From: Fusobacterium necrogenes
GTDB taxonomy: Bacteria; Fusobacteriota; Fusobacteriia; Fusobacteriales; Fusobacteriaceae
DNA length: 64,000 nt
Assembly (NCBI RefSeq): GCF_900450765.1
Contig: NZ_UGGU01000003.1
Span: 1,626,854 to 1,690,853 of the forward strand
Direction: 5' to 3'
Position 1 is the stretch's first letter. Every line of letters begins with the position of its first letter. The notes under the pieces are model-generated. The model saw only the letters and a list, made by a program, of their open reading frames with translations, did not search any database and was not told the DNA's origin. Shown here one piece after another: positions 1 through 64,000 of the stretch. A program made the position numbers and the translations under genes.

Positions 1-106
1 ATATTTATAAGTATCCCTCTTATGTATTACTCATTCAATAAATCTAAAAAAAAATACTCTATTGAATAAACTACAATCTAAAAATTTTATCAAATATATA
101 AAAAGC

Positions 107-146
107 TCAAGAATATTTTATGATAAAGAAATAAAAATATTCTTGA
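107..146. terminator. Bidirectional terminator-like hairpin after the HAD gene
   Basis: A 13-bp perfect inverted repeat (107-119 with 134-146) with a 14-base loop and A/T runs on both sides. It lies 32 bases past the stop of the leftward HAD gene and can end leftward transcription; T-rich flanks on both strands would also let it serve a gene outside the window. Confidence 0.7.
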
Positions 147-177
147 ACTATTTTTTCAGATTATAGTAATCTGTTTT

Positions 178-828
178 TTACCTCTCTAAATACTCTTTAA
201 CTTCTAATAAACTGTCAAACTTTCTATAAGCCAATTTATTTTCTTCTTCAGTAAACTTTATAGTATCTTCTACCACAAAACATTTTATTTTAGCATTATT
301 AGCTGCAGTAGCTCCCAATACTGAATCTTCTATAACTACAGCTTCTCCAGTTAAAACTCCCGTCTTTTCACAAGCCTTCAAAAAAATATCTGGAGCTGGT
401 TTTCCATTTACCACTTCATCACCAAAAACCAATGTATCAAAGTATTCATATACTTTTGTCTCTTTTAACTGTCTCTCTGCACTTTCTTTCCTAGTAGAAG
501 TTGCCACTACGCATTTCAAATCTCTCTCTTTTATATATTTTAATAGCTCTACTACCCCTCTTTTTAATTTGATTCCACCCTCAGATTTTATTATTTCTAA
601 TTGAATCTCTTTTTTCTCATCTAAAATTTTTTTAGCCTTCTCTTCTCCTACTAGTTCTGCTAATATTCCTTGAGTTCTTTTAACAGTTCCACCCTTTATA
701 TTACGTAATTTTTCCAATGTTATCCCTAATCCATATCTTTTGCTTACTTCAAACCAAGCTATATTAGCTACTCTCTCACTATCTAAAATCACACCATCCA
801 TATCAAATATTATAAGTTTTAACTCCAT
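178..828 (-). CDS. HAD-superfamily hydrolase, beta-phosphoglucomutase-like (subfamily IA)
   Basis: A 216-residue cytoplasmic HAD phosphatase or phosphomutase. The N-terminal FDMDGVILDSE is motif I, with the nucleophilic Asp and the general acid/base Asp; ATSTRKES near residue 110 is motif II (Ser/Thr); GKPAPDIF carries the motif III Lys; VIEDS near residue 167 is motif IV (acidic pair). Residues 15-85 form the helical cap typical of the PGM/sugar-phosphatase branch. Length matches beta-phosphoglucomutase relatives. The ATG has AGGAGG six bases upstream. It stands alone after the enolase terminator, with its own extended -10. The substrate cannot be read from sequence; a small sugar phosphate is the usual guess for this branch. 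Confidence 0.85.
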   Translation of the reverse strand: MELKLIIFDMDGVILDSERVANIAWFEVSKRYGLGITLEKLRNIKGGTVKRTQGILAELVGEEKAKKILDEKKEIQLEIIKSEGGIKLKRGVVELLKYIKERDLKCVVATSTRKESAERQLKETKVYEYFDTLVFGDEVVNGKPAPDIFLKACEKTGVLTGEAVVIEDSVLGATAANNAKIKCFVVEDTIKFTEEENKLAYRKFDSLLEVKEYLER

Positions 829-855
829 TTATCCTCCTAAGATTCCTTTCTCTAT

Positions 856-861
856 ATTATA
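856..861 (-). promoter_or_regulatory. Extended -10 (TGATATAAT) for the HAD gene
   Basis: On the minus strand TATAAT is preceded by TGA, an extended -10, between the enolase terminator and the HAD start. No convincing -35 is seen. Confidence 0.5.
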
Positions 862-888
862 TCATAATTTTTCTCAAAAAATATAAAA

Positions 889-914
889 CCCCTCCTAGAA
901 AAATCTAAGAGGGG
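889..914 (-). terminator. Enolase terminator
   Basis: Inverted repeat 889-899 with 904-914 (one mismatch, GC-rich CCCCTC/GAGGGG outer stem), followed on the minus strand by a T-rich tract. It sits 19 bases beyond the eno stop codon. Confidence 0.85.
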
Positions 915-932
915 AATATTATATTTTTATAA

Positions 933-2240
<1,308 letters not shown>

Positions 2241-2288
2241 TTAAAAGTCCTCCTATTTTTTTATATTTTAAATTTAAATCATAAGTAC

Positions 2289-2294
2289 ATTATA
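2289..2294 (-). promoter_or_regulatory. Extended -10 promoter element of eno
   Basis: On the minus strand TGGTATAAT (TG-n-TATAAT) lies about 48 bases upstream of the eno ATG; the expected -35 position falls on the end of pyk and is a poor match. High A/T downstream leader without a clear hairpin. Confidence 0.6.
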
Positions 2295-2314
2295 CCATAC
2301 TTTGCTAATTTTGA

Positions 2315-3727
2315 CTATTTTACTTTTATTACTTTTACAGAGTTAGTAGTTCCTCTTTCAAATACTTTTTCTCCACAAGTTGCTACTACAACATCTCCAG
2401 ATTGTGCTAATCCTAACTCAACAACTACTCTTTCTGCTAGTGCAAAGAATGAATCTAATGTTTCCACATTATTATCATAATAAGAAACAACTCCTCTTGA
2501 TATCACTAACTGATTAGCTGTTTTTTCATCATTAGTTATAGCTAAAATCATAGCTCCTGGAAAATATCTTCTCATATCCCTTGCCGCTCTTCCTGACTGA
2601 GTTGCTACCACTATTACTTTTGCACCTAATTCTTCACTTACATCTGCTGTTCCTCTTGCTACGGCTGAAGTTATAGTTACATCATCTTTATCAATAACTC
2701 TTTTTACATTTACTAATGGATCCATTTTAGCTGCAACTTTAGTCATTACTGTAACAGCTTCTACTGGATATTTTCCTTTTGCAGATTCTCCAGATAGCAT
2801 TACACAATCTGTTCCATCTAATATAGCATTTGCAACATCATTTACTTCTGCTCTTGTAGGTCTAGGATTTTTTATCATAGAATCTAACATTTGAGTAGCT
2901 GTAATAACTACCTTTCCTACTTCATTACATCTCTTAATCATCATTTTTTGCGCTAACGGAACATCTTCAACAGGAATTTCTACTCCAAGATCTCCTCTTG
3001 CCACCATAATACCATCTGATAAAGCCAAAATTTCTTCAAAGTTATCTAATCCCTCTTGATTTTCTATCTTAGAAATAATTCCAATTCTTTGTCCTCCATT
3101 TTCATCAAGAACTTTTCTAACCGCTTTTACATCATCAGCTTTTCTTATAAACGAAGCTGCAACATAATCTATTCCTTTTTCACAACCAAATTTAAGATCA
3201 CTCACATCTTTTTCAGATAAAGCTGGTAAACTTACTGCTACATTTGGTAGATTAACCCCTTTATTCTCTCCTAACTCTCCACCATTTTGTGCAATACATT
3301 TTACCTCATTTCCATTAATTTCAGTAACTGTAAATGCTAATAATCCGTCATCTATTAATATAGTATTTCCTACTTTTAAATCTCTTGCAAATCCTTCATA
3401 AGTAACTGCAACTTTTGTATTATTTCCAATAACTGTTTTATCTGTAGTTATTGTAAACTCTTGTCCTGCTACTATAGTAACATCCTTTCCACCTTCAAGT
3501 CTAATAGTTCTTATTTCTGGACCTTTTGTATCCAATAATAAAGCTGCTCTTATCCCTGTTTCTTTTTGAGCTTGTCTAAAGTTAATTATTCTGTTTCCAT
3601 GCTCTTCATAATCCCCGTGAGAAAAGTTTAATCTCATCATATTCATTCCTGCTTTTAAAAGCGTTTTTAAACTTTCTACTGATTCAGTTTTAGGTCCAAT
3701 TGTACAAACAATCTTCGTCTTTTTCAA
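2315..3727 (-). CDS. pyk: Pyruvate kinase, PykF-like
   Basis: Transfers phosphate from phosphoenolpyruvate to ADP, the last step of glycolysis. The start is taken as the TTG at 3727, which gives 470 residues beginning MKKTKIVCTIGPKTES, the same start and length as I recall for E. coli PykF; GAGG sits 7 bases upstream. An in-frame GTG three codons earlier would be too close to the ribosome binding site. Landmarks are MRLNFSHG, LLDTKGPEIRT, the B domain (about 70-170), ISKIENQEG with the catalytic Lys, MVARGDLGVE, and TATQMLDSM. The resemblance to the FBP-activated proteobacterial type I enzyme runs through the whole chain. It is followed by eno. Confidence 0.97.
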   Translation of the reverse strand: MKKTKIVCTIGPKTESVESLKTLLKAGMNMMRLNFSHGDYEEHGNRIINFRQAQKETGIRAALLLDTKGPEIRTIRLEGGKDVTIVAGQEFTITTDKTVIGNNTKVAVTYEGFARDLKVGNTILIDDGLLAFTVTEINGNEVKCIAQNGGELGENKGVNLPNVAVSLPALSEKDVSDLKFGCEKGIDYVAASFIRKADDVKAVRKVLDENGGQRIGIISKIENQEGLDNFEEILALSDGIMVARGDLGVEIPVEDVPLAQKMMIKRCNEVGKVVITATQMLDSMIKNPRPTRAEVNDVANAILDGTDCVMLSGESAKGKYPVEAVTVMTKVAAKMDPLVNVKRVIDKDDVTITSAVARGTADVSEELGAKVIVVATQSGRAARDMRRYFPGAMILAITNDEKTANQLVISRGVVSYYDNNVETLDSFFALAERVVVELGLAQSGDVVVATCGEKVFERGTTNSVKVIKVK

Positions 3728-3842
3728 ATTACTCACCTCAAATTATTTTCATTATTTTCTTTCACTTATATAACTGTAGTACACAATTTCTAATATCCCA
3801 TACCCAATAATTAACCTTATATAATAAACTTACCTAATACAA

Positions 3843-3871
3843 ATTTTATACTAATATATCTCTTTTAGCAA
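3843..3871 (-). promoter_or_regulatory. Putative pyk promoter (TTGCTA-17-TAAAAT)
   Basis: -35 at 3866-3871 and -10 at 3843-3848 on the minus strand, spacer 17. This implies a leader of about 110 bases. The 352-base gap between pyk and the ABC operon (3728-4079) otherwise holds only A/T-rich sequence and the terminator of the upstream operon. Confidence 0.5.
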
Positions 3872-4025
3872 GAAAATATAAGTACATTTTTTAATCTTTT
3901 TATGCCCATTTTTGAGTCACTCATATAGCTTTTATTCTCAATTTAATAGGACTCTTTATATTATATATCAACTTCTAATACTTCAAAATTTTACCCTTAC
4001 TTTTCATTAGAATTTTTCTATAAAA

Positions 4026-4067
4026 AAAACTACCCCATCTATCTATAAAGATTTCAGAAGTAGTTTT
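4026..4067 (-). terminator. Terminator-like repeat after the lysine ABC operon
   Basis: Inverted repeat 4026-4033 with 4060-4067 (AAAACTAC/GTAGTTTT) plus a T-rich minus-strand tail, 13 bases past the ATPase stop. The stem is short and the loop long, so efficiency is uncertain. Confidence 0.5.
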
Positions 4068-4079
4068 ATTCTACTTTTA

Positions 4080-4823
4080 TTAATTTTTTACTAAAGTTCT
4101 TTTCAAAAACTCTCTTGTTCTTTCCTTTTGTGGATTGTTAAATATTTCTTCAGGTGTCCCTTCTTCTTCTATATAACCATTATTCATAAATACAACTCTA
4201 TCAGATACTTCTCTTGCAAACCCCATCTCATGAGTTACTACTAGCATAGTAAGACCACTTTCTGCTAACTCCTTCATTACCTTCAAAACTTCTCCTACCA
4301 TCTCTGGATCTAGAGCTGATGTAGGTTCATCAAACAGTATTGCATCTGGCTCCATAGAAAGAGCTCTAGCTATTGCTACTCTTTGTTTTTGTCCTCCTGA
4401 AAGTTGTTTAGGTTTTGCATTGACATAGTTACTCATTCCTACTACTTGTAGATATTTCATAGCAACTTTTTCAGCCTCTTCTTTACTTCTTCCTAACACT
4501 TTCATTTGACCTACAACACAGTTATTAAGCACATTATGATTATTAAAAAGATTGAACTGTTGAAATACCATTCCTAACTTTGTTCTATACTTACAAATAT
4601 CATGATTATCATCTAAAATATTTTCTCCATTATAGATAATCTCTCCACCACTTGGTTTCTCTAAAAGATTTATACATCTTAATAAAGTTGATTTTCCTGA
4701 CCCTGATGAACCAATGATACAAACAACTTCTCCTTTTTTTACTGAAAAATCTATATCTTTAAGAACCTTATGCTCACCAAAGGATTTACTCAAATGTTTT
4801 ATCTCTATTATATTTTCACTCAT
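4080..4823 (-). CDS. Amino acid ABC transporter ATP-binding protein (probably lysine)
   Basis: The 247-residue ATPase of a polar amino acid importer (GlnQ/HisP/ArtP family), bound to the cytoplasmic side of the permease. Walker [10 protein letters not shown] near residue 38, Q-loop VFQQFNLF, signature LSGGQKQR near residue 142, Walker [14 protein letters not shown] and switch His in VTHEMGF are all intact. It is the last gene of the binding protein-permease-ATPase operon with 12-base spacing. Sequence alone would leave the amino acid open; the lysine riboswitch heading the operon makes lysine the best call. Confidence 0.93.
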
Positions 4824-4835
4824 TTTTTCCTCCCT

Positions 4836-5603
4836 CTAGTTTGTTTCCCTTTTTAGTTTCTCTTCTGGTCTTTCAACTTGCATCTGATTTCCAGCCATTA
4901 TTGCATAATTATCTGGTCCATCTAACTTTACTTCTATATATCTCAAAATTCTTGTAATTGTAAATGTCATTACAAAATATAATATACAAGTTATAAAGAA
5001 TGTTTCAAAATATCTAAAGTTATTTCCTGCTACAGTTTTTGTTTGAAAAAAAAGTTCAGATACAGATATAACATTTAAAACAGAAGTATCTTTAATATTA
5101 ATTACAAACTCATTTCCTGTCGCTGGCAAAATATTTCTCACAACTTGTGGTAAAACAACATTTGTCATAGTTTGAAAATGATTCATTCCAATTGCTTGAG
5201 CTGCTTCAAACTGCCCTTTATCAACAGAGATGATTCCTCCTCTTACAATTTCAGACATATATGCTCCTGTATTTATAGAAACTATGAATAATGCAGCCAC
5301 CATTCTATCTATATTTACCTCAAAAGCAAGGGCTGATCCATAATAAATAACCATTGCTTGGACTATCATAGGGGTTCCACGAAAAAACTCTATATACGCA
5401 GAAAGTAAACAATTAATTATTTTTAATACTCCTTTTTTTATTCCCTTTTCTGGAATCGGTATAGTTTTTATTACTCCAACTACAAGGCCGACAATTGTTC
5501 CTAAAATTGTTCCTATAACCGATATCCATAAGGTTACTCCTGCTCCCCTTAAAAACATTTGCCAGTTATTTTCTAATATTCTAACTATCCATTCAAAATC
5601 CAT
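4836..5603 (-). CDS. Amino acid ABC transporter permease (probably lysine)
   Basis: Inner-membrane permease of the HisM/GlnP family, 255 residues with about five membrane segments starting near residue 15. The region MSEIVRGGIISVDKGQFEAA, with the EAA loop that contacts the ATPase, is clear near residue 125-145, followed by VLPQVVRNILPATGNEFV. The ATG has AGAGGAG eight bases upstream. A single permease gene implies a homodimeric channel. It lies between the binding protein and ATPase genes. Confidence 0.92.
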   Translation of the reverse strand: MDFEWIVRILENNWQMFLRGAGVTLWISVIGTILGTIVGLVVGVIKTIPIPEKGIKKGVLKIINCLLSAYIEFFRGTPMIVQAMVIYYGSALAFEVNIDRMVAALFIVSINTGAYMSEIVRGGIISVDKGQFEAAQAIGMNHFQTMTNVVLPQVVRNILPATGNEFVINIKDTSVLNVISVSELFFQTKTVAGNNFRYFETFFITCILYFVMTFTITRILRYIEVKLDGPDNYAIMAGNQMQVERPEEKLKRETN

Positions 5604-5620
5604 TTCAATTCTCCTCTTAT

Positions 5621-6442
5621 TTATTGCGCAGCAGGCTGATTTTTAATAGCCTTATCCATTATCTCTAATCTCTCCTCTTGGGATATCGCTCTTAAAATTT
5701 CATTAATTTTATCTTTCAATGGACTTCCTTTAGCTACTCCTACTGCTATTGCTGTATCTTCTGGCGAAGTAATAAATCCATCTGTAAACTCAACCATTTT
5801 AAAGTTATTATTTGCTGACTGTGCACTTATAGCTTCGGGTCTTTCTGTAACATAACCGTCTATTACGCCACTTTCTAATGCCACTCTCATCGCTGGGAAA
5901 TTATCCATTGCGGGTTGTTTACTTACATTTGGTATTTGATCTATTACTGTATAGTGAAAAGTATTTAATTGCCCAGTTATTTTCGCTCCTGAAAAATCTG
6001 CTAAAGTTTTAGCATTTATATATTTTCCTCCATTTTTTACCAACATAACTAAATTAGATTGATAATAAATATCTGTAAAATCTATTGTTTCCTGTCTTTC
6101 AGCTGTTGGAGACATTCCAGCAATTATTGCATCTATTTTACCTGAAACTAATGCTGGTACTAATCCATCCCATTCTGTTTTCACTACAACTAATTCTTTT
6201 CCTAAGCCATCAGCTATTCTTTTAGCAATTTCAACATCATAACCTCCAGCATATTCCGAAGATCCAGAAATTTTAACTCCACCATTCACATCTGTTAACT
6301 GTGTCCAGTTATATGGTGCATACCCAGCCTCTAAGCCTATTTTAAATGTTCCTGATTCTCCTTCATTTTTTGTCCCTCCACATCCTACTAGTGTAATTGC
6401 TGCTATTGTTGCCAATACTAATTTTACTAAACCTCTTTTCAT
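5621..6442 (-). CDS. Amino acid ABC transporter substrate-binding lipoprotein (probably lysine)
   Basis: Solute-binding protein family 3 (SBP_bac_3), 273 residues from the ATG at 6442; a GTG four codons earlier abuts the GGAG box and is rejected. A signal peptide ends in LVGCGG, a lipobox, so the protein is anchored by its N-terminal Cys. Family landmarks are GLEAGYAPYNW, GYDVEIAKRIADGLGKELV and WDGLVPALVSGKIDAIIAGMSPTAER. It is the first gene of the operon, about 80 bases after the terminator of a lysine riboswitch. Context assigns lysine; the fold alone would fit several polar amino acids. Confidence 0.92.
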   Translation of the reverse strand: MKRGLVKLVLATIAAITLVGCGGTKNEGESGTFKIGLEAGYAPYNWTQLTDVNGGVKISGSSEYAGGYDVEIAKRIADGLGKELVVVKTEWDGLVPALVSGKIDAIIAGMSPTAERQETIDFTDIYYQSNLVMLVKNGGKYINAKTLADFSGAKITGQLNTFHYTVIDQIPNVSKQPAMDNFPAMRVALESGVIDGYVTERPEAISAQSANNNFKMVEFTDGFITSPEDTAIAVGVAKGSPLKDKINEILRAISQEERLEIMDKAIKNQPAAQ

Positions 6443-6523
6443 CTTTCGTTTCACTCCTTCTTACATATCTTTTTATGTACTCTTAATTATTCACTCAAAA
6501 AAACCTTCCATTTCATGTAAAAA

Positions 6524-6550
6524 AGCACCAATTAAAAATAAATTGGTGCT
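6524..6550 (-). terminator. Riboswitch-controlled intrinsic terminator
   Basis: Perfect 10-bp stem (6524-6533 with 6541-6550), 7-base loop, and six Ts on the minus strand. Its 5' arm overlaps the sequence at 6546-6554 that is complementary to the 3' strand of riboswitch helix P1 (6620-6628), so terminator and antiterminator exclude each other. Confidence 0.93.
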
Positions 6551-6618
6551 ATCTTATAAACAAAGTGACAATAGATGTATAATAATTATATTATACAATA
6601 TTTCCCCTACTCCCACTT

Positions 6619-6795
6619 GAGATAGCACAACTTGATAAACTGGGGAAATTTATCAAGACAGTCCTATGGCTCTTAACCATAGGCCCAGCAAGTAATACTG
6701 AGTATATTACAAGCTTCGGCAAAAGCTCCTTCTCAGTAGTTTCAACGCTTTCTCTAGCTCCACCACGGACTGTTAGCATTTTGCGCCTCTACCTC
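6619..6795 (-). promoter_or_regulatory. Lysine riboswitch (L box) aptamer
   Basis: Read on the minus strand the leader carries the conserved L-box blocks: GAGGUAGAGGCGC at the 5' end, AACAGUC, GUGGUGGAGC, GAGAAGGAGCUUUUGCCGAAG, GUAUUACUUGCUGGG, a paired arm ending in GGACUGUC, and GUGCUAUCUC at the 3' end. P1 is formed by 6789-6795 with 6619-6625 (seven pairs). The 3' strand of P1 can instead pair for nine bases with 6546-6554, which would open the terminator. Bound lysine is therefore expected to stabilise P1, release the terminator and shut off the transporter operon. An OFF switch by transcription attenuation. Confidence 0.95.
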
Positions 6796-6827
6796 ACAAA
6801 TGTGAGGCAATTATTAATTGTGTTTTA

Positions 6828-6856
6828 ATAATAATACATTTTTTCATCTTTGTCAA
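6828..6856 (-). promoter_or_regulatory. Promoter of the lysine transporter operon (TTGACA-17-TATTAT)
   Basis: -35 at 6851-6856 and -10 at 6828-6833 on the minus strand, spacer exactly 17. The start point should fall near 6821, so the transcript begins just before the hairpin at 6792-6807 and the L-box. Confidence 0.85.
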
Positions 6857-6891
6857 TCATTTTTTAATTTCAAGTTATTTAGTTCTTAAAC

Positions 6892-7566
6892 TTACTTTTC
6901 CATCTCAATTACAAATTTTTTGGTTATCTGTTGTGGTCTAGTAATAGCACCACCAACAACTACAGCAAAAGCTCCTAAATCTAAAGCTTTTTTTGCTTTA
7001 GTAGGAGTATCTAAATTGCCTTCTCCTATTACAGGAATAGATACAGATTTTATAACCTTTTCTAATTCAACTATAGGATCATTTCCTTTTGTGTACTCAG
7101 TATATCCTACCAAAGTTGTTCCTACTATATCAAACCCTATCTTTTCAGCCATTATTGCTTCTTCAACACATGATATATCGGCCATAAATATTTGATTTGG
7201 ATATTTAAGTCTAGCCTCTTTTATTAAATCTTCTAATTTTCTTCCATCTGGTCTTTCTCTTTTTGTTCCGTCAATTGCTATAATATCAACCCCCTCAAAT
7301 ACTAAAGCATCTATTTCTTTCATCGTTGGAGTTATATAAACTTGATTATCACCATACTGTTGTTTTATTATTCCTATAATTGGTAAATTTACATTTTTCT
7401 TTATCTCCTGTATATCTGCAATAGTATTTGCTCTTATCCCAGAAGCTCCCCCTATATATGCAGCATAAGCCATTCTTCCCATTATAAATGAACTATGTAA
7501 CGGTTCTTCTGGAAGAGCTTGACATGAAACTATAAGTTTCCCTTTTATCTTATTTAATTTATCCAT
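6892..7566 (-). CDS. nanE: N-acetylmannosamine-6-phosphate 2-epimerase
   Basis: A 224-residue TIM-barrel enzyme that turns ManNAc-6-P into GlcNAc-6-P in sialic acid and ManNAc breakdown. Landmarks are [13 protein letters not shown] near the N terminus, GASGIRANT, the catalytic Lys in [33 protein letters not shown] and the phosphate-binding GEGNLDTP and VVGGAITRP. Start ATG follows AGGAG. It is the distal gene of a unit with yhcH (34-base gap) that runs from an operator-bearing promoter at 8086-8135. GlcNAc-6-P would then need NagA and NagB, which are not in this window. Confidence 0.95.
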
Positions 7567-7600
7567 TATTTTCTCTCCTTAAAAATTATATAAATAATAA

Positions 7601-8062
7601 TTAATCAACTAAAACTTTAAATATTACCTTTTTTACTTTAGTAGTTTTTTCTCCACCTTTTATCAAGGCCATATGAGGCTCCCCAGGAAAAAGAATTATA
7701 AATTTTTTAGGATTTAAATAAAATAAGTTTTCTAACTCTCCTTCATATAATTCATAATCTCCTACTTCATCATATTCTTTTGTTAATTTTATATCAGTAT
7801 TAGAAATATATCCTATTTTTTCCTCTCCTTCAATAACAATATGAATATCTATATACTTTTTATGATTTTCTATAAATCCATCTTTTATTTCTTTAGTCAT
7901 TGGAAAATCTGGTTGATTAAAATAAACACTATCTCCATCTATAACATTTTTTCCAACTACTCCATTTTTATATTCTCCAGATAATATGAAAGCTATTGCT
8001 TTATCTAAATTTTTTAATATTCCTTTGTATAATCCTAAATCTTTTATTTCTCCATATATCAT
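7601..8062 (-). CDS. YhcH/YjgK/YiaL family protein, probable sialic acid anomerase (NanQ type)
   Basis: A 153-residue beta-barrel protein of the DUF386 family. The conserved metal-site pattern is visible: HKKYIDIHIVIEGEE in the middle and FPGEPHMALI near the C terminus, with His and Glu ligands. In E. coli the family member in the nan operon (NanQ) speeds opening of the N-acetylneuraminate ring; other members act on related sugars. The position ahead of nanE and behind an operator shared with the symporter supports a role in ManNAc or sialate use. AGGAGG lies eight bases before ATG. Confidence 0.85.
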   Translation of the reverse strand: MIYGEIKDLGLYKGILKNLDKAIAFILSGEYKNGVVGKNVIDGDSVYFNQPDFPMTKEIKDGFIENHKKYIDIHIVIEGEEKIGYISNTDIKLTKEYDEVGDYELYEGELENLFYLNPKKFIILFPGEPHMALIKGGEKTTKVKKVIFKVLVD

Positions 8063-8085
8063 AATTTAAACCTCCTAATTATTCT

Positions 8086-8099
8086 TGTTCTCGTGAACA
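8086..8099. promoter_or_regulatory. LacI-type operator O1 (TGTTCTCGTGAACA)
   Basis: Near-palindrome with central CG, one mismatched pair, matching the perfect palindrome at 10357-10372. It covers the expected start point of the yhcH-nanE promoter, so bound repressor would block initiation. Confidence 0.8.
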
Positions 8100-8106
8100 T
8101 ATAATA

Positions 8107-8135
8107 AAAATACACTCTTTTATAAATTTTGTCAA
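8107..8135 (-). promoter_or_regulatory. Promoter of yhcH-nanE (TTGACA-17-TATTTT)
   Basis: -35 at 8130-8135 and -10 at 8107-8112 on the minus strand, spacer 17; a second A/T-rich -10 (TATTAT) lies six bases downstream. It lies between the end of nanK and yhcH, so yhcH-nanE can be transcribed apart from lacI-nanK. Confidence 0.7.
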
Positions 8136-8138
8136 CAC

Positions 8139-9047
8139 CTATTTTATTTTACCAATTTTTTTTAAAAGTAAATATTCTGCCCCTAACATTCCTGCATTAT
8201 TTCCTAATTCAGCAAATTTTATTTTTAAATTCTTTCTATAATTTTCTCCAACTTTTGTACTTAAACTATTTAATATTCTATCTAATAAATAATTTCCTTG
8301 CTTTGTTATCCCACCACCAATAACTATTAATGAAGGATTAAAAATATAAACAATTGTACTAAGTCCATCTGTAAAATAATCTATCCATTTATCTAAAATT
8401 TTTTTTATCTCTTTATCTCCAGATTTTTCAAGTTCAAATATCTCTTTCCCATTTAAATTTTTTCCAGTTTTTTCTCTTACCATTTTAACTAATGCAGTAG
8501 CAGAAGCATATCTTTCATAGCATCCTTTTTTACCACAAAGACATTGTTCTCCATCCTTTTCTATTTGAATATGTCCAAATTCTCCAGCAACACAAGTATC
8601 TCCCCTAAAGATTTCATCATTAAGAACAATTCCTCCCCCAATTCCTGTTCCTATAGTTAAGCAAACAAAATTATTCGTTTCTCTTCCGGCACCTAACCAT
8701 TTCTCACCAAGTGCTGCACAATTAACATCATTTTCTAAAACAGCTGGTAAAGAATATTTTTTTTCTAGTCTTTCTACTAATTTTGTTCCTATCCATCCAG
8801 GAATTATAGGATTTCCTCCTATTATCTTTCCAATACTCCCATCTATTTGTCCAGTTCCTGAAACAGCTATTCCTAAAATATCTTTAGACATATATTTATC
8901 TATAACTTTACACATATTTTCAAAAAGATTTTCTATTCCTTTTCCTGCTTCTGTTGGAAACTCTCCACTTTCTAAAAGCTTTCCATTTTCTTCTAATAGC
9001 CCATATTTTACAGCTGTTCCACCAACATCAATTCCTATTACCTTCAT
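8139..9047 (-). CDS. nanK: ROK-family sugar kinase, probable N-acetylmannosamine kinase
   Basis: A 302-residue cytoplasmic ROK kinase. The N-terminal phosphate loop reads GIDVGGTAVKYGL; catalytic Asp lies in LENDVNCAALGE; the ROK zinc motif is GHIQIEKDGEQCLCGKKGCYERYAS near residues 155-180, with the His and three Cys ligands; IFNPSLIVIGGG closes the ATP fold. ROK sequence alone would also allow glucokinase. The neighbours nanE, yhcH and a sugar symporter make ManNAc kinase the better call. It starts 13 bases after the regulator gene stop, so the two are cotranscribed. Confidence 0.82.
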   Translation of the reverse strand: MKVIGIDVGGTAVKYGLLEENGKLLESGEFPTEAGKGIENLFENMCKVIDKYMSKDILGIAVSGTGQIDGSIGKIIGGNPIIPGWIGTKLVERLEKKYSLPAVLENDVNCAALGEKWLGAGRETNNFVCLTIGTGIGGGIVLNDEIFRGDTCVAGEFGHIQIEKDGEQCLCGKKGCYERYASATALVKMVREKTGKNLNGKEIFELEKSGDKEIKKILDKWIDYFTDGLSTIVYIFNPSLIVIGGGITKQGNYLLDRILNSLSTKVGENYRKNLKIKFAELGNNAGMLGAEYLLLKKIGKIK

Positions 9048-9060
9048 TACTCCTCCATAA

Positions 9061-10074
9061 TTATTTTTTATAATCTTCTAAATTCTCATAAAATATTACA
9101 TGAGATTTTGATACATCCCAATTATTTTCTAAACTTTTATCTTTATATAACATTTCAAACATTCTTTTCCCAGCCATATACCCTTCTGATGCTATTTCTT
9201 CCATAACTGTCAACGAAATTACTTTCTCTTTTAATAATTTTTTTATCATTTTTCCAATCCCATTTGTTACAATTTTTTTGTTGAATAACAACTCTCTTGG
9301 AAGCTTTTCTAAAATATCATGTGCATATCTATTCATATACAATCCTTTTATAGATTCGTCCTTTAATTTTTTTTCTAGATAAAATAAACTATTCTCTATT
9401 CCATTACATTTTATAGGTCCTTCTATAATAATCTCATCTTCTTGCATTCTTTTTAAAAATCCTTCTAAATAAAGTTTTGAAGAAACCTTATCATCACCAT
9501 TATCTATTATTAGTAATTTTTCATTTTTTCTCAATAATTTTGACATTAATCCTGCTGCTATTCTTCCTTGTCTTTTATGATCTGGACCTACATGTGGGAT
9601 ATTTTTATCTAATCTTATTCCTAACGAAATTATTTTTATTTTCTCTAAATAAGGAGTTAATACTTGATATACTTTTTTCTTATCTAATGGTGTAATTATT
9701 AATCCATCAATATCCTTTTCATTTAACACCTCTTTTAAGTCATCTATCTGATTATTAGGAGAATTTATATCAGTTGTTTTTATTTTTACTTCATAATTAT
9801 AAGCTTTATATTCATCAAAAGCTTCCTTTATTCCACGCAAAATTTCCTGAGTATAAAATTCATTTTTAGATTTCACTACTAACACATATACTTTTTTGTG
9901 TTTTTTTGTTCCTAATGAACTACCTATATAGTTTTTTTCATAGTTCATTTCCTTGACTAATTCTAAAATTTTTCTTTTAGTTTCTTCTTTTATCAATGAG
10001 CTACCATTGATAGCTCTAGCAACCGTTGTTCTACTAATTCCTAATTTTTTAGCAATCTCCTTTTGAGTTATCAT
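9061..10074 (-). CDS. LacI-family transcriptional regulator of the ManNAc/sialate genes
   Basis: A 337-residue repressor. Residues 1-25 form the LacI helix-turn-helix (ITQKEIAKKLGISRTTVARAINGS), followed by the hinge helix (about 45-58) and a periplasmic-binding-protein-like sensor domain. It is first in an operon with nanK and divergent from the symporter. Two palindromes of LacI type, with central CG (10357-10372, 8086-8099), sit just downstream of the -10 boxes of the symporter and yhcH-nanE promoters; it is the obvious protein to bind them. The inducer is not readable from sequence; ManNAc, its phosphate or sialic acid are candidates. Confidence 0.87.
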   Translation of the reverse strand: MITQKEIAKKLGISRTTVARAINGSSLIKEETKRKILELVKEMNYEKNYIGSSLGTKKHKKVYVLVVKSKNEFYTQEILRGIKEAFDEYKAYNYEVKIKTTDINSPNNQIDDLKEVLNEKDIDGLIITPLDKKKVYQVLTPYLEKIKIISLGIRLDKNIPHVGPDHKRQGRIAAGLMSKLLRKNEKLLIIDNGDDKVSSKLYLEGFLKRMQEDEIIIEGPIKCNGIENSLFYLEKKLKDESIKGLYMNRYAHDILEKLPRELLFNKKIVTNGIGKMIKKLLKEKVISLTVMEEIASEGYMAGKRMFEMLYKDKSLENNWDVSKSHVIFYENLEDYKK

Positions 10075-10120
10075 AACTATCTATCTCCCAAATCTAAGTT
10101 ACATGTTCATATTTTAGTAT

Positions 10121-10149
10121 AATATACCTTTTTTTCTTTTATTTGTCAA
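10121..10149 (-). promoter_or_regulatory. Promoter of lacI-nanK (TTGACA-17-TATATT)
   Basis: -35 at 10144-10149 and -10 at 10121-10126 on the minus strand. A single half operator (ATGTTCA at 10103-10109) lies just downstream, at the place where full operators sit in the other two promoters, which may mean weak autoregulation. Confidence 0.75.
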
Positions 10150-10315
10150 TATTTCCAAAGTTATATTTTTCGATTTTAGAATAATATTTTCTTTTTTTTT
10201 ACACTGATTATACATAATATTTTTATGTTGTTTAACAACTTAATTATTATTTTAATCTAAAATATATTATTAATATTCTTTTAAAACAAAAAATAAACAT
10301 TTTTTTAAAAAATTA

Positions 10316-10344
10316 TTGACTTTTTTTAAAAAATATATTAATAT
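10316..10344 (+). promoter_or_regulatory. Promoter of the symporter gene (TTGACT-17-TAATAT)
   Basis: -35 at 10316-10321, -10 at 10339-10344. The longest reading frame of the symporter begins inside the -35 box, which proves that its true start lies downstream. The rest of the 325-base divergent region (10075-10399) is A/T-rich with the lacI promoter on the other strand. Confidence 0.8.
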
Positions 10345-10356
10345 TTTCTCAAAGAA

Positions 10357-10372
10357 ATGTTCTCGAGAACAT
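10357..10372. promoter_or_regulatory. LacI-type operator O2, perfect 16-bp palindrome
   Basis: ATGTTCTCGAGAACAT, fully symmetric around CG, positioned over the expected start point of the symporter promoter and 15 bases before its ribosome binding site. It shares 13 of 14 core bases with the operator at 8086-8099. Confidence 0.88.
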
Positions 10373-10399
10373 AGTTTAGAATATTTAAGGAGGCTTTTT

Positions 10400-11950
10400 A
10401 TGAATTGGCATTGGCTAAACTGGATTGTTATTTTGCTTTATTTTATTGGTATGTTTATGGTTGGAGTTTACTTCTCCAAGAGAGCTAATTCTACTGAAGA
10501 TTACTTTAAAGCAGGGGGAAGAGTTCCTGCTTGGGTAACTGCTTGTAGTATTTATGCAACTGCGCTATCATCTATATCTTTTATAGCTATCCCTGCTTCT
10601 GTTTTCAGTAAAGGATGGTTATTAGGAATGGCACCTTTAGGAATTATTCCTATTGTTTGGGTTGCTGCTGTTGTATTTGTACCTTTCTTTAGAAGAGTTA
10701 ATGTAACTACAGCTTATGAATATCTTGGAAAAAGATTTGATAACAAATTTAGACTTATTGGAAGTTTAGCTTTTATTCTTTTCCATGTTGTTAGAATGGC
10801 TATAGTACTTTATCTTCCAACATTAGCATTACAACAAGCTCTTCCAAGTTTAAATCCTGTAATACTTACTATTGGAGTTGCAATTTTTTGTGTTGCTTAT
10901 ACTTCAATGGGAGGAATTGAGGCAGTCTTATGGTCTGATGCTATTCAAACAATTGTTTTATTACTTGGAGCTTTGTTAATCATTATAGCAGGATTTACAG
11001 CTGCTCCAGAAGGAGTCGCTCAAGGATTCAAGTCTCTTTCTGATAATGGTATGCTTTTAAATGGTGATTTCTTTAGCTTAGACCTTGCTAAAATTAGTAT
11101 TTGGACTATGTTAATAGGTGGATTTGTTAATTCTATCTATTCTTATGTTGGAAGCCAAGATATTGTTCAAAGATACAATACTACAAAAAATGAAGAAGAA
11201 GCTAAGAAAAGTTTATTTATGAATATCCCATTACTTTGTACTAGTATATTTATTTTTGTTGGTATGGGATCTGCACTATTTATTTTCTTCAAATTTAAAG
11301 CTCAACTTCCAGTTGGAATAAATGGAAATGCCATATTACCATATTTTGTAATTCAATATATACCTACTGGTATTTCTGGACTTGTTCTTGCTGCTATATT
11401 TGCTGCTGCACAATCTACAGTATCTTCAAGCTTAAACTCTGTTTCTACTTGTATGACAGCTGATATTTTAGAGCATTTAAGACCAGATATGAATGATAAA
11501 CAAAAATTATCTTTCGCTAAAGGCTCAAGCTGGGTAGTAGGAATTTTAAGTACAATACTAGCTGTACATTTCCTATATGCTGGACAAGGAGATATGTTCT
11601 TATATTTCCAAGCTATTACTGGATTATTAGGAGGTCCTATTGCTGGAGTATTCCTAGTTGGAATGTTCTTTGATAAAGTTAATACAAAAGCTGTTTGGAT
11701 AGGTTTTATGGTTTCTATATTAATAGCTATATATCTAACTAATCCAATGAACATAGCTTCCAATGTTATTCCTGGTTATGTTAAACCACAAATATTTGAA
11801 TTTATGATATCTTTCTTAATTATAGCAGGAAGTGTTGTTACATCTGTTTTAGCTTCATTTGTAACTGGAAAACCAAATTCAGAACAAATAGAAGGTCTAA
11901 CTTATTCTTCTATTAAAAATATGAAAGAAGATAGTAAATTATCTATTTAA
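10400..11950 (+). CDS. Sodium:solute symporter (SSS family), probable sialic acid or ManNAc transporter
   Basis: A 516-residue membrane protein with about 13 transmembrane segments. The start is ATG at 10400 with AAGGAGG seven bases upstream. SSS landmarks are GVYFSKRANSTEDYFKAGGR after the first segment, the substrate region near ATALSSISF, and the sodium-site segment AAQSTVSSSLNSVSTCMTAD in the middle. The divergent LacI-type regulator and shared operator link it to nanE, yhcH and nanK. SSS sialic acid transporters (SiaT type) occur in such clusters, so sialate or ManNAc is the likely cargo. The sequence does not settle which one. Confidence 0.88.
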   Translation: MNWHWLNWIVILLYFIGMFMVGVYFSKRANSTEDYFKAGGRVPAWVTACSIYATALSSISFIAIPASVFSKGWLLGMAPLGIIPIVWVAAVVFVPFFRRVNVTTAYEYLGKRFDNKFRLIGSLAFILFHVVRMAIVLYLPTLALQQALPSLNPVILTIGVAIFCVAYTSMGGIEAVLWSDAIQTIVLLLGALLIIIAGFTAAPEGVAQGFKSLSDNGMLLNGDFFSLDLAKISIWTMLIGGFVNSIYSYVGSQDIVQRYNTTKNEEEAKKSLFMNIPLLCTSIFIFVGMGSALFIFFKFKAQLPVGINGNAILPYFVIQYIPTGISGLVLAAIFAAAQSTVSSSLNSVSTCMTADILEHLRPDMNDKQKLSFAKGSSWVVGILSTILAVHFLYAGQGDMFLYFQAITGLLGGPIAGVFLVGMFFDKVNTKAVWIGFMVSILIAIYLTNPMNIASNVIPGYVKPQIFEFMISFLIIAGSVVTSVLASFVTGKPNSEQIEGLTYSSIKNMKEDSKLSI

Positions 11951-11983
11951 TCTTAACTTTACTTTGTAAAAAATCTCTCAAAA

Positions 11984-12020
11984 AAAAGATAAGCCTCAGT
12001 ACTAATGAGGCTTATCTTTT
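11984..12020. terminator. Bidirectional terminator between symporter and comF-like gene
   Basis: Perfect 15-bp inverted repeat (11984-11998 with 12006-12020), 7-base loop, flanked by A and T runs, so it serves both convergent genes. The comF stop codon overlaps its right edge. Confidence 0.92.
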
Positions 12021-12610
12021 TATTCACTCTTAATATTTTTACAAATGGTCAATATATATATATCATCTACATATATATCTTCTTTTAAAAGTTCACATAG
12101 ATTTTTAAGTGTTGCTCCTGTTGTAAATAGGTCGTCTACTATAAGTAAGCTCCCTCTTTTTGTTAGTTTCCTTTCTTTTATTATACTATTTTTAAATAGC
12201 TCCATTTTCTTTTCTATAGGAAGTTTTTTTATCTCTTCAGACGATAATTTTCTAAAAAAATCTAATGATATTGGCTTATTTAAACTCTCGCCAAGATGTT
12301 TTACTATTTGGAAGAGAGGTTGTATCTCTCTATAATGTGTAGGTGGCGTGGCTACTATTCCATCAATTTTCTCCTCTAATCTCCAATCTTCCTTTATAAA
12401 TTTAGCTACTGCTTCAGCTATATCAATAGCTCTATTATACTCTTTATGATATTTTAATTCATTTAAAGCTTTCCCTATATCTGTGTATTCTACATCAAAT
12501 ATCGGATATCCAAATATATCTTCACCTTGATAATTACTTTTTCTCATAAAATAATCAAGTGTATATCCTTCTTTCCAATTTCCCTCTATTATCATAGGAT
12601 GTATCTCCAA
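12020..12610 (-). CDS. ComF-like phosphoribosyltransferase-fold protein
   Basis: A 196-residue protein with a type I PRTase fold. The PRPP-binding signature LLIVDDLFTTGATLKNL lies near residue 160; GIVATPPTHYREIQPLF is the PRTase region equivalent to the ComF consensus. The zinc finger of longer ComF proteins is absent. The start is the TTG at 12610 with GGAGG nine bases upstream: an ATG 16 codons earlier overlaps the -10 box of the promoter at 12650-12678 and cannot be transcribed from it. ComF proteins act in DNA uptake in competent bacteria; no other competence gene is near, so the role here is open. Confidence 0.75.
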   Translation of the reverse strand: MEIHPMIIEGNWKEGYTLDYFMRKSNYQGEDIFGYPIFDVEYTDIGKALNELKYHKEYNRAIDIAEAVAKFIKEDWRLEEKIDGIVATPPTHYREIQPLFQIVKHLGESLNKPISLDFFRKLSSEEIKKLPIEKKMELFKNSIIKERKLTKRGSLLIVDDLFTTGATLKNLCELLKEDIYVDDIYILTICKNIKSE

Positions 12611-12649
12611 TTCATTTCTCCTCCTAAATTTAATTATATCTCTATTATA

Positions 12650-12678
12650 ATTATACATTTTTTATGAATAAAAATCAA
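12650..12678 (-). promoter_or_regulatory. Promoter of the comF-like gene (TTGATT-17-TATAAT)
   Basis: -35 at 12673-12678 and perfect -10 at 12650-12655 on the minus strand. Its position fixes the downstream TTG as the start of the comF-like gene. Confidence 0.8.
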
Positions 12679-12748
12679 ATAAACTGTTTAGTAATTTTTC
12701 AAGATCATTTATTTCCTAATATTTCAATATTTTTTTTATAAAAAATAC

Positions 12749-12777
12749 TTGATATTATTGAATAGTTGATGTATAAT
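12749..12777 (+). promoter_or_regulatory. Promoter of the cold shock gene (TTGATA-17-TATAAT)
   Basis: -35 at 12749-12754, -10 at 12772-12777. The start near 12784 gives a leader of about 75 bases ahead of the csp ATG, unusually long for this genome and typical of cold-regulated mRNAs. Confidence 0.8.
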
Positions 12778-12858
12778 CTATTTAATTGTTCTAGGGAGCT
12801 GAATTTTATAAATTCTACTATTCGAACGAGAAGTTTTTTATTTTTTGGAGGTTGTAAA

Positions 12859-13059
12859 ATGTTAAAGGGAACTGTAAAATGGTTTAACAAAGAAAAAGGA
12901 TTTGGATTTGTAACTAGCGAAGATGGTGCTGATTATTTCGTACACTTCACTGGAATAGTAGGAGAAGGATTCAGAACTTTAGAAGAAGGACAAGCTGTTA
13001 CTTTCGAAGTTACAGAAGGTAAAAAAGGACCTATGGCTGTAGACGTTAAAGTTGCTTAG
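12859..13059 (+). CDS. Cold shock protein, CspA family
   Basis: A 66-residue single cold-shock domain that binds single-stranded RNA and DNA and melts RNA structure at low temperature. RNP1 KGFGFVT and RNP2 YFVHFT are intact; the opening [17 protein letters not shown] is canonical. The ATG at 12859 has GGAGG seven bases upstream; an in-frame ATG 31 codons earlier lies inside the -10 box and is rejected. The aromatic RNP1 Phe pair is present. It is transcribed alone, between its own promoter and terminator. The usual HFS of RNP2 reads HFT here, a small change. Confidence 0.95.
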
Positions 13060-13082
13060 TTTTTTATAAATATGAATTTTTT

Positions 13083-13104
13083 GAGAGCGATTATCGTCGC
13101 TCTC
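13083..13104 (+). terminator. Terminator of the cold shock gene
   Basis: Perfect 8-bp GC-rich stem (13083-13090 with 13097-13104) followed by a T-rich run, 23 bases after the csp stop. Confidence 0.92.
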
Positions 13105-13118
13105 TTTTATTTATTTTT

Positions 13119-13340
13119 GTTACTACTCAGCTATTTATGATTTAAAAAGAAAACTAAGAATTGTTCCATATTTCAAGAAGTTGATTAACTATGAGCTTAT
13201 CTCACTAAAAATGCAAGGGTTAAGTCTTTTGACTTATTGCATTTTTTAGCGTTCGATTTCGCTGAGTTAATCTAACTTCTCTTCATAAATTACACAACTC
13301 TTTGAGTTTTCTTAAATTAATTTACTGGCTGAGTAGTTAC
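13119..13340. repeat. 222-bp imperfect inverted repeat, MITE-like
   Basis: The left half (13119-13226) and right half (13231-13340) are imperfect reverse complements along their whole length. The ends are ACTACTCAGC and GCTGAGTAGT; the centre is a strong hairpin with GTTAAGTC facing GACTTA and AAAAATGCAA facing TTGCATTTTT around a TTTT loop. No protein is encoded. The right edge contributes the TAA stop of the PRD regulator gene. Structure and size fit a miniature inverted-repeat element or its remnant; no clear target duplication is visible and no second copy was seen in this window. Confidence 0.75.
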
Positions 13341-15391
13341 TCATTTTTTCCTATTTTAGATAAAAATTCAAACTTTTTAATAGTATCTTTTACCTTTCTA
13401 ATATTTGTAAACTCATCTAATCTTGATAAAAAATTATGATTATTAGCTAAATCCATAAAATCAGCTAAAGCTTCTAGATGTTCCTCTCCATCAATAGATG
13501 TAAAAACTAATATTGTTTTTACAGGAAGATTTCCTGGAAAAATAACTTCATTTTCTAAAGTAAGTAATCCCATAACAGTTTTAAAAACATTATTATCATT
13601 TTTACTATGAGGAATAGCAATTTTTTTATTAGTAACCATATATGAACCATATTCTTCTATCTTTTTAATCATACTATCTATATATGTTTTATCACATGAA
13701 CCATCATCTACTAACATCTCACCTATCTCTAATATAGCTTCCTTCCAATTATTAGAATCACTTTGTAAAATAATATTATTCTTTAAAAGCTCAGAAAGTG
13801 AAAGAATATTTCTACTAGTGTCATCAATAAGTAAATCCCCTATAAATTCTTTCAACCCTTTTTTTAATGTTACAAAATCTGTAATAAGGGTATTTTTCTC
13901 TATTATTTTTATTAAATTGCTGAATTTAATTTTTCTTTGTTGCTCCTGTAATCCAGCTTTTTGTAAATTTATTTTATCTTCATTAGATAAAATAGTATTA
14001 ACTTGTACTATTGGTTTTGAAAAACTATTATCTAAATGTAATGTAGTAATAATTAAATCAATTTCATCTAAATCATACTCTTCTAACTTATAAATTGGGA
14101 TTATATCTTTTACAAAAACACTATAAGCATTTTTTAATTGTTGTGCCAAAAGTTTTGATGTTCCATAACCAAAACCACAAACAATTAAAACTTTTTTCTC
14201 CAAAGAGAAATTTTTATCAATGGCACTTTTAAAATGAGTCCCTAAAAAAGCTATCTCATCTGGAGTAATCTCCATTCCTATAAAATCTTCCAAAGGAGAT
14301 AATGATTTTTTTGTAGCTTCAAAAATAGGTTTATAGTTTTTCAAAAAATCAGTTAAAATAGAATTTTCTAGAGAAATACTATTTTTTAACCTATGAATTG
14401 TCGGTTTTAAATGATTTATAATTCCATATAACAAATCTTTATCCTTAGTTAAATCAATCTCTATATTTATTGAAAAATTTTCTATTATCTTTTTTGCTAA
14501 AACATCAATCTCTATCCAAAAATTATAAAAATTACTTTCATTACAATAATTATGGCAACCTAAATATAAATCAGTTAATTTTAAAATTTCAATATCATTC
14601 ATAAAAATATTAAAATTTTTCTCTATAATTTTTATATTATTTTTTATTTGAGAATACTCAGCAGTTCTTTTGAAAAAATTCTCATTTTCTATCTTAGTTA
14701 AAACCTTACTATTTTTTAATCTCCAAATCATAATACAAATATAGTTTTGAAATGTTAAATAAGGTTCATCAGCAATTAAAATATTTTTTTCTTCCATTAG
14801 AATATCTATAAATTTTTTAGAAATCTCCTTGTATTCTAATAAAAAAATCTCATCTAATAATTTTTTTATAAACTCTGAATGTTTAGAAGAAAAATAATTA
14901 AAATACTTATTTAAAAATTTTAATTGGGCAGTTCTAATATTTCCCTCTTCTCCAACTAAGATTAATCCCTTTTGAATCTCTGTTTCTAATTTCAAATTGT
15001 ATTTTTCTAATTTTTCTCTAATCTCTCTTACAATATTTTTTATAGTTGTTCTACTAACATCTAACTCCTCACCTAGGTCTTTTAAATTCAATTTTTCTTG
15101 AAATAATGTTTTAAATAATACTATTTCATCTTTTATTTCATCTGTAGAGATATTTTTTTGAAAGAAAGAGATTACATCAGAAAGTACATTTAAATTTGAA
15201 TAAAAAAGTTCCCCTTTAGACTTTTTTTCTATCTCTATAAAATGACTTTCAGAAAGAAGTTCATTTATTTTCTCTATATCATACCGAATACTTCTTTCAT
15301 TTATAAAAAGATTTTCTGATAGATATTTATAAGAAGATTTTCCTTCATTTTCTAAAAGTATTTTTAATATATCTAACATTCTATTTGTCAT
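13337..15391 (-). CDS. PRD-containing BglG/MtlR-type regulator with PTS EIIB- and EIIA-like domains
   Basis: A 684-residue PTS-controlled activator. An N-terminal HTH_11 domain (about 5-60) and a second HTH (about 100-150) are followed by two PRD domains with candidate phospho-His in LGCHNYCNES and in NHLKPTIHRL / LGTHFKSAI, an EIIB-like domain with Cys in LIVCGFGYGTSK (about 400-480), and an EIIA fructose/mannitol domain ending the chain with IAIPHSKN (His595). Phosphorylation of these sites by the PTS should tune its activity. It is divergent from the PTS permease gene it probably controls. The last codons abut the inverted repeat that supplies the stop. Confidence 0.9.
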   Translation of the reverse strand: MTNRMLDILKILLENEGKSSYKYLSENLFINERSIRYDIEKINELLSESHFIEIEKKSKGELFYSNLNVLSDVISFFQKNISTDEIKDEIVLFKTLFQEKLNLKDLGEELDVSRTTIKNIVREIREKLEKYNLKLETEIQKGLILVGEEGNIRTAQLKFLNKYFNYFSSKHSEFIKKLLDEIFLLEYKEISKKFIDILMEEKNILIADEPYLTFQNYICIMIWRLKNSKVLTKIENENFFKRTAEYSQIKNNIKIIEKNFNIFMNDIEILKLTDLYLGCHNYCNESNFYNFWIEIDVLAKKIIENFSINIEIDLTKDKDLLYGIINHLKPTIHRLKNSISLENSILTDFLKNYKPIFEATKKSLSPLEDFIGMEITPDEIAFLGTHFKSAIDKNFSLEKKVLIVCGFGYGTSKLLAQQLKNAYSVFVKDIIPIYKLEEYDLDEIDLIITTLHLDNSFSKPIVQVNTILSNEDKINLQKAGLQEQQRKIKFSNLIKIIEKNTLITDFVTLKKGLKEFIGDLLIDDTSRNILSLSELLKNNIILQSDSNNWKEAILEIGEMLVDDGSCDKTYIDSMIKKIEEYGSYMVTNKKIAIPHSKNDNNVFKTVMGLLTLENEVIFPGNLPVKTILVFTSIDGEEHLEALADFMDLANNHNFLSRLDEFTNIRKVKDTIKKFEFLSKIGKNE

Positions 15392-15489
15392 CTGCTTTCT
15401 CCTTACAAATTGTTATTATATTAATTATATCATAAAATATTAAAATCAACTAAATTAAAACATATAAAGTCAAAAAAAATCATATTTTT

Positions 15490-15535
15490 TTGAATTTTTT
15501 AGATTCTATTCAAACAAGTAAAATTTTGTTATACT
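15490..15535 (+). promoter_or_regulatory. Promoter region of the fructose-type PTS gene with inverted repeat
   Basis: An extended -10 (TGTTATACT, TATACT at 15530-15535) lies 18 bases before the ribosome binding site. Upstream, TTGAAT (15490-15495) and ATTCAA (15508-15513) form an inverted repeat that overlaps the -35 position, a plausible activator site for the divergent PRD regulator. The -35 match is poor, as expected for an activated promoter. The region 15392-15567 is otherwise A/T-rich with a minus-strand TATAAT for the regulator gene. Confidence 0.5.
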
Positions 15536-15567
15536 CATACTATAAAATATAAGTGGAGGTAAAAGTA

Positions 15568-17460
15568 ATGAATTTTAGAAATTTAATTGATGAAAATTTA
15601 ATTATTCTTGATTCAAAGTGTAAAACAAAGATTGAAGCTATTGAAAAATTAGTTGACCTTTTAAATGCAAGTGGTGTTTTAGAAAACAGAGATGAGTTTT
15701 TAAAAGTTGTAATGGAGAGAGAAACAAAATCTCCAACAGGATTAGAAGATGGTTTAGCAATACCACATGGAAAATCTACAACAGTTAAAAGTGCTAAAAT
15801 CTCAGCAATGAGATTAAAAAATAAAATTACTAATTGGGAATCAGTTGATGAAGACAATGAAGTTGAATTAGCTTTCTTAATAGCTATTCCAGATTCAGAA
15901 AAAGGTTCTACTCATATAGAGGTTTTATCAAATTTAACTACTCTATTTATGGAAGATGGATTCTTAGATGAATTAAAAAATGCTAAAACTAAAAAAGAGT
16001 TTTTAGATGTAATCTTAAAAAATGAAAAAGTTGAAGAGGAAAAAGTAGAAGAAAAAGTTGAGAAAAATAACTTTGTTCAAGAAACAACAGAAAAACAAGA
16101 CTTTAAACAAACTTTAAATAGAATGAAAGAACACTTACTATTTGGAACATCTCATATGATTCCATTCATAGTTGCAGGAGGAGTTCTTTTATCACTAGCA
16201 GTTATGTTATCAGGAAAAGGTGCTGTTCCAGATAGTGGATTCTTAAAAGAGATGGCAGATATGGGAATTGCAGGACTTACTCTTTTCACTGCAATACTTG
16301 GAGGATATATAGCTTACTCAATAGCTGATAAACCAGGATTAGCACCAGGTATGATTGGTTCTTGGATAGCAGTACAAAACTATAAAACAGGATTCTTAGG
16401 TGCAATTATTGTCGGATTTATAGCTGGATTTATTGTTCAAAACTTAAAGAAAATTAAATTACCAGATAGTATGAAATCTCTAGGTTCAATCTTTATCTAT
16501 CCATTAATAGGAACTTTCTTAGTTTGTTCTGTTGTTATTTGGATAATTGGAAACCCTATTGCAAGTATGATGGAAGCTATGAATAGTTGGTTAGCTGGAA
16601 TGGCTGGAAGTGGAAAAGTTCTATTAGGAACTATCCTAGGGGGAATGACTGCATTTGATATGGGTGGACCTATCAACAAAGTTGCTACACTTTTTGCTCA
16701 AACTCAAGTTGATACTCAACCTTGGTTAATGGGAGGAGTTGGAATAGCTATTTGTACTCCACCATTAGGAATGGCATTAGCTACATTTATGTCTCCTAAA
16801 AAATATACTAAAGAGGAAAAAGAAGCAGGTAAAGCTGCTGCTATAATGGGACTTATCGGTATCAGTGAAGGAGCTATTCCATTTGCTGCTGCTGATCCTG
16901 TAAGAGTTCTACCAGCAATAGTTGCAGGAGGAATTGTAGGAAACGTTATTGGATTCTTAATGAACTGTATTAACCACGCTCCTTGGGGAGGTTGGATTGT
17001 TCTTCCAGTAGTTGAAGGAAAAATAGGATATATAATCGGTACTGTTGCTGGAGCTCTAGTTACTGCACTAATAGTAAATGCTTTAAAACCAGTAGCAGTT
17101 GAAAAAGAGGATTCTGAAGAGGAAGAAATAAACTGTGAAAGTGTACAAGGAGAAGGAGAAGCTGAAGTATTAGCAATAACATCTTGTCCTTCAGGAGTTG
17201 CTCATACTTTCTTAGCAGCAAAAGCTTTAGAAAAAACTGCAGCTAAATTAGGTATAAAAATAAAAGTTGAAACTCAAGGAGCTAATGGAATTGTTAATAG
17301 AATAACTCCAAAAGATGTAGAAAATGCAAAAGTTATTATATTTGCTCATGATATTGCTATAAAAGAACCTCAAAGATTTAAAAATATAAAAATAGTAGAT
17401 GTAAAAACTAAAGTTGCAATTCAAGACCCTAAAACTTTAATTCAAAATAGCTTAAAATAA
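15568..17460 (+). CDS. Fructose-family PTS permease, domain order EIIA-EIIC-EIIB
   Basis: A 630-residue phosphotransferase permease that imports and phosphorylates a hexose, probably fructose or a relative. Residues 1-150 are EIIA-Fru with active His67 in LAIPHGKS. A charged Glu/Lys linker (about 155-185) leads to the EIIC membrane domain (about 190-515, some nine segments, including GGMTAFDMGGPINK and GISEGAIPFAA). The C-terminal EIIB domain has its active Cys near 540 in ITSCPSGVAHT. In many relatives EIIB precedes EIIC; here it follows. GGAGG lies nine bases before the ATG at 15568. No fruK is adjacent, so phosphofructokinase 1 must come from elsewhere if the sugar is fructose. Confidence 0.88.
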   Translation: MNFRNLIDENLIILDSKCKTKIEAIEKLVDLLNASGVLENRDEFLKVVMERETKSPTGLEDGLAIPHGKSTTVKSAKISAMRLKNKITNWESVDEDNEVELAFLIAIPDSEKGSTHIEVLSNLTTLFMEDGFLDELKNAKTKKEFLDVILKNEKVEEEKVEEKVEKNNFVQETTEKQDFKQTLNRMKEHLLFGTSHMIPFIVAGGVLLSLAVMLSGKGAVPDSGFLKEMADMGIAGLTLFTAILGGYIAYSIADKPGLAPGMIGSWIAVQNYKTGFLGAIIVGFIAGFIVQNLKKIKLPDSMKSLGSIFIYPLIGTFLVCSVVIWIIGNPIASMMEAMNSWLAGMAGSGKVLLGTILGGMTAFDMGGPINKVATLFAQTQVDTQPWLMGGVGIAICTPPLGMALATFMSPKKYTKEEKEAGKAAAIMGLIGISEGAIPFAAADPVRVLPAIVAGGIVGNVIGFLMNCINHAPWGGWIVLPVVEGKIGYIIGTVAGALVTALIVNALKPVAVEKEDSEEEEINCESVQGEGEAEVLAITSCPSGVAHTFLAAKALEKTAAKLGIKIKVETQGANGIVNRITPKDVENAKVIIFAHDIAIKEPQRFKNIKIVDVKTKVAIQDPKTLIQNSLK

Positions 17461-17471
17461 TAACTTAAAAA

Positions 17472-17506
17472 TAAAGAGCAAGTATGATAAACCTACTTGC
17501 TCTTTA
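17472..17506. terminator. Bidirectional terminator between the PTS gene and apbE
   Basis: Perfect 13-bp inverted repeat (17472-17484 with 17494-17506) flanked by A and T runs; it serves both convergent units. Confidence 0.92.
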
Positions 17507-17520
17507 TTTTTTATCTATAA

Positions 17521-18501
17521 TCATTTTAACTCTATATTTATCTTAGAATTTTTATAAATTTTCATATCTTTATCAACTATCAATACACCTAAATTATTTT
17601 TATCAGAATAATCTAATATTTCATCAATAGGCATAGTGAAAAAAGCTGTAGAATACATATCTGAGAAAAAAGCATTGTCTGATATTACTACTATCATTTT
17701 TTTATCTTCTACAGGAAAACCAGTCGTTTTATCAATTATGTGATGATATCTTTTTCCATTTATCTCTATATAAGTTTGATAATCTCCTGAAACTCCCATT
17801 CCTTGATTATTTAATTCTACTATCCCTAAAATTTCTCTATTATTTTCAGGATTTTCTACTCCTATTTTCCAAGGTTTACCATCCGGTTTTAAATTTATTG
17901 TTTCTATACTTGAAATTGAAGATATAAAAGCACTCTCTACACCCATCTCCCTCATTATCTTTTTAGCTCTTTCAACAGCATATCCCTTTAAAAAAGATCC
18001 AGTATCTATCTCCACATTATCTTTAGAAAACAATAGTTTATTTCCTTCTAAAACGAGATTATCAAAACCTATATTTTTTTGAGCTTTCTTTATCTCTTCT
18101 TCTGTTGGTAATCTCCTCTCATCTTTACTACCAAAATCCCATAATTCAAGTAATGGTCCTATCGTAACATCATATTTTCCATGTGATAATTCGTAAATTT
18201 TTTTTAAATTTTGAAATAGGTATATTCCTTCTTCATCCAATTCTATCTCTTTTCTCTTCCCAGAATTTAAATTATCTATAATACTTCCTCTTATTTTACT
18301 ATTAAACTTGTTATCTATTCTTTCTATTTCTTTAAAAGCAGCTTCAATAGCTTTATTTGCCAATTTTTCATCCTCATCATACACAGATATACTTATATAA
18401 GTTCCAAATAAAAATTTACTATTCTCTATTTTTAGTATATCTTTACTGCATGACAAAATAAAAATTGGCAATATAAAAATTGCCAATATTTTTTTTATCA
18501 T
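17521..18501 (-). CDS. apbE: FAD:protein FMN transferase, ApbE-type lipoprotein
   Basis: Attaches FMN covalently to Thr/Ser of target flavoproteins such as RnfG/NqrC, outside the membrane. The signal peptide ends in FILSCSK, a lipobox, so it is lipid-anchored. Family landmarks are FGTYISISVYDEDE, FNSKIRGSIIDNLN, GPLLELWDFG, the nucleotide loop IDTGSFLKGYAVERAK, GVSGDYQTYIEINGKRYHHIID and the metal site near SDMYSTAFFTM. The ATG at 18501 is chosen because GGTGAG lies seven bases before it; the gene overlaps the end of rpoZ. It closes the yicC-remA-gmk-rpoZ unit. No target flavoprotein is nearby. Confidence 0.9.
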   Translation of the reverse strand: MIKKILAIFILPIFILSCSKDILKIENSKFLFGTYISISVYDEDEKLANKAIEAAFKEIERIDNKFNSKIRGSIIDNLNSGKRKEIELDEEGIYLFQNLKKIYELSHGKYDVTIGPLLELWDFGSKDERRLPTEEEIKKAQKNIGFDNLVLEGNKLLFSKDNVEIDTGSFLKGYAVERAKKIMREMGVESAFISSISSIETINLKPDGKPWKIGVENPENNREILGIVELNNQGMGVSGDYQTYIEINGKRYHHIIDKTTGFPVEDKKMIVVISDNAFFSDMYSTAFFTMPIDEILDYSDKNNLGVLIVDKDMKIYKNSKINIELK

Positions 18502-18505
18502 AGAT

Positions 18506-18721
18506 TTACTCACCAACTTTATCCTCTACTATTTCATATCCTATCTTACCAGCTAATATCTCTCTAAATGCCTTTTTTACATCAGTATCTTTTTTACTAC
18601 ACTTTGTTAAAAGAGAATCTCCTTTACCTATTTGTCTAGCTCTTTGTCCACTTACGATAGTCAATATATATTTATTTGGTATTTTTTCTAATAATTCATC
18701 ATATATTATCTCTTTTTTCAT
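18506..18721 (-). CDS. rpoZ: RNA polymerase omega subunit
   Basis: A 71-residue omega subunit that helps RpoC fold and join the core enzyme. The conserved stretch IVSGQRARQIGKG and KAFREILAGKI are clear. It follows gmk by 14 bases, the usual gmk-rpoZ pairing, and its stop overlaps the ribosome binding region of apbE, so coupling of translation is likely. Confidence 0.93.
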   Translation of the reverse strand: MKKEIIYDELLEKIPNKYILTIVSGQRARQIGKGDSLLTKCSKKDTDVKKAFREILAGKIGYEIVEDKVGE

Positions 18722-18735
18722 ACTAATATCTCCTA

Positions 18736-19302
18736 TTAATTATATTTTTCCTCTATAATTCTTCTAAGTGCTGCACAAGATTCTTCAACAGTATTATTTA
18801 TAATTGTTATTTCATATTCTTTTTCATATTCTAATTCTTTTATAGAATTTTTAAGTCTTAATTGAATAGTTTCTTCACTATCAGTCTTCCTGCCTCTTAG
18901 TCTATTTTCTAAATCTTCCATGGTCGGAGTTTTGAAGAAAATTAAATGTGCATCTGGATATTTAGCTTTTACTTGAAGCCCTCCTTGAACATCTATTTCT
19001 AATATTACATCTTCTCCAGATAAAATTCTACTCTCTACTTCTGATTTTAAAGTTCCATAATAGTTACCATGAACAGTTGCATATTCTAAAAATTCTCCAT
19101 TTTTTTCTTTAGCTAAAAATTCATCTTTAGTCAAAAAATAATAGTCTCTACCATTCATCTCCCCTTCTCTAGGAGCTCTTGTCGTCGCTGAAGTAGCTAA
19201 ATTTATCCCAAGCATTTTACGTACCATCCTACAAATAGTAGACTTTCCTGCACCACTAGGCCCCGATACTATATATAGATGTCCTTTTATTCCTCTACTC
19301 AT
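18736..19302 (-). CDS. gmk: Guanylate kinase
   Basis: Phosphorylates GMP to GDP in the cytoplasm. The 188-residue protein has P-loop SGPSGAGKST near residue 13, GMP-binding ATTRAPREGEMNGRDYYF, EYATVHGNYYGT and DVILEIDVQGG, then RLRGRKTDSEETIQLRL in the lid. Length is normal. AAGGAG lies six bases before the ATG, which overlaps the end of remA by eight bases. Confidence 0.97.
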   Translation of the reverse strand: MSRGIKGHLYIVSGPSGAGKSTICRMVRKMLGINLATSATTRAPREGEMNGRDYYFLTKDEFLAKEKNGEFLEYATVHGNYYGTLKSEVESRILSGEDVILEIDVQGGLQVKAKYPDAHLIFFKTPTMEDLENRLRGRKTDSEETIQLRLKNSIKELEYEKEYEITIINNTVEESCAALRRIIEEKYN

Positions 19303-19543
19303 CTTTTTCTCCTTTCTCTATCCTAAGTGATATTGTCTCCGGATTTATTGCTGACATTATAACATGGTTTGAATCAGTTATTATAAGAGTCTTTGTCTTT
19401 TTCCCTAAAGTAGCATCAATAAGTCTATTTTCAATTTTTGCTTCATCTCTAAGACGTTTGCTAGGAGCAGAATCAGGAGTTATTACTGCTATAATTCTAC
19501 TTTGTATAACTATATTACCAAATCCTATATTTATTGGTTTCAT
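19295..19543 (-). CDS. RemA/DUF370 family DNA-binding regulator
   Basis: An 82-residue protein of the RemA family, known in Bacillus subtilis as a DNA-binding activator of biofilm matrix genes. The conserved opening MKPINIGFGNIVIQSRIIAVITPDSAPSKR and LIDATLGKKTKTLIITDSNHVI are typical. It lies between yicC and gmk, the arrangement shared with Firmicutes. What it controls in a non-sporulating diderm is unknown. Confidence 0.88.
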   Translation of the reverse strand: MKPINIGFGNIVIQSRIIAVITPDSAPSKRLRDEAKIENRLIDATLGKKTKTLIITDSNHVIMSAINPETISLRIEKGEKDE

Positions 19544-19552
19544 CTCTTCCTC

Positions 19553-20431
19553 CTATTCTATATTCATAGATTGTTCTCTTATTTTTTCTAACTCATTTTT
19601 ACTTTCTACTATAAGTTTTGAAATTTCATAAAGATTTGATTTTACTCCTGTTGTATTTAATTCTCTATATATCTCTTGTAATATAAAGTCAATCTTTTTC
19701 CCTACTGGAATCCCTTTAATAGAAATCTCCTTTTTCAATTGTTCTAAATGACTATCTAATCTAGAAAGCTCTTCAGATATATCTGATTTATCTGTAAAAA
19801 GTAATATCTCCTTTAATATGTCTTCTTCCTTAAATTCAATACTTGTTTTTACTTTATCTAATCTTTCTAACAATTTATTCTTATAAGTTTCTACAACTAT
19901 GTCTTTATATTTTTTTATCTCTTCTATGTTAACTTCTAATACTTCTAATCTCTCTAAAAGATAAAACTTTAGTCTTTCACCTTCTTCTTCCCTCGTTTGA
20001 ATAAAAGGAATCAATAGCTCTTCTATTTTTTTTAATATAAAATTTGTATATTCATTTTCATTAATTTCAAAATCATTTTTCTTTATTACATCTAAATTTC
20101 TAACTAAAATATCCATTTTGTTACTAAATTTTTCATTAAAATCCTTTTCCATCTCAAGTAATACGCTCATATATTGCTTACTTTGCTCTTTGTCATAATC
20201 AAAAAGTTTCCCCAAATCTCTCAAATCACTAAACTCAATTTTCAAATCTAGTGAACCTCTACTTATTTTTGAAGCTATCTCCGTTCTTATTGCTCCTTCT
20301 AAGAAATTAAGACTATATGGAAGTTTTATTCTTAAATTTAAATTTTTGTTGTTCACACTTTTTAGTTCCATATTCAAAGCAAATTTTTCATCTTGATAAG
20401 CTAGCTTTGAATAACCTGTCATACTTCTCAT
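19553..20431 (-). CDS. yicC: YicC family endoribonuclease
   Basis: A 292-residue protein of the YicC (DUF1732) family, implicated as an endoribonuclease in E. coli. The start MRSMTGYSK and the C-terminal EIYRELNTTGVKSNLYEISKL are the family hallmarks. The ATG at 20431 has GGAGG five bases upstream; an in-frame ATG four codons earlier contains that box and is rejected. The middle is coiled-coil-rich. It begins a unit with remA, gmk, rpoZ and apbE, downstream of the rpoC terminator. Confidence 0.9.
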   Translation of the reverse strand: MRSMTGYSKLAYQDEKFALNMELKSVNNKNLNLRIKLPYSLNFLEGAIRTEIASKISRGSLDLKIEFSDLRDLGKLFDYDKEQSKQYMSVLLEMEKDFNEKFSNKMDILVRNLDVIKKNDFEINENEYTNFILKKIEELLIPFIQTREEEGERLKFYLLERLEVLEVNIEEIKKYKDIVVETYKNKLLERLDKVKTSIEFKEEDILKEILLFTDKSDISEELSRLDSHLEQLKKEISIKGIPVGKKIDFILQEIYRELNTTGVKSNLYEISKLIVESKNELEKIREQSMNIE

Positions 20432-20460
20432 TACAACCTCCATAAAGATAAAATATATAT

Positions 20461-20489
20461 AGTAATAGGCGACAATGTCGCCTATTACT
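20461..20489 (-). terminator. Terminator after rpoC
   Basis: Perfect 13-bp inverted repeat (20461-20473 with 20477-20489), which can be extended by TATATA/TATATA outside. The minus-strand tail is T-rich but broken by As. It separates the rpoBC unit from yicC. Confidence 0.75.
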
Positions 20490-20499
20490 ATATATAATA

Positions 20500-23400
20500 T
20501 TACTCTTGTTCCATTAATTCTTCCTCTTTGACTTTTGCTTTTATCTTTTTATAAGCACTAAATCCAGTTCCAGCTGGTATTTTCTTACCGATAATTACGT
20601 TTTCTTTTAATCCTTCTAAGAAGTCAACTTTTCCCTCAATAGCAGCATTAGAAAGAACTTTTGTAGTCTCTTGGAACGAAGCTGCTGATATGAAACTTCC
20701 TGTATTAACAGCTGCTTTAGTAATACCTTGAATAATTGGTTCATATTTAATTATAGCTTTTCCTTCAGCTTGAAGTTTTTCGTTTTCTAACTCTACTACT
20801 CTCTTTTCTACAACTTCATCCTCTAAGAATAAAGATGCTCCTGAGTCAACTATTCTTACTTTTTTAAACATTTGTTTAACGATAATCTCAATATGTTTAT
20901 CATTTACAGTAACTCCTTGGTCTCTATACACTTGTTGTACAGATTCTAGGATAAACTGTTCAGCTGCTACAAGTCCTTTAATATTTAGAATATCAAATGG
21001 AGAAATAGCTCCTTCTGTTATCTTATCTCCAGCTTTTACAAGCATTCCGTCAGTAACAACTAGACGCTCTCCAACTGGTACTAAATACTCTTTATAATCA
21101 CTTGAATCAGAAACTGATTTAACTAAGATTACTCTCATACCTTTCTTCTTCTTACCAGTTACTTCTACCTTACCTTCTATTTCAGTAAGCATTGCTTTTC
21201 CTTTAGGATTTCTAGCTTCAAATAACTCTTGAACTCTTGGAAGACCCCCAGTAATGTCTTTTGTTCCTGCTCCTTCTTTAATAATTTTAGCAATAATTTG
21301 TCCTTTTTTAATCTCTTCCCCTTCTCTTACCATTAAATAAGCTCCGAATGGGATAGTATAGCTTCCTTTTGTGTTTCCTTCAGCATCAAATACTACAACT
21401 CTTGGATTGATGTCTCCAGATTCCACAGGTTTAATTGCCATAAATTCTGTAACATCATATTTTTCGTCATAGTTTTCTTTTACATAAAGTTCTCTATACT
21501 CAATTCTTCCATCTTGGTCAGCAATAATAGGGATATGGAATGGGTCAAATGTAACTAATGTCTCTCCAATCTCCACATGTTGTCCCTCTTTTACTTTTAA
21601 GATAGAACCTGATGGAATTTCATAATCATAGTTTCCTATAATTAACTTAGCTGATTGGCTAACTACTATTTCATCTCCATTTTCCTCATTTATTAGTATT
21701 TTTACATCTCTATAAGCTACTTTTCCTGAATTTTCAGCTCTAACTCCTGTTACTACAGCTGCTGCTGTTGCAACTCCTCCAGTATGGAATGTTCTCATTG
21801 TAAGCTGAGTTCCTGGTTCCCCGATTGATTGAGCTGCAATAACTCCAACTGCTTCTCCAAGTAATATCTCTTTATGATTAGATAAATCCATTCCATAACA
21901 TTTTCTACATACTCCTTTTTCAAGAGCACATGTTAATGGAGATCTTATCTTAACTTTTCTTACTCCTAATTCATCTATCTTCTTAATTAATTCTTTTTCA
22001 ATTAAAGTATTTCTTGGAGCTATTACTTCTCCTTTAAATACTAAATCTTCTGCAAGAACTCTTCCATTTATTCTTTCTTTTAATTCTTCAATTACCTTAC
22101 CTTCAGAGATTAGCTCTCCTACTTCAATTCCTTGATAAGTTCCACAATCTTCTGCATTAACTATAACTTCGTGTGAAATATCAACAAGTCTCCTTGTCAA
22201 ATATCCTGAGTCAGCAGTTCTTAAAGCAGTATCAGCCAATCCTTTTCTCGCTCCATGTGATGACATAAAGAATTCTAATACTGTTAGTCCTTCACGGAAG
22301 TTAGCTTTAATAGGTACCTCAATGATTCTCCCTTGTGTATCGGCCATGTTCCCTCTCATTGCCGCTAACTGTCTCATCTGAGAAATATTACCTCTGGCTC
22401 CTGAATTCGCCATCATATAAACTGGATTAAATTGATCTAGTCCATCCATCATTGCCTTTGTAACAGCATCTGTTGCTTCAGACCATACAGTAATTGTTTT
22501 TCTATATCTTTCTTCATTTATAATTTTTCCTGCTTTATAATCAGCTTCGATTTGAGCTACTTGCTCATCTGCTTTTGCTAGGATCTCTTTTTTAGCTTCT
22601 GGAATTTCAAGGTCTTCTATACCTACTGATACCCCAGCCATAGCTCCATAATGGTATCCGAAATCCTTAATCTTATTGATTAATTCAGCTGTTTCAGTAA
22701 ATCCATGCTCATCATATAATTTAGCAATTAACTTCTTAAGTTGAGATTTACCAAAAGTTTGATTGTATTGCTTGTCTACTTCAGGTAATAACTCATTAAA
22801 CATAAGTCTTCCAGGAGTAGTTTCTACCATTTCACCATTTATTCTAACTTTAATTATAGCATGAGTATCTAATACTCCATTATGATAAGCTGTCAAAGCT
22901 TGATCTATATTAGAAAATGCCTTCCCTTCTCCTTTAGATCCTGCTCTTTCCTTAGTCATATAGAAACACCCCATGACCATGTCTTGAGATGGAACTGCTA
23001 TTGGCTCTCCGTTTGATGGAGATATTATGTTATTTGGTGCTAACATTAATAGCTTTGCTTCCATTATGGCTTCTGGAGATAACATTAAGTGAACTGCCAT
23101 TTGATCTCCGTCGAAGTCAGCATTGAATGCAGAACATACTAATGGGTGAAGTCTAATTGCTTTTCCTTCTATTAATACTGGTTCAAATGCTTGAATAGAT
23201 AGTCTGTGTAGAGTTGGAGCTCTGTTAAGTAGTACTGGGTGGTCTTGAATTACATCCTCAATTACATCCCATACTTTATCATCTGCTTCTTCAACTAATT
23301 TTTTAGCTGTTTTTATGTTAGAAGCTAACTCTCTTTTTACTAATTCTCTCATAATGAAAGGTTTATATAACTCAAGAGCCATTTTCTTAGGAATTCCACA

Positions 23401-24462
23401 TTGATTCATTTTTAATGATGGTCCTACAACGATAACTGATCTTGCTGAGTAGTCAACTCTTTTCCCAAGTAGGTTTTGTCTAAATCTTCCTTGTTTTCCT
23501 TTTAACATATCAGAAAGAGATTTTAACTCTCTATTGTTTTGAGCAACTACTGGTTTTCCTCTTCTTCCATTATCTATTAAAGCATCTACTGCTTCTTGAA
23601 GCATTCTTTTTTCGTTTTTAACAACTATTTCAGGTGCTTTTATTTCTAATAGTTTTTTAAGTCTATTATTTCTGTTAATAACTCTTCTATATAAATCATT
23701 TAAGTCAGAAGTTGCAAATCTTCCTCCATCTAATTGTACCATTGGTCTTAAATCAGCTGGTATTACTGGAACATTTTTAAGTATCATCCACTCAGGTTTG
23801 TTGTTAGAAGCTATAAAATCTCTTACTATTTTTAATCTCTTAACAACTTTCTTTCTCTTTTGAGATGAACTTACATCATCTAACTCTTTTTCTAACTCTA
23901 TTCTTAATTCTTCAAGATTAATTTTCTCAAGAAGCTTTAAAATAGCTTCAGCTCCCATTAAAGCTTCAAATCTATTTCCATATAATTGCTTATATAGTTT
24001 ATATTCTTTTTCAGTTAAGATTTTCCCTTCTTTTAAATTACTTTCTCCAGTTTCAGTAACTACATATCTAGCAAAATATAATACTGATTCTAATTCTTTT
24101 GGAGATAGTCCTATTATAAGTGACATTTTATTTGGTGTCCCTTTAGAATACCAAATATGAGAAACTGGTGCAGCTAGAGAAATATGTCCCATTCTCTCTC
24201 TTCTTACCTTAGATCTAGTTACTTCTACCCCACATTTTTCACAAACTAGACCTTTATATCTCATTCTCTTATACTTTCCACATGCACATTCCCAATCTTT
24301 AGTTGGTCCGAATATTTTTTCACAGAAAAGCCCATCACTTTCTGGATTTAAAGTTCTGTAGTTTATTGTTTCAGGTTTTGTAACCTCTCCATGAGACCAT
24401 TCTTCTATTTTCTCAGGAGATGCTAATCTAATTCTTATTTTCTCAAAACTTCTAATTCCCAT
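20500..24462 (-). CDS. rpoC: RNA polymerase beta' subunit
   Basis: The 1320-residue catalytic large subunit. The N-terminal zinc finger [20 protein letters not shown], the active-site [12 protein letters not shown] near residue 450, bridge-helix and trigger-loop sequence [20 protein letters not shown] and the second zinc cluster [13 protein letters not shown] are present. ATG at 24462 is preferred because MGIRSFEKI is the family start; a TTG three codons earlier is too close to GGAGG. It follows rpoB by 108 bases. Length is close to that of firmicute proteins and lacks the large insertions of proteobacteria. Confidence 0.98.
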
Positions 24463-24570
24463 TAAATACAAAGCCTCCTTATTGAGATAAAGCTATAAAC
24501 GATTAGAAATAAGCTGGAGAGTTTCCCTCCTTAACTTATTTTCTAATTTTAAAATATCAATTATTTTTTA

Positions 24571-27500
24571 TTAATCTTTAAAGTCATCTAAAGGAGAGTA
24601 CTCTGTTAATACCTCTTCTTTATTTAACTCTTCATCTACATTTATTATATTATCTTCACTATCAAATAGTTCTACATCTAGTGCTAATGCTTGGAACTCT
24701 TTTAATAGTACTTTAAATGACTCAGGTAAGTCAGCCTCTGGCATCTCTTCACCTTTAATAATAGCTTCATAAGTCTTAGTTCTTCCAGTAACGTCATCTG
24801 ATTTTACCGTTAACATCTCTTGAAGTATATTAGATGCCCCGTATGCCTCTAGCGCCCAAACTTCCATTTCTCCAAGTCTTTGTCCTCCGAATTGAGCCTT
24901 TCCTCCTAGTGGTTGTTGAGTTACTAATGAGTATGGTCCGATTGCTCTTGCATGCATCTTATCTTCAACTAGGTGGTGAAGTTTTAACATATACATTCTT
25001 CCTACTGTTACAGGGTTATCAAATTTATCTCCTGTTCTTCCATCGTATAAGTCAACTTTTCCACTTCTAGGGAATCCCAATTTTTCTAAGTAATCCTTAA
25101 CTTGTTCTTCAGATGCTCCGTCAAATACTGGAGTTGCTATGTGTGTTCCACCATTATAATTCCCCATAGCCATTCCTAAGTGAACCTCTAGTACTTGCCC
25201 TATGTTCATACGTGAAGGTACCCCTAGAGGATTAAGTACAACGTCTAAATGTGTTCCATCGGCTAAGAAAGGCATATCTTCTGCTGGTAGTACTCTTGAT
25301 ACAACCCCTTTATTTCCATGACGTCCTGACATTTTATCTCCAACAGTGATTTTTCTTTTTTCTGCAACTAATATTTTTATAGCTTTATTTACACCAGCTT
25401 TTAATTCATCGCCATTTTCTCTTGATAATTCAAGAATTTCTACTACTGTTCCTTTTGAACCATGAGGCATTCTTAGAGATGTATCTCTTACATCCCTTGC
25501 TTTTTCTCCAAAGATTGCTCTTAAAAGTTTTTCTTCTGCAGGTGGTTCAGTTTCTCCTTTAGGAGCAGTTTTTCCTACTAGGATATCTCCTGGTCCTACT
25601 TCAGAACCAATAGTTATAATACCATTAGCATCCAATTTTCTTAATGCTTCTTCAGAAATATTAGGAATCTCTCTTGTGATCTCTTCATCTCCTAATTTTG
25701 TATTTCTAGCTTCTATTTCATATTCTTCAATATGAATTGATGTAAATACGTCATCTTTTCTTAACCTGTCAGAAATTAGAATCGCATCCTCGTAATTATA
25801 TCCTTCCCAAGGCATAAATGCCATAAGTATATTTCTTCCTAATGCTAAATCTCCACCTTTTGTTGCCGGTCCATCAGCTAAAATACTTCCTATCTTCACC
25901 TCATCACCTAATGAAACTAGCGGACTTTGATGTAAACACATTGAAGCATTTGATCTTTCATAATTTAACAATCTATACTTATGTTCTTTTCCATTTTCAT
26001 CCTCTACAACAACCTTACTAGCATCTACATATACAACTTTTCCATCCACTTTAGATAGTACTAAAGCTCCTGAATCTACAGCAACTTTTCTTTCAAGCCC
26101 TGTTCCAATATAAGGTGCTTCAGTTCTTAATAATGGTACAGCTTGTCTTTGCATATTTGATCCCATGAGTGCTCTGTTAGCATCGTCATGCTCAAGAAAT
26201 GGAATTAATCCTGCTGATACAGACACCACTTGTTTAGGGGAAATATCTAAATAATCAACTTTCTCTCCAGTTATATTTACTATTTCATGTCCAAATCTAC
26301 AAACAACCTCTCCTAAAAGTTCGTTATTTTCTCCAATTTTAGTATCCGCTTGAGCAATGAATAATCCCTCTTCTTCATCTGCTGCTAAATACTCTATTCT
26401 ATCAAAATCAGCTTTTCCATCTACTACTTTTATATATGGAGTTTCAATAAATCCGTATTTATTAATTTTAGCATAGATAGCTAAAGATCCAATAAGACCG
26501 ATATTTGGTCCTTCTGGTGTTTCTATAGGACAGATTCTTCCGTAGTGAGAATCATGTACGTCTCTAACTTCGAAACCTGCTCTTTCTCTTGAAAGTCCTC
26601 CTGGTCCTAATGCTGATATTCTTCTCTTATGAGTTAGCTCAGACAATGGATTTGATTGATCCATGAACTGAGATAATTGTCCTGAACCAAAAAAATCTAA
26701 TATTAATGCATTCAATGGTCTAGTATTTAAAAGTGATTGTGGAGTTAATGTTTCTGAATCTTGAATAGTCATTTTTTCTCTTACCATTTTACCCATTTTA
26801 GAAAGTCCAGCTTTAATTTGCATTAAAAGTAACTCTCCAACTCCTCTTACCCTTCTATTAGATAAATTATCTATATCATCAGTATGTCCATTTCCATTGT
26901 TTAAATTAATTACATACTTCATAGTTGCAATGATATCCTCTTTAGTTAAAAGTATCTCATCATCTGCTACATTTAACTTAAGTCTCTTATTCATCTTATA
27001 TCTTCCAACTGGCTCAAGATCATATCTTTGAGGATTGAAAAACATTTGTCTAATAAGTGATTTTGCTGAGTCTATTGTAACTAAATCTCCAGGTCTTAAT
27101 TTTTTGAATACCTCAGTTACAGCATCCTCCTTAGTTAATGTAGTATCATTTAAAACAGTATTAGCTAATAGCTTATCTTCTGGTTTTACTTCCCAATAAA
27201 CAACTTTTTCTATTTTTGTATCTATTAAGTTCTCTATCAGTGTTTCATCAATAACCGCATCTACTTCAGCTATTATCTCTCCAGTTTCTTCATCATATAT
27301 ATCTTCTTTTATAAAACTTCCTTCAAACTTTGTTCTAAGAACACTTACTAACTCTTCTCTATTTTTATATTTTTGGAATATAGGAGTTAATTCTAATTCC
27401 TTAGTTTCTAAAAAGTAATCTTTTATCTCTGTATTATTCTCGAAAAAATCAATAGCCTTTAAGAATACAGTTGCTAATACTTTTTTCTTCCTGTCAATCT

Positions 27501-28071
27501 TAACACTTAGAAAATCATTCTTATCAGTTTCGAATTCAAGCCAAGTCCCCTTATATGGAATAATCTTTCCAGAAAATAAATCTTTTCCAGTCTGAATATT
27601 TATCTCCTTATTAAATGATACTCCTGGTGATCTATGTAACTGTGATACAACAACTCTTTCCGCTCCATTTATTATAAAAGTACCTCTTTCAGTCATTAAA
27701 GGTATCTCTCCAAAATACACCAATGATTCTTGAATCTCATTTCCGCTCTTCTTATTTATAAGTCTTAATCTAACTTTTAAAGAAGCAGAATAAGTCTTAC
27801 CTCTTTTTTTACACTCAAGTTCATCATTTAATGGTGGTTCAGCTTCATGTAATTCATAAGCTACATATTCTAACTTGATATCTCCATTAGAAGATTCAAC
27901 AGGGAAAATTTCTCTAAAAGCTGATTCTAACCCCTTGTCTTTTCTATTATTTGGAGCTTCTTTAGCTTGTAGAAAATCTTCATAGGAATCCAATTGGAAC
28001 TCAAGAAAATGAGGCATAATTCCTCTCTCTTTTATCTTTCCAAAATTCAATCTTTCAACGAGTTTCCCCAT
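24571..28071 (-). CDS. rpoB: RNA polymerase beta subunit
   Basis: The 1166-residue catalytic subunit. Landmarks are the rifampicin-pocket stretch [18 protein letters not shown], with the wild-type drug-sensitive residues as far as can be read, [24 protein letters not shown], the active-site loop [24 protein letters not shown] and [20 protein letters not shown] at the C terminus. It lies 207 bases downstream of rplL, behind an attenuator, as in other bacteria where rpoBC is partly uncoupled from the ribosomal genes. Confidence 0.98.
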
Positions 28072-28202
28072 TAATTCACACCCCTTATCAATTTTAAAAT
28101 TTAATACCTAATCACTTGAAAATATCAGGCCACTCTATTTCCAAATGATTAATTATCACTTTCCAAAAATAAAAATTAGTATACTCTTAATAATTAGTAA
28201 AA

Positions 28203-28225
28203 AGGCACTCTATCCAAGAGTGCCT
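28203..28225 (-). terminator. Attenuator between rplL and rpoB
   Basis: Perfect 9-bp GC-rich stem (28203-28211 with 28217-28225), 5-base loop, and a TTTTT tail on the minus strand, 54 bases past the rplL stop. Since rpoB has no clear promoter of its own, this is probably a partial terminator that lowers rpoBC relative to L7/L12. Confidence 0.85.
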
Positions 28226-28278
28226 ATTTTTTTTAACTAAGTTAAGATTTATTGCTTACTCAACAGTTTAAGTTAAAA

Positions 28279-28647
28279 TTATTTAACTTCTACAGTTGCT
28301 CCAGCAGCTGTTAACTTCTCTTTTATAGCTTCAGCTTCTTCTTTAGCAACTCCTTCTTTTAATTTTCCACCGTTGTCTACTAATTCTTTAGCTTCTTTTA
28401 ATCCTAATCCAGTTATTCCTCTTACTTCTTTAATTACAGCTATTTTATTAGCTCCTGCAGAAGTTAAGATTACGTCAAATTCAGTTTTCTCCTCAGCTGC
28501 TGCTGCTTCTCCTCCTGCTACTGCTACTGCTACTGGAGCTGCTGCTGTTACACCAAAGTGCTCTTCTAAAGCAGTTACTAATTCTTTTAATTCTAAAACT
28601 GTCATAGCTTCTAAATCAGCTATAAATTGCTCTCTATTGAATGCCAT
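28279..28647 (-). CDS. rplL: Ribosomal protein L7/L12
   Basis: The 122-residue acidic stalk protein that recruits translation GTPases. The N-terminal dimerisation domain (1-35), the flexible Ala/Val/Glu-rich hinge ([20 protein letters not shown]) and the C-terminal domain with [23 protein letters not shown] are clear. AAGGAGG precedes the ATG. It is paired with rplJ 74 bases upstream. Confidence 0.98.
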
Positions 28648-28721
28648 TTATGTTTCCTCCTTAATTTTTCGAAAATATTTATCTTAAATTTTTTTATTTT
28701 TTATTTTAAATTTGATCAAAA

Positions 28722-29240
28722 TTATTCTGCTGCACTTTCAGCTTCTTTTTTATCAGCGATTGCCACAGTTGCGTAAGCAAGCTTTCTGATTGGTCCAAGC
28801 ATTGAGTTAAGTAACATAGAAAGTAATTGATCTCTTGAAGGTAATTTAGCTAGAGCTTCTACCTCAGTTGCCTCAACTCTTTTTCCTGTTAATAATCCAC
28901 CTTTAATTTTGAATACATCTTTTTTTGCTTTAGCCTTATCTTTTGCCAAATCAAAAACTAATTTTGCAGGAGCTACTGGATCTGCATATCCGAAAGCAAA
29001 TGCTGTAGTCCCTTCTAATAAATCATCAAAAGAATCTTCTACTCCAGCTTCTTTTAATGCTATTTTGAATAATCTGTTTTTTGCAACTAGATATTCAGCA
29101 CCTGCTTCTCTAACTTTTTTTCTTAATTCAGTTTCCTCGTTAACTGTGATTCCTTGATAGTCAACTAATACTACTGATTGAGCTTTTCTTATTTTTTCTG
29201 CTAGTTCAGCTACTTGTTCGATTTTTGCCTGAGTTGCCAT
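28722..29240 (-). CDS. rplJ: Ribosomal protein L10
   Basis: The 172-residue base of the ribosomal stalk, which binds 23S rRNA and L7/L12 dimers. SVVLVDYQGITVNEETELRKKVREAGAEY and KLVFDLAKDKAKAKK are recognisable; the C-terminal helix binds L12. The ATG at 29240 is preferred over a GTG four codons upstream that overlaps GGAGG. A conserved L10 leader lies just upstream, so L10 with L12 should repress its own operon. Confidence 0.97.
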   Translation of the reverse strand: MATQAKIEQVAELAEKIRKAQSVVLVDYQGITVNEETELRKKVREAGAEYLVAKNRLFKIALKEAGVEDSFDDLLEGTTAFAFGYADPVAPAKLVFDLAKDKAKAKKDVFKIKGGLLTGKRVEATEVEALAKLPSRDQLLSMLLNSMLGPIRKLAYATVAIADKKEAESAAE

Positions 29241-29259
29241 TCTTTGATTCACCTCCTCT

Positions 29260-29400
29260 TTTTTCTAAAAATTACCTCCGTGCCAAAGGTTAGGAACGGA
29301 GGTCGTAATCAAACTATGAGGCTAGCGAAACCTTATTCCAACCTCGGTAGGATAATTTAAGGTTCACAACCACCTACGGTCTTTGGTTTGGATCTATATT
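29260..29400 (-). ncRNA. Ribosomal protein L10 leader
   Basis: The 155-base gap between rplA and rplJ carries the L10-leader pattern on the minus strand: CCAAAGACCGUAGGUGG, then CCUACCGAGGUUGG, followed by a hairpin of ACCUCCGU with ACGGAGGU (29274-29310 region) and a U-rich tail. The L10(L12)4 complex binds the first part in other bacteria; the last hairpin looks like the attenuator. Confidence 0.88.
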
Positions 29401-29407
29401 AAATTAT

Positions 29408-30115
29408 TTATCCAACGTATTTAGCTACTAATGCAGGGTCCATTTTAATTCCAGGTCCCATAGTTAGTGATACAGCAACAGTTCTTAAGTATTGTCCTTT
29501 AGAAGATGCTGGTTTTAATCTTGTTATTTGATCCATGAAAGCTTTGAAGTTTTCTTCAATTTTTTCAGGTGCGAAATCTGCTTTACCAATTGGTACATGA
29601 ATTGACCCTAATTTGTCAACTCTGAATGCTAATTTACCTTTTTTAAATTCAGTTACTGCTTCTGCAATGTTTGGAGTAACAGTTCCTGATTTAGGGTTAG
29701 GCATTAGTCCTTTAGTTCCTAGGATTTTTCCTAATCTTCCTAATTTAGGCATCATATCAGGAGTAGCGATTACTAAATCGAAATCTAACCATCCTTGTTG
29801 AATTTGATTTATATATTCTTCAGCTCCTGCATAATCTGCACCAGCTGCTAAAGCCTTTTCTATATTAGCTCCTGAAGTTATAGCTAATACTTTTACAGTT
29901 TTTCCAGTTCCATGAGGTAACACAACTGTACCCCTTACTTGTTGATCTGCATGTCTTGGATCTACACCAAGTCTTAATGCTACTTCTACAGTTTCTATAA
30001 ATTTAGCTGTTCTAGTTCTTAGTACTAGATCTAAAGCTTCTTTAACTTCATAAAGCTTTCCAGTTTCTACTAACTTAGCTATTTCTAAGTATTTTTTTCC
30101 TCTATGTTTTGCCAT
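29408..30115 (-). CDS. rplA: Ribosomal protein L1
   Basis: The 235-residue mobile-stalk protein that binds 23S rRNA helix 76-78 and, in many bacteria, its own m[33 protein letters not shown] and [28 protein letters not shown] are the conserved blocks; the C terminus [18 protein letters not shown] is complete. GGGAGG precedes ATG. It follows rplK by 88 bases, with a hairpin resembling an L1 site in the gap. Confidence 0.98.
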
Positions 30116-30134
30116 GTTTTAATTTCCTCCCTTT

Positions 30135-30160
30135 GTGGTGATGCGGATGTCTCCTACCAC
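30135..30160 (-). promoter_or_regulatory. Possible L1-binding hairpin between rplK and rplA
   Basis: On the minus strand GUGGUAGGAGAC ends in AUCACCAC: the outer stem GUGG/CCAC encloses a purine-rich AGGAG loop, as in the stronger candidate before rplK. The inner stem is weak, so this is tentative. Confidence 0.4.
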
Positions 30161-30203
30161 TTAATATAGAGTGACTGAATTAGCCAACTCCCAAACAAAT
30201 TAA

Positions 30204-30629
30204 TTAGTCTACTATTTTTATTCCCATTGATCTCGCTGATCCAGCTATTATTTTCATAGCTGCTTCTACTGATCCTGCATTTAAGTCAGGCATTTTAGTT
30301 TCAGCAATCTCTCTTAATTTAGCTGTTGTAATTTGTCCAGCAACTTCTTTTTTAGAGTTTTTAGCTGCTGATTGGATTCCTGCTGCTTTCTTCAATAAGT
30401 CTGATGCAGGTGGAGTTTTTAATATAAATGTGAAACTTCTATCGTTATAAACAGATATCTCTACTGGAATTATCCATCCTGATTTATCTTGAGTTTTTGC
30501 ATTAAAAGCTTTACAGAATTCCATAATATTTACTCCGTGAGCTCCCAATGCTGGTCCAACTGGTGGAGCCGGATTAGCTTTACCTGCTGGTAATTGTAGT
30601 TTTATTAATTTAATTACTTCTTTTGCCAT
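30204..30629 (-). CDS. rplK: Ribosomal protein L11
   Basis: The 141-residue protein of the GTPase-associated centre that binds 23S rRNA with L10. [34 protein letters not shown] and the C-terminal RNA-binding domain ending [12 protein letters not shown] are canonical. It follows nusG by 65 bases; a candidate L1 site lies in that gap. Confidence 0.98.
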
Positions 30630-30657
30630 TTCTTAAAATTACACCTCCAAAAAATGT

Positions 30658-30683
30658 GTGGTAATGACGGTGTCATCTCCCAC
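30658..30683 (-). promoter_or_regulatory. Candidate L1 autoregulatory site before rplK
   Basis: Minus-strand RNA has outer stem GUGG/CCAC, internal loop GAG opposite UA, and inner stem AUGAC/GUCAU capped by ACC. The GUGGGAG...UACCAC frame equals the L1-binding fold of 23S rRNA. It sits 28 bases before the rplK start, where L1 represses the rplK-rplA unit in E. coli. Confidence 0.72.
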
Positions 30684-30694
30684 TAACAAGGCTC

Positions 30695-31297
30695 TTAATT
30701 AGCCTTTTGAACACTATCAAAATCTACTTCTACTGGAGTCATTCTTCCAAACATTTCGATCATAACTTTAACTTTTTTATGTTCCATATCTATTTCAGCA
30801 ACTTTACCTTCTTGATCAGCAAAACCACCTTTAAGCACTTTTACATAATCTCCAACAGTAAAATTTATTTTTATTATCTCTTTTAGCTCTTTTTCTTCCT
30901 CTGAAAGCTCTAAACCTATAACATTAAAAACATTTTTTACTTCATCATCTTCCATTGGGATAGGATCAGATCCAACCCCTACAAATCCTGTTACTCCATT
31001 AGTATTTCTAACTACATACCAAGCCTCTGAATCAACTCTAAAGTTTATCCCTTCATTACTTTCTTCTCTAGTAACTACCATCTCTAACATAACATAACCT
31101 GGAAATATTTTTCTTGCAACAGTTTTTTTCTTTCCTCTTACTTCTTCAATATTTTCTTCTTCAGGAACAAGAATTTTTGTTACAATGTCACCCATTCCTA
31201 AAGTCTCTATTTTCTGTTCAAGGTCAGTTTTTACTTTTTTTTCATACCCCGAATAAGTATGAATCATAAACCATTTTTTCACTAAGGTTTTTTCCAT
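30695..31297 (-). CDS. nusG: Transcription termination/antitermination factor NusG
   Basis: A 200-residue elongation factor that binds the beta' clamp helices. The NGN domain opens with KKWFMIHTYSGYEKKVKTDLEQKI, and the C-terminal KOW domain contains FTVGDYVKVLKGGFADQEGKVAEID. The ATG at 31297 has GGAGG eight bases upstream; the longer frame would start inside that box. It is four bases downstream of secE. Confidence 0.97.
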   Translation of the reverse strand: MEKTLVKKWFMIHTYSGYEKKVKTDLEQKIETLGMGDIVTKILVPEEENIEEVRGKKKTVARKIFPGYVMLEMVVTREESNEGINFRVDSEAWYVVRNTNGVTGFVGVGSDPIPMEDDEVKNVFNVIGLELSEEEKELKEIIKINFTVGDYVKVLKGGFADQEGKVAEIDMEHKKVKVMIEMFGRMTPVEVDFDSVQKAN

Positions 31298-31301
31298 TTC
31301 T

Positions 31302-31484
31302 TTATCCTCCAAAGAGAGATACCAAAATTTTTAATAGTCTAGAAGCAATTAAATCAAAAACTCCCAAATATATGCTAAGTATTAAGCTCATTGCTATTAC
31401 CCAAAGAGTTGAATTTTTAACTTCCTCTTTGTTAGGCCATTGAACTTTGGAATACTCCATTTTTATTCCTTGAAAAAGATTCAT
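31302..31484 (-). CDS. secE: Preprotein translocase subunit SecE
   Basis: A 60-residue single-span SecE that clamps SecY. LFQGIKMEYSKVQWPNKEEVKNST is the conserved amphipathic helix and WVIAMSLILSIYLGVFDLIASRLLKIL the membrane segment. The ATG at 31484 has AGGTGA upstream; the longer open frame runs into the tRNA-Trp gene and is rejected. Confidence 0.95.
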   Translation of the reverse strand: MNLFQGIKMEYSKVQWPNKEEVKNSTLWVIAMSLILSIYLGVFDLIASRLLKILVSLFGG

Positions 31485-31517
31485 ACAATCACCTTTCAAT
31501 TCAATATTATAAAAAAA

Positions 31518-31593
31518 TGGCAGGTCAAGAGGGACTCGAACCCCCAACCCTCGGTTTTGGAGACCGATGCTCTACCAATTGAGCCATTGACCT
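31518..31593 (-). tRNA. tRNA-Trp (anticodon CCA)
   Basis: 76 bases on the minus strand: acceptor AGGTCAA/TTGACCT, D arm GCTC/GAGC with TTGG, anticodon loop CTCCAAA giving CCA, T loop GTTCGAGTC, discriminator G and encoded CCA tail. It lies between rpmG and secE, the usual place for tRNA-Trp in many bacteria. Confidence 0.97.
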
Positions 31594-31609
31594 GCATGTT
31601 TTAAACTAA

Positions 31610-31762
31610 TTATTTCTTAGTTTCTTTATGTAAAGTAACTTTTTTGTCCCACTTACAGTATTTATTAATTTCTAATCTTTCTGTAGTATTCTTTTTATTT
31701 TTTGAAGTACTATAATTTCTTCTTTTACATTCTGTACATTCTAATTGAATATTTACTCTCAA
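31610..31762 (-). CDS. rpmG: Ribosomal protein L33 (TTG start)
   Basis: A 50-residue ribosomal protein read from the TTG at 31762, which has GGAGG seven bases upstream; this rare start hides it from simple ORF searches. The sequence starts [20 protein letters not shown] and ends [10 protein letters not shown], typical L33. The first zinc pair C9-x2-C12 is present, the third ligand C36 is present, but the fourth position reads Asp (YCKWD), so the zinc ribbon is incomplete. It opens the rpmG-tRNA-Trp-secE-nusG-rplKAJL transcript. Confidence 0.95.
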
Positions 31763-31858
31763 TTTCACACCTCCACTCATAACGGTATCATTTAGATCCT
31801 CCCATACAGAATTTGTATGGTATTAAAGAGTTTATATCTTGCTTTCTAAGACTCAGAT

Positions 31859-31887
31859 ATATTACCATATATTTTAAATTTTGTCAA
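31859..31887 (-). promoter_or_regulatory. Promoter of the rpmG-secE-nusG-rpl operon (TTGACA-17-TAATAT)
   Basis: -35 at 31882-31887, -10 at 31859-31864, preceded by TGG (extended). The core AAATATATGGTA resembles the rRNA promoter at 36958-36986. The leader (31763-31852) has a hairpin CCATAC/GTATGG at about 31801-31820 before the rpmG ribosome binding site. Confidence 0.88.
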
Positions 31888-31950
31888 ATATTTTTTTTCT
31901 TTTTTATTATTCCTAAGTATATTATATTTTAGTATTTCATGAAGTAAAAA

Positions 31951-32070
31951 AGCTTGGCAAGTTCCTATCCTCCCAGGAGGCTTCCCTCCAAGTACTTTCA
32001 GCGTTTACGGGCTTAACTTCCAGGTTCGGAATGTATCTGGGTGTACCCCCGTAGCTCTTCTCACCAAGCT
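31951..32070 (-). rRNA. rrf: 5S ribosomal RNA
   Basis: About 118-120 bases on the minus strand with the terminal helix AGCTTGGTG/..GCCAAGCT, the loop CCGAACCTGGAAGTTAAGC and GGGAGGATAGGAACTTGCC. Ends are estimated to within a few bases. It is the last gene of the rRNA operon. Confidence 0.95.
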
Positions 32071-32150
32071 AATGTCTATTTACATAGGCATTTGAAACTA
32101 TATAGTAATATCAGGTAACGCTGATTCCTTTCAGTCATCTGCGTCTAAAT

Positions 32151-32182
32151 AATCATAGTCGTAACTTTGTTACTTCTTGATT
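32151..32182 (-). repeat. Spacer hairpin, copy 2 (23S-5S spacer)
   Basis: A 32-base hairpin-forming sequence (AATCA/TGATT outer stem, GTAAC/GTTAC inner stem), 28 of 32 bases identical to the element at 35236-35267 in the 16S-23S spacer. It lies six bases from the mature 3' end of 23S. Confidence 0.75.
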
Positions 32183-32187
32183 ATTTG

Positions 32188-35102
<2,915 letters not shown>

Positions 35103-35235
35103 TAGTTTTTAAATATTGATTGACAGCTAACTCTATTAAAATTAGAGTTAAATTGTATTATCTGATTTACTATATAGTTTCCAATGTCCATTAATAATAA
35201 TGTTGCGTCCCATTCTCCGAATGCGACATCTTTAT

Positions 35236-35267
35236 AATCATAGTCGTAACTCCGTCACTCCTTGATT
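35236..35267 (-). repeat. Spacer hairpin, copy 1 (16S-23S spacer)
   Basis: Same 32-base hairpin as at 32151-32182, with C/T changes mainly in the loop side. The 16S-23S spacer (35103-35309) contains no tRNA gene. Confidence 0.75.
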
Positions 35268-35269
35268 AT

Positions 35270-36913
<1,644 letters not shown>

Positions 36914-36957
36914 AAAATTATCTATGTAGCTCTCACGATTTCTCGCGGACAAGATAT

Positions 36958-36986
36958 ATACTACCATATATTTAGAAATACGTCAA
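36958..36986 (-). promoter_or_regulatory. rRNA operon promoter (TTGACG-17-TAGTAT)
   Basis: -35 at 36981-36986 and -10 at 36958-36963 on the minus strand, with an A/T-rich upstream region like an UP element. A hairpin with a GAAA tetraloop (36934-36947) lies close to the start of the leader. Confidence 0.85.
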
Positions 36987-37022
36987 TAGTTTTTTGAATT
37001 TTTTTTTATTTTTTTGAAATTT

Positions 37023-37345
37023 AGAGGCATTAAATAAGCCGGGTTTTGTATATGTTAATTATTTATCTAGAATTATAATCTCTTATAATCTCAAGCAACT
37101 TACCCTGAAAGCTGGACGAGCAACCCTTAACCTTTCCTACTTAGTCTTGCTCCAGAGGGGGTTTACCTAGCTTTTTTAGTTTCCTAAAAAACTGGTGGTC
37201 TCTTACACCACCTTTTCACCCTTACCATGATGGCGGTTTCTTTTCTGTGGCACTTTCCTTAAAGTTTCCTTTAGCAGCCGTTAGCTGCCCTCTTGCTCTA
37301 TGGAGCCCGGACTTTCCTCTCCTTAATTTTTAAGCAGCAATTAAC
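37023..37345 (-). ncRNA. rnpB: RNase P RNA
   Basis: The catalytic RNA of tRNA 5' maturation, about 320 bases on the minus strand. The conserved P4 strands GAGGAAAGUCCGGGCUCC near the 5' end and ACAAAACCCGGCUUA near the 3' end, and the GAAACCGCC and AAGGGUGAAA blocks between, are diagnostic. Ends are estimated. No strong terminator follows; the rRNA promoter starts about 40 bases downstream. Its own promoter would fall at the 3' end of the TPM-domain gene. Confidence 0.93.
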
Positions 37346-37363
37346 TTTAATACCTCTATTCTA

Positions 37364-37948
37364 CTATTTTTTCTTACTTACTATCTCAATTTCTTCTTTG
37401 AAACTCTTTTTATATTTTACCATAAGTATCCTTATAATCAAAATAAAAATTAAAAAAAATAAAGCTCCCATTCCTATTAAAAATTTATTTTTCTTTTCCT
37501 CTGTAATTTCTTCTTCTATAACTATAGGATCTTCTATCTTAATTTTATCAATTATTCCATCTAATCCATCTAATACCCCCATAGTATAATCAACTATTTT
37601 CCTCTCAGCTAAATATCTTTCATTTATATTTAATACTTCATCTATACTCCCTTGTATATCATCTAACTCCATATCCTTAGTAACCTTTAACTCAACTTTA
37701 AATTTTTCTTCAGATGATTTGATTAGATTTAAAATTAATACCCTCTCAGCTTGTTCTACTACGAATCCTTCTTCTCCTGAAAAACTATTAACATAAATAT
37801 TAATATCTCTTTTCTTTCCAATATCTTCTATTTTTTTCTCTAACTCAACTTTTTGAACTTCATCAAATAAATTTAAATTATCATTCACTCTTCCAAATAA
37901 CAATAAATTTATTAAAAAAATTCCAACTATAAATATTTTTTTTCTCAT
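37364..37948 (-). CDS. TPM-domain membrane protein
   Basis: A 194-residue protein from the ATG at 37948, with GGAG nine bases upstream. An N-terminal signal or membrane segment (KKIFIVGIFLINLLLFG), a TPM-like extracytoplasmic domain (about 20-110, NLNLFDEVQKVELEKKIEDI, RDINIYVNSF) and a C-terminal membrane segment (FLIGMGALFFLIFILIIRI) with a Lys-rich tail facing the cytoplasm. The TPM family is proposed to act in membrane protein or photosystem repair; function here is unknown. It is the last gene of the dnaG-rpoD unit and overlaps the 3' region of nif3 only in its rejected longer frame. Confidence 0.65.
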   Translation of the reverse strand: MRKKIFIVGIFLINLLLFGRVNDNLNLFDEVQKVELEKKIEDIGKKRDINIYVNSFSGEEGFVVEQAERVLILNLIKSSEEKFKVELKVTKDMELDDIQGSIDEVLNINERYLAERKIVDYTMGVLDGLDGIIDKIKIEDPIVIEEEITEEKKNKFLIGMGALFFLIFILIIRILMVKYKKSFKEEIEIVSKKK

Positions 37949-37964
37949 CTTCATACACTCCAAA

Positions 37965-38741
37965 TTAATAATTTTTAAAAACTGGCCCATCATTATATAT
38001 AGTACTTTTTATCTCTAAACGTTCAAAATGCTCCTTCAATAAATCTGCAAAACATTTTTCTCCTTCAAAATGACCTATATCGATCAAGTTCAAACCCGCT
38101 TCTTTAGCATCTAAAGCTTCATGATATCCTACATCCCCAGTTATAAATAGATCCACTCCCATTTTCTTTGCTTTTTTCCAATAACTCATACCCGATCCAT
38201 TAACAAGAGCTATCTTTTTTACTACTCTTTTCTCATCACCTATAAATCTTACACTCTCTATTTCCAAATTTTTCTTTAAAATTTGAATATATTCTTCTAT
38301 TGTAGAATTTTTTATTAACTTATAAACTCTTCCTATTCCAGAGCTTTCAATATTCATATTTTCATCTACTATTTTAGCTTCATCTATTCCTAACTTTTTC
38401 AATATATAATCATTCAAACCATTCAAAGCAGAATCTAAATTAGTATGTAAGGTATATAAATTAATTTTATTCTCTATTAACTTTATAATTTTTCTTCCTA
38501 AAACTGTCGAATAATCAATACTTTTTATGGCTCTAAATATCATAGGATGATGTGTTACTATCATATCTACTCCATTTTCTATAGCTTTATCTATAGCCTT
38601 TTCAGTAGCATCCAATGAAATTTGAATTTTTTGTACTTCTCTTTTTTCATCACCGATTAATAACCCTACATTATCCCACTCTTCTGCCAAATCTTTAGGA
38701 AACACTCTTTCTAATTCTTTTATTATATCTTTTGTTATCAC
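37965..38741 (-). CDS. Nif3-like dinuclear metal centre protein (YqfO/YbgI family)
   Basis: A 258-residue Nif3 protein. The metal ligands lie in VTHHPMIFR near residue 62, YTLHTNLDSALNG near 97 and DIGHFEGE near 220. GTG start at 38741 overlaps the TGA stop of the preceding gene by four bases, implying translational coupling. The family is conserved but its biochemical role is unsettled (GTP cyclohydrolase I type 2 annotation is old and doubtful). In many bacteria it lies next to rpoD, as here. Confidence 0.9.
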   Translation of the reverse strand: MITKDIIKELERVFPKDLAEEWDNVGLLIGDEKREVQKIQISLDATEKAIDKAIENGVDMIVTHHPMIFRAIKSIDYSTVLGRKIIKLIENKINLYTLHTNLDSALNGLNDYILKKLGIDEAKIVDENMNIESSGIGRVYKLIKNSTIEEYIQILKKNLEIESVRFIGDEKRVVKKIALVNGSGMSYWKKAKKMGVDLFITGDVGYHEALDAKEAGLNLIDIGHFEGEKCFADLLKEHFERLEIKSTIYNDGPVFKNY

Positions 38742-39553
38742 AAAATCACCTTCCCTTCAACTGTTGAAAGTATAAATAGAGCCTGCTCAAATATTAGCTC
38801 TCCCTCTCCCTTAGCTATTCCTAATTTCTCTTCTATTTCGAATATAGATAATCTTTTTTCTTTTCCAAATCCAAAATAACAATTCAAAACCTCTATCTGC
38901 CTTGAACTTAATCTATTTTTCAACTTAAAAAAATCTATTTGTCTCTCCATCAACTTTTCTCGTTTATCTATTGATTCAAGTGTTGGAAGCAAATCCTCCT
39001 CCTTTAGATATACTTCTGAACTATCTTCTAACTCCTCTTCATAAGGATTTTCTTTTCCAAAATTTTCTCTTTTATCTTTAAAAAAATTTTTAAATTCATT
39101 TTTTGTAGCTACAACCTTATTATTAATAAATAGTACTATCTCTCTTATTATCCAATATTTTTTATAATTTTCAAAATCTCCATAAATCTCACTATTATAT
39201 ATATCTATTCCTTTTATAAGCCCAACTGTTCCCTCTTGGACAACATCTAAGTAACTTATTCCTTCTCTTAGATAGTTAAAAGCAATAGAAGCTATCACAG
39301 GTAGATTTTGTAATATAAATTCTTCTCCTTCTAAATTCTCACTAAGATCTATATTTGAAATTTCTTCTAAGTAGTCTATCACATTCTCTTCTCCTAGAGA
39401 TTCTAAATCTCCATCATCTAATTCTTTTAACCCTAATTTTGTATAATCTAGTATTAGCTCTTTCTTCTCTTTTAAAAAATCTAAAAATTTATCATCTTGA
39501 TGGTATTGCCTTATTACACCTTTTTCAAAATCCATAACATCTATTTTTCCCAT
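38738..39553 (-). CDS. Sigma-70-like protein with degenerate region 4
   Basis: A 271-residue protein recognisable as a sigma-70 relative. The stretch ILQNLPVIASIAFNYLREG followed by DVVQEGTVGLIKGIDIY and YKKYWIIREIVLFINN parallels sigma regions 2.1-2.4 of the RpoD encoded just upstream. The end, LSSRQIEVLNCYFGFGKE and SIFEIEEKLGI, recalls region 4, but the recognition helix RERIRQIE is not there. The start at 39553 follows GGAG; a longer frame runs through the rpoD terminator and is rejected. An acidic N terminus replaces region 1. It may be a specialised sigma or a polymerase-binding regulator; no function is claimed. Confidence 0.7.
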   Translation of the reverse strand: MGKIDVMDFEKGVIRQYHQDDKFLDFLKEKKELILDYTKLGLKELDDGDLESLGEENVIDYLEEISNIDLSENLEGEEFILQNLPVIASIAFNYLREGISYLDVVQEGTVGLIKGIDIYNSEIYGDFENYKKYWIIREIVLFINNKVVATKNEFKNFFKDKRENFGKENPYEEELEDSSEVYLKEEDLLPTLESIDKREKLMERQIDFFKLKNRLSSRQIEVLNCYFGFGKEKRLSIFEIEEKLGIAKGEGELIFEQALFILSTVEGKVIL

Positions 39554-39575
39554 AACTTTCTCCTTTTTAACCCAA

Positions 39576-39611
39576 AAAGAGGCTGGCACTTTCCATCTCT
39601 CCAGCCTCTTT
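39576..39611 (-). terminator. Terminator between rpoD and the sigma-like gene
   Basis: Perfect 11-bp stem (39576-39586 with 39601-39611), 14-base loop, and a T-run on the minus strand. It lies eight bases past the rpoD stop, so the downstream genes depend on read-through or on a promoter not identified. Confidence 0.85.
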
Positions 39612-39619
39612 TTTACAAA

Positions 39620-40954
39620 TTATACTTTGAAATCTTCTAATCTTTTTCTTCTACTTGGATGTCTCAACTTTCTAAGTGCTTTTACTTCTATCTGCCTTAT
39701 TCTTTCTCTCGTTACCTTAAAAATCTTTCCAACTTCTTCTAATGTCTTAGGTGATCCATCATCTAATCCATATCTATACCTTAAAACTTTCTCTTCTCTA
39801 CTACTTAAACTATTTAAAACCTCATCTAATTGTTCTCTCAATAAAGATCTATTTGTCAATTCATAAGGATTTAACATTTTATTATCTTCCACGAAATCCC
39901 CAAGTTCACTATCCTCTTCACTTCCTACTGGAGTTTCTAATGAAATTGGATCTTGATTCATTTCCTGTATCGCCTTTATTTTTTCAAGCTCCATTCCAAG
40001 TCTTTCTGCTAACACTTCAGGAGTAGCATCTTTTCCTGTCTCTTGAAGATAAATTCTAGCCTCTTTTTTGATTTTATTGATAGTCTCTATCATATGAACA
40101 GGTATTCTAATAGTTCTTCCTTGATCAGCAATAGCTCTTGTAATGGCCTGTCTTATCCACCAAGTAGCATATGTTGAAAACTTGTATCCCTTAGTATACT
40201 CAAATTTTTCTACTGCTTTCATAAGCCCTATATTTCCTTCTTGTATTAAATCAAGGAGCTTCAAACCTCTATTTGTATGCTTTTTAGCTATACTAACAAC
40301 AAGTCTTAAGTTTGCCTCTATCAACTGTTGACTTGCCCATTCATCTCCTTCTAATGCTCTCTTTGCATATTCTAATTCCTCATCATGGCTTAATAAGGGG
40401 ATCTGACCTATCTCTCTCAGATACATTTTAATAGGTTCATCTACTTTCATGTCTCCAGAAAGAGTAAATAAATCATCACTTATGTACTCATCGTCAGACA
40501 TATTTTCTAAATCATCTGAATTGAAATGATCAAAGTCATCATCAAAGTCATCTAATTTTCTATCTAAAACATCATCAAAGTCATCATCATCTAAAAAGTC
40601 ATCTTTTTCAAAAATATCAATATCTATTTCATCATCCTTAAAATCTTCATACTTTTCTTCATCTAGTAACTCTTCTTCCATCTCTTCTTTTTCTTTTTTC
40701 TTAGTTGTTTTCTTAACTATTTCTCTAACTTTTTTTTCCTTTGAATCTTTTACTATTTTTTTGTCTTTCTCTATATCATCTTGTTTTATAATTTCTATAC
40801 CTTGATCTATCATTCCAGTTATTAATTGTTCTATCTTATCTATTGGAAGATCGTCTTTAAGACCATCATTGATCTCTTCATAGGTAATACATTTATTTTC
40901 CATCGCTTTTCTAACCAGCGCTAGGACTTTTTCATTTTTTATAAACTCTCTCAT
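39620..40954 (-). CDS. rpoD: Housekeeping sigma factor RpoD (sigma-70/A)
   Basis: A 444-residue primary sigma. Region 1.1 is at the N terminus; residues about 95-165 form an extreme Asp/Glu-rich linker; region 1.2 ([21 protein letters not shown]), region 2 ([40 protein letters not shown]), region 3 and region 4 ([37 protein letters not shown]) follow. ATG has GAGGAGG upstream. It lies 23 bases downstream of dnaG, the conserved macromolecular-synthesis pairing. Confidence 0.98.
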
Positions 40955-40977
40955 TATTTGAGCCTCCTCTAAATACG

Positions 40978-42777
40978 CTATAGATTAACTAATAGTTTTT
41001 TATAACTCTCATAAATTTCTTCCATTTCTTCAAATTTTCCTGCTCTACTCAGTTGAATTTCCAATTTTTTTATCTGTTTAGTTAATAATATTCCATTTAA
41101 ACCTTGTGTCTTCACTTCTCTATAACTACTTTCTATCTCTTGCTTAAACCAAGACAAAAATGTGTCTTTTAATATTTCAGATACCTTCTTTTCATTTGTT
41201 CCATCTTCAATTAAAGAACATATTATCAATTGCCATTGTTCTAGCTCTTCAGAATTTAATTCTACATACTTAGCTATATCTGCTATGTTTTCTTCTTTTT
41301 CTTCCATCTCTAAGTAATTAAATATCTTTTTAGTCAATGATCCCTTTATTTTCTTACCTCTAAAATAATTGAAGTACTCTCTATTCAAAACAGATAGAAA
41401 AACTGTATCTTTTTCTACCCTGTTAATTACCTCAAATTTTGTTCCTGTACTTATATTTACTAAATTATTTTCAAATTTCCTTGATTTTTTTTTATTTTTA
41501 TCAACCAAAATCTCTTTTAATACATTCTTTTCAATATCTAACTCTTTCGAAAGTTTGTCTAAATAGAGTGTTTTCTCTAATTCAGTATCTACACATTGAA
41601 AAAAATCTTTGAATCTATTTACAAAATTTTGTTTAGATATCACACTAGTTAAATCATAATCTTTTAAATAATAGTTATACAAAAAATCAAATATTTCAAC
41701 AGAATTTTTTACGCATTTTAAAAAACTTTCTTTCCCATATTGTTTCAAGTATTCATCTGGATCTTTTGCACCTTCTAACTGTAGTATTCTAATATTAAAT
41801 CCCAGATTTTTTAATATTAAACCAGCTCTCTCTGTAGCTGCTTGTCCAGCTGTATCGGAATCAAAAGATAAAATTACATTTGAAGTATATTTTTTTAGAA
41901 TACTCCCTTGTTCTTCAGTTAAAGCTGTTCCTAACGGAGCTAAAGCTACATCAAAACCATAGATATAAGCCGAAAGTACATCCATATATCCTTCCATTAA
42001 CATAGCATAGTTTTTCTTTCGAATTATGCTACTTCTTTCTAGTCCATATAAATTTTTCCCTTTTTTGAAAATAGGAGTATCCGGAGAGTTAATGTATTTA
42101 GGTGTCTCTTTATCCTTTTCTAAAGTTCTTCCTCCAAAAGCAATTACTTCACCTTTTATAGAATAAATAGGAAACATTATTCTATTTCTAAATGTGTCAT
42201 AACTATTTCCATTTTCTCCTTCTTTTATTAAACCTAACTTTAACAAATCCTTACTTCCATACCCTTTAGATAATAGATGATTATATAAATCATTCCATCT
42301 ATCAGGAGCAAATCCTAATTGATTCTCTTTTATAATTTTAGGATTTAACTTTCTATTTGAGAGGTACTCTAAAGCTCCTCTTCCTTGATTAGAAAATATG
42401 CTATTTTTATAAAATTCATGAGCCTCTCTCATTATCTCGAAATATTTTTCATAGCTTTCTTCCTGTCTTGTAGTAATTTCGCCAATATTCTTTATCGGAA
42501 TAGAGTATTTTTTAGATAATTCCTCTACTGCCTCTACAAAACTAATTTTCTTATATTGTGAATAGAAAGAAATTGGATTTCCTCCAGCTCCACAAACAAA
42601 ACATTTACATATATTTTTACTTGGACTTACCATAAAAGATGGAGTTGTGTCTGAATGAAATGGACATAATCCTTTATAGTTGGTTCCTGATCTTTTTAAC
42701 TCAACAAATTCTCCTACTACCTCTTCTATCTTTAAGGAGTCTATTAAGAGGTCTATATCTTCTGTTCTATATCTCAT
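40978..42777 (-). CDS. dnaG: DNA primase
   Basis: The 599-residue primase that makes RNA primers at the fork. The CHC2 zinc ribbon is [11 protein letters not shown] with CKCFVCG (about 38-65); the catalytic core has FGGRTL and the TOPRIM domain ([21 protein letters not shown]), and residues 430-599 form the helicase-binding C-terminal domain. GGAGG precedes the ATG. It opens the operon with rpoD. Confidence 0.96.
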
Positions 42778-42843
42778 TTTTCAACCTCCTCATTACTCCT
42801 ACTTTACTATTTCTACACAATATTGTAATATATCCAGCTCTAT

Positions 42844-42872
42844 AGTATAATACATTTTCTGAAATAAAGCAA
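42844..42872 (-). promoter_or_regulatory. Promoter of dnaG-rpoD (TTGCTT-17-TATACT)
   Basis: -35 at 42867-42872, -10 at 42844-42849 on the minus strand; start near 42837, giving a 60-base leader. Confidence 0.75.
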
Positions 42873-42886
42873 ATAAAAATTAATAA

Positions 42887-42919
42887 AAAAGAGAGTAACC
42901 TTTCTGGTCATTCTCTTTT
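42887..42919 (-). terminator. Terminator after the PPIase gene
   Basis: Inverted repeat 42887-42900 with 42906-42919 (13 of 14 pairs), 5-base loop, then a T-rich minus-strand tail. Confidence 0.9.
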
Positions 42920-42927
42920 CTATATAA

Positions 42928-44655
42928 CTAAATGTATTTTTTCATAACTTCCTGAGCTTTACTATTTAGATAATCTTTTTTGACACTCTCTATTACATCT
43001 TTAAAATTAGCTTTTTTATACTTAACATCCTCAGTTTTGTCAAAAATATAGATTTTATCTTCGATTGTTAAACTCTCTACTTTATTAGATGGAGCATCCA
43101 ATATTTTTTTAGCTAATACTTCATTATATCCTAAACCTGAAATATAACCTGCATTATTTATTTTAAAAGAACTACTTTGAATGATATCTTTTCTTTCACC
43201 AGTTAATTTATCAAAAGTTAATTCTTTATTTTGCAATTTTGTAAGCAATCCTTTTATCTCTTCCTCCTTAGCCTTTTTTGTTTCAACTGAAACTTTAGGA
43301 GTTATAAGAATATGACTAGCTTTTACCTTTTCCTCTTTATCATTTCTATCCTCTACATAGATCAAATGATATCCAAATACTGTTTCTACTGGAATTGGAT
43401 ATATTTTCCCTACCTCTCCTTCAAATGCCGCTTTTTGGAAAGGTTCTACCATATCCCCTTTAGAAAACCATCCCAATTCTCCACCATTTCCTGCACTTGG
43501 ACCTTGAGATAATTCTTTTGCTTTTTCCTTAAAATTCTCAGTAGTTAACTCCTTCAAAATATCTTCTGCCTCTTTCTTAGCTTTTTCCTTATCAGCAGAA
43601 GAAGGATCCACTTGAACTACTGCTATATTAGCTTGAGCACTAGGAAAAGTATCATATTTTAAACTATTCTTTTCAAAATATTCCTTTAATTCTTTCTCTG
43701 TAGGTTTTAACTCAGATTTAATATTTTCTAATAGTCCATTTTGATATATAGCAAATTGATAATCTACTGGAAGGGTAGCCTTGACTGTAATTCCTCTCTT
43801 TTTAGCTTCATTTGCTATTTTTATCTGACTATCATAATATAGTTTCGCTCCTGACTCTTCACCGTTTTTAATAATATCACCAGCAAATAACATATTTAAT
43901 GTTCTTTTTGCTAAATCAACATTTGTTATTTTAAAACCATCTTTATCTATCTCTACCTTTTCAACTAAATTTTGATATTCTGGTGCTACATTCTCTATTT
44001 TAGCATTTTGTTTAGCTACTTCTAAAAGCTCAAGATATTTTTCAAGTCCTTTTTCCTCTTTTAAAGCCTTTATAATCTCTGGTTTAACCTCTTCTAAAGT
44101 TTTATCCTTATATAATGTATCTTTATTTTGATTATAATTAGCTTCGATCTCTTCTTCAGTTGGCTCTATTCCTTCTTGAATTTTTTGAAATGTTTTTTCA
44201 ACAAGGATATTATCTCTTATATCATTTTTAAATGTCTTTTTAGTATATCCCTGAACTGCTAACATTCTTTTAAATTGTTCTTTATCACCTACAGAGTTCT
44301 CAATAGCATCATACTGAGCGTTTATTTCACTATTAGGAACTTTCAAATTTAAATCATCAGCTATCCCTAATGTCAAATTCCTTTTCACCACATCATCAAA
44401 AGCTATTACTTCTACTAAATCTTTATCTAATTTGTCACCTAAATATCTTGAATAGCCTTGAGTTAAATTAGATTTTGTTTTTTCTACATCAAATTTTAAG
44501 ATTTTTTCTCCATTTAGCTTAAATGCGTAAATATTGACTCTTGAATATGAACTTTTTATATTCATGTATGCCAAAATTGCAGATGAAACCATAAAAATAA
44601 TTGTAATAAACCAAATAAATGGTTTTATATGTTTACGAAATTTTCTTATTGCCAT
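42928..44655 (-). CDS. Membrane-anchored SurA/PpiD-like peptidyl-prolyl isomerase
   Basis: A 575-residue periplasm-facing folding factor. One N-terminal membrane segment (FIWFITIIFMVSSAILAYM, residues 13-31) anchors it. Residues about 60-300 are SurA/PpiD-type chaperone helices. A parvulin domain is clear at about 335-435 (ELGWFSKGDMVEPFQKAAF, GYHLIYVEDR), and KASHILITP near 447 starts a second, degenerate one. Layout matches PpiD. It follows the NtrC-like gene by 59 bases in the same direction and is closed by a terminator. The ATG is weakly served by GAGTGAG. Confidence 0.88.
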   Translation of the reverse strand: MAIRKFRKHIKPFIWFITIIFMVSSAILAYMNIKSSYSRVNIYAFKLNGEKILKFDVEKTKSNLTQGYSRYLGDKLDKDLVEVIAFDDVVKRNLTLGIADDLNLKVPNSEINAQYDAIENSVGDKEQFKRMLAVQGYTKKTFKNDIRDNILVEKTFQKIQEGIEPTEEEIEANYNQNKDTLYKDKTLEEVKPEIIKALKEEKGLEKYLELLEVAKQNAKIENVAPEYQNLVEKVEIDKDGFKITNVDLAKRTLNMLFAGDIIKNGEESGAKLYYDSQIKIANEAKKRGITVKATLPVDYQFAIYQNGLLENIKSELKPTEKELKEYFEKNSLKYDTFPSAQANIAVVQVDPSSADKEKAKKEAEDILKELTTENFKEKAKELSQGPSAGNGGELGWFSKGDMVEPFQKAAFEGEVGKIYPIPVETVFGYHLIYVEDRNDKEEKVKASHILITPKVSVETKKAKEEEIKGLLTKLQNKELTFDKLTGERKDIIQSSSFKINNAGYISGLGYNEVLAKKILDAPSNKVESLTIEDKIYIFDKTEDVKYKKANFKDVIESVKKDYLNSKAQEVMKKYI

Positions 44656-44714
44656 TTTCTCACTCAGCCAAAGCTGTCCCCTTTCTATAGTTTAAATAAT
44701 TTCTAAAGCTCTTT

Positions 44715-46100
44715 TTATTTAAAATCTAAACCATATTTTCTTATTTTTTCATAAAGTGTAGTTCTTCCAATTCCTAGTAATTTAGAAGTTTCTTGCTTAT
44801 TCCATCTAGTTTTTTGAAGAGCTATTGCTATTACAACCTTTTCTACATCAGCTAGACTATAGATTTCTTGCTCTAATATATCTTTTAATGGTCCTACTCC
44901 AACTACAGTTTTATTCTCTACTGTGTCTGATTTCATTTTTATTTCCAATGGTAAATCTTCTACATCTATTACTTTGTCTGTTGAAAGTATTATCATTCTT
45001 TCAATCATATTTTTTAACTCTCTAATATTTCCTGGATATGAGTATTCCATTAAATATTTCATAGCTTCTCCTGATATCACAGGTGTATCTCTATGTAACT
45101 CTCTTACTACTTTATTTAAAAAATAGTTCGCAAGTAATGGAATATCTTCTTTTCTCTCTCTTAGTGGAGGAATCTCTATTGGGAAAGCAGTCAATCTATG
45201 ATATAGATCTTTTCTAAATCTTCCCTTTTCTGTTTCTTCTTTTAAATCTCTATTACTAGAAGCAATAAATCTTACATCTACTCTTCTAGTTTTATTTCCA
45301 CCAACTCTTTTTAATTCACCATATTCTATAACTTTTAATAGCTTAGCTTGACACTTTATACCCATAGCTGAGATATCATCTAAGAATATAGTCCCTCCAT
45401 CAGCTTCTTCTAAAAGTCCTCTTTTACTAGAGTTAGCTCCTACAAATGCCCCTCTTTCATAACCAAATAACTCTCTATCCATTGTTTCCTCTGGAAGAGA
45501 AGCACAACTTACCACTATATAATTATTCTTTCTTCTATCACTTCTTTTATATATTTCTTTAGCTACTATCTCTTTTCCAAGTCCATTTTCTCCTGTAATT
45601 AATACTGCTAAATCACTTTCAGCTACTTTTTCAACCAGGCTTTTTACATCTTTTATTCTAGAAGATTGTCCTACTATTTCACTCTCTTCTTCAAAACTAG
45701 CTAATTTTTCTTCTAACTTTCTCTTTTCTTTTAAAATTTCTAAATTTTTTAGAGCAGGAAAAATTATTCTATTCATCTCTTTTAATTCTACTGGTTTCAT
45801 TAAATAATTGTAGATATCTGCATTTTTTAGCTCCTGTATAGCTGTCTCTGTTTCATCTTCTAACAATCCTACTATCACAAAGTCTTTCCCTAATCCACTT
45901 AACTTTCTTTTAGCTTCAGTAAAATTAAACCATGTCAAATATTCATCCAAAAGAACAATATCAAAGTCACTCTCTCTTAACATATCAAGAGCATCTAATA
46001 AATTATTAAATGTTATTATTTCATATTGGTCTGATAATTCTTTCCTTATTTGCTTTAAAGTTTCCTTTCTCTCTGAAATAGCTAAAATAGCATTTTTCAT
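44715..46100 (-). CDS. NtrC-like AAA+ response regulator with altered key motifs
   Basis: A 461-residue protein with receiver (1-120), AAA+ sigma-54 activator domain (about 135-370) and Fis-type HTH (about 420-461, LGIGRTTLYEKIRKYGL). The receiver keeps Asp52 (LLDEYL) and Lys near 104 but has SE in place of the acidic pair and lacks the usual Thr. In the AAA+ domain Walker A GENGLGKE and the arginine-finger stretch FRKDLYHRL are normal, but the sigma-54 contact loop reads GAFVGA, not GAFTGA, and Walker B reads FLDD, not FLDE. No histidine kinase is adjacent. It is read with the PpiD-like gene, suggesting a role in envelope upkeep. Confidence 0.88.
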   Translation of the reverse strand: MKNAILAISERKETLKQIRKELSDQYEIITFNNLLDALDMLRESDFDIVLLDEYLTWFNFTEAKRKLSGLGKDFVIVGLLEDETETAIQELKNADIYNYLMKPVELKEMNRIIFPALKNLEILKEKRKLEEKLASFEEESEIVGQSSRIKDVKSLVEKVAESDLAVLITGENGLGKEIVAKEIYKRSDRRKNNYIVVSCASLPEETMDRELFGYERGAFVGANSSKRGLLEEADGGTIFLDDISAMGIKCQAKLLKVIEYGELKRVGGNKTRRVDVRFIASSNRDLKEETEKGRFRKDLYHRLTAFPIEIPPLRERKEDIPLLANYFLNKVVRELHRDTPVISGEAMKYLMEYSYPGNIRELKNMIERMIILSTDKVIDVEDLPLEIKMKSDTVENKTVVGVGPLKDILEQEIYSLADVEKVVIAIALQKTRWNKQETSKLLGIGRTTLYEKIRKYGLDFK

Positions 46101-46161
46101 ATATTACCTCCACATTTTTATTTATCCATGATCATATTATTTAATTCTAATCTACATATGT

Positions 46162-46190
46162 ATTATAATAGATATTTTGTATTTTTTCAA
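46162..46190 (-). promoter_or_regulatory. Promoter of the NtrC-like gene (TTGAAA-17-TATAAT)
   Basis: -35 at 46185-46190, -10 at 46162-46167 on the minus strand. A sigma-70 type promoter, with no visible GG-N10-GC element. Confidence 0.75.
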
Positions 46191-46246
46191 GACTATTTTT
46201 TTTATTTTGTACACTTTCTCATTTTTAGAGCATTTCAAAATTTATT

Positions 46247-47266
46247 TTATCTAGCTAAATTAAAAACATCATTAGTTGTTATAAAAATTATGAATCCAAA
46301 AAGAACTAACATTCCTAACATATGTAGTCTCTCTTCTACTTTCTTATTTACTTTTATTCCTATCATTTCCAAAAGTACAAAAACTATTCTACCACCATCT
46401 AATGCTGGAAATGGTAGTAAATTTAGTACTCCTACATTTACAGAAAGTAAAGCCATGAGATGTATTACTATACCTAACCCATTTTTTGATGCTTCTCCAA
46501 CAACCCTAATTATTCCAATAGGACCACTTAACTCCTCACTTTTTACCTCCCCTCTTACTATTCTTATAAAATCCGATAAAGTTTCTCCAACTATCCTAAC
46601 TCCAGTTTGTAAACTGAGTTTAGAAGCCTCCAAAATCCCAAATTTGTGAATAGTATACTCAGGCAAAACTCCTAGTACCTTTTTTTTACTCTCTAGATCA
46701 AAAGTCAATGGAACACTTAATTCTTTAATCTTCCCAGCTCTTTCCACTTTTAGTGAAACACTATCCTTATCTTCTAATTTTTTCAGCACATCTCCAATCT
46801 CTGTCCATTTTACTATTTTATACCCCTCTAACTCCAATACCTTATCTTTTGGCCGAATATATTGTATTGATTTAGCCTCTTTAAAAACGCTTCCTATTAC
46901 AGCTTCCTCATTTGGTATATATTTTCCAGTTGAATATATGGAAACAAAGAGTATTATAAATGCTAATAAAAAATTCATAAATACTCCAGCTCCTAAAACT
47001 ACGAATCTTGCATAAGCTGGTTTAGAATTAAATCCATCCTCTACCTCACTATCTAACTCCATTCCTTCTATATTTACAAATCCACCTATTGGTATTGCTC
47101 TAAGAGAATATGTAGTTTTCATAGTATTATAAGAATATACCTGAGGGCCCATTCCTATAGCAAACTCGCTGACTGGCATTTTAAAAAATTTTGCTGTTAA
47201 AAAATGTCCCAACTCATGAACAAATATTATAATTCCTAATACTAAAATGGCTATTAATATATTCAT
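46247..47266 (-). CDS. rseP: Site-2 zinc metalloprotease RseP
   Basis: A 339-residue M50 membrane protease that cuts transmembrane segments during regulated proteolysis. The zinc site HELGH is at residues 17-21 in the first membrane helix, the third ligand in NLLPFPALDGGRIVF near residue 290. A single PDZ-like domain lies between (about 110-215). Length matches firmicute members rather than the 450-residue E. coli protein with two PDZ domains. It is the last gene of the uppS-cdsA-dxr-tmk unit, a placement common in bacteria. Confidence 0.95.
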   Translation of the reverse strand: MNILIAILVLGIIIFVHELGHFLTAKFFKMPVSEFAIGMGPQVYSYNTMKTTYSLRAIPIGGFVNIEGMELDSEVEDGFNSKPAYARFVVLGAGVFMNFLLAFIILFVSIYSTGKYIPNEEAVIGSVFKEAKSIQYIRPKDKVLELEGYKIVKWTEIGDVLKKLEDKDSVSLKVERAGKIKELSVPLTFDLESKKKVLGVLPEYTIHKFGILEASKLSLQTGVRIVGETLSDFIRIVRGEVKSEELSGPIGIIRVVGEASKNGLGIVIHLMALLSVNVGVLNLLPFPALDGGRIVFVLLEMIGIKVNKKVEERLHMLGMLVLFGFIIFITTNDVFNLAR

Positions 47267-47282
47267 ATTATATTACCTCCAT

Positions 47283-47954
47283 CTATAAAATTTTCTCAAC
47301 TAGAGAAAATATCTCTTTTTCTATCTCATCTATTGTTTTTAATCTTTCACCCTCCATACATTTTATCTCTTGCCAGTTCTGTTTTTTTGCTATACTACAA
47401 GCATTTTCATAAGATTTTTTCAAATATAAAAAATCTTTTTCATGAATATCCTTTTGTTCCTCACCTGTTATCTTATTTTTCCTCTCTTGCATCAATTTTA
47501 CTGCTATTTCAGTTGGCATATTTAAAAAAATTATTAAATCAGGCTTAGGTATTCCAATTTTGTTGTATTCTAAATCTTCTAACCACTCTAGATACTCCCT
47601 CTTTTTATCTTCACTCTCTATTTTAGAAGCTTGATGGATCATGTTAGATGTAGTATATCTATCTGTTATAACAATTCCACCAACATTGTAAAAATTCTCC
47701 CATTCCATTTTATATGAAGCATACCTATCTATCGCAAACATTGTAGAAATAGGATAAGGATTAATTTCTAAAGCATCTTTGCCAAAAAGTCCCGCTAAAT
47801 ACATTTTAACTGGTTCACAAGCTGGACTCCCATAATTAGGAAAAGATATCTTTCTTACATCTTTTACAACTTTTTTTAATTTTTCATATAATCTTTTTGT
47901 CTGAGTCTCTTTGCCACTTGAATCTGTACCTTCTATTACTATCAACTTTCCCAT
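47283..47954 (-). CDS. tmk: Thymidylate kinase-like protein
   Basis: A 223-residue nucleoside monophosphate kinase. The P-loop reads IVIEGTDSSGKETQTKRLYEKL, where the usual GKS/T is GKE-T as in a clostridial branch with GKQT. DR-Y motif VITDRYTTSNMIHQA and the lid ERKNKITGEEQKDIHE follow. The ATG at 47954 overlaps the dxr stop region and has GAGG upstream. dTMP is the probable substrate; dedicated assays would be needed for this atypical branch. Confidence 0.85.
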   Translation of the reverse strand: MGKLIVIEGTDSSGKETQTKRLYEKLKKVVKDVRKISFPNYGSPACEPVKMYLAGLFGKDALEINPYPISTMFAIDRYASYKMEWENFYNVGGIVITDRYTTSNMIHQASKIESEDKKREYLEWLEDLEYNKIGIPKPDLIIFLNMPTEIAVKLMQERKNKITGEEQKDIHEKDFLYLKKSYENACSIAKKQNWQEIKCMEGERLKTIDEIEKEIFSLVEKIL

Positions 47955-47955
47955 A

Positions 47956-49107
47956 CTACACCTCATAATTTGAATATACCCACTCTCTCGTTTCTAAATC
48001 TACTCTCTTTATTATATCTATTCCATCATTTTCAAGCGGAATATGTCTTTCCATAGCTTTTTCTATTATCTCATATATAGTTAAAAATTTAATCCTTCCT
48101 TTTAAAAACAATTCAACAGCTACTTCATTAGCAGCATTCAAAACAACTGGCATAGTTTTTCCTATTCTCCCAGCTTTAAAAGCTAATTTTATACCTTTGA
48201 ATGTCTCATGATCTGGCTTTTCAAAAGTTAAGTTTGTAACTTTAGTAAAATCTAATCCCTCTAAGATTGAATTCTCCTTCCTTTCTGGATAAGTAAAGGC
48301 GTATTGTATAGGAAGTTTCATATCTGGTACTCCTAACTGTGCTATTATACTTTTATCTTTAAACTCTACCATAGAATGAATTATACTTTGAGGATGTACT
48401 ACTACCTCTATATCATCATAAGATATTCCAAAAAGTTCATGTGCCTCTATAACCTCCAATCCCTTATTAACAAGTGTTGAAGAATCAATTGTTATTTTTT
48501 TACCCATAGACCAATTAGGATGTTTTAGAGCTTCTTCTATACTCACATCTTGAAGCTCCTCTTTTTTTCTACCTCTAAATGTTCCTCCACTGGCTGTTAT
48601 TATAAGCTTTTTCACTTCATTTTTTCTTCCTCCTAGAAGTGATTGAAATATTGCCGAGTGTTCACTATCTACTGGAATTATTTCTGCTTTTGGATTTTCT
48701 TTTAACAATCTATTAATATATGGACCAGCTGCAACCATTGTCTCTTTATTTGCCAAAGCTATTCTTTTCCCTTTTTTTATTCCTTCTACTGTAGCTTCTA
48801 TCCCAACTGCACCACTTATAGCTGTAAGTAATATATCATAATTCTCTTTGAGAGCTAATTCTTTTAATCCTCTATCTCCAAAATATAACTCTAAATTTGG
48901 AAACTCTCTTCTTATTAGCTTATACCCCTCTTCACTTCCAATCGAAACATATTTTGGCTGGAATTCCTTTATTTGTTCAATCAAAAGTTTATAATTTTTA
49001 TGTCCACTCAGACCCACTATCTCAAATCTATCTTCTGAGCTTTTCACAATCTCTAAGGCATTTGTTCCTATACTTCCAGTAGAACCTAATACCACTATTC
49101 TTTTCAT
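47956..49107 (-). CDS. dxr: 1-deoxy-D-xylulose 5-phosphate reductoisomerase
   Basis: Second enzyme of the MEP isoprenoid pathway. 383 residues from the ATG at 49107, which has GGAGG four bases upstream; the longer frame would start 13 codons earlier with no box. NADPH motif [13 protein letters not shown] at the N terminus, metal and substrate residues in [38 protein letters not shown] and EAHELFG are intact. It feeds isoprenoid units to UppS, whose gene is in the same unit. Confidence 0.97.
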
Positions 49108-49142
49108 TTTTCCTCCTCTAAAAAAATTTAGGATGAGTTCCC

Positions 49143-49967
49143 TCACCCTAAAATTACAAACTTCAAAAGGTAATACATAACTGGAGCTACAAAAAACATA
49201 CTATCAAATCTATCTAATATACCTCCATGTCCGCCTAGTAAGGTCCCTGAATCTTTTACTTTAAATTCTCTTTTAAACATAGATTCACCTAGATCACCTA
49301 TCTGCGCTACTGCACTGATAAAAAGCCCCAAGATCACAGCACCTAAAACATTCATTTCACCAGTAATTAGTCCAAAATACTTTTCTAATAAAAATAAAGC
49401 TAACACTGTAAAAATCGTTCCTCCTATTGCCCCTTCAATAGATTTTTTAGGACTTATACTATTGAATCCTCTCTTAAATATCTTCCTTCCTATTCCCATT
49501 CCTACAAAATATGCAAAGCTATCACATATCCATACCATTATTTGCGCAGTCAAAAGCCATTTTCCACCATTAGGTAGAAGACTTATCAATAAAATATGAG
49601 AAAATAAAACACTTGGATACAAAGCTCCTAGAATAGTTTCTCCTATATCTATACTAGAATTTTCAACCCTATTTTGAATAACTCTCAAGCTTATAATCAA
49701 AATGATACAAAGAGCTATTACTGCCTCTACTCCAAAAGAAATCATATTCAACTCTTTGAAAAATAATACATTAGGAATGACAATTGCCATTATAATTCCC
49801 AATAGCTTATGAGGTCTTTTTCCACCCATCTCTGCCATCTTATAAAATTCATAAGCTCCAATTCCTACAATTATATTTGTAAAAATTAAAAGTGGTAATC
49901 CTCCATAATATAAAACTCCTATAAGTATAGGTATCCCTATAAGAGCAACTATTATCCTACTTAACAT
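49143..49967 (-). CDS. cdsA: Phosphatidate cytidylyltransferase
   Basis: Makes CDP-diacylglycerol from phosphatidate and CTP in the membrane. 274 residues with about eight membrane segments; the C-terminal signature [19 protein letters not shown] is complete apart from Gly for Pro in the usual PGHGG. It starts one base after the uppS stop. Confidence 0.95.
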
Positions 49968-49968
49968 A

Positions 49969-50655
49969 TTATTTTACTCCTCCAAAACGTCTATCTCTTC
50001 TATTAAAAGCTTCAATAGCCTTTTCCAATTCCTGCTCATTAAAATCTGGCCACAAAGTATCTGTTATGTATATCTCAGAGTAAGCTATCTGCCAGAGTAA
50101 AAAATTTGAAATTCTTAATTCACCACTTGTCCTTATCAATAACTCTGGATCTGGGATATCATTATATAAGTAAGATGAAAACTCCTCCTCTGTTATATTA
50201 GCTTTGCCCGATTTTAAAATCTTATTTACAGCATCTATTATTTCAGATCTTCCACCATAGTTAAAAGCTATATTAAAAGTTAATCCTGTATTGTCTCTAC
50301 TCTTCTCTTGAAGTTTATCTATAGCTTCTAAAAGAGAACTATTAACATTATCTTTTCTTCCAGAAACCATAAATCTAATATTATTTTCCATTATATTTTT
50401 CTCTTCATTTTTTATGTAATTTTTGAAAAGAAACATTAAAGCGCTCACTTCTTCTTGACTCCTCTTCCAATTTTCAGTTGAAAAGGCATAGACAGTCAAA
50501 TACTTTACCCCTATTCTAGCTGCATGTATTATTATTTTTCTAAGTGCCACAGCTCCTTCTCTATGTCCAAAAGTTCTAGGAAATCCTCTTTTTTTCGCCC
50601 ATCTTCCATTCCCATCCATAATTATAGCTATATGATTTGGTACTTGTTTTTCCAT
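49969..50655 (-). CDS. uppS: Undecaprenyl diphosphate synthase
   Basis: Cis-prenyltransferase that makes the C55 lipid carrier for peptidoglycan and surface glycans. 228 residues. IAIIMDGNGRWAKKRGFPR with catalytic Asp, GHREG, YLTVYAFSTENWKRS and the C-terminal PELLIRTSGELRISNFLLWQ are canonical. Start ATG follows GAGGTG. It opens the uppS-cdsA-dxr-tmk-rseP unit. Confidence 0.97.
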   Translation of the reverse strand: MEKQVPNHIAIIMDGNGRWAKKRGFPRTFGHREGAVALRKIIIHAARIGVKYLTVYAFSTENWKRSQEEVSALMFLFKNYIKNEEKNIMENNIRFMVSGRKDNVNSSLLEAIDKLQEKSRDNTGLTFNIAFNYGGRSEIIDAVNKILKSGKANITEEEFSSYLYNDIPDPELLIRTSGELRISNFLLWQIAYSEIYITDTLWPDFNEQELEKAIEAFNRRDRRFGGVK

Positions 50656-50680
50656 ATCTTCACCTCTTTATACTTTGTAA

Positions 50681-50686
50681 ATTGTA
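50681..50686 (-). promoter_or_regulatory. Extended -10 (TGGTACAAT) for the uppS unit
   Basis: On the minus strand TACAAT preceded by TGG lies 26 bases before uppS, after the frr terminator. The -35 is weak. Confidence 0.5.
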
Positions 50687-50728
50687 CCATATTTACACAA
50701 ATTTTTCTACTAATTTGTCATATAAAAA

Positions 50729-50760
50729 ATTGTAGATAGATCTTTTTGTCCATCTACAAT
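50729..50760 (-). terminator. Terminator after frr
   Basis: Perfect 9-bp stem (50729-50737 with 50752-50760) and a TTTTTT tail on the minus strand; A-run on the other side. Confidence 0.9.
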
Positions 50761-50780
50761 TTTTTGATTTCAAACATATA

Positions 50781-51347
50781 TTATACTGTTGTTATCTCTT
50801 TTTCCTTTTTAGCAAATAGCTCGTCTATCTCTTTGATATGAGTATCTGTTAATTTTTGAATTTCATTTTCTAAATTTTTAACTTCATCTTCAGAGATTGG
50901 ATTTTCTTTATTTTTTAATAATTTCTTAAGTTCGTTATTTCCATCTTTTCTAATATTTCTTACTGCTACTTTTCCATTTTCAGCTTCAGTTTTAGCCATT
51001 TTCACATACTCTTTTCTTCTATCAGCTGTAAGCTCTGGCATTATAAGTCTGATAACCTTTCCATCATTATTAGGAGTTAATCCTAAGTTAGCAGCTATTA
51101 TAGCTTTTTCTATTTTCACTATCATTGATTTATCCCAAGGATCAATTACTAATAATCTTGCTTCTGGAGCTGATACTGATCCTATTTGATTCAATGGCAT
51201 CTCAGAACCATATTGCTCCACTTTAATTCCATCAAGCATAGATATATTAGCTCTTCCAGCTCTTATTGATGTAAATCTGTGCTTAGTTGTTTCTACAGCT
51301 TTACTCATTTTTTCTTTACATAAGCTTACTACTTCTTTACCAGTCAT
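50781..51347 (-). CDS. frr: Ribosome recycling factor
   Basis: Splits the post-termination ribosome with EF-G. 188 residues, near the usual 185. KTTKHRFTSIRAGRANISMLDGIKVEQYGS, INQIGSVSAPEARLLVIDPWD-like and the C-terminal DEVKNLENEIQKLTDTHIKEIDELFAKKEKE are clear. AGGAGG lies before ATG. It follows pyrH by 17 bases. Confidence 0.97.
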   Translation of the reverse strand: MTGKEVVSLCKEKMSKAVETTKHRFTSIRAGRANISMLDGIKVEQYGSEMPLNQIGSVSAPEARLLVIDPWDKSMIVKIEKAIIAANLGLTPNNDGKVIRLIMPELTADRRKEYVKMAKTEAENGKVAVRNIRKDGNNELKKLLKNKENPISEDEVKNLENEIQKLTDTHIKEIDELFAKKEKEITTV

Positions 51348-51364
51348 AAATTTCCTCCTAAATA

Positions 51365-52084
51365 TTAATCAGCTATTACTGTTGTCCCTATTTTTTCTCC
51401 CATTATTACTCTTTTAATATTTCCTTCTGTTAAAGAGTCGAATACAATAATTGGAAGTTTATTTTCTCTACATAATGATATTGCAGTTGCATCCATTACT
51501 TTAAGATTTTTATTTAAAACTTCTGTATAAGTTACAGTTTCATATTTTATTGCATCAGTATATTTTACTGGATCTTTATCATAAATTCCATCTACTTTAG
51601 TAGCTTTTAATACCACTTCTGCATTCATTTCTATCGCTCTTAATGCTGCTGCTGTATCAGTTGTAAAATACGGATTTCCTGTTCCGGCTCCAAATATTAC
51701 AACTCTTCCTTTTTCAAGGTGTCTTTGAGCTCTTCTTTTAATAAATGGCTCAGCTATCTTAGGCATCTCAATAGCTGTAAGTACTCTTGTTTGTACTCCT
51801 AGTTTCTCTATTGAGTTTTGAAGTGCAAGTGAGTTGATAACAGTAGCTAACATTCCCATGTGATCTCCAGTTACTCTGTCTACACCTTGAGCTGCTCCAG
51901 ATAATCCTCTAAAAATATTTCCACCACCTATAACTACTGAAACTTCTACTCCTAAATCTGCTATTTCCTTTATTTGTCTAGCATAAGATGCTATTACATC
52001 TGATGAAATTCCAAACTCTTGATCTCCCATTAGAGCTTCTCCACTAAGTTTTAATAAAACTCTTTTATAAAATGGCTTCTCCAT
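51365..52084 (-). CDS. pyrH: Uridylate kinase
   Basis: Phosphorylates UMP to UDP; hexameric amino-acid-kinase fold. 239 residues with [59 protein letters not shown] and [13 protein letters not shown]. It starts 68 bases after tsf, beyond a terminator-like hairpin, and is followed by frr. Confidence 0.98.
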
Positions 52085-52117
52085 AGCTCCTCCTACTTTA
52101 TATTTTTTAAAAAAATA

Positions 52118-52135
52118 GGGATGCTGTTACATCCC
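52118..52135 (-). terminator. Terminator/attenuator between tsf and pyrH
   Basis: 6-bp GC-rich stem GGGATG/CATCCC (52118-52123 with 52130-52135), then A and seven Ts on the minus strand. It probably lowers pyrH-frr expression relative to rpsB-tsf. Confidence 0.85.
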
Positions 52136-52152
52136 CATTAAATTGTTAGCTA

Positions 52153-53046
52153 TTATCCTCTGATCTGAGCTGCAACTTCCTCTGCAAAGTTCTCTTCTTT
52201 TTTCTCGATTCCATCTCCAACTTTATATCTAGCAAATGATACTACAGTTAAAGGTGCTGCGAACTTAGCAACAGTTTCCTTATTCTCTGCTCTTACATAA
52301 ATTTGATCTACTAAACAGTTTTCTTCATAGAATTTATTCATTTTTCCTACTAGAATTTTTTCAATTATTTGAGCTGGTTTTCCTTCAGCTTCTAATTGCT
52401 TTCTAGCTATTTCTTTTTCATGCTCTAAGTCAGCAGTTGTAACTTGAGATTCATTTAAATATCTTGGATCCATAGCTGCTACGTGCATAGCAATATCTCT
52501 TGCTTTTGTAATATTTTCAGCAGTAGCTTCTCCAGTTAATTCAACTATAACTCCTAGTTTTCCTCCTAAGTGGCTATAAGTTGCTACGAAACCATCCTTA
52601 GATTCAGTTTCATGAATTCTTCTGATATTCATATTTTCTCCGATTTTAGCTATTAAATCAGTTACAGCTTGAGCAACAGTTTTTCCTGCTTCTATTTCAG
52701 CTTCATTTAAAGCTTCAACAGTCTTTACATTATTTGCAATAGCAATTTCAGCTAATTTCTTTCCAAAGTCTTTAAACTCTACATTTTTAGCAACGAAGTC
52801 AGTTTCAGAGTTGAACTCAATTAATACAGCTCTTTTATTATCTGCTGATACAGCATCAAAAATTAGTCCTTCAGCTGCTATTCTTCCAGCTTTCTTAACT
52901 GCTTTAGCAATCCCTTTCTCTCTTAAATAATCGATTGCTTTATCCATATCTCCGCCATTTTCTGTTAGTGCTTTTTTACAATCCATCATTCCAGCACCAG
53001 TTCTCTCTCTTAGTTCTTTGACTAAGCTAGCTGTTATTTCTGCCAT
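52153..53046 (-). CDS. tsf: Elongation factor Ts
   Basis: Nucleotide exchange factor for EF-Tu. 297 residues. The N-terminal UBA-like domain has [37 protein letters not shown], and the core has [16 protein letters not shown] is six bases before the ATG. It follows rpsB by 64 bases. Confidence 0.98.
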
Positions 53047-53110
53047 TTTTTCCTCCTAATAAAATTTTATTTTATTAATTTATAATCAATTGTACATAGA
53101 TGAATAAAAA

Positions 53111-53863
53111 TTACTCAGCTATTACTACTTCTTCTTCCATTACAACTTCTTCAGTAACAGGAACCTCTACTACTTCTTTTCCTTGATTTCCTTCAATAAT
53201 AGCATTAGCCATTACAGATGAAATTAATTTTACTGATCTTATAGCATCATCATTTGAAGGAATTGGATAAGTTATTAAATCTGGATCTACATTAGTATCG
53301 ATCATTGCAAATACAGGAATTCCCAAATCAGAAGCTTCTTTAATTGCTAAAGTCTCTTTCTTACAATCTACGATAAATACAGCTGCTGGAATATCTTTCA
53401 TATCTTTTATTCCAGAAAGGTTTTTAGATAATTTTGCTAATTCTTTTCTAAAATTAGCTGCCTCTTTTTTAGTGTAAGCATTGTCTAAAGTTCCATCTGC
53501 TTCCATTTGCTCTAACTCTTTTAATCTTTCAACTCTTGATTTGATAGTAGAAAAGTTAGTTAACATTCCTCCTAACCATCTGTTGTTTACATAATACATT
53601 CCTGATCTCTCAGCTTGCTCTTTTACTGCTTCTTGAGCTTGTTTTTTAGTTCCTACGAATAAAACTTTTCCACCTTGCTCAGCAATTTCTCTCATTACTG
53701 CATAAGCCTCTTCAATTTTCTTTAAAGATTTGTGTAAATCGATTACATGGATTCCATTTCTTTCTGTAAAAATGTACTTAGCCATTTTTGGATTCCATCT
53801 TTTTGCTTGGTGTCCAAAATGAACTCCAGCTTCTAATAATTGTTTCATTGATATTACTGCCAT
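53111..53863 (-). CDS. rpsB: Ribosomal protein S2
   Basis: 250-residue small subunit protein. [38 protein letters not shown] and [35 protein letters not shown] are the family blocks; the C terminus is acidic. Its leader of about 105 bases is structured and may bind S2 itself. First gene of the rpsB-tsf unit. Confidence 0.98.
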
Positions 53864-53970
53864 TTTTTCCTCCTAATAATCTTTCGGTTTTTCTTCCACC
53901 AGTCTCAAAACTAAGCAATTCTCTTTCAAGAACACCCGGCTTAGAAATAACTGATGTGTGTATTTCACAA
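53864..53970 (-). promoter_or_regulatory. Structured rpsB leader, candidate S2 autoregulatory element
   Basis: On the minus strand the leader contains a 5-bp hairpin with a GAAA tetraloop (UUCUU-GAAA-GAGAA) set inside a second helix AAGC/GCUU, separated by an asymmetric CGGGUG/UU loop, and a GGU/ACC arm before the ribosome binding site. No known Rfam family was recognised by eye. Confidence 0.45.
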
Positions 53971-53976
53971 CGGCTT

Positions 53977-54005
53977 ATTTTATCATAATTTTTAAAAAAT
54001 GTCAA
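53977..54005 (-). promoter_or_regulatory. Promoter of rpsB-tsf (TTGACA-17-TAAAAT)
   Basis: -35 at 54000-54005 and -10 at 53977-53982 on the minus strand, with an ATGA extension before the -10. Confidence 0.88.
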
Positions 54006-54042
54006 TATTTTCAATAGATAGTTGTTCTTTTCTCCTAAATAA

Positions 54043-54051
54043 TGATATAAT
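54043..54051 (+). promoter_or_regulatory. Extended -10 (TGATATAAT) for the isochorismatase-like gene
   Basis: TATAAT at 54046-54051 preceded by TGA; a weak -35 TTGTTC lies at 54022-54027. It is divergent from the rpsB promoter. Confidence 0.65.
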
Positions 54052-54080
54052 ATAAATATTAAATACTTTTGGAGGATTTC

Positions 54081-54704
54081 ATGAGAGCTTTACTATTAAT
54101 TGATTTACAAAACGATTTCTGTAAAAATGGTGCACTTGAAGTTAAAGACGGAGATTTGGTTATCCCAATTGCAAACTCTTTAATAGAAAGATTTAAAAAT
54201 ACGGGAGATTTAATCTTAGCAACTAAAGATTGGCATCCCAATACTCATAAAAGTTTTGCTATTAACTCCAATGGAAATGTTGGAGAATTAGGAGTTTTAA
54301 ATGGTTTACCACAAGTTTGGTGGCCTATACATTGTGTACAAAATACTCTTGGGAGTAACTTTCATACTGAATTAGATGTCAACAGTATTCAAATTACAAT
54401 ATTTAAAGGTACCAATCCAGAGATTGATTCATACAGTGGTTTCTTTGACAATGGAAAACTTCAAAAAACAGATTTAGATGAAATTTTAAAAGAAAAGGAT
54501 ATAGATACTCTTTATATAATGGGATTAGCAACTGATTTCTGTGTAAAATTTACAGTTTTAGATGCCCTTGATTTAGGATATAGTGTCTATCTAGTAGTTG
54601 ATGGTTGTAAAGGTGTCAATCTATCACCTGATTCTTCAGAAGAAGCTATTAAAGAGATGAAATTAAAGGGAGCTAAAATTATTACAAGTTCTGAAATCAT
54701 ATAA
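54081..54704 (+). CDS. pncA: Nicotinamidase-like cysteine hydrolase (isochorismatase family)
   Basis: 207 residues. Catalytic triad Asp in LLIDLQNDFC, Lys in ATKDWHPNTH (which also holds metal ligands Asp and His) and Cys in ATDFCVKFTVLDA are in the right order and spacing for PncA, which turns nicotinamide into nicotinate for NAD salvage. WWPIHCVQNTLGS and the FKGTNPEIDSYSGF block are typical of PncA. The ATG at 54081 has GGAGG five bases upstream; the longer frame starts inside that box. Followed 47 bases later by the hemolysin III gene. Confidence 0.88.
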   Translation: MRALLLIDLQNDFCKNGALEVKDGDLVIPIANSLIERFKNTGDLILATKDWHPNTHKSFAINSNGNVGELGVLNGLPQVWWPIHCVQNTLGSNFHTELDVNSIQITIFKGTNPEIDSYSGFFDNGKLQKTDLDEILKEKDIDTLYIMGLATDFCVKFTVLDALDLGYSVYLVVDGCKGVNLSPDSSEEAIKEMKLKGAKIITSSEII

Positions 54705-54751
54705 TTAATGGCCACTTTATATTACTTTGTATTTTTGAACAGGAGACTATT

Positions 54752-55375
54752 ATGGAAAAAATTTTGAGAATTGAAGAATGGGTAAATTCAATGACTCATT
54801 ACTTTGGTGTTATTTTGGCACTTATCGGAACTGGAGCACTTTTAGTAAGATCCTTAGAAAGTGATAACCTTGGTTATTTTATTGGTTCTATGTTATTTTG
54901 CTTTTCGTTAGTTTTACTCTATACAATGTCTGGAACCTACCATATATTATACAATGGTAAACTAAAAAAAATATTTAAAATTCTTGATCATTCTGCTATT
55001 TATGTCCTCATATCAGGTTCATATACTCCATATTTATTAGGTTTTTTTGATGATAAAGTAAAATGGTTACTTTTTTTCTTACAATGGGGAATGACCTTAG
55101 CTGGCATTATTTTTAAAATTTTCTTTGCTGGAAGATTTAGATTACTATCTACATTAATTTATCTTTTCATGGGTTGGATGATTATCTTTGTTTTTGATGA
55201 TTTAAAAGCTTTAATCAGTCCTCTCTCATTGAAATTTTTAGTTGCAGGTGGAATTTCTTATTCAGTTGGAACAATATTTTATGGAATGAAAAAAATTAGA
55301 TTCATGCATGGAGTTTGGCATTTATTTGTCTTAGCTGGAAGTATTTTAATCTATTTATCTGTATACTTTATTTAA
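54752..55375 (+). CDS. Hemolysin III family (PAQR/TrhA) membrane protein
   Basis: 207 residues with seven membrane segments. Conserved metal-site residues lie in SGTYHILYN, ILDHSAIYVLISGSYTPY and MHGVWHLFVLAGS, as in the PAQR family. In bacteria TrhA proteins influence membrane fluidity and fatty acid balance; haemolytic activity is doubtful. It is probably cotranscribed with the pncA-like gene and ends at a bidirectional terminator. Confidence 0.9.
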   Translation: MEKILRIEEWVNSMTHYFGVILALIGTGALLVRSLESDNLGYFIGSMLFCFSLVLLYTMSGTYHILYNGKLKKIFKILDHSAIYVLISGSYTPYLLGFFDDKVKWLLFFLQWGMTLAGIIFKIFFAGRFRLLSTLIYLFMGWMIIFVFDDLKALISPLSLKFLVAGGISYSVGTIFYGMKKIRFMHGVWHLFVLAGSILIYLSVYFI

Positions 55376-55380
55376 ACAAT

Positions 55381-55431
55381 AAAAATCAAGAATGACTTTT
55401 AATCTCTAAACAAAAGCCATTCTTGATTTTT
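55381..55431. terminator. Bidirectional terminator, hemolysin III / nhaC
   Basis: 14-bp perfect arms 55381-55394 and 55418-55431, loop of 23 bases, A/T flanks on both sides between two convergent genes. Confidence 0.85.
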
Positions 55432-55433
55432 AA

Positions 55434-56753
55434 TTATCCTCTTTTAAATATTTTTTCTTCATCTGTTCTCAATAATCCAAATTGAATGGTTATACAAGTT
55501 GTTATTATAAGAGCAAAAATATAAAAAGAATACTTTAATACTGCTAATGGTGATACATCAACTAAACCTGTAACAATTAACATCCCCCCATCATAAGGTG
55601 TCAAAGCTAAGAAACTACAAGCAAATATATCTATCAAACTTGCTAATCTCTTTGGAGCTATATAATAAGTTTTCCCAATCTCTTTTGCTATTGGTGCGCT
55701 TATTATAATAGCTATTGTATTATTAACTAAAGCTGCTGATAATAATCCTGCTAGTAATCCTATTCCATATTCTGCATCTTTTCTCTTATTTATTCTTGAA
55801 ATTATTGAATTTACAAGCCAATCTACTCCACCATAGTATTTTATCAATCCTATTAAACCAGAAATCAACATCGCTACTATAGTTATACTAAATACATCTG
55901 ACATCCCATTTCCAACTGCTTGTGCCCACTTTAATGGTGTCATTGTTCCTTCGAAAATTCCAATTAAGCCACTCATAACTATTCCTATAAATAAAACTCC
56001 ACAGACATTAAAACCTATTAAAGCAGCCGCTAATACTACTATATATGGAATAACTCTTATAATTTCATAATTATGTTCTCCCATTATTGCACCTACTCCA
56101 CCTAGCGACCAGTACATTATAATTGCTACAATTGCTGCAGGTAAAGCAATTGTAAAGTTCATTCTAAATTTATCTTTCATCTCTGATCCTACACCTTTAG
56201 CTGCAGAAATTGTAGTGTCCGATATCATAGATAAATTATCTCCAAAATATGCTCCTCCTATTACTGCAGCACAAGTCAAAGGTAAGTTCAAGTCTGCTGC
56301 TTCAGCCACTCCTATTGCTATTGGCGCCATTGCTGCTATAGTTCCCATAGAAGTTCCAATAGCAGTTGATATAAAAGAAGATATTACAAATACACCTGGT
56401 ACCAATAAACTACTAGGTATAAAAGTTAATCCCATATTGACTACTGATTCTACTCCCCCCATCGCTTTTGCTGCACCTTGAAATCCACCTGCTAACAAAT
56501 AAATTAAACCAATAATTATAACACCTGAATTTCCAGCATTTTCACAAAATATATCTATTTTTTTATCTAATTTCATATTTCTATTCATCAATAGAGCTAT
56601 AACTATTCCTATTAAAAGAGCTACATGTCTTGGAAATTTTGAAAAGGCACTCTCTGCTCCTGTAAATGTAAAATATAGGCCACTTCCTATATAGAGCACC
56701 AAAAAAATAAGTAGTGGTAAAAATGAAACTGCTCCATATTTTTTCTCCTCCAT
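55434..56753 (-). CDS. nhaC: NhaC-family Na+/H+ antiporter
   Basis: 439 residues with about 11-12 membrane segments. GMGGVESVVNMGLTF-like region, FISTAIGTSMGTIAAMAPIA and GGAYFGDNLSMISDTTISAAKGVG near residue 165-190 are typical of NhaC. It lies 15 bases after the PatB/MalY-like gene, so the two form a unit. Some NhaC relatives are substrate antiporters (for example malate/lactate), so the exact cargo is open. Confidence 0.85.
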   Translation of the reverse strand: MEEKKYGAVSFLPLLIFLVLYIGSGLYFTFTGAESAFSKFPRHVALLIGIVIALLMNRNMKLDKKIDIFCENAGNSGVIIIGLIYLLAGGFQGAAKAMGGVESVVNMGLTFIPSSLLVPGVFVISSFISTAIGTSMGTIAAMAPIAIGVAEAADLNLPLTCAAVIGGAYFGDNLSMISDTTISAAKGVGSEMKDKFRMNFTIALPAAIVAIIMYWSLGGVGAIMGEHNYEIIRVIPYIVVLAAALIGFNVCGVLFIGIVMSGLIGIFEGTMTPLKWAQAVGNGMSDVFSITIVAMLISGLIGLIKYYGGVDWLVNSIISRINKRKDAEYGIGLLAGLLSAALVNNTIAIIISAPIAKEIGKTYYIAPKRLASLIDIFACSFLALTPYDGGMLIVTGLVDVSPLAVLKYSFYIFALIITTCITIQFGLLRTDEEKIFKRG

Positions 56754-56768
56754 TATTTTTCCTCCTTT

Positions 56769-57959
56769 TTATTTAACTTTTCTCCATTCAATAACTGCTT
56801 TTTCTATTCTCTTCATCCCCTCTTCTAACATATATCTTGGACAAGCAACATTCATTCTTTCAAATCCTTCTCCTGATTCTCCAAACCAATATCCATCATC
56901 TAAAGCTATCTTAGCTTTTTCCTGCATAAATCTTGAAAGCTCTTGTTTATTCATTCCCAAACTTGAAAAATCCAGCCACATTAAATATGTTCCCTCAGGC
57001 TTTCTAACTTTTATCTCTGGAAGTTTTTCTCTTACAAATTCAAGTACATAGTCCATATTTCCACTTAAGTGTAGTATTAATTCATCCACCCAAGTACTAC
57101 ACTTTCTATACCCAGTTTCAAAGGCAACCAAACTAAAAGGATTGTTTCTTTTTATATCTAATATCCCTAACTCTGTATCAAACTTTTTCCAATCCTCATT
57201 TCTTGGGAAAGTTACGAATGAAGCTTGCAATCCTGCAATATTAAATGTCTTTGTTGGTGAAAAACAAGTTATTGTAATATCTTCGATTTCCTTACTTAGA
57301 GAAGCTATTGGTATATGTCTGAAACCTGGCATAACAATATCTCTCCAAATTTCATCAGAAATGATTCTAACATTATATCTTAAACATAACTCTGCCATTT
57401 TTCTAAGTTCTTCTTCTTTCCAAACCCTTCCTATTGGGTTATGTGGACTACATAAAATAAATAATTTTATCTCCTTTGAAGATACTTTTTTCTCAAAATC
57501 CTCAAAATCTATTGTATAGTACCCGTCTTCGTCACTAACTAATTTATTTTCAACTACCACTCTTTCATTAGCCCTTATAGTAGCTGCAAAAGGATAATAA
57601 ACTGGTGTCTGTATTAAAATCTTTTCTTTTGGTTTTGTCATCTGCCTAATTAATAAAGATAGGGTTGGTACTACTCCAGGACTATTTATTAGAGTATTTG
57701 CTGATATTTTATACCCAAATCTTCTATCTAACCATTCTACTGCACTCTCATAATAGGAATCTGGTCTATATACATATCCAAATATTTCTTGTTCCACTTT
57801 CTCTTTCATAGCACAAGTTATTTCAGGAGCAGTTTTTAAATCCATATCTGCTATCCACATTGGCCATAAATCATTTGAAACAAAGTTTTTTCCCATTTCC
57901 TCCCATTTTGCCGAATGATTATTTTTCCTGTCAATTTGTTCATTAAAATTGTATTTCAT
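56769..57959 (-). CDS. PatB/MalY-family PLP-dependent C-S lyase or aminotransferase
   Basis: 396-residue class I/II aminotransferase fold. LWPMWIADMDLKTAPEI at the N terminus and ILCSPHNPIGRVWK mark the PatB/MalY branch; the PLP Lys lies in CFSPTKTFNIAGLQ. The branch contains cystathionine beta-lyases and cysteine desulfhydrases, which release thiols or H2S; this fits fusobacterial cysteine catabolism but the substrate is inferred. Pairing with an NhaC transporter suggests linked uptake or pH balance. Confidence 0.87.
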   Translation of the reverse strand: MKYNFNEQIDRKNNHSAKWEEMGKNFVSNDLWPMWIADMDLKTAPEITCAMKEKVEQEIFGYVYRPDSYYESAVEWLDRRFGYKISANTLINSPGVVPTLSLLIRQMTKPKEKILIQTPVYYPFAATIRANERVVVENKLVSDEDGYYTIDFEDFEKKVSSKEIKLFILCSPHNPIGRVWKEEELRKMAELCLRYNVRIISDEIWRDIVMPGFRHIPIASLSKEIEDITITCFSPTKTFNIAGLQASFVTFPRNEDWKKFDTELGILDIKRNNPFSLVAFETGYRKCSTWVDELILHLSGNMDYVLEFVREKLPEIKVRKPEGTYLMWLDFSSLGMNKQELSRFMQEKAKIALDDGYWFGESGEGFERMNVACPRYMLEEGMKRIEKAVIEWRKVK

Positions 57960-57988
57960 GTAACCTCCTAGTATTTTCCCCTATTATA

Positions 57989-58017
57989 AATATAAACTGT
58001 TATATCAAAATAGTCAA
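57989..58017 (-). promoter_or_regulatory. Promoter of the patB-nhaC unit (TTGACT-17-TATATT)
   Basis: -35 at 58012-58017, -10 at 57989-57994 on the minus strand. The rest of the 267-base divergent region to 58226 is A/T-rich; no clear promoter was settled for the rightward gene. Confidence 0.75.
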
Positions 58018-58226
58018 CATTTAAAATCACTATAATCAATAGTAGTATCTTTAATATAAGGCATAAAAAAGTATAATTTCTAACCACAAATTTTTATATA
58101 ATTAGTATATATTTTTTTTATATTTTTTATATAGTATTTTTTAAAAAATATTTTGCTCTTTTTTACTTCAGATATATAATAAGGTTATACAATCAATTAA
58201 AATTTACTGAAATATGGGGAGGCGTT

Positions 58227-59504
58227 ATGGAATTATTAAAGCTTATTCTTGGAGTATTTATCTTTATTATAACTTTCTATTTTATTATCACTGAAAAATA
58301 TCCAAAATCTATAGTTGCAACCATTGGTGGTTCTTTGATGATAGTACTTCGAATCATTACCGAAGAGGAAGCTTTAGAAACTATTGGATTTAATTTAGAA
58401 ATCATATTTTTACTTATTGGAATGATGCTAATTGTAGAAATTATGTCTGAAACAGGAATTTTTCAGTGGGTAGCTATAAAAATAGCTCAGCTGGTCAGAG
58501 GAAATCCTATTAAAATTCTAGTTTTTACTTCTATTATAACAGCTATTTTTTCTGCTGTATTGGATAATGTAACTACTATATTACTAGTTGTTCCAATAAC
58601 TATTTTTCTTGCTAAACGTTTAGAAATAGATCCAAAACCATTTATTCTTTTACAAATTTTTGCATCTAATATAGGCGGAACAGCTACTATGATTGGAGAT
58701 CCACCTAACCTTATTATTGCAAGTTTAAGTGGATTAGAATTTAATGATTTCATTGTTAATTTAACACCATTTATTATAATCAATATGGCTGTTCTTCTTA
58801 TTAGTGCAGCACTATTTTTTAGAAATAAATTACAGGTTTCTAATGAATTAAAAGCTGGAATAATGGAACTTAGCTTAGATAGAACAATCACTAATAAGAA
58901 ATTGCTTATCCAGTCTATAATAGTTTTTTCTTTGGTTATTCTAGGTTTTTTAACAAATAGTATAACTCACATTGGACTAGCAATTATAGCTATCTTAGGT
59001 GCTGCTATCTTAATATTTTTAAGCAAGAAAAAAACTGAGGAAGTCTTTGCAAAAGTTGAATGGGATACTTTATTTTTCTTTGGTGGACTCTTTGTATTAG
59101 TAGATGGAGTTGAAAATCTAGGTATTATTACTAAATTATCTGAATATCTAATATATTTCACTGAAGGAAATTTAAAATTTACATCTAGTTTAATTCTATT
59201 ACTTTCAACTATCTTATCTCCAATAGTTGGCTCTATTCCACATACATTATCCTTTGGAAAAATTTTATTAGAAATAGTACCTAACTTTTCTGAAGATACT
59301 CAAGTTCTTTGGTGGGCACTCTCACTTGGAGCTTGCCTAGGTGGGAATATGACAATAGTAGGAGCTGCAGCCAATATAGTAGGAGCCTCAGTCGCTAAAA
59401 AAGGAGGAATAGATATCAGTTTTATGGAATTTTTTAAATGGGGGATTATTGTAGTAATACAGTCAACCGTTCTAAGTTTAATTTACCTCTATCTGAGATA
59501 TTAA
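58227..59504 (+). CDS. ArsB/NhaD-superfamily ion transporter
   Basis: 425 residues, about 11-12 membrane segments. Family marks are VATIGGSLMIVLRIITEEEALETIGFNLEIIFLLIGMM, AVLDNVTTILLVVPI near residue 115 and SNIGGTATMIGDPPNLIIAS near 150, then the mirrored GGNMTIVGAAANIVGAS near the C terminus. This inverted-repeat fold covers arsenite pumps (ArsB), P-protein and NhaD. No arsR or arsC is adjacent, so arsenite resistance is not supported. GGGGAGG precedes ATG. Transcribed alone. Confidence 0.82.
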   Translation: MELLKLILGVFIFIITFYFIITEKYPKSIVATIGGSLMIVLRIITEEEALETIGFNLEIIFLLIGMMLIVEIMSETGIFQWVAIKIAQLVRGNPIKILVFTSIITAIFSAVLDNVTTILLVVPITIFLAKRLEIDPKPFILLQIFASNIGGTATMIGDPPNLIIASLSGLEFNDFIVNLTPFIIINMAVLLISAALFFRNKLQVSNELKAGIMELSLDRTITNKKLLIQSIIVFSLVILGFLTNSITHIGLAIIAILGAAILIFLSKKKTEEVFAKVEWDTLFFFGGLFVLVDGVENLGIITKLSEYLIYFTEGNLKFTSSLILLLSTILSPIVGSIPHTLSFGKILLEIVPNFSEDTQVLWWALSLGACLGGNMTIVGAAANIVGASVAKKGGIDISFMEFFKWGIIVVIQSTVLSLIYLYLRY

Positions 59505-59517
59505 ATAATAAAATAAA

Positions 59518-59548
59518 AAAGAGGAGTAAATTTTTATTACTCCTCTTT
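59518..59548. terminator. Bidirectional terminator, ArsB-like gene / rplQ
   Basis: Perfect 12-bp stem (59518-59529 with 59537-59548), 7-base loop, A-run and T-rich flank. It ends the long leftward ribosomal operon and the convergent permease gene. Confidence 0.93.
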
Positions 59549-59556
59549 CTATTTAA

Positions 59557-59907
59557 TTAAACTAGCTCGATTATAGCCATTTCAGCTGAGTCACCTTTTC
59601 TAACAGTAGTTTTGATGATTCTTGTATATCCACCATTTCTTTCTGTATATTTAGGTGCTATTTCATTAAATAACTTAGCTACTACTTCTTCATTTCTTAA
59701 GAAAGCAAACGCATTTCTTCTAGAAGCTAGAGTATTCTTCTTTCCTAAAGTTATCATTTTCTCAGCAAATTTTCTTAATTCTTTTGCTCTAGTTACAGTA
59801 GTTTCTATTTTCTCTGCACTTAGTAAAGATATAGTTAAGTTTTTTAGCATAGCTTTTCTATGGTCAGCTCTTCTACCTAACTTTCTATATGATTTATTGT
59901 GATTCAT
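59557..59907 (-). CDS. rplQ: Ribosomal protein L17
   Basis: 116 residues; [29 protein letters not shown] and [19 protein letters not shown] are canonical. Last gene of the alpha operon, 28 bases after rpoA. Confidence 0.98.
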
Positions 59908-59935
59908 TTAGTTAGCTATCCTCCTTATTATCTTC

Positions 59936-60913
59936 TTACTCAGGAGATCCATTTTGAGTTAGATCATATCCTAATTCTTTCATCTTTTCTAGGATTTCAT
60001 CTAAAGATTTTCTTCCTAGATTTTTAATTTTTAGAAGTTCGTTAAGCGATAATTTTGCTAATTGACTTACTTCTTCTATTCCAGCTTTCTTTAAACAGTT
60101 AAATGATCTGACTGTTAAATCTAGCTCTTCTATTTTAGTATTTAGAATATTATCATCTTTAGAGTGAGTAGTTGAATCTTCCTCTTCATCCTCTGCTTCA
60201 GCTCTTAGGTTTTCCATTTTATTTCCTAACTCTAAGAAAGGATCAAAGTGTAATTTTAATAACTCAACTGCATAAGATAATGCATCTCTTATTTCTATGC
60301 TTCCATCTGTTTCAATTTCCAAAGTTAATTTGTCAAAGTCAGTCATTCTACCAACCATAGTATCCTGGATAGTATATGATACCTTTTTAATTGGAGTGTA
60401 AATAGCATCAACAGCTATATAATCTACTGCCCACTCCTTTCTTTCGATATCTTCTGATACAACAAATCCTTCTCCAGTATCTACAAGAAATTCCATGTCA
60501 AGTTCTCTATCAGTTGTTATTGTACAAATAACTTGTTCAGGATTTACTATTTCTATTCCTACATCAGGTATTATATCAGCTGCAGTTACTATCTTAGGTC
60601 CTTTAACTGAAAGAGTCATTTTTCTTTCACCACTACTTTCAGCTTTAATAACTATCTCTTTTATATTTAGGATAATTTCAGTTACAGCTTCTTGTATTCC
60701 CTCCATGACAGAGAATTCACTTAATACACCGTTAATTCTCACACCTTTAATAGCAGCTCCTGGGATAGACGAAAGTAAAACTCTTCTCAAAGCATTACCA
60801 ACAGTATGCCCATAACCTCTATATAAAGGTTCAACTATGTATTGACCTTTAAATTCACTCTCTTTTACTTCAGTTATATTGATACCCCTTGCATGTTTCT
60901 CAATCTTTAACAT
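59936..60913 (-). CDS. rpoA: RNA polymerase alpha subunit
   Basis: 325 residues. The N-terminal assembly domain has EPLYRGYGHTVGNALRRVLLSSIPGAAI; the C-terminal domain, after an acidic linker (AEDEEEDSTTHSKDD), has DLTVRSFNCLKKAGIEEVSQLAKLSLNELLKIKNLGRKSLDEI, the DNA and activator contact helix. It lies between rpsD and rplQ, as in E. coli. Confidence 0.98.
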   Translation of the reverse strand: MLKIEKHARGINITEVKESEFKGQYIVEPLYRGYGHTVGNALRRVLLSSIPGAAIKGVRINGVLSEFSVMEGIQEAVTEIILNIKEIVIKAESSGERKMTLSVKGPKIVTAADIIPDVGIEIVNPEQVICTITTDRELDMEFLVDTGEGFVVSEDIERKEWAVDYIAVDAIYTPIKKVSYTIQDTMVGRMTDFDKLTLEIETDGSIEIRDALSYAVELLKLHFDPFLELGNKMENLRAEAEDEEEDSTTHSKDDNILNTKIEELDLTVRSFNCLKKAGIEEVSQLAKLSLNELLKIKNLGRKSLDEILEKMKELGYDLTQNGSPE

Positions 60914-60940
60914 TCAATCAACTCCTATTAAAAGGGCTTA

Positions 60941-61528
60941 TTATCTAGAGTAGAACTCAACTATTAATGACTCATTTAAATCAAAATCTAAGTCATCTTT
61001 AGTTGGATTTTGTAAAACTTTACCAGAGAAAGCAGCTCTATCTAACTCTAACCAAGCTGGTACAGTTGCATCCTCTACAGATGTCTTAATTATATCTAAA
61101 TTTTTAGAATTTTCTATTACAGAGATAATATCTCCTACTTTTACTCTGTAAGAAGCAATATTAACTCTTCTTCCGTTTACAGCAACATGTCCATGAGAAA
61201 CGATTTGTCTAGCTTGTCTTCTAGTTTTAGCAAATCCTAGTCTGTAAACTACATTCTCTAATCTTCTTTCTAAGTATTCTATTAAAGTTAAACCAGTTAC
61301 ACCAAGTTTTCTTGCTGCTTCCTCGTATATCTTTCTAAATTGTTTTTCCATTACATTATATATAAATTTTGCTTTTTGTTTTTCTCTTAATTGAACTGCA
61401 TACTCTGTAGGCTTTTTATTTGCATTTGGTCTAGGCCCTCTTTTAGAAGATTTATTAACTCCTAAAATTACTGGATCAATTCCTAGCGCTCTACATTTCT
61501 TCAATACAGGCTGTCTATTTCTTGCCAT
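60941..61528 (-). CDS. rpsD: Ribosomal protein S4
   Basis: 195 residues. The S4 RNA-binding domain has LERRLENVVYRLGFAKTRRQARQIVSHGHVAVNGRRVNI. The N-terminal zinc cluster of some S4 proteins is absent (one Cys only). Its place inside the alpha operon means S4 could regulate the operon from a site before rpsM, as in E. coli. Confidence 0.98.
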   Translation of the reverse strand: MARNRQPVLKKCRALGIDPVILGVNKSSKRGPRPNANKKPTEYAVQLREKQKAKFIYNVMEKQFRKIYEEAARKLGVTGLTLIEYLERRLENVVYRLGFAKTRRQARQIVSHGHVAVNGRRVNIASYRVKVGDIISVIENSKNLDIIKTSVEDATVPAWLELDRAAFSGKVLQNPTKDDLDFDLNESLIVEFYSR

Positions 61529-61591
61529 TTTCTAAATATTCCTCCTTTGTATTCATTTTGCCACAATAATTTTCAAAATAAATAAGTGAGA

Positions 61592-61981
61592 TTACACTCT
61601 TCTTCTCTTTGGTGGTCTACATCCATTATGTGGAATAGGAGTAACGTCAGTTATTTTAGTTACTTCCAATCCAGCTGCTTGCAATGATCTAATACAAGCT
61701 TCTCTTCCAGATCCTGGCCCTTTCACTCTTACTTCTACTTTTTTCATTCCATTTTCCATAGCAATATTTGCTGCTTGCTCAGCTGCAATTTGAGCTGCAA
61801 ATGGAGTTCCTTTCTTAGTTCCTTTGAAACCAGATGTTCCTCCTGATTTCCAACTTACAACTTTACCTTCTGCATCAGTAATAGCAACTATTGTGTTATT
61901 AAAAGTTGAATGTATATGGGCAACTCCGTTAGGAATATTTTTAACTTTCTTTTTAATCTTAGCTACTTTCTTTTTAGCCAA
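61592..61981 (-). CDS. rpsK: Ribosomal protein S11 (TTG start)
   Basis: 129 residues with [33 protein letters not shown] and the basic C terminus [12 protein letters not shown]. Start is TTG at 61981 with GGAGG nine bases upstream. It follows rpsM by 57 bases. Confidence 0.98.
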
Positions 61982-62038
61982 CTTAAGCTACCTCCCTTGC
62001 TAAATTATAAAATTCTATAATTCCTCTAAAATACTCGA

Positions 62039-62395
62039 TTACTTTTTAATAGGTTTTTTTGGACCTTTAACTGTTCTTGCGTTAGTTTTTGAACTTTGTC
62101 CTCTTACAGGTAGATTCATTTTATGTCTTAATCCTCTGTAACATTTGATATCCATAAGTCTTTTTATAGAAAGTCTTACTTCTTTTCTTAGGTCTCCCTC
62201 TACTTTAACAGTTTCAACAATAGCTCTGATTTTATTTACTTCTTCTTCAGTTAAATCCTTAACTCTTGTATCAAAGTTAATTCCAGCTTCTGTTAAGATT
62301 TTTTGTGAAGTTGGTTTTCCGATTCCATAAATGTAAGTTAAAGCTATCTCAACTCTTTTGTTTCTTGGGATATCTACTCCTGCTATTCTAGCCAA
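62039..62395 (-). CDS. rpsM: Ribosomal protein S13 (TTG start)
   Basis: 118 residues from the TTG at 62395, which has GGAGG eight bases upstream and begins [21 protein letters not shown], the universal S13 start. The longer frame would add 20 residues unlike any S13. [29 protein letters not shown] and the basic tail [15 protein letters not shown] are canonical. Confidence 0.97.
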
Positions 62396-62567
62396 AATTG
62401 TTTCCTCCTCTATCGAAAATTTTATATATTTTACCAGTAATATGAACTGGCTCAATACTTTCGTCGATATGTTCCGTTTCCTAAATTCGGAGATGGCTCT
62501 ACAGCCAACATATCTTTACAGTACTACATCTCTTATTGTCGTACTTTCAACAAACTCTCTTTCAAAA
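62396..62567 (-). promoter_or_regulatory. Structured spacer between rpmJ and rpsM, candidate S4 (alpha operon) leader
   Basis: 172 bases, much longer than other gaps in this operon. The minus-strand RNA offers serial short hairpins: AGUAC/GUACU, UGGCU-GUAG-AGCCA, UCCG/CGGA and CCAGU/ACUGG (62434-62438 with 62446-62450) just before the rpsM ribosome binding site. Position equals the S4 target of the E. coli alpha operon; similarity in sequence was not seen. Confidence 0.5.
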
Positions 62568-62681
62568 TTATCCTTGAACCTGTTTATGTTTAGGGTTATC
62601 ACATATAACTCTAATTTTTCCATGTCTCTTGATAACTTTGCACTTGTCACAAATAGGTTTAACTGATACTCTTACTTTCAT
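62568..62681 (-). CDS. rpmJ: Ribosomal protein L36
   Basis: 37 residues: [37 protein letters not shown]. The zinc ligands C11, C14, C27 and H32 are complete. It is too short for routine ORF filters. It lies 23 bases after infA, the conserved infA-rpmJ-rpsM order. Confidence 0.97.
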
Positions 62682-62704
62682 TCATCTGTCCTCCTTTCGT
62701 GATA

Positions 62705-62926
62705 TTAATTTTTCTTCCTGTATACTATTCTACCCCTTGACAAGTCATAAGGAGAGATTTGTACAGTCACTCCATCTCCAGGTAAAATTTTAATATAATT
62801 CATTCTCATTTTCCCAGAGATATGGCCTAAAATAGTATGCCCATTCTCTAACTCAACTTTAAACATCGCATTTGGAAGGGCTTCTAAAATAGTACCTTCT
62901 AATTCGATAACATCTTTTTTTGACAT
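62705..62926 (-). CDS. infA: Translation initiation factor IF-1
   Basis: 73 residues, one OB fold: [28 protein letters not shown] and [33 protein letters not shown]. The ATG at 62926 has GGAGG four bases upstream; the longer frame is rejected. Confidence 0.98.
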
Positions 62927-63027
62927 AATTCCTCCTATCGAACAGAACTTCAAATTATTATAGCATGTAAATTACAAAAAGTCCATAAAAAATATTGATT
63001 TCTACAAACTTTTTTGATATTTTTACA

Positions 63028-63792
63028 CTAATCTATTTCACTTAAAATTACTGCTTTTCCATCAATTATTGCAATAGAATGTTCAAAATGTGCAGATCTT
63101 TTTCCATCCTTGGTTACAACAGTCCAACCATCATTTTTCATGTTAAGTTTATATGTTCCAACATTGACCATAGGTTCTATTGCAAGAACCATTCCGTTCT
63201 CTATTTTAAAGCCTCTTCCCTTTTTTCCAAAATTTGGTATCATAGGCTCTTCATGCATTGAAAGTCCCACTCCATGACCTGCATAATCTCTTACTACACT
63301 AAATCCATTTTTTTCTACATATTGTTGGATAGCATGGCCAATATCTCCTAATCTATTTCCAACCACTGCCATCTCTATTCCTATAGTTCTAGATTTTTCT
63401 GTAACTTCTAACAATTTTTTTGATTCTTCATCTATTTCTCCAACTGGAAAAGTTATAGCTGAGTCCCCAAAATACCCATTTAAATTTGTTACTGTATCTA
63501 TACTCACAATATCTCCATTTTGCAAAACTCTTCCATTAGGAACTCCATGAACTACCTCTTCATTTACTGATATACAAGTTGCGGCTGGAAAGGCTCCATA
63601 TGGTCCAGGAACTCCTATACACGCTGGTATAGCACCTTGACTTCTAATATAATCATCCACTATTTTATCTATATCATAAGTTGAAATACCAGGTTTAATA
63701 TATTTAGGTAAAATATCTCTATACAGCTTAGCAATTATTTGATTGGATTTTTTTATCTCTTTTATCTGTTCTAATGTCTTTATTATTGCCAT
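63028..63792 (-). CDS. map: Methionine aminopeptidase, type I
   Basis: 254 residues; removes the initiator Met. Metal ligands are seen in order: Asp in VSIDTVTNLNGYFGDSAITF (two), His in GHGVGLSMHEEP, Glu in AIEPMV and Glu in HFEHSIAI. Lies between adk and infA in the spc-cluster order. Confidence 0.97.
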   Translation of the reverse strand: MAIIKTLEQIKEIKKSNQIIAKLYRDILPKYIKPGISTYDIDKIVDDYIRSQGAIPACIGVPGPYGAFPAATCISVNEEVVHGVPNGRVLQNGDIVSIDTVTNLNGYFGDSAITFPVGEIDEESKKLLEVTEKSRTIGIEMAVVGNRLGDIGHAIQQYVEKNGFSVVRDYAGHGVGLSMHEEPMIPNFGKKGRGFKIENGMVLAIEPMVNVGTYKLNMKNDGWTVVTKDGKRSAHFEHSIAIIDGKAVILSEID

Positions 63793-63817
63793 TTATCAAT
63801 TCCTTTCTAATCTAAAA

Positions 63818-64000
63818 TTATCCAAGAATAGCAAAAATCTCTTGAGTTATAACGTCTACTTCTTTGGTTCCATCGATATCAACTAATAGATTTCTCGATT
63901 TATAAAAATCAAATAATGGAGCTGTTTGAGAATGATATTCTGTCAATCTCTTAGTTACAGTTTCAGCATTATCATCTTTTCTAGTAATTAATTCTGTTCC
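63818..64000 (-). CDS. adk: Adenylate kinase, C-terminal part (runs off the window)
   Basis: The last 60 residues and stop of adenylate kinase: [25 protein letters not shown] followed by [20 protein letters not shown]. The part with [12 protein letters not shown] and the Y-x-x-x-P-like region fits the domain after the lid. The N terminus lies beyond 64000, upstream of map in the usual secY-adk-map-infA order. Confidence 0.92.

Follow-up and report, generated by a model that had tools for sequence, protein, structure and literature searches.

The rpoD-sigX-nif3 locus

In this study, we analyzed a 64,000-nucleotide stretch of Fusobacterium necrogenes DNA (hereafter the window), in which a gene that we call sigX lies between the gene for the primary sigma factor and a member of the NIF3/DUF34 family. 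The features of this locus are as follows:

39620..40954, minus strand: rpoD, encoding the primary sigma factor; regions 1.1, 1.2, 2, 3 and 4 are intact (Pfam)
39574..39613, minus strand: terminator-like hairpin with a T-run, between rpoD and sigX (z -3.4)
39560..39565, minus strand: Shine-Dalgarno sequence AAGGAG of sigX (sequence)
38738..39553, minus strand: sigX, degenerate sigma-70 family protein of 271 aa (ORF, profiles and AlphaFold2 model)
38738..38741, minus strand: GTGA, overlap of the sigX stop and the nif3 start (sequence)
37965..38741, minus strand: nif3/DUF34, the overlapping partner gene (Pfam PF01784, 284.7 bits)

The sigX reading frame starts with the ATG at 39553, and its stop codon ends at 38738. 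The placement given in a preliminary description of this DNA, after the rpoD terminator and with a four-base overlap with nif3, was confirmed on both counts. The hairpin behind rpoD has a loop of more than 8 bases; 32 of 42 loci had a hairpin with a T-run within the first 75 bases behind rpoD, where shuffled sequences gave an expectation of 0.25, and none of 21 loci of a second large family (f4) had one. The distance from the hairpin to the sigX start codon is about 20 nt, which is too short for a promoter, so that the expression of sigX is probably a fraction of that of rpoD. Either read-through from rpoD or a promoter within rpoD probably accounts for the transcription of sigX and nif3. Among the loci of the window's family (f1) that have a stripped form of SigX (see below) and hold both genes, the sigX-nif3 overlap was exactly 4 bases in 39 of 40; the sole exception was L034 (G015), whose nif3 is broken by in-frame stops.

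Downstream of nif3, several of the loci that we inspected, the outgroup included, encode a small and probably membrane-anchored protein (37364-37993, minus strand, in the window; L117 3712-4404, L121 2285-2947, L120 3748-4359 and L122 1272-1820). This protein had no Pfam match (best E 0.095), and in G049, where nif3 is missing, it directly follows sigX. The bacterial class A RNase P RNA (300 bits) was found at 37019-37357 of the window (minus strand), between the nif3 operon and the 16S rRNA. Our search of open-licence papers found no paper on this Fusobacterium gene and no report of SigX being tested for binding to core RNA polymerase (RNAP).

Domain organization of SigX

From the N- to the C-terminus, SigX consists of an N-terminal domain, a remnant of region 1.2, sigma domain 2, a linker and sigma domain 4:

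39398..39553, minus strand: aa 1-52, N-terminal domain that may be region 1.1-like in reduced form (AlphaFold2 pLDDT 93-96 for aa 1-30)
39332..39397, minus strand: aa 53-74, remnant of region 1.2 (VIA-align)
39116..39331, minus strand: aa 75-146, sigma domain 2 (Pfam Sigma70_r2; superposition on 1sig)
39215..39253, minus strand: aa 101-113 YLDVVQEGTVGLI, region 2.2 (Q406/E407/G408 invariant in 42 relatives)
39125..39181, minus strand: aa 125-143, region 2.3/2.4 (aromatics kept in the genus, 2.4 contacts replaced)
38981..39115, minus strand: aa 147-191, helix and acidic linker in place of regions 3 and 3.2
38750..38980, minus strand: aa 192-268, sigma domain 4 (by profile-profile comparison with RpoD region 4 and full-length SigX)
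38765..38812, minus strand: aa 248-263 KGEGELIFEQALFILS, replaced recognition helix (alignment of relatives)

Region 2, described at the outset as recognizable, was significant in profile searches: Pfam PF04542 (Sigma70_r2) scored 34.4 bits over aa 80-140 (cut-off 24), and NCBIfam TIGR02937 scored 48.8 bits over aa 77-249 (cut-off 42.9). Among the matches listed, phmmer against PDB sequences returned sigma factors only (best E 7.4e-9), and Foldseek with the AlphaFold2 model returned sigma-70 proteins only. The model itself, built from 40 orthologues, has a mean pLDDT of 84.6, with the helix and acidic linker between sigma2 and sigma4 modelled at low confidence. Using VIA-align, aa 53-146 were placed on E. 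coli sigma-70 residues 93-446 (regions 1.2 and 2), with 72 residues aligned to 1sig at an rmsd of 1.5 A and 32% identity, and in some matches the C-terminal part up to aa 268 fell on region 4. With regard to the N-terminus, RpoD region 1.1 aligns with the N-termini of full-length SigX orthologues (pairwise hhalign E 1.9e-4), and these align weakly with the N-terminus of the window's SigX (hhalign E 0.002).

A Pfam scan of the window's SigX detected neither region 3 nor region 4. Region 3 is absent, and the helix and acidic linker stand in place of it and of the sigma finger. For region 4, the last 85 residues of 42 SigX orthologues matched RpoD region 4 with an hhalign E of 1.3e-6 and the full-length orthologues with an E of 2.7e-14; the best of 100 column-shuffled profiles scored 16.6 versus 35.7 for the real one. 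These profile comparisons indicate that the region 4 domain is present in SigX as a fold, with its recognition helix replaced. The preliminary description was therefore right in that the RERIRQIE-type helix is absent, KGEGELIFEQALFILS standing in its place, but it overlooked the domain around this helix, as well as the loss of region 3.

The linker position (aa 147-191) is His-rich in several relatives, and the linker of the window's own SigX contains no His cluster. Stretches rich in His and Cys (up to 15 of 30 residues) were seen in SigX of L039 (2032-2907), L040 (2572-3438), L034, L035 and L009-L013. Their position differs by lineage and none was found in RpoD; possibly they bind metal.

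Distribution and gene order

We looked for SigX across 98 genomes belonging to the phylum. Almost all genomes sampled from the order had sigX upstream of nif3, mostly in the arrangement dnaG-rpoD-sigX-nif3, and this arrangement, or the part of it covered by the fetched stretch, occurs throughout f1 and the families f2 and f3. Since the same position is occupied across the genera of the window's family and in most genomes of the phylum, the conservation in related genomes is far above chance. Of the two outcomes that the preliminary description had named as refuting it, a lack of a significant region 2 match and a lack of conservation in relatives, neither was observed. A direct look at the loci of f4 revealed a diverged sigX at the same position, and an initial reading that this family lacks the gene was dropped. 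In genus g27 and the outgroup genome G097 (f6), the sigX-nif3 pair is located apart from rpoD (L106-L109 and L117), which implies that the linkage with nif3 outlasts that with rpoD; this had also escaped the preliminary description.

In the small-genome f4 genera g23 and g26, the ORF before nif3 is barely recognizable as SigX, and in genus g17 a barely recognizable ORF occurs without nif3. ORFs immediately upstream of nif3 were noted in small-genome f4 genera at L113 1909-2724, L114 2248-3057, L115 1980-2837 and L116 2027-2884; they probably encode SigX that has lost the DxxQE motif and has changed so far that HMMs hardly recognize it.

G017 has cleanly lost sigX, with a spacing of 65 bases between rpoD and nif3 (L120 2828-2894), while other members of its genus keep the gene. 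Conversely, G049 (L121) and G064 (L118) keep sigX and have no nif3 (PF01784) in the genome. The idea that sigX and nif3 are lost together was thus not supported by the PF01784 search of the 98 genomes, in which the two genes were lost separately. In G018 (L004 1480-1600), the sigX frame is broken near codon 13 in an A-run, which is possibly a sequencing error or else a loss in one species. When a wider contig collection was searched with a narrow SigX alignment, only Fusobacteriaceae and distant sigma proteins were retrieved. One record assigned to Ruminococcus (L080) has two sigma genes in tandem, which are probably unrelated to SigX.

Evolution from full-length to stripped forms

In genera g7-g10 and g13 and in families f2 and f3, SigX has approximately 330-355 residues and contains regions 2, 3 and 4. 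Among these full-length forms, L051, L041 and L049 reach about 160-200 bits with the best-matching RpoD-type and group 2 models. Over the 40 members of alignment A1, Pfam recognized region 2 in all 40, region 3 in 7 and region 4 in 7. In a phylogenetic tree of 45 rows, reconstructed without ECF sigmas, all SigX sequences formed one clade apart from RpoD and the other sigmas (SH-aLRT 100) and grouped with full-length RpoD-like forms; full-length SigX occupied short branches near RpoD and stripped SigX long ones. This fully supported separation from all RpoD sequences implies an old split and rules out that SigX is a simple, recent copy of rpoD.

The two large families have been reduced in opposite ways. 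In the window's clade (f1), region 3 and the -35 helix are gone and region 2 remains. The f4 proteins kept a Pfam-recognizable region 4 (40.9 bits in L083) and lost a Pfam-recognizable region 2; in L083 (1501-2448) and other f4 loci, region 2.3/2.4 is replaced, reading PEFFIKNFAVRYI. In the tree, the RpoD rows of the f1 genera with stripped SigX form a clade (96) that leaves out L041 and L043, whose genomes carry full-length SigX, and f4 is separate. It follows that stripping happened at least twice, and the independent loss in the second family had not been noticed in the preliminary description. Additional cases might be L117 (f6) and genus g14; their placement is unsure because of long branches.

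Residues retained and replaced

We compared the contact positions in E. coli sigma-70 numbering, including Q406/E407 as the pair contacting beta'. None of the 42 stripped f1 forms deviates at Q406, E407 or G408, and the 23 f4 forms likewise all have Q406 and E407. By analogy with D403/Q406/E407 of E. coli, region 2.2 of SigX would contact the beta' clamp helices. Percentages in this comparison come from related sequences, which overstates their independence: across the 42 stripped f1 forms, 64% of the core-contact residues of region 2 agree with RpoD, versus 70% in full-length forms, while the corresponding values for the region 2.3 aromatics and their neighbours are 37% versus 85%. By site entropy, core-contact positions were less variable than DNA-contact positions, which was weakly significant (p 0.04); full-length SigX showed the same trend without significance.

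In the window's genus, F127, Y130, Y133 and W134 are kept, i.e. F, Y, Y and W at positions 427, 430, 433 and 434; several sister genera, as well as f4, no longer have the reference melting aromatics (F427, Y430, W433 and W434). The region 2.4 contacts Q437, T440 and R441 are replaced in the window's SigX. The identity of the region 2.4 residues to RpoD is 0% in full-length orthologues as well, so that the loss of 2.4 is not specific to the degenerate forms. K426 is changed to D in 71% of the stripped f1 forms, and the net charge over positions 425-449 is -0.3 in stripped SigX versus +3.

Where the -35 recognition helix (R584, E585, R588 and Q589) is expected, the window has KGEGELIFEQ, which is not a basic helix. 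The mean net charge of this helix is -0.7 in the 42 stripped relatives, compared with +4 in full-length orthologues and +5 in RpoD. The replaced helix has a consensus of its own, with E at 577 (98%), G at 587 (90%), E at 588 (86%), F at 591 (95%) and S at 599 (100%). The resulting motif, EIE..L...GxGE..F..AL..LS, is conserved across about 10 genera, and this conservation points to repurposing of the helix rather than to decay or noise.

Selection on sigX

For about 30 close pairs, dN/dS of sigX was 0.03-0.26 (one almost unchanged pair left out), which is at a similar level to that of nif3 (approximately 0.04-0.29, with one pair with almost no synonymous change left out); the values for rpoD were approximately 0.01-0.12. 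Purifying selection on sigX, together with the conserved new motif, rules out that it is a pseudogene.

Possible function of SigX

It is well known that sigma factors compete for core RNAP. Judged by its sequence, SigX belongs to the sigma-70 family by descent and lacks the recognition helix of a working sigma; nor is it a primary (group 1) sigma, as region 3 is absent and RpoD itself is encoded next to it. Our preferred reading is that SigX may be a core-RNAP-binding regulator or sigma competitor and not an ordinary sigma factor, to which we assign about an even chance. We take SigX to derive from a full second sigma whose gene lay between rpoD and nif3. The window's lineage lost or replaced the elements that recognize or hold promoters (the 2.4 contacts, region 3 and the -35 helix) and kept the core-docking surfaces, i.e. 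region 2.2 for the beta' clamp helices and region 4.1 for the beta flap. Given that two families kept core-docking parts though they lost different other parts, docking on core RNAP is the simplest reading. SigX would most likely compete with RpoD or an alternative sigma for core RNAP, or replace it there, and thereby tune which holoenzymes form without initiating at specific promoters by itself. The new region 4 helix presumably contacts a protein partner and not the -35 box, and the gene would be expressed through read-through of the rpoD terminator. Several observations count against this reading, including the aromatics at 427, 430, 433 and 434 retained in the window's genus, the loss of sigX in G017, and the disappearance of DxxQE from the likely homologue in small-genome f4 genera. 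Of the two functions proposed in the preliminary description, a polymerase-binding decoy fits better, considering the lost positive charge of the helix, the R588 to E change and the invariant Q406/E407; the other proposal, a second sigma whose -35 contact is altered, suits the full-length orthologues in sister genera, but not clearly the window's SigX.

Those retained aromatics, together with a sigma2-linker-sigma4 build as in ECF sigmas, could also mean that SigX is a reduced yet genuine sigma factor, whose region 2 reads a single-stranded -10-like element and whose region 4, bound to the flap but not reading DNA, brings in an activator. The phage T4 pair gp55 and gp33 is a precedent that such an arrangement can work: gp55 recognizes a -10-like element, and gp33, at the flap tip, acts as a repressor or an activator according to gp45 (PMC7892883). 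However, several sister genera and f4 have lost the aromatics while Q406/E407 stay, and the basic residues along 2.3/2.4 are lost as well (K426 to D; lowered net charge of 425-449), and we thus regard a reduced sigma as unlikely, though a serious contender. At the other extreme, very fast evolution and repeated domain loss, the broken frame in G018 and the clean loss in G017 might suggest a decaying gene without present function. This is hardly credible: the dN/dS values contradict it, and sigX is kept in almost every genome, with a lineage-specific conserved motif in the replaced helix.

The constancy of the 4-base overlap and the persistence of the sigX-nif3 pair where rpoD is elsewhere raise another explanation, namely that the two proteins are made together by translational coupling and that their complex docks NIF3 on RNA polymerase. 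The His/Cys-rich linkers of several genera would be in line with the proposal that DUF34 proteins are metal chaperones (PMC8469502), and B. subtilis YqfO affects more than 400 genes and did not bind a target promoter (PMC8670212). Nevertheless, the window's own linker has no such cluster, and the separate losses (nif3 in G049 and G064, sigX in G017) speak against an obligate complex, which makes this adaptor role quite improbable. Alternatively, SigX could act as a PhyR-type anti-anti-sigma mimic, titrating an anti-sigma factor and thereby freeing another sigma. PhyR, too, is built of sigma2 and sigma4 without working as a sigma (PMC4598750), and the genome encodes four further sigma-type region 2 proteins besides SigX. 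On the other hand, SigX has no Pfam match to a receiver domain, no anti-sigma gene is linked to sigX, and PhyR copies an ECF sigma whereas SigX derives from an RpoD-like one; such mimicry appears highly improbable.

In its broadest form, the core-binding reading would mean that a sigma factor turned into a core-RNAP-binding regulator without promoter selection independently in at least two families of one order, giving a vertically inherited housekeeping anti-holoenzyme factor coupled to NIF3/DUF34. We offer this only tentatively, as a somewhat doubtful generalization. To our knowledge, transcription control in Fusobacteria has been little studied. A chromosomal sigma-derived protein that keeps its docking surfaces and drops those that read DNA would be a new control of sigma competition, and the graded series of living relatives, from intact to stripped, is a natural experiment on a sigma becoming a regulator. 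NIF3/DUF34 proteins are conserved in all domains of life and recur in transcription phenotypes, which the tight coupling of sigX and nif3 may help to explain. Automatic annotation would label SigX as a plain sigma-70 family sigma factor on the basis of its TIGR02937 score, which is probably misleading.

Comparison with known sigma factors and sigma-like proteins

SigX is homologous to group 2 or RpoD-like sigma-70 proteins (RpoS, cyanobacterial SigB-SigC and TIGR02997) in regions 1.2, 2 and 4, and the full-length forms of sister genera reach the scores against such models given above. Unlike these proteins, the window's SigX lacks region 3 and the -35 recognition helix and has an altered region 2.4. 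With ECF sigmas (TIGR02937), it shares a build of sigma2, acidic linker and sigma4 and a score above the model's cut-off. It differs from this group (group 4) in its origin from an RpoD-like sigma, in keeping the N-terminal and 1.2 segment, and in a sigma4 helix that does not look DNA-binding.

Two systems in which sigma-like parts serve other ends are also comparable. T4 gp55 and gp33 resemble SigX in that a sigma2-like protein sits on the clamp helices and a non-DNA-binding flap-tip binder takes the place of sigma4 (PMC7892883), but they are two separate phage proteins, and gp33 is structurally unrelated to sigma4 whereas the sigma4 of SigX is a true homologue; a sliding-clamp motif was not apparent in SigX. 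In the sigma-like domain of PhyR, sigma2 and sigma4 are likewise combined in something that is not a working sigma (PMC4598750); in contrast to SigX, which has no receiver domain, PhyR imitates an ECF sigma, has NepR as its target and bears a receiver domain.
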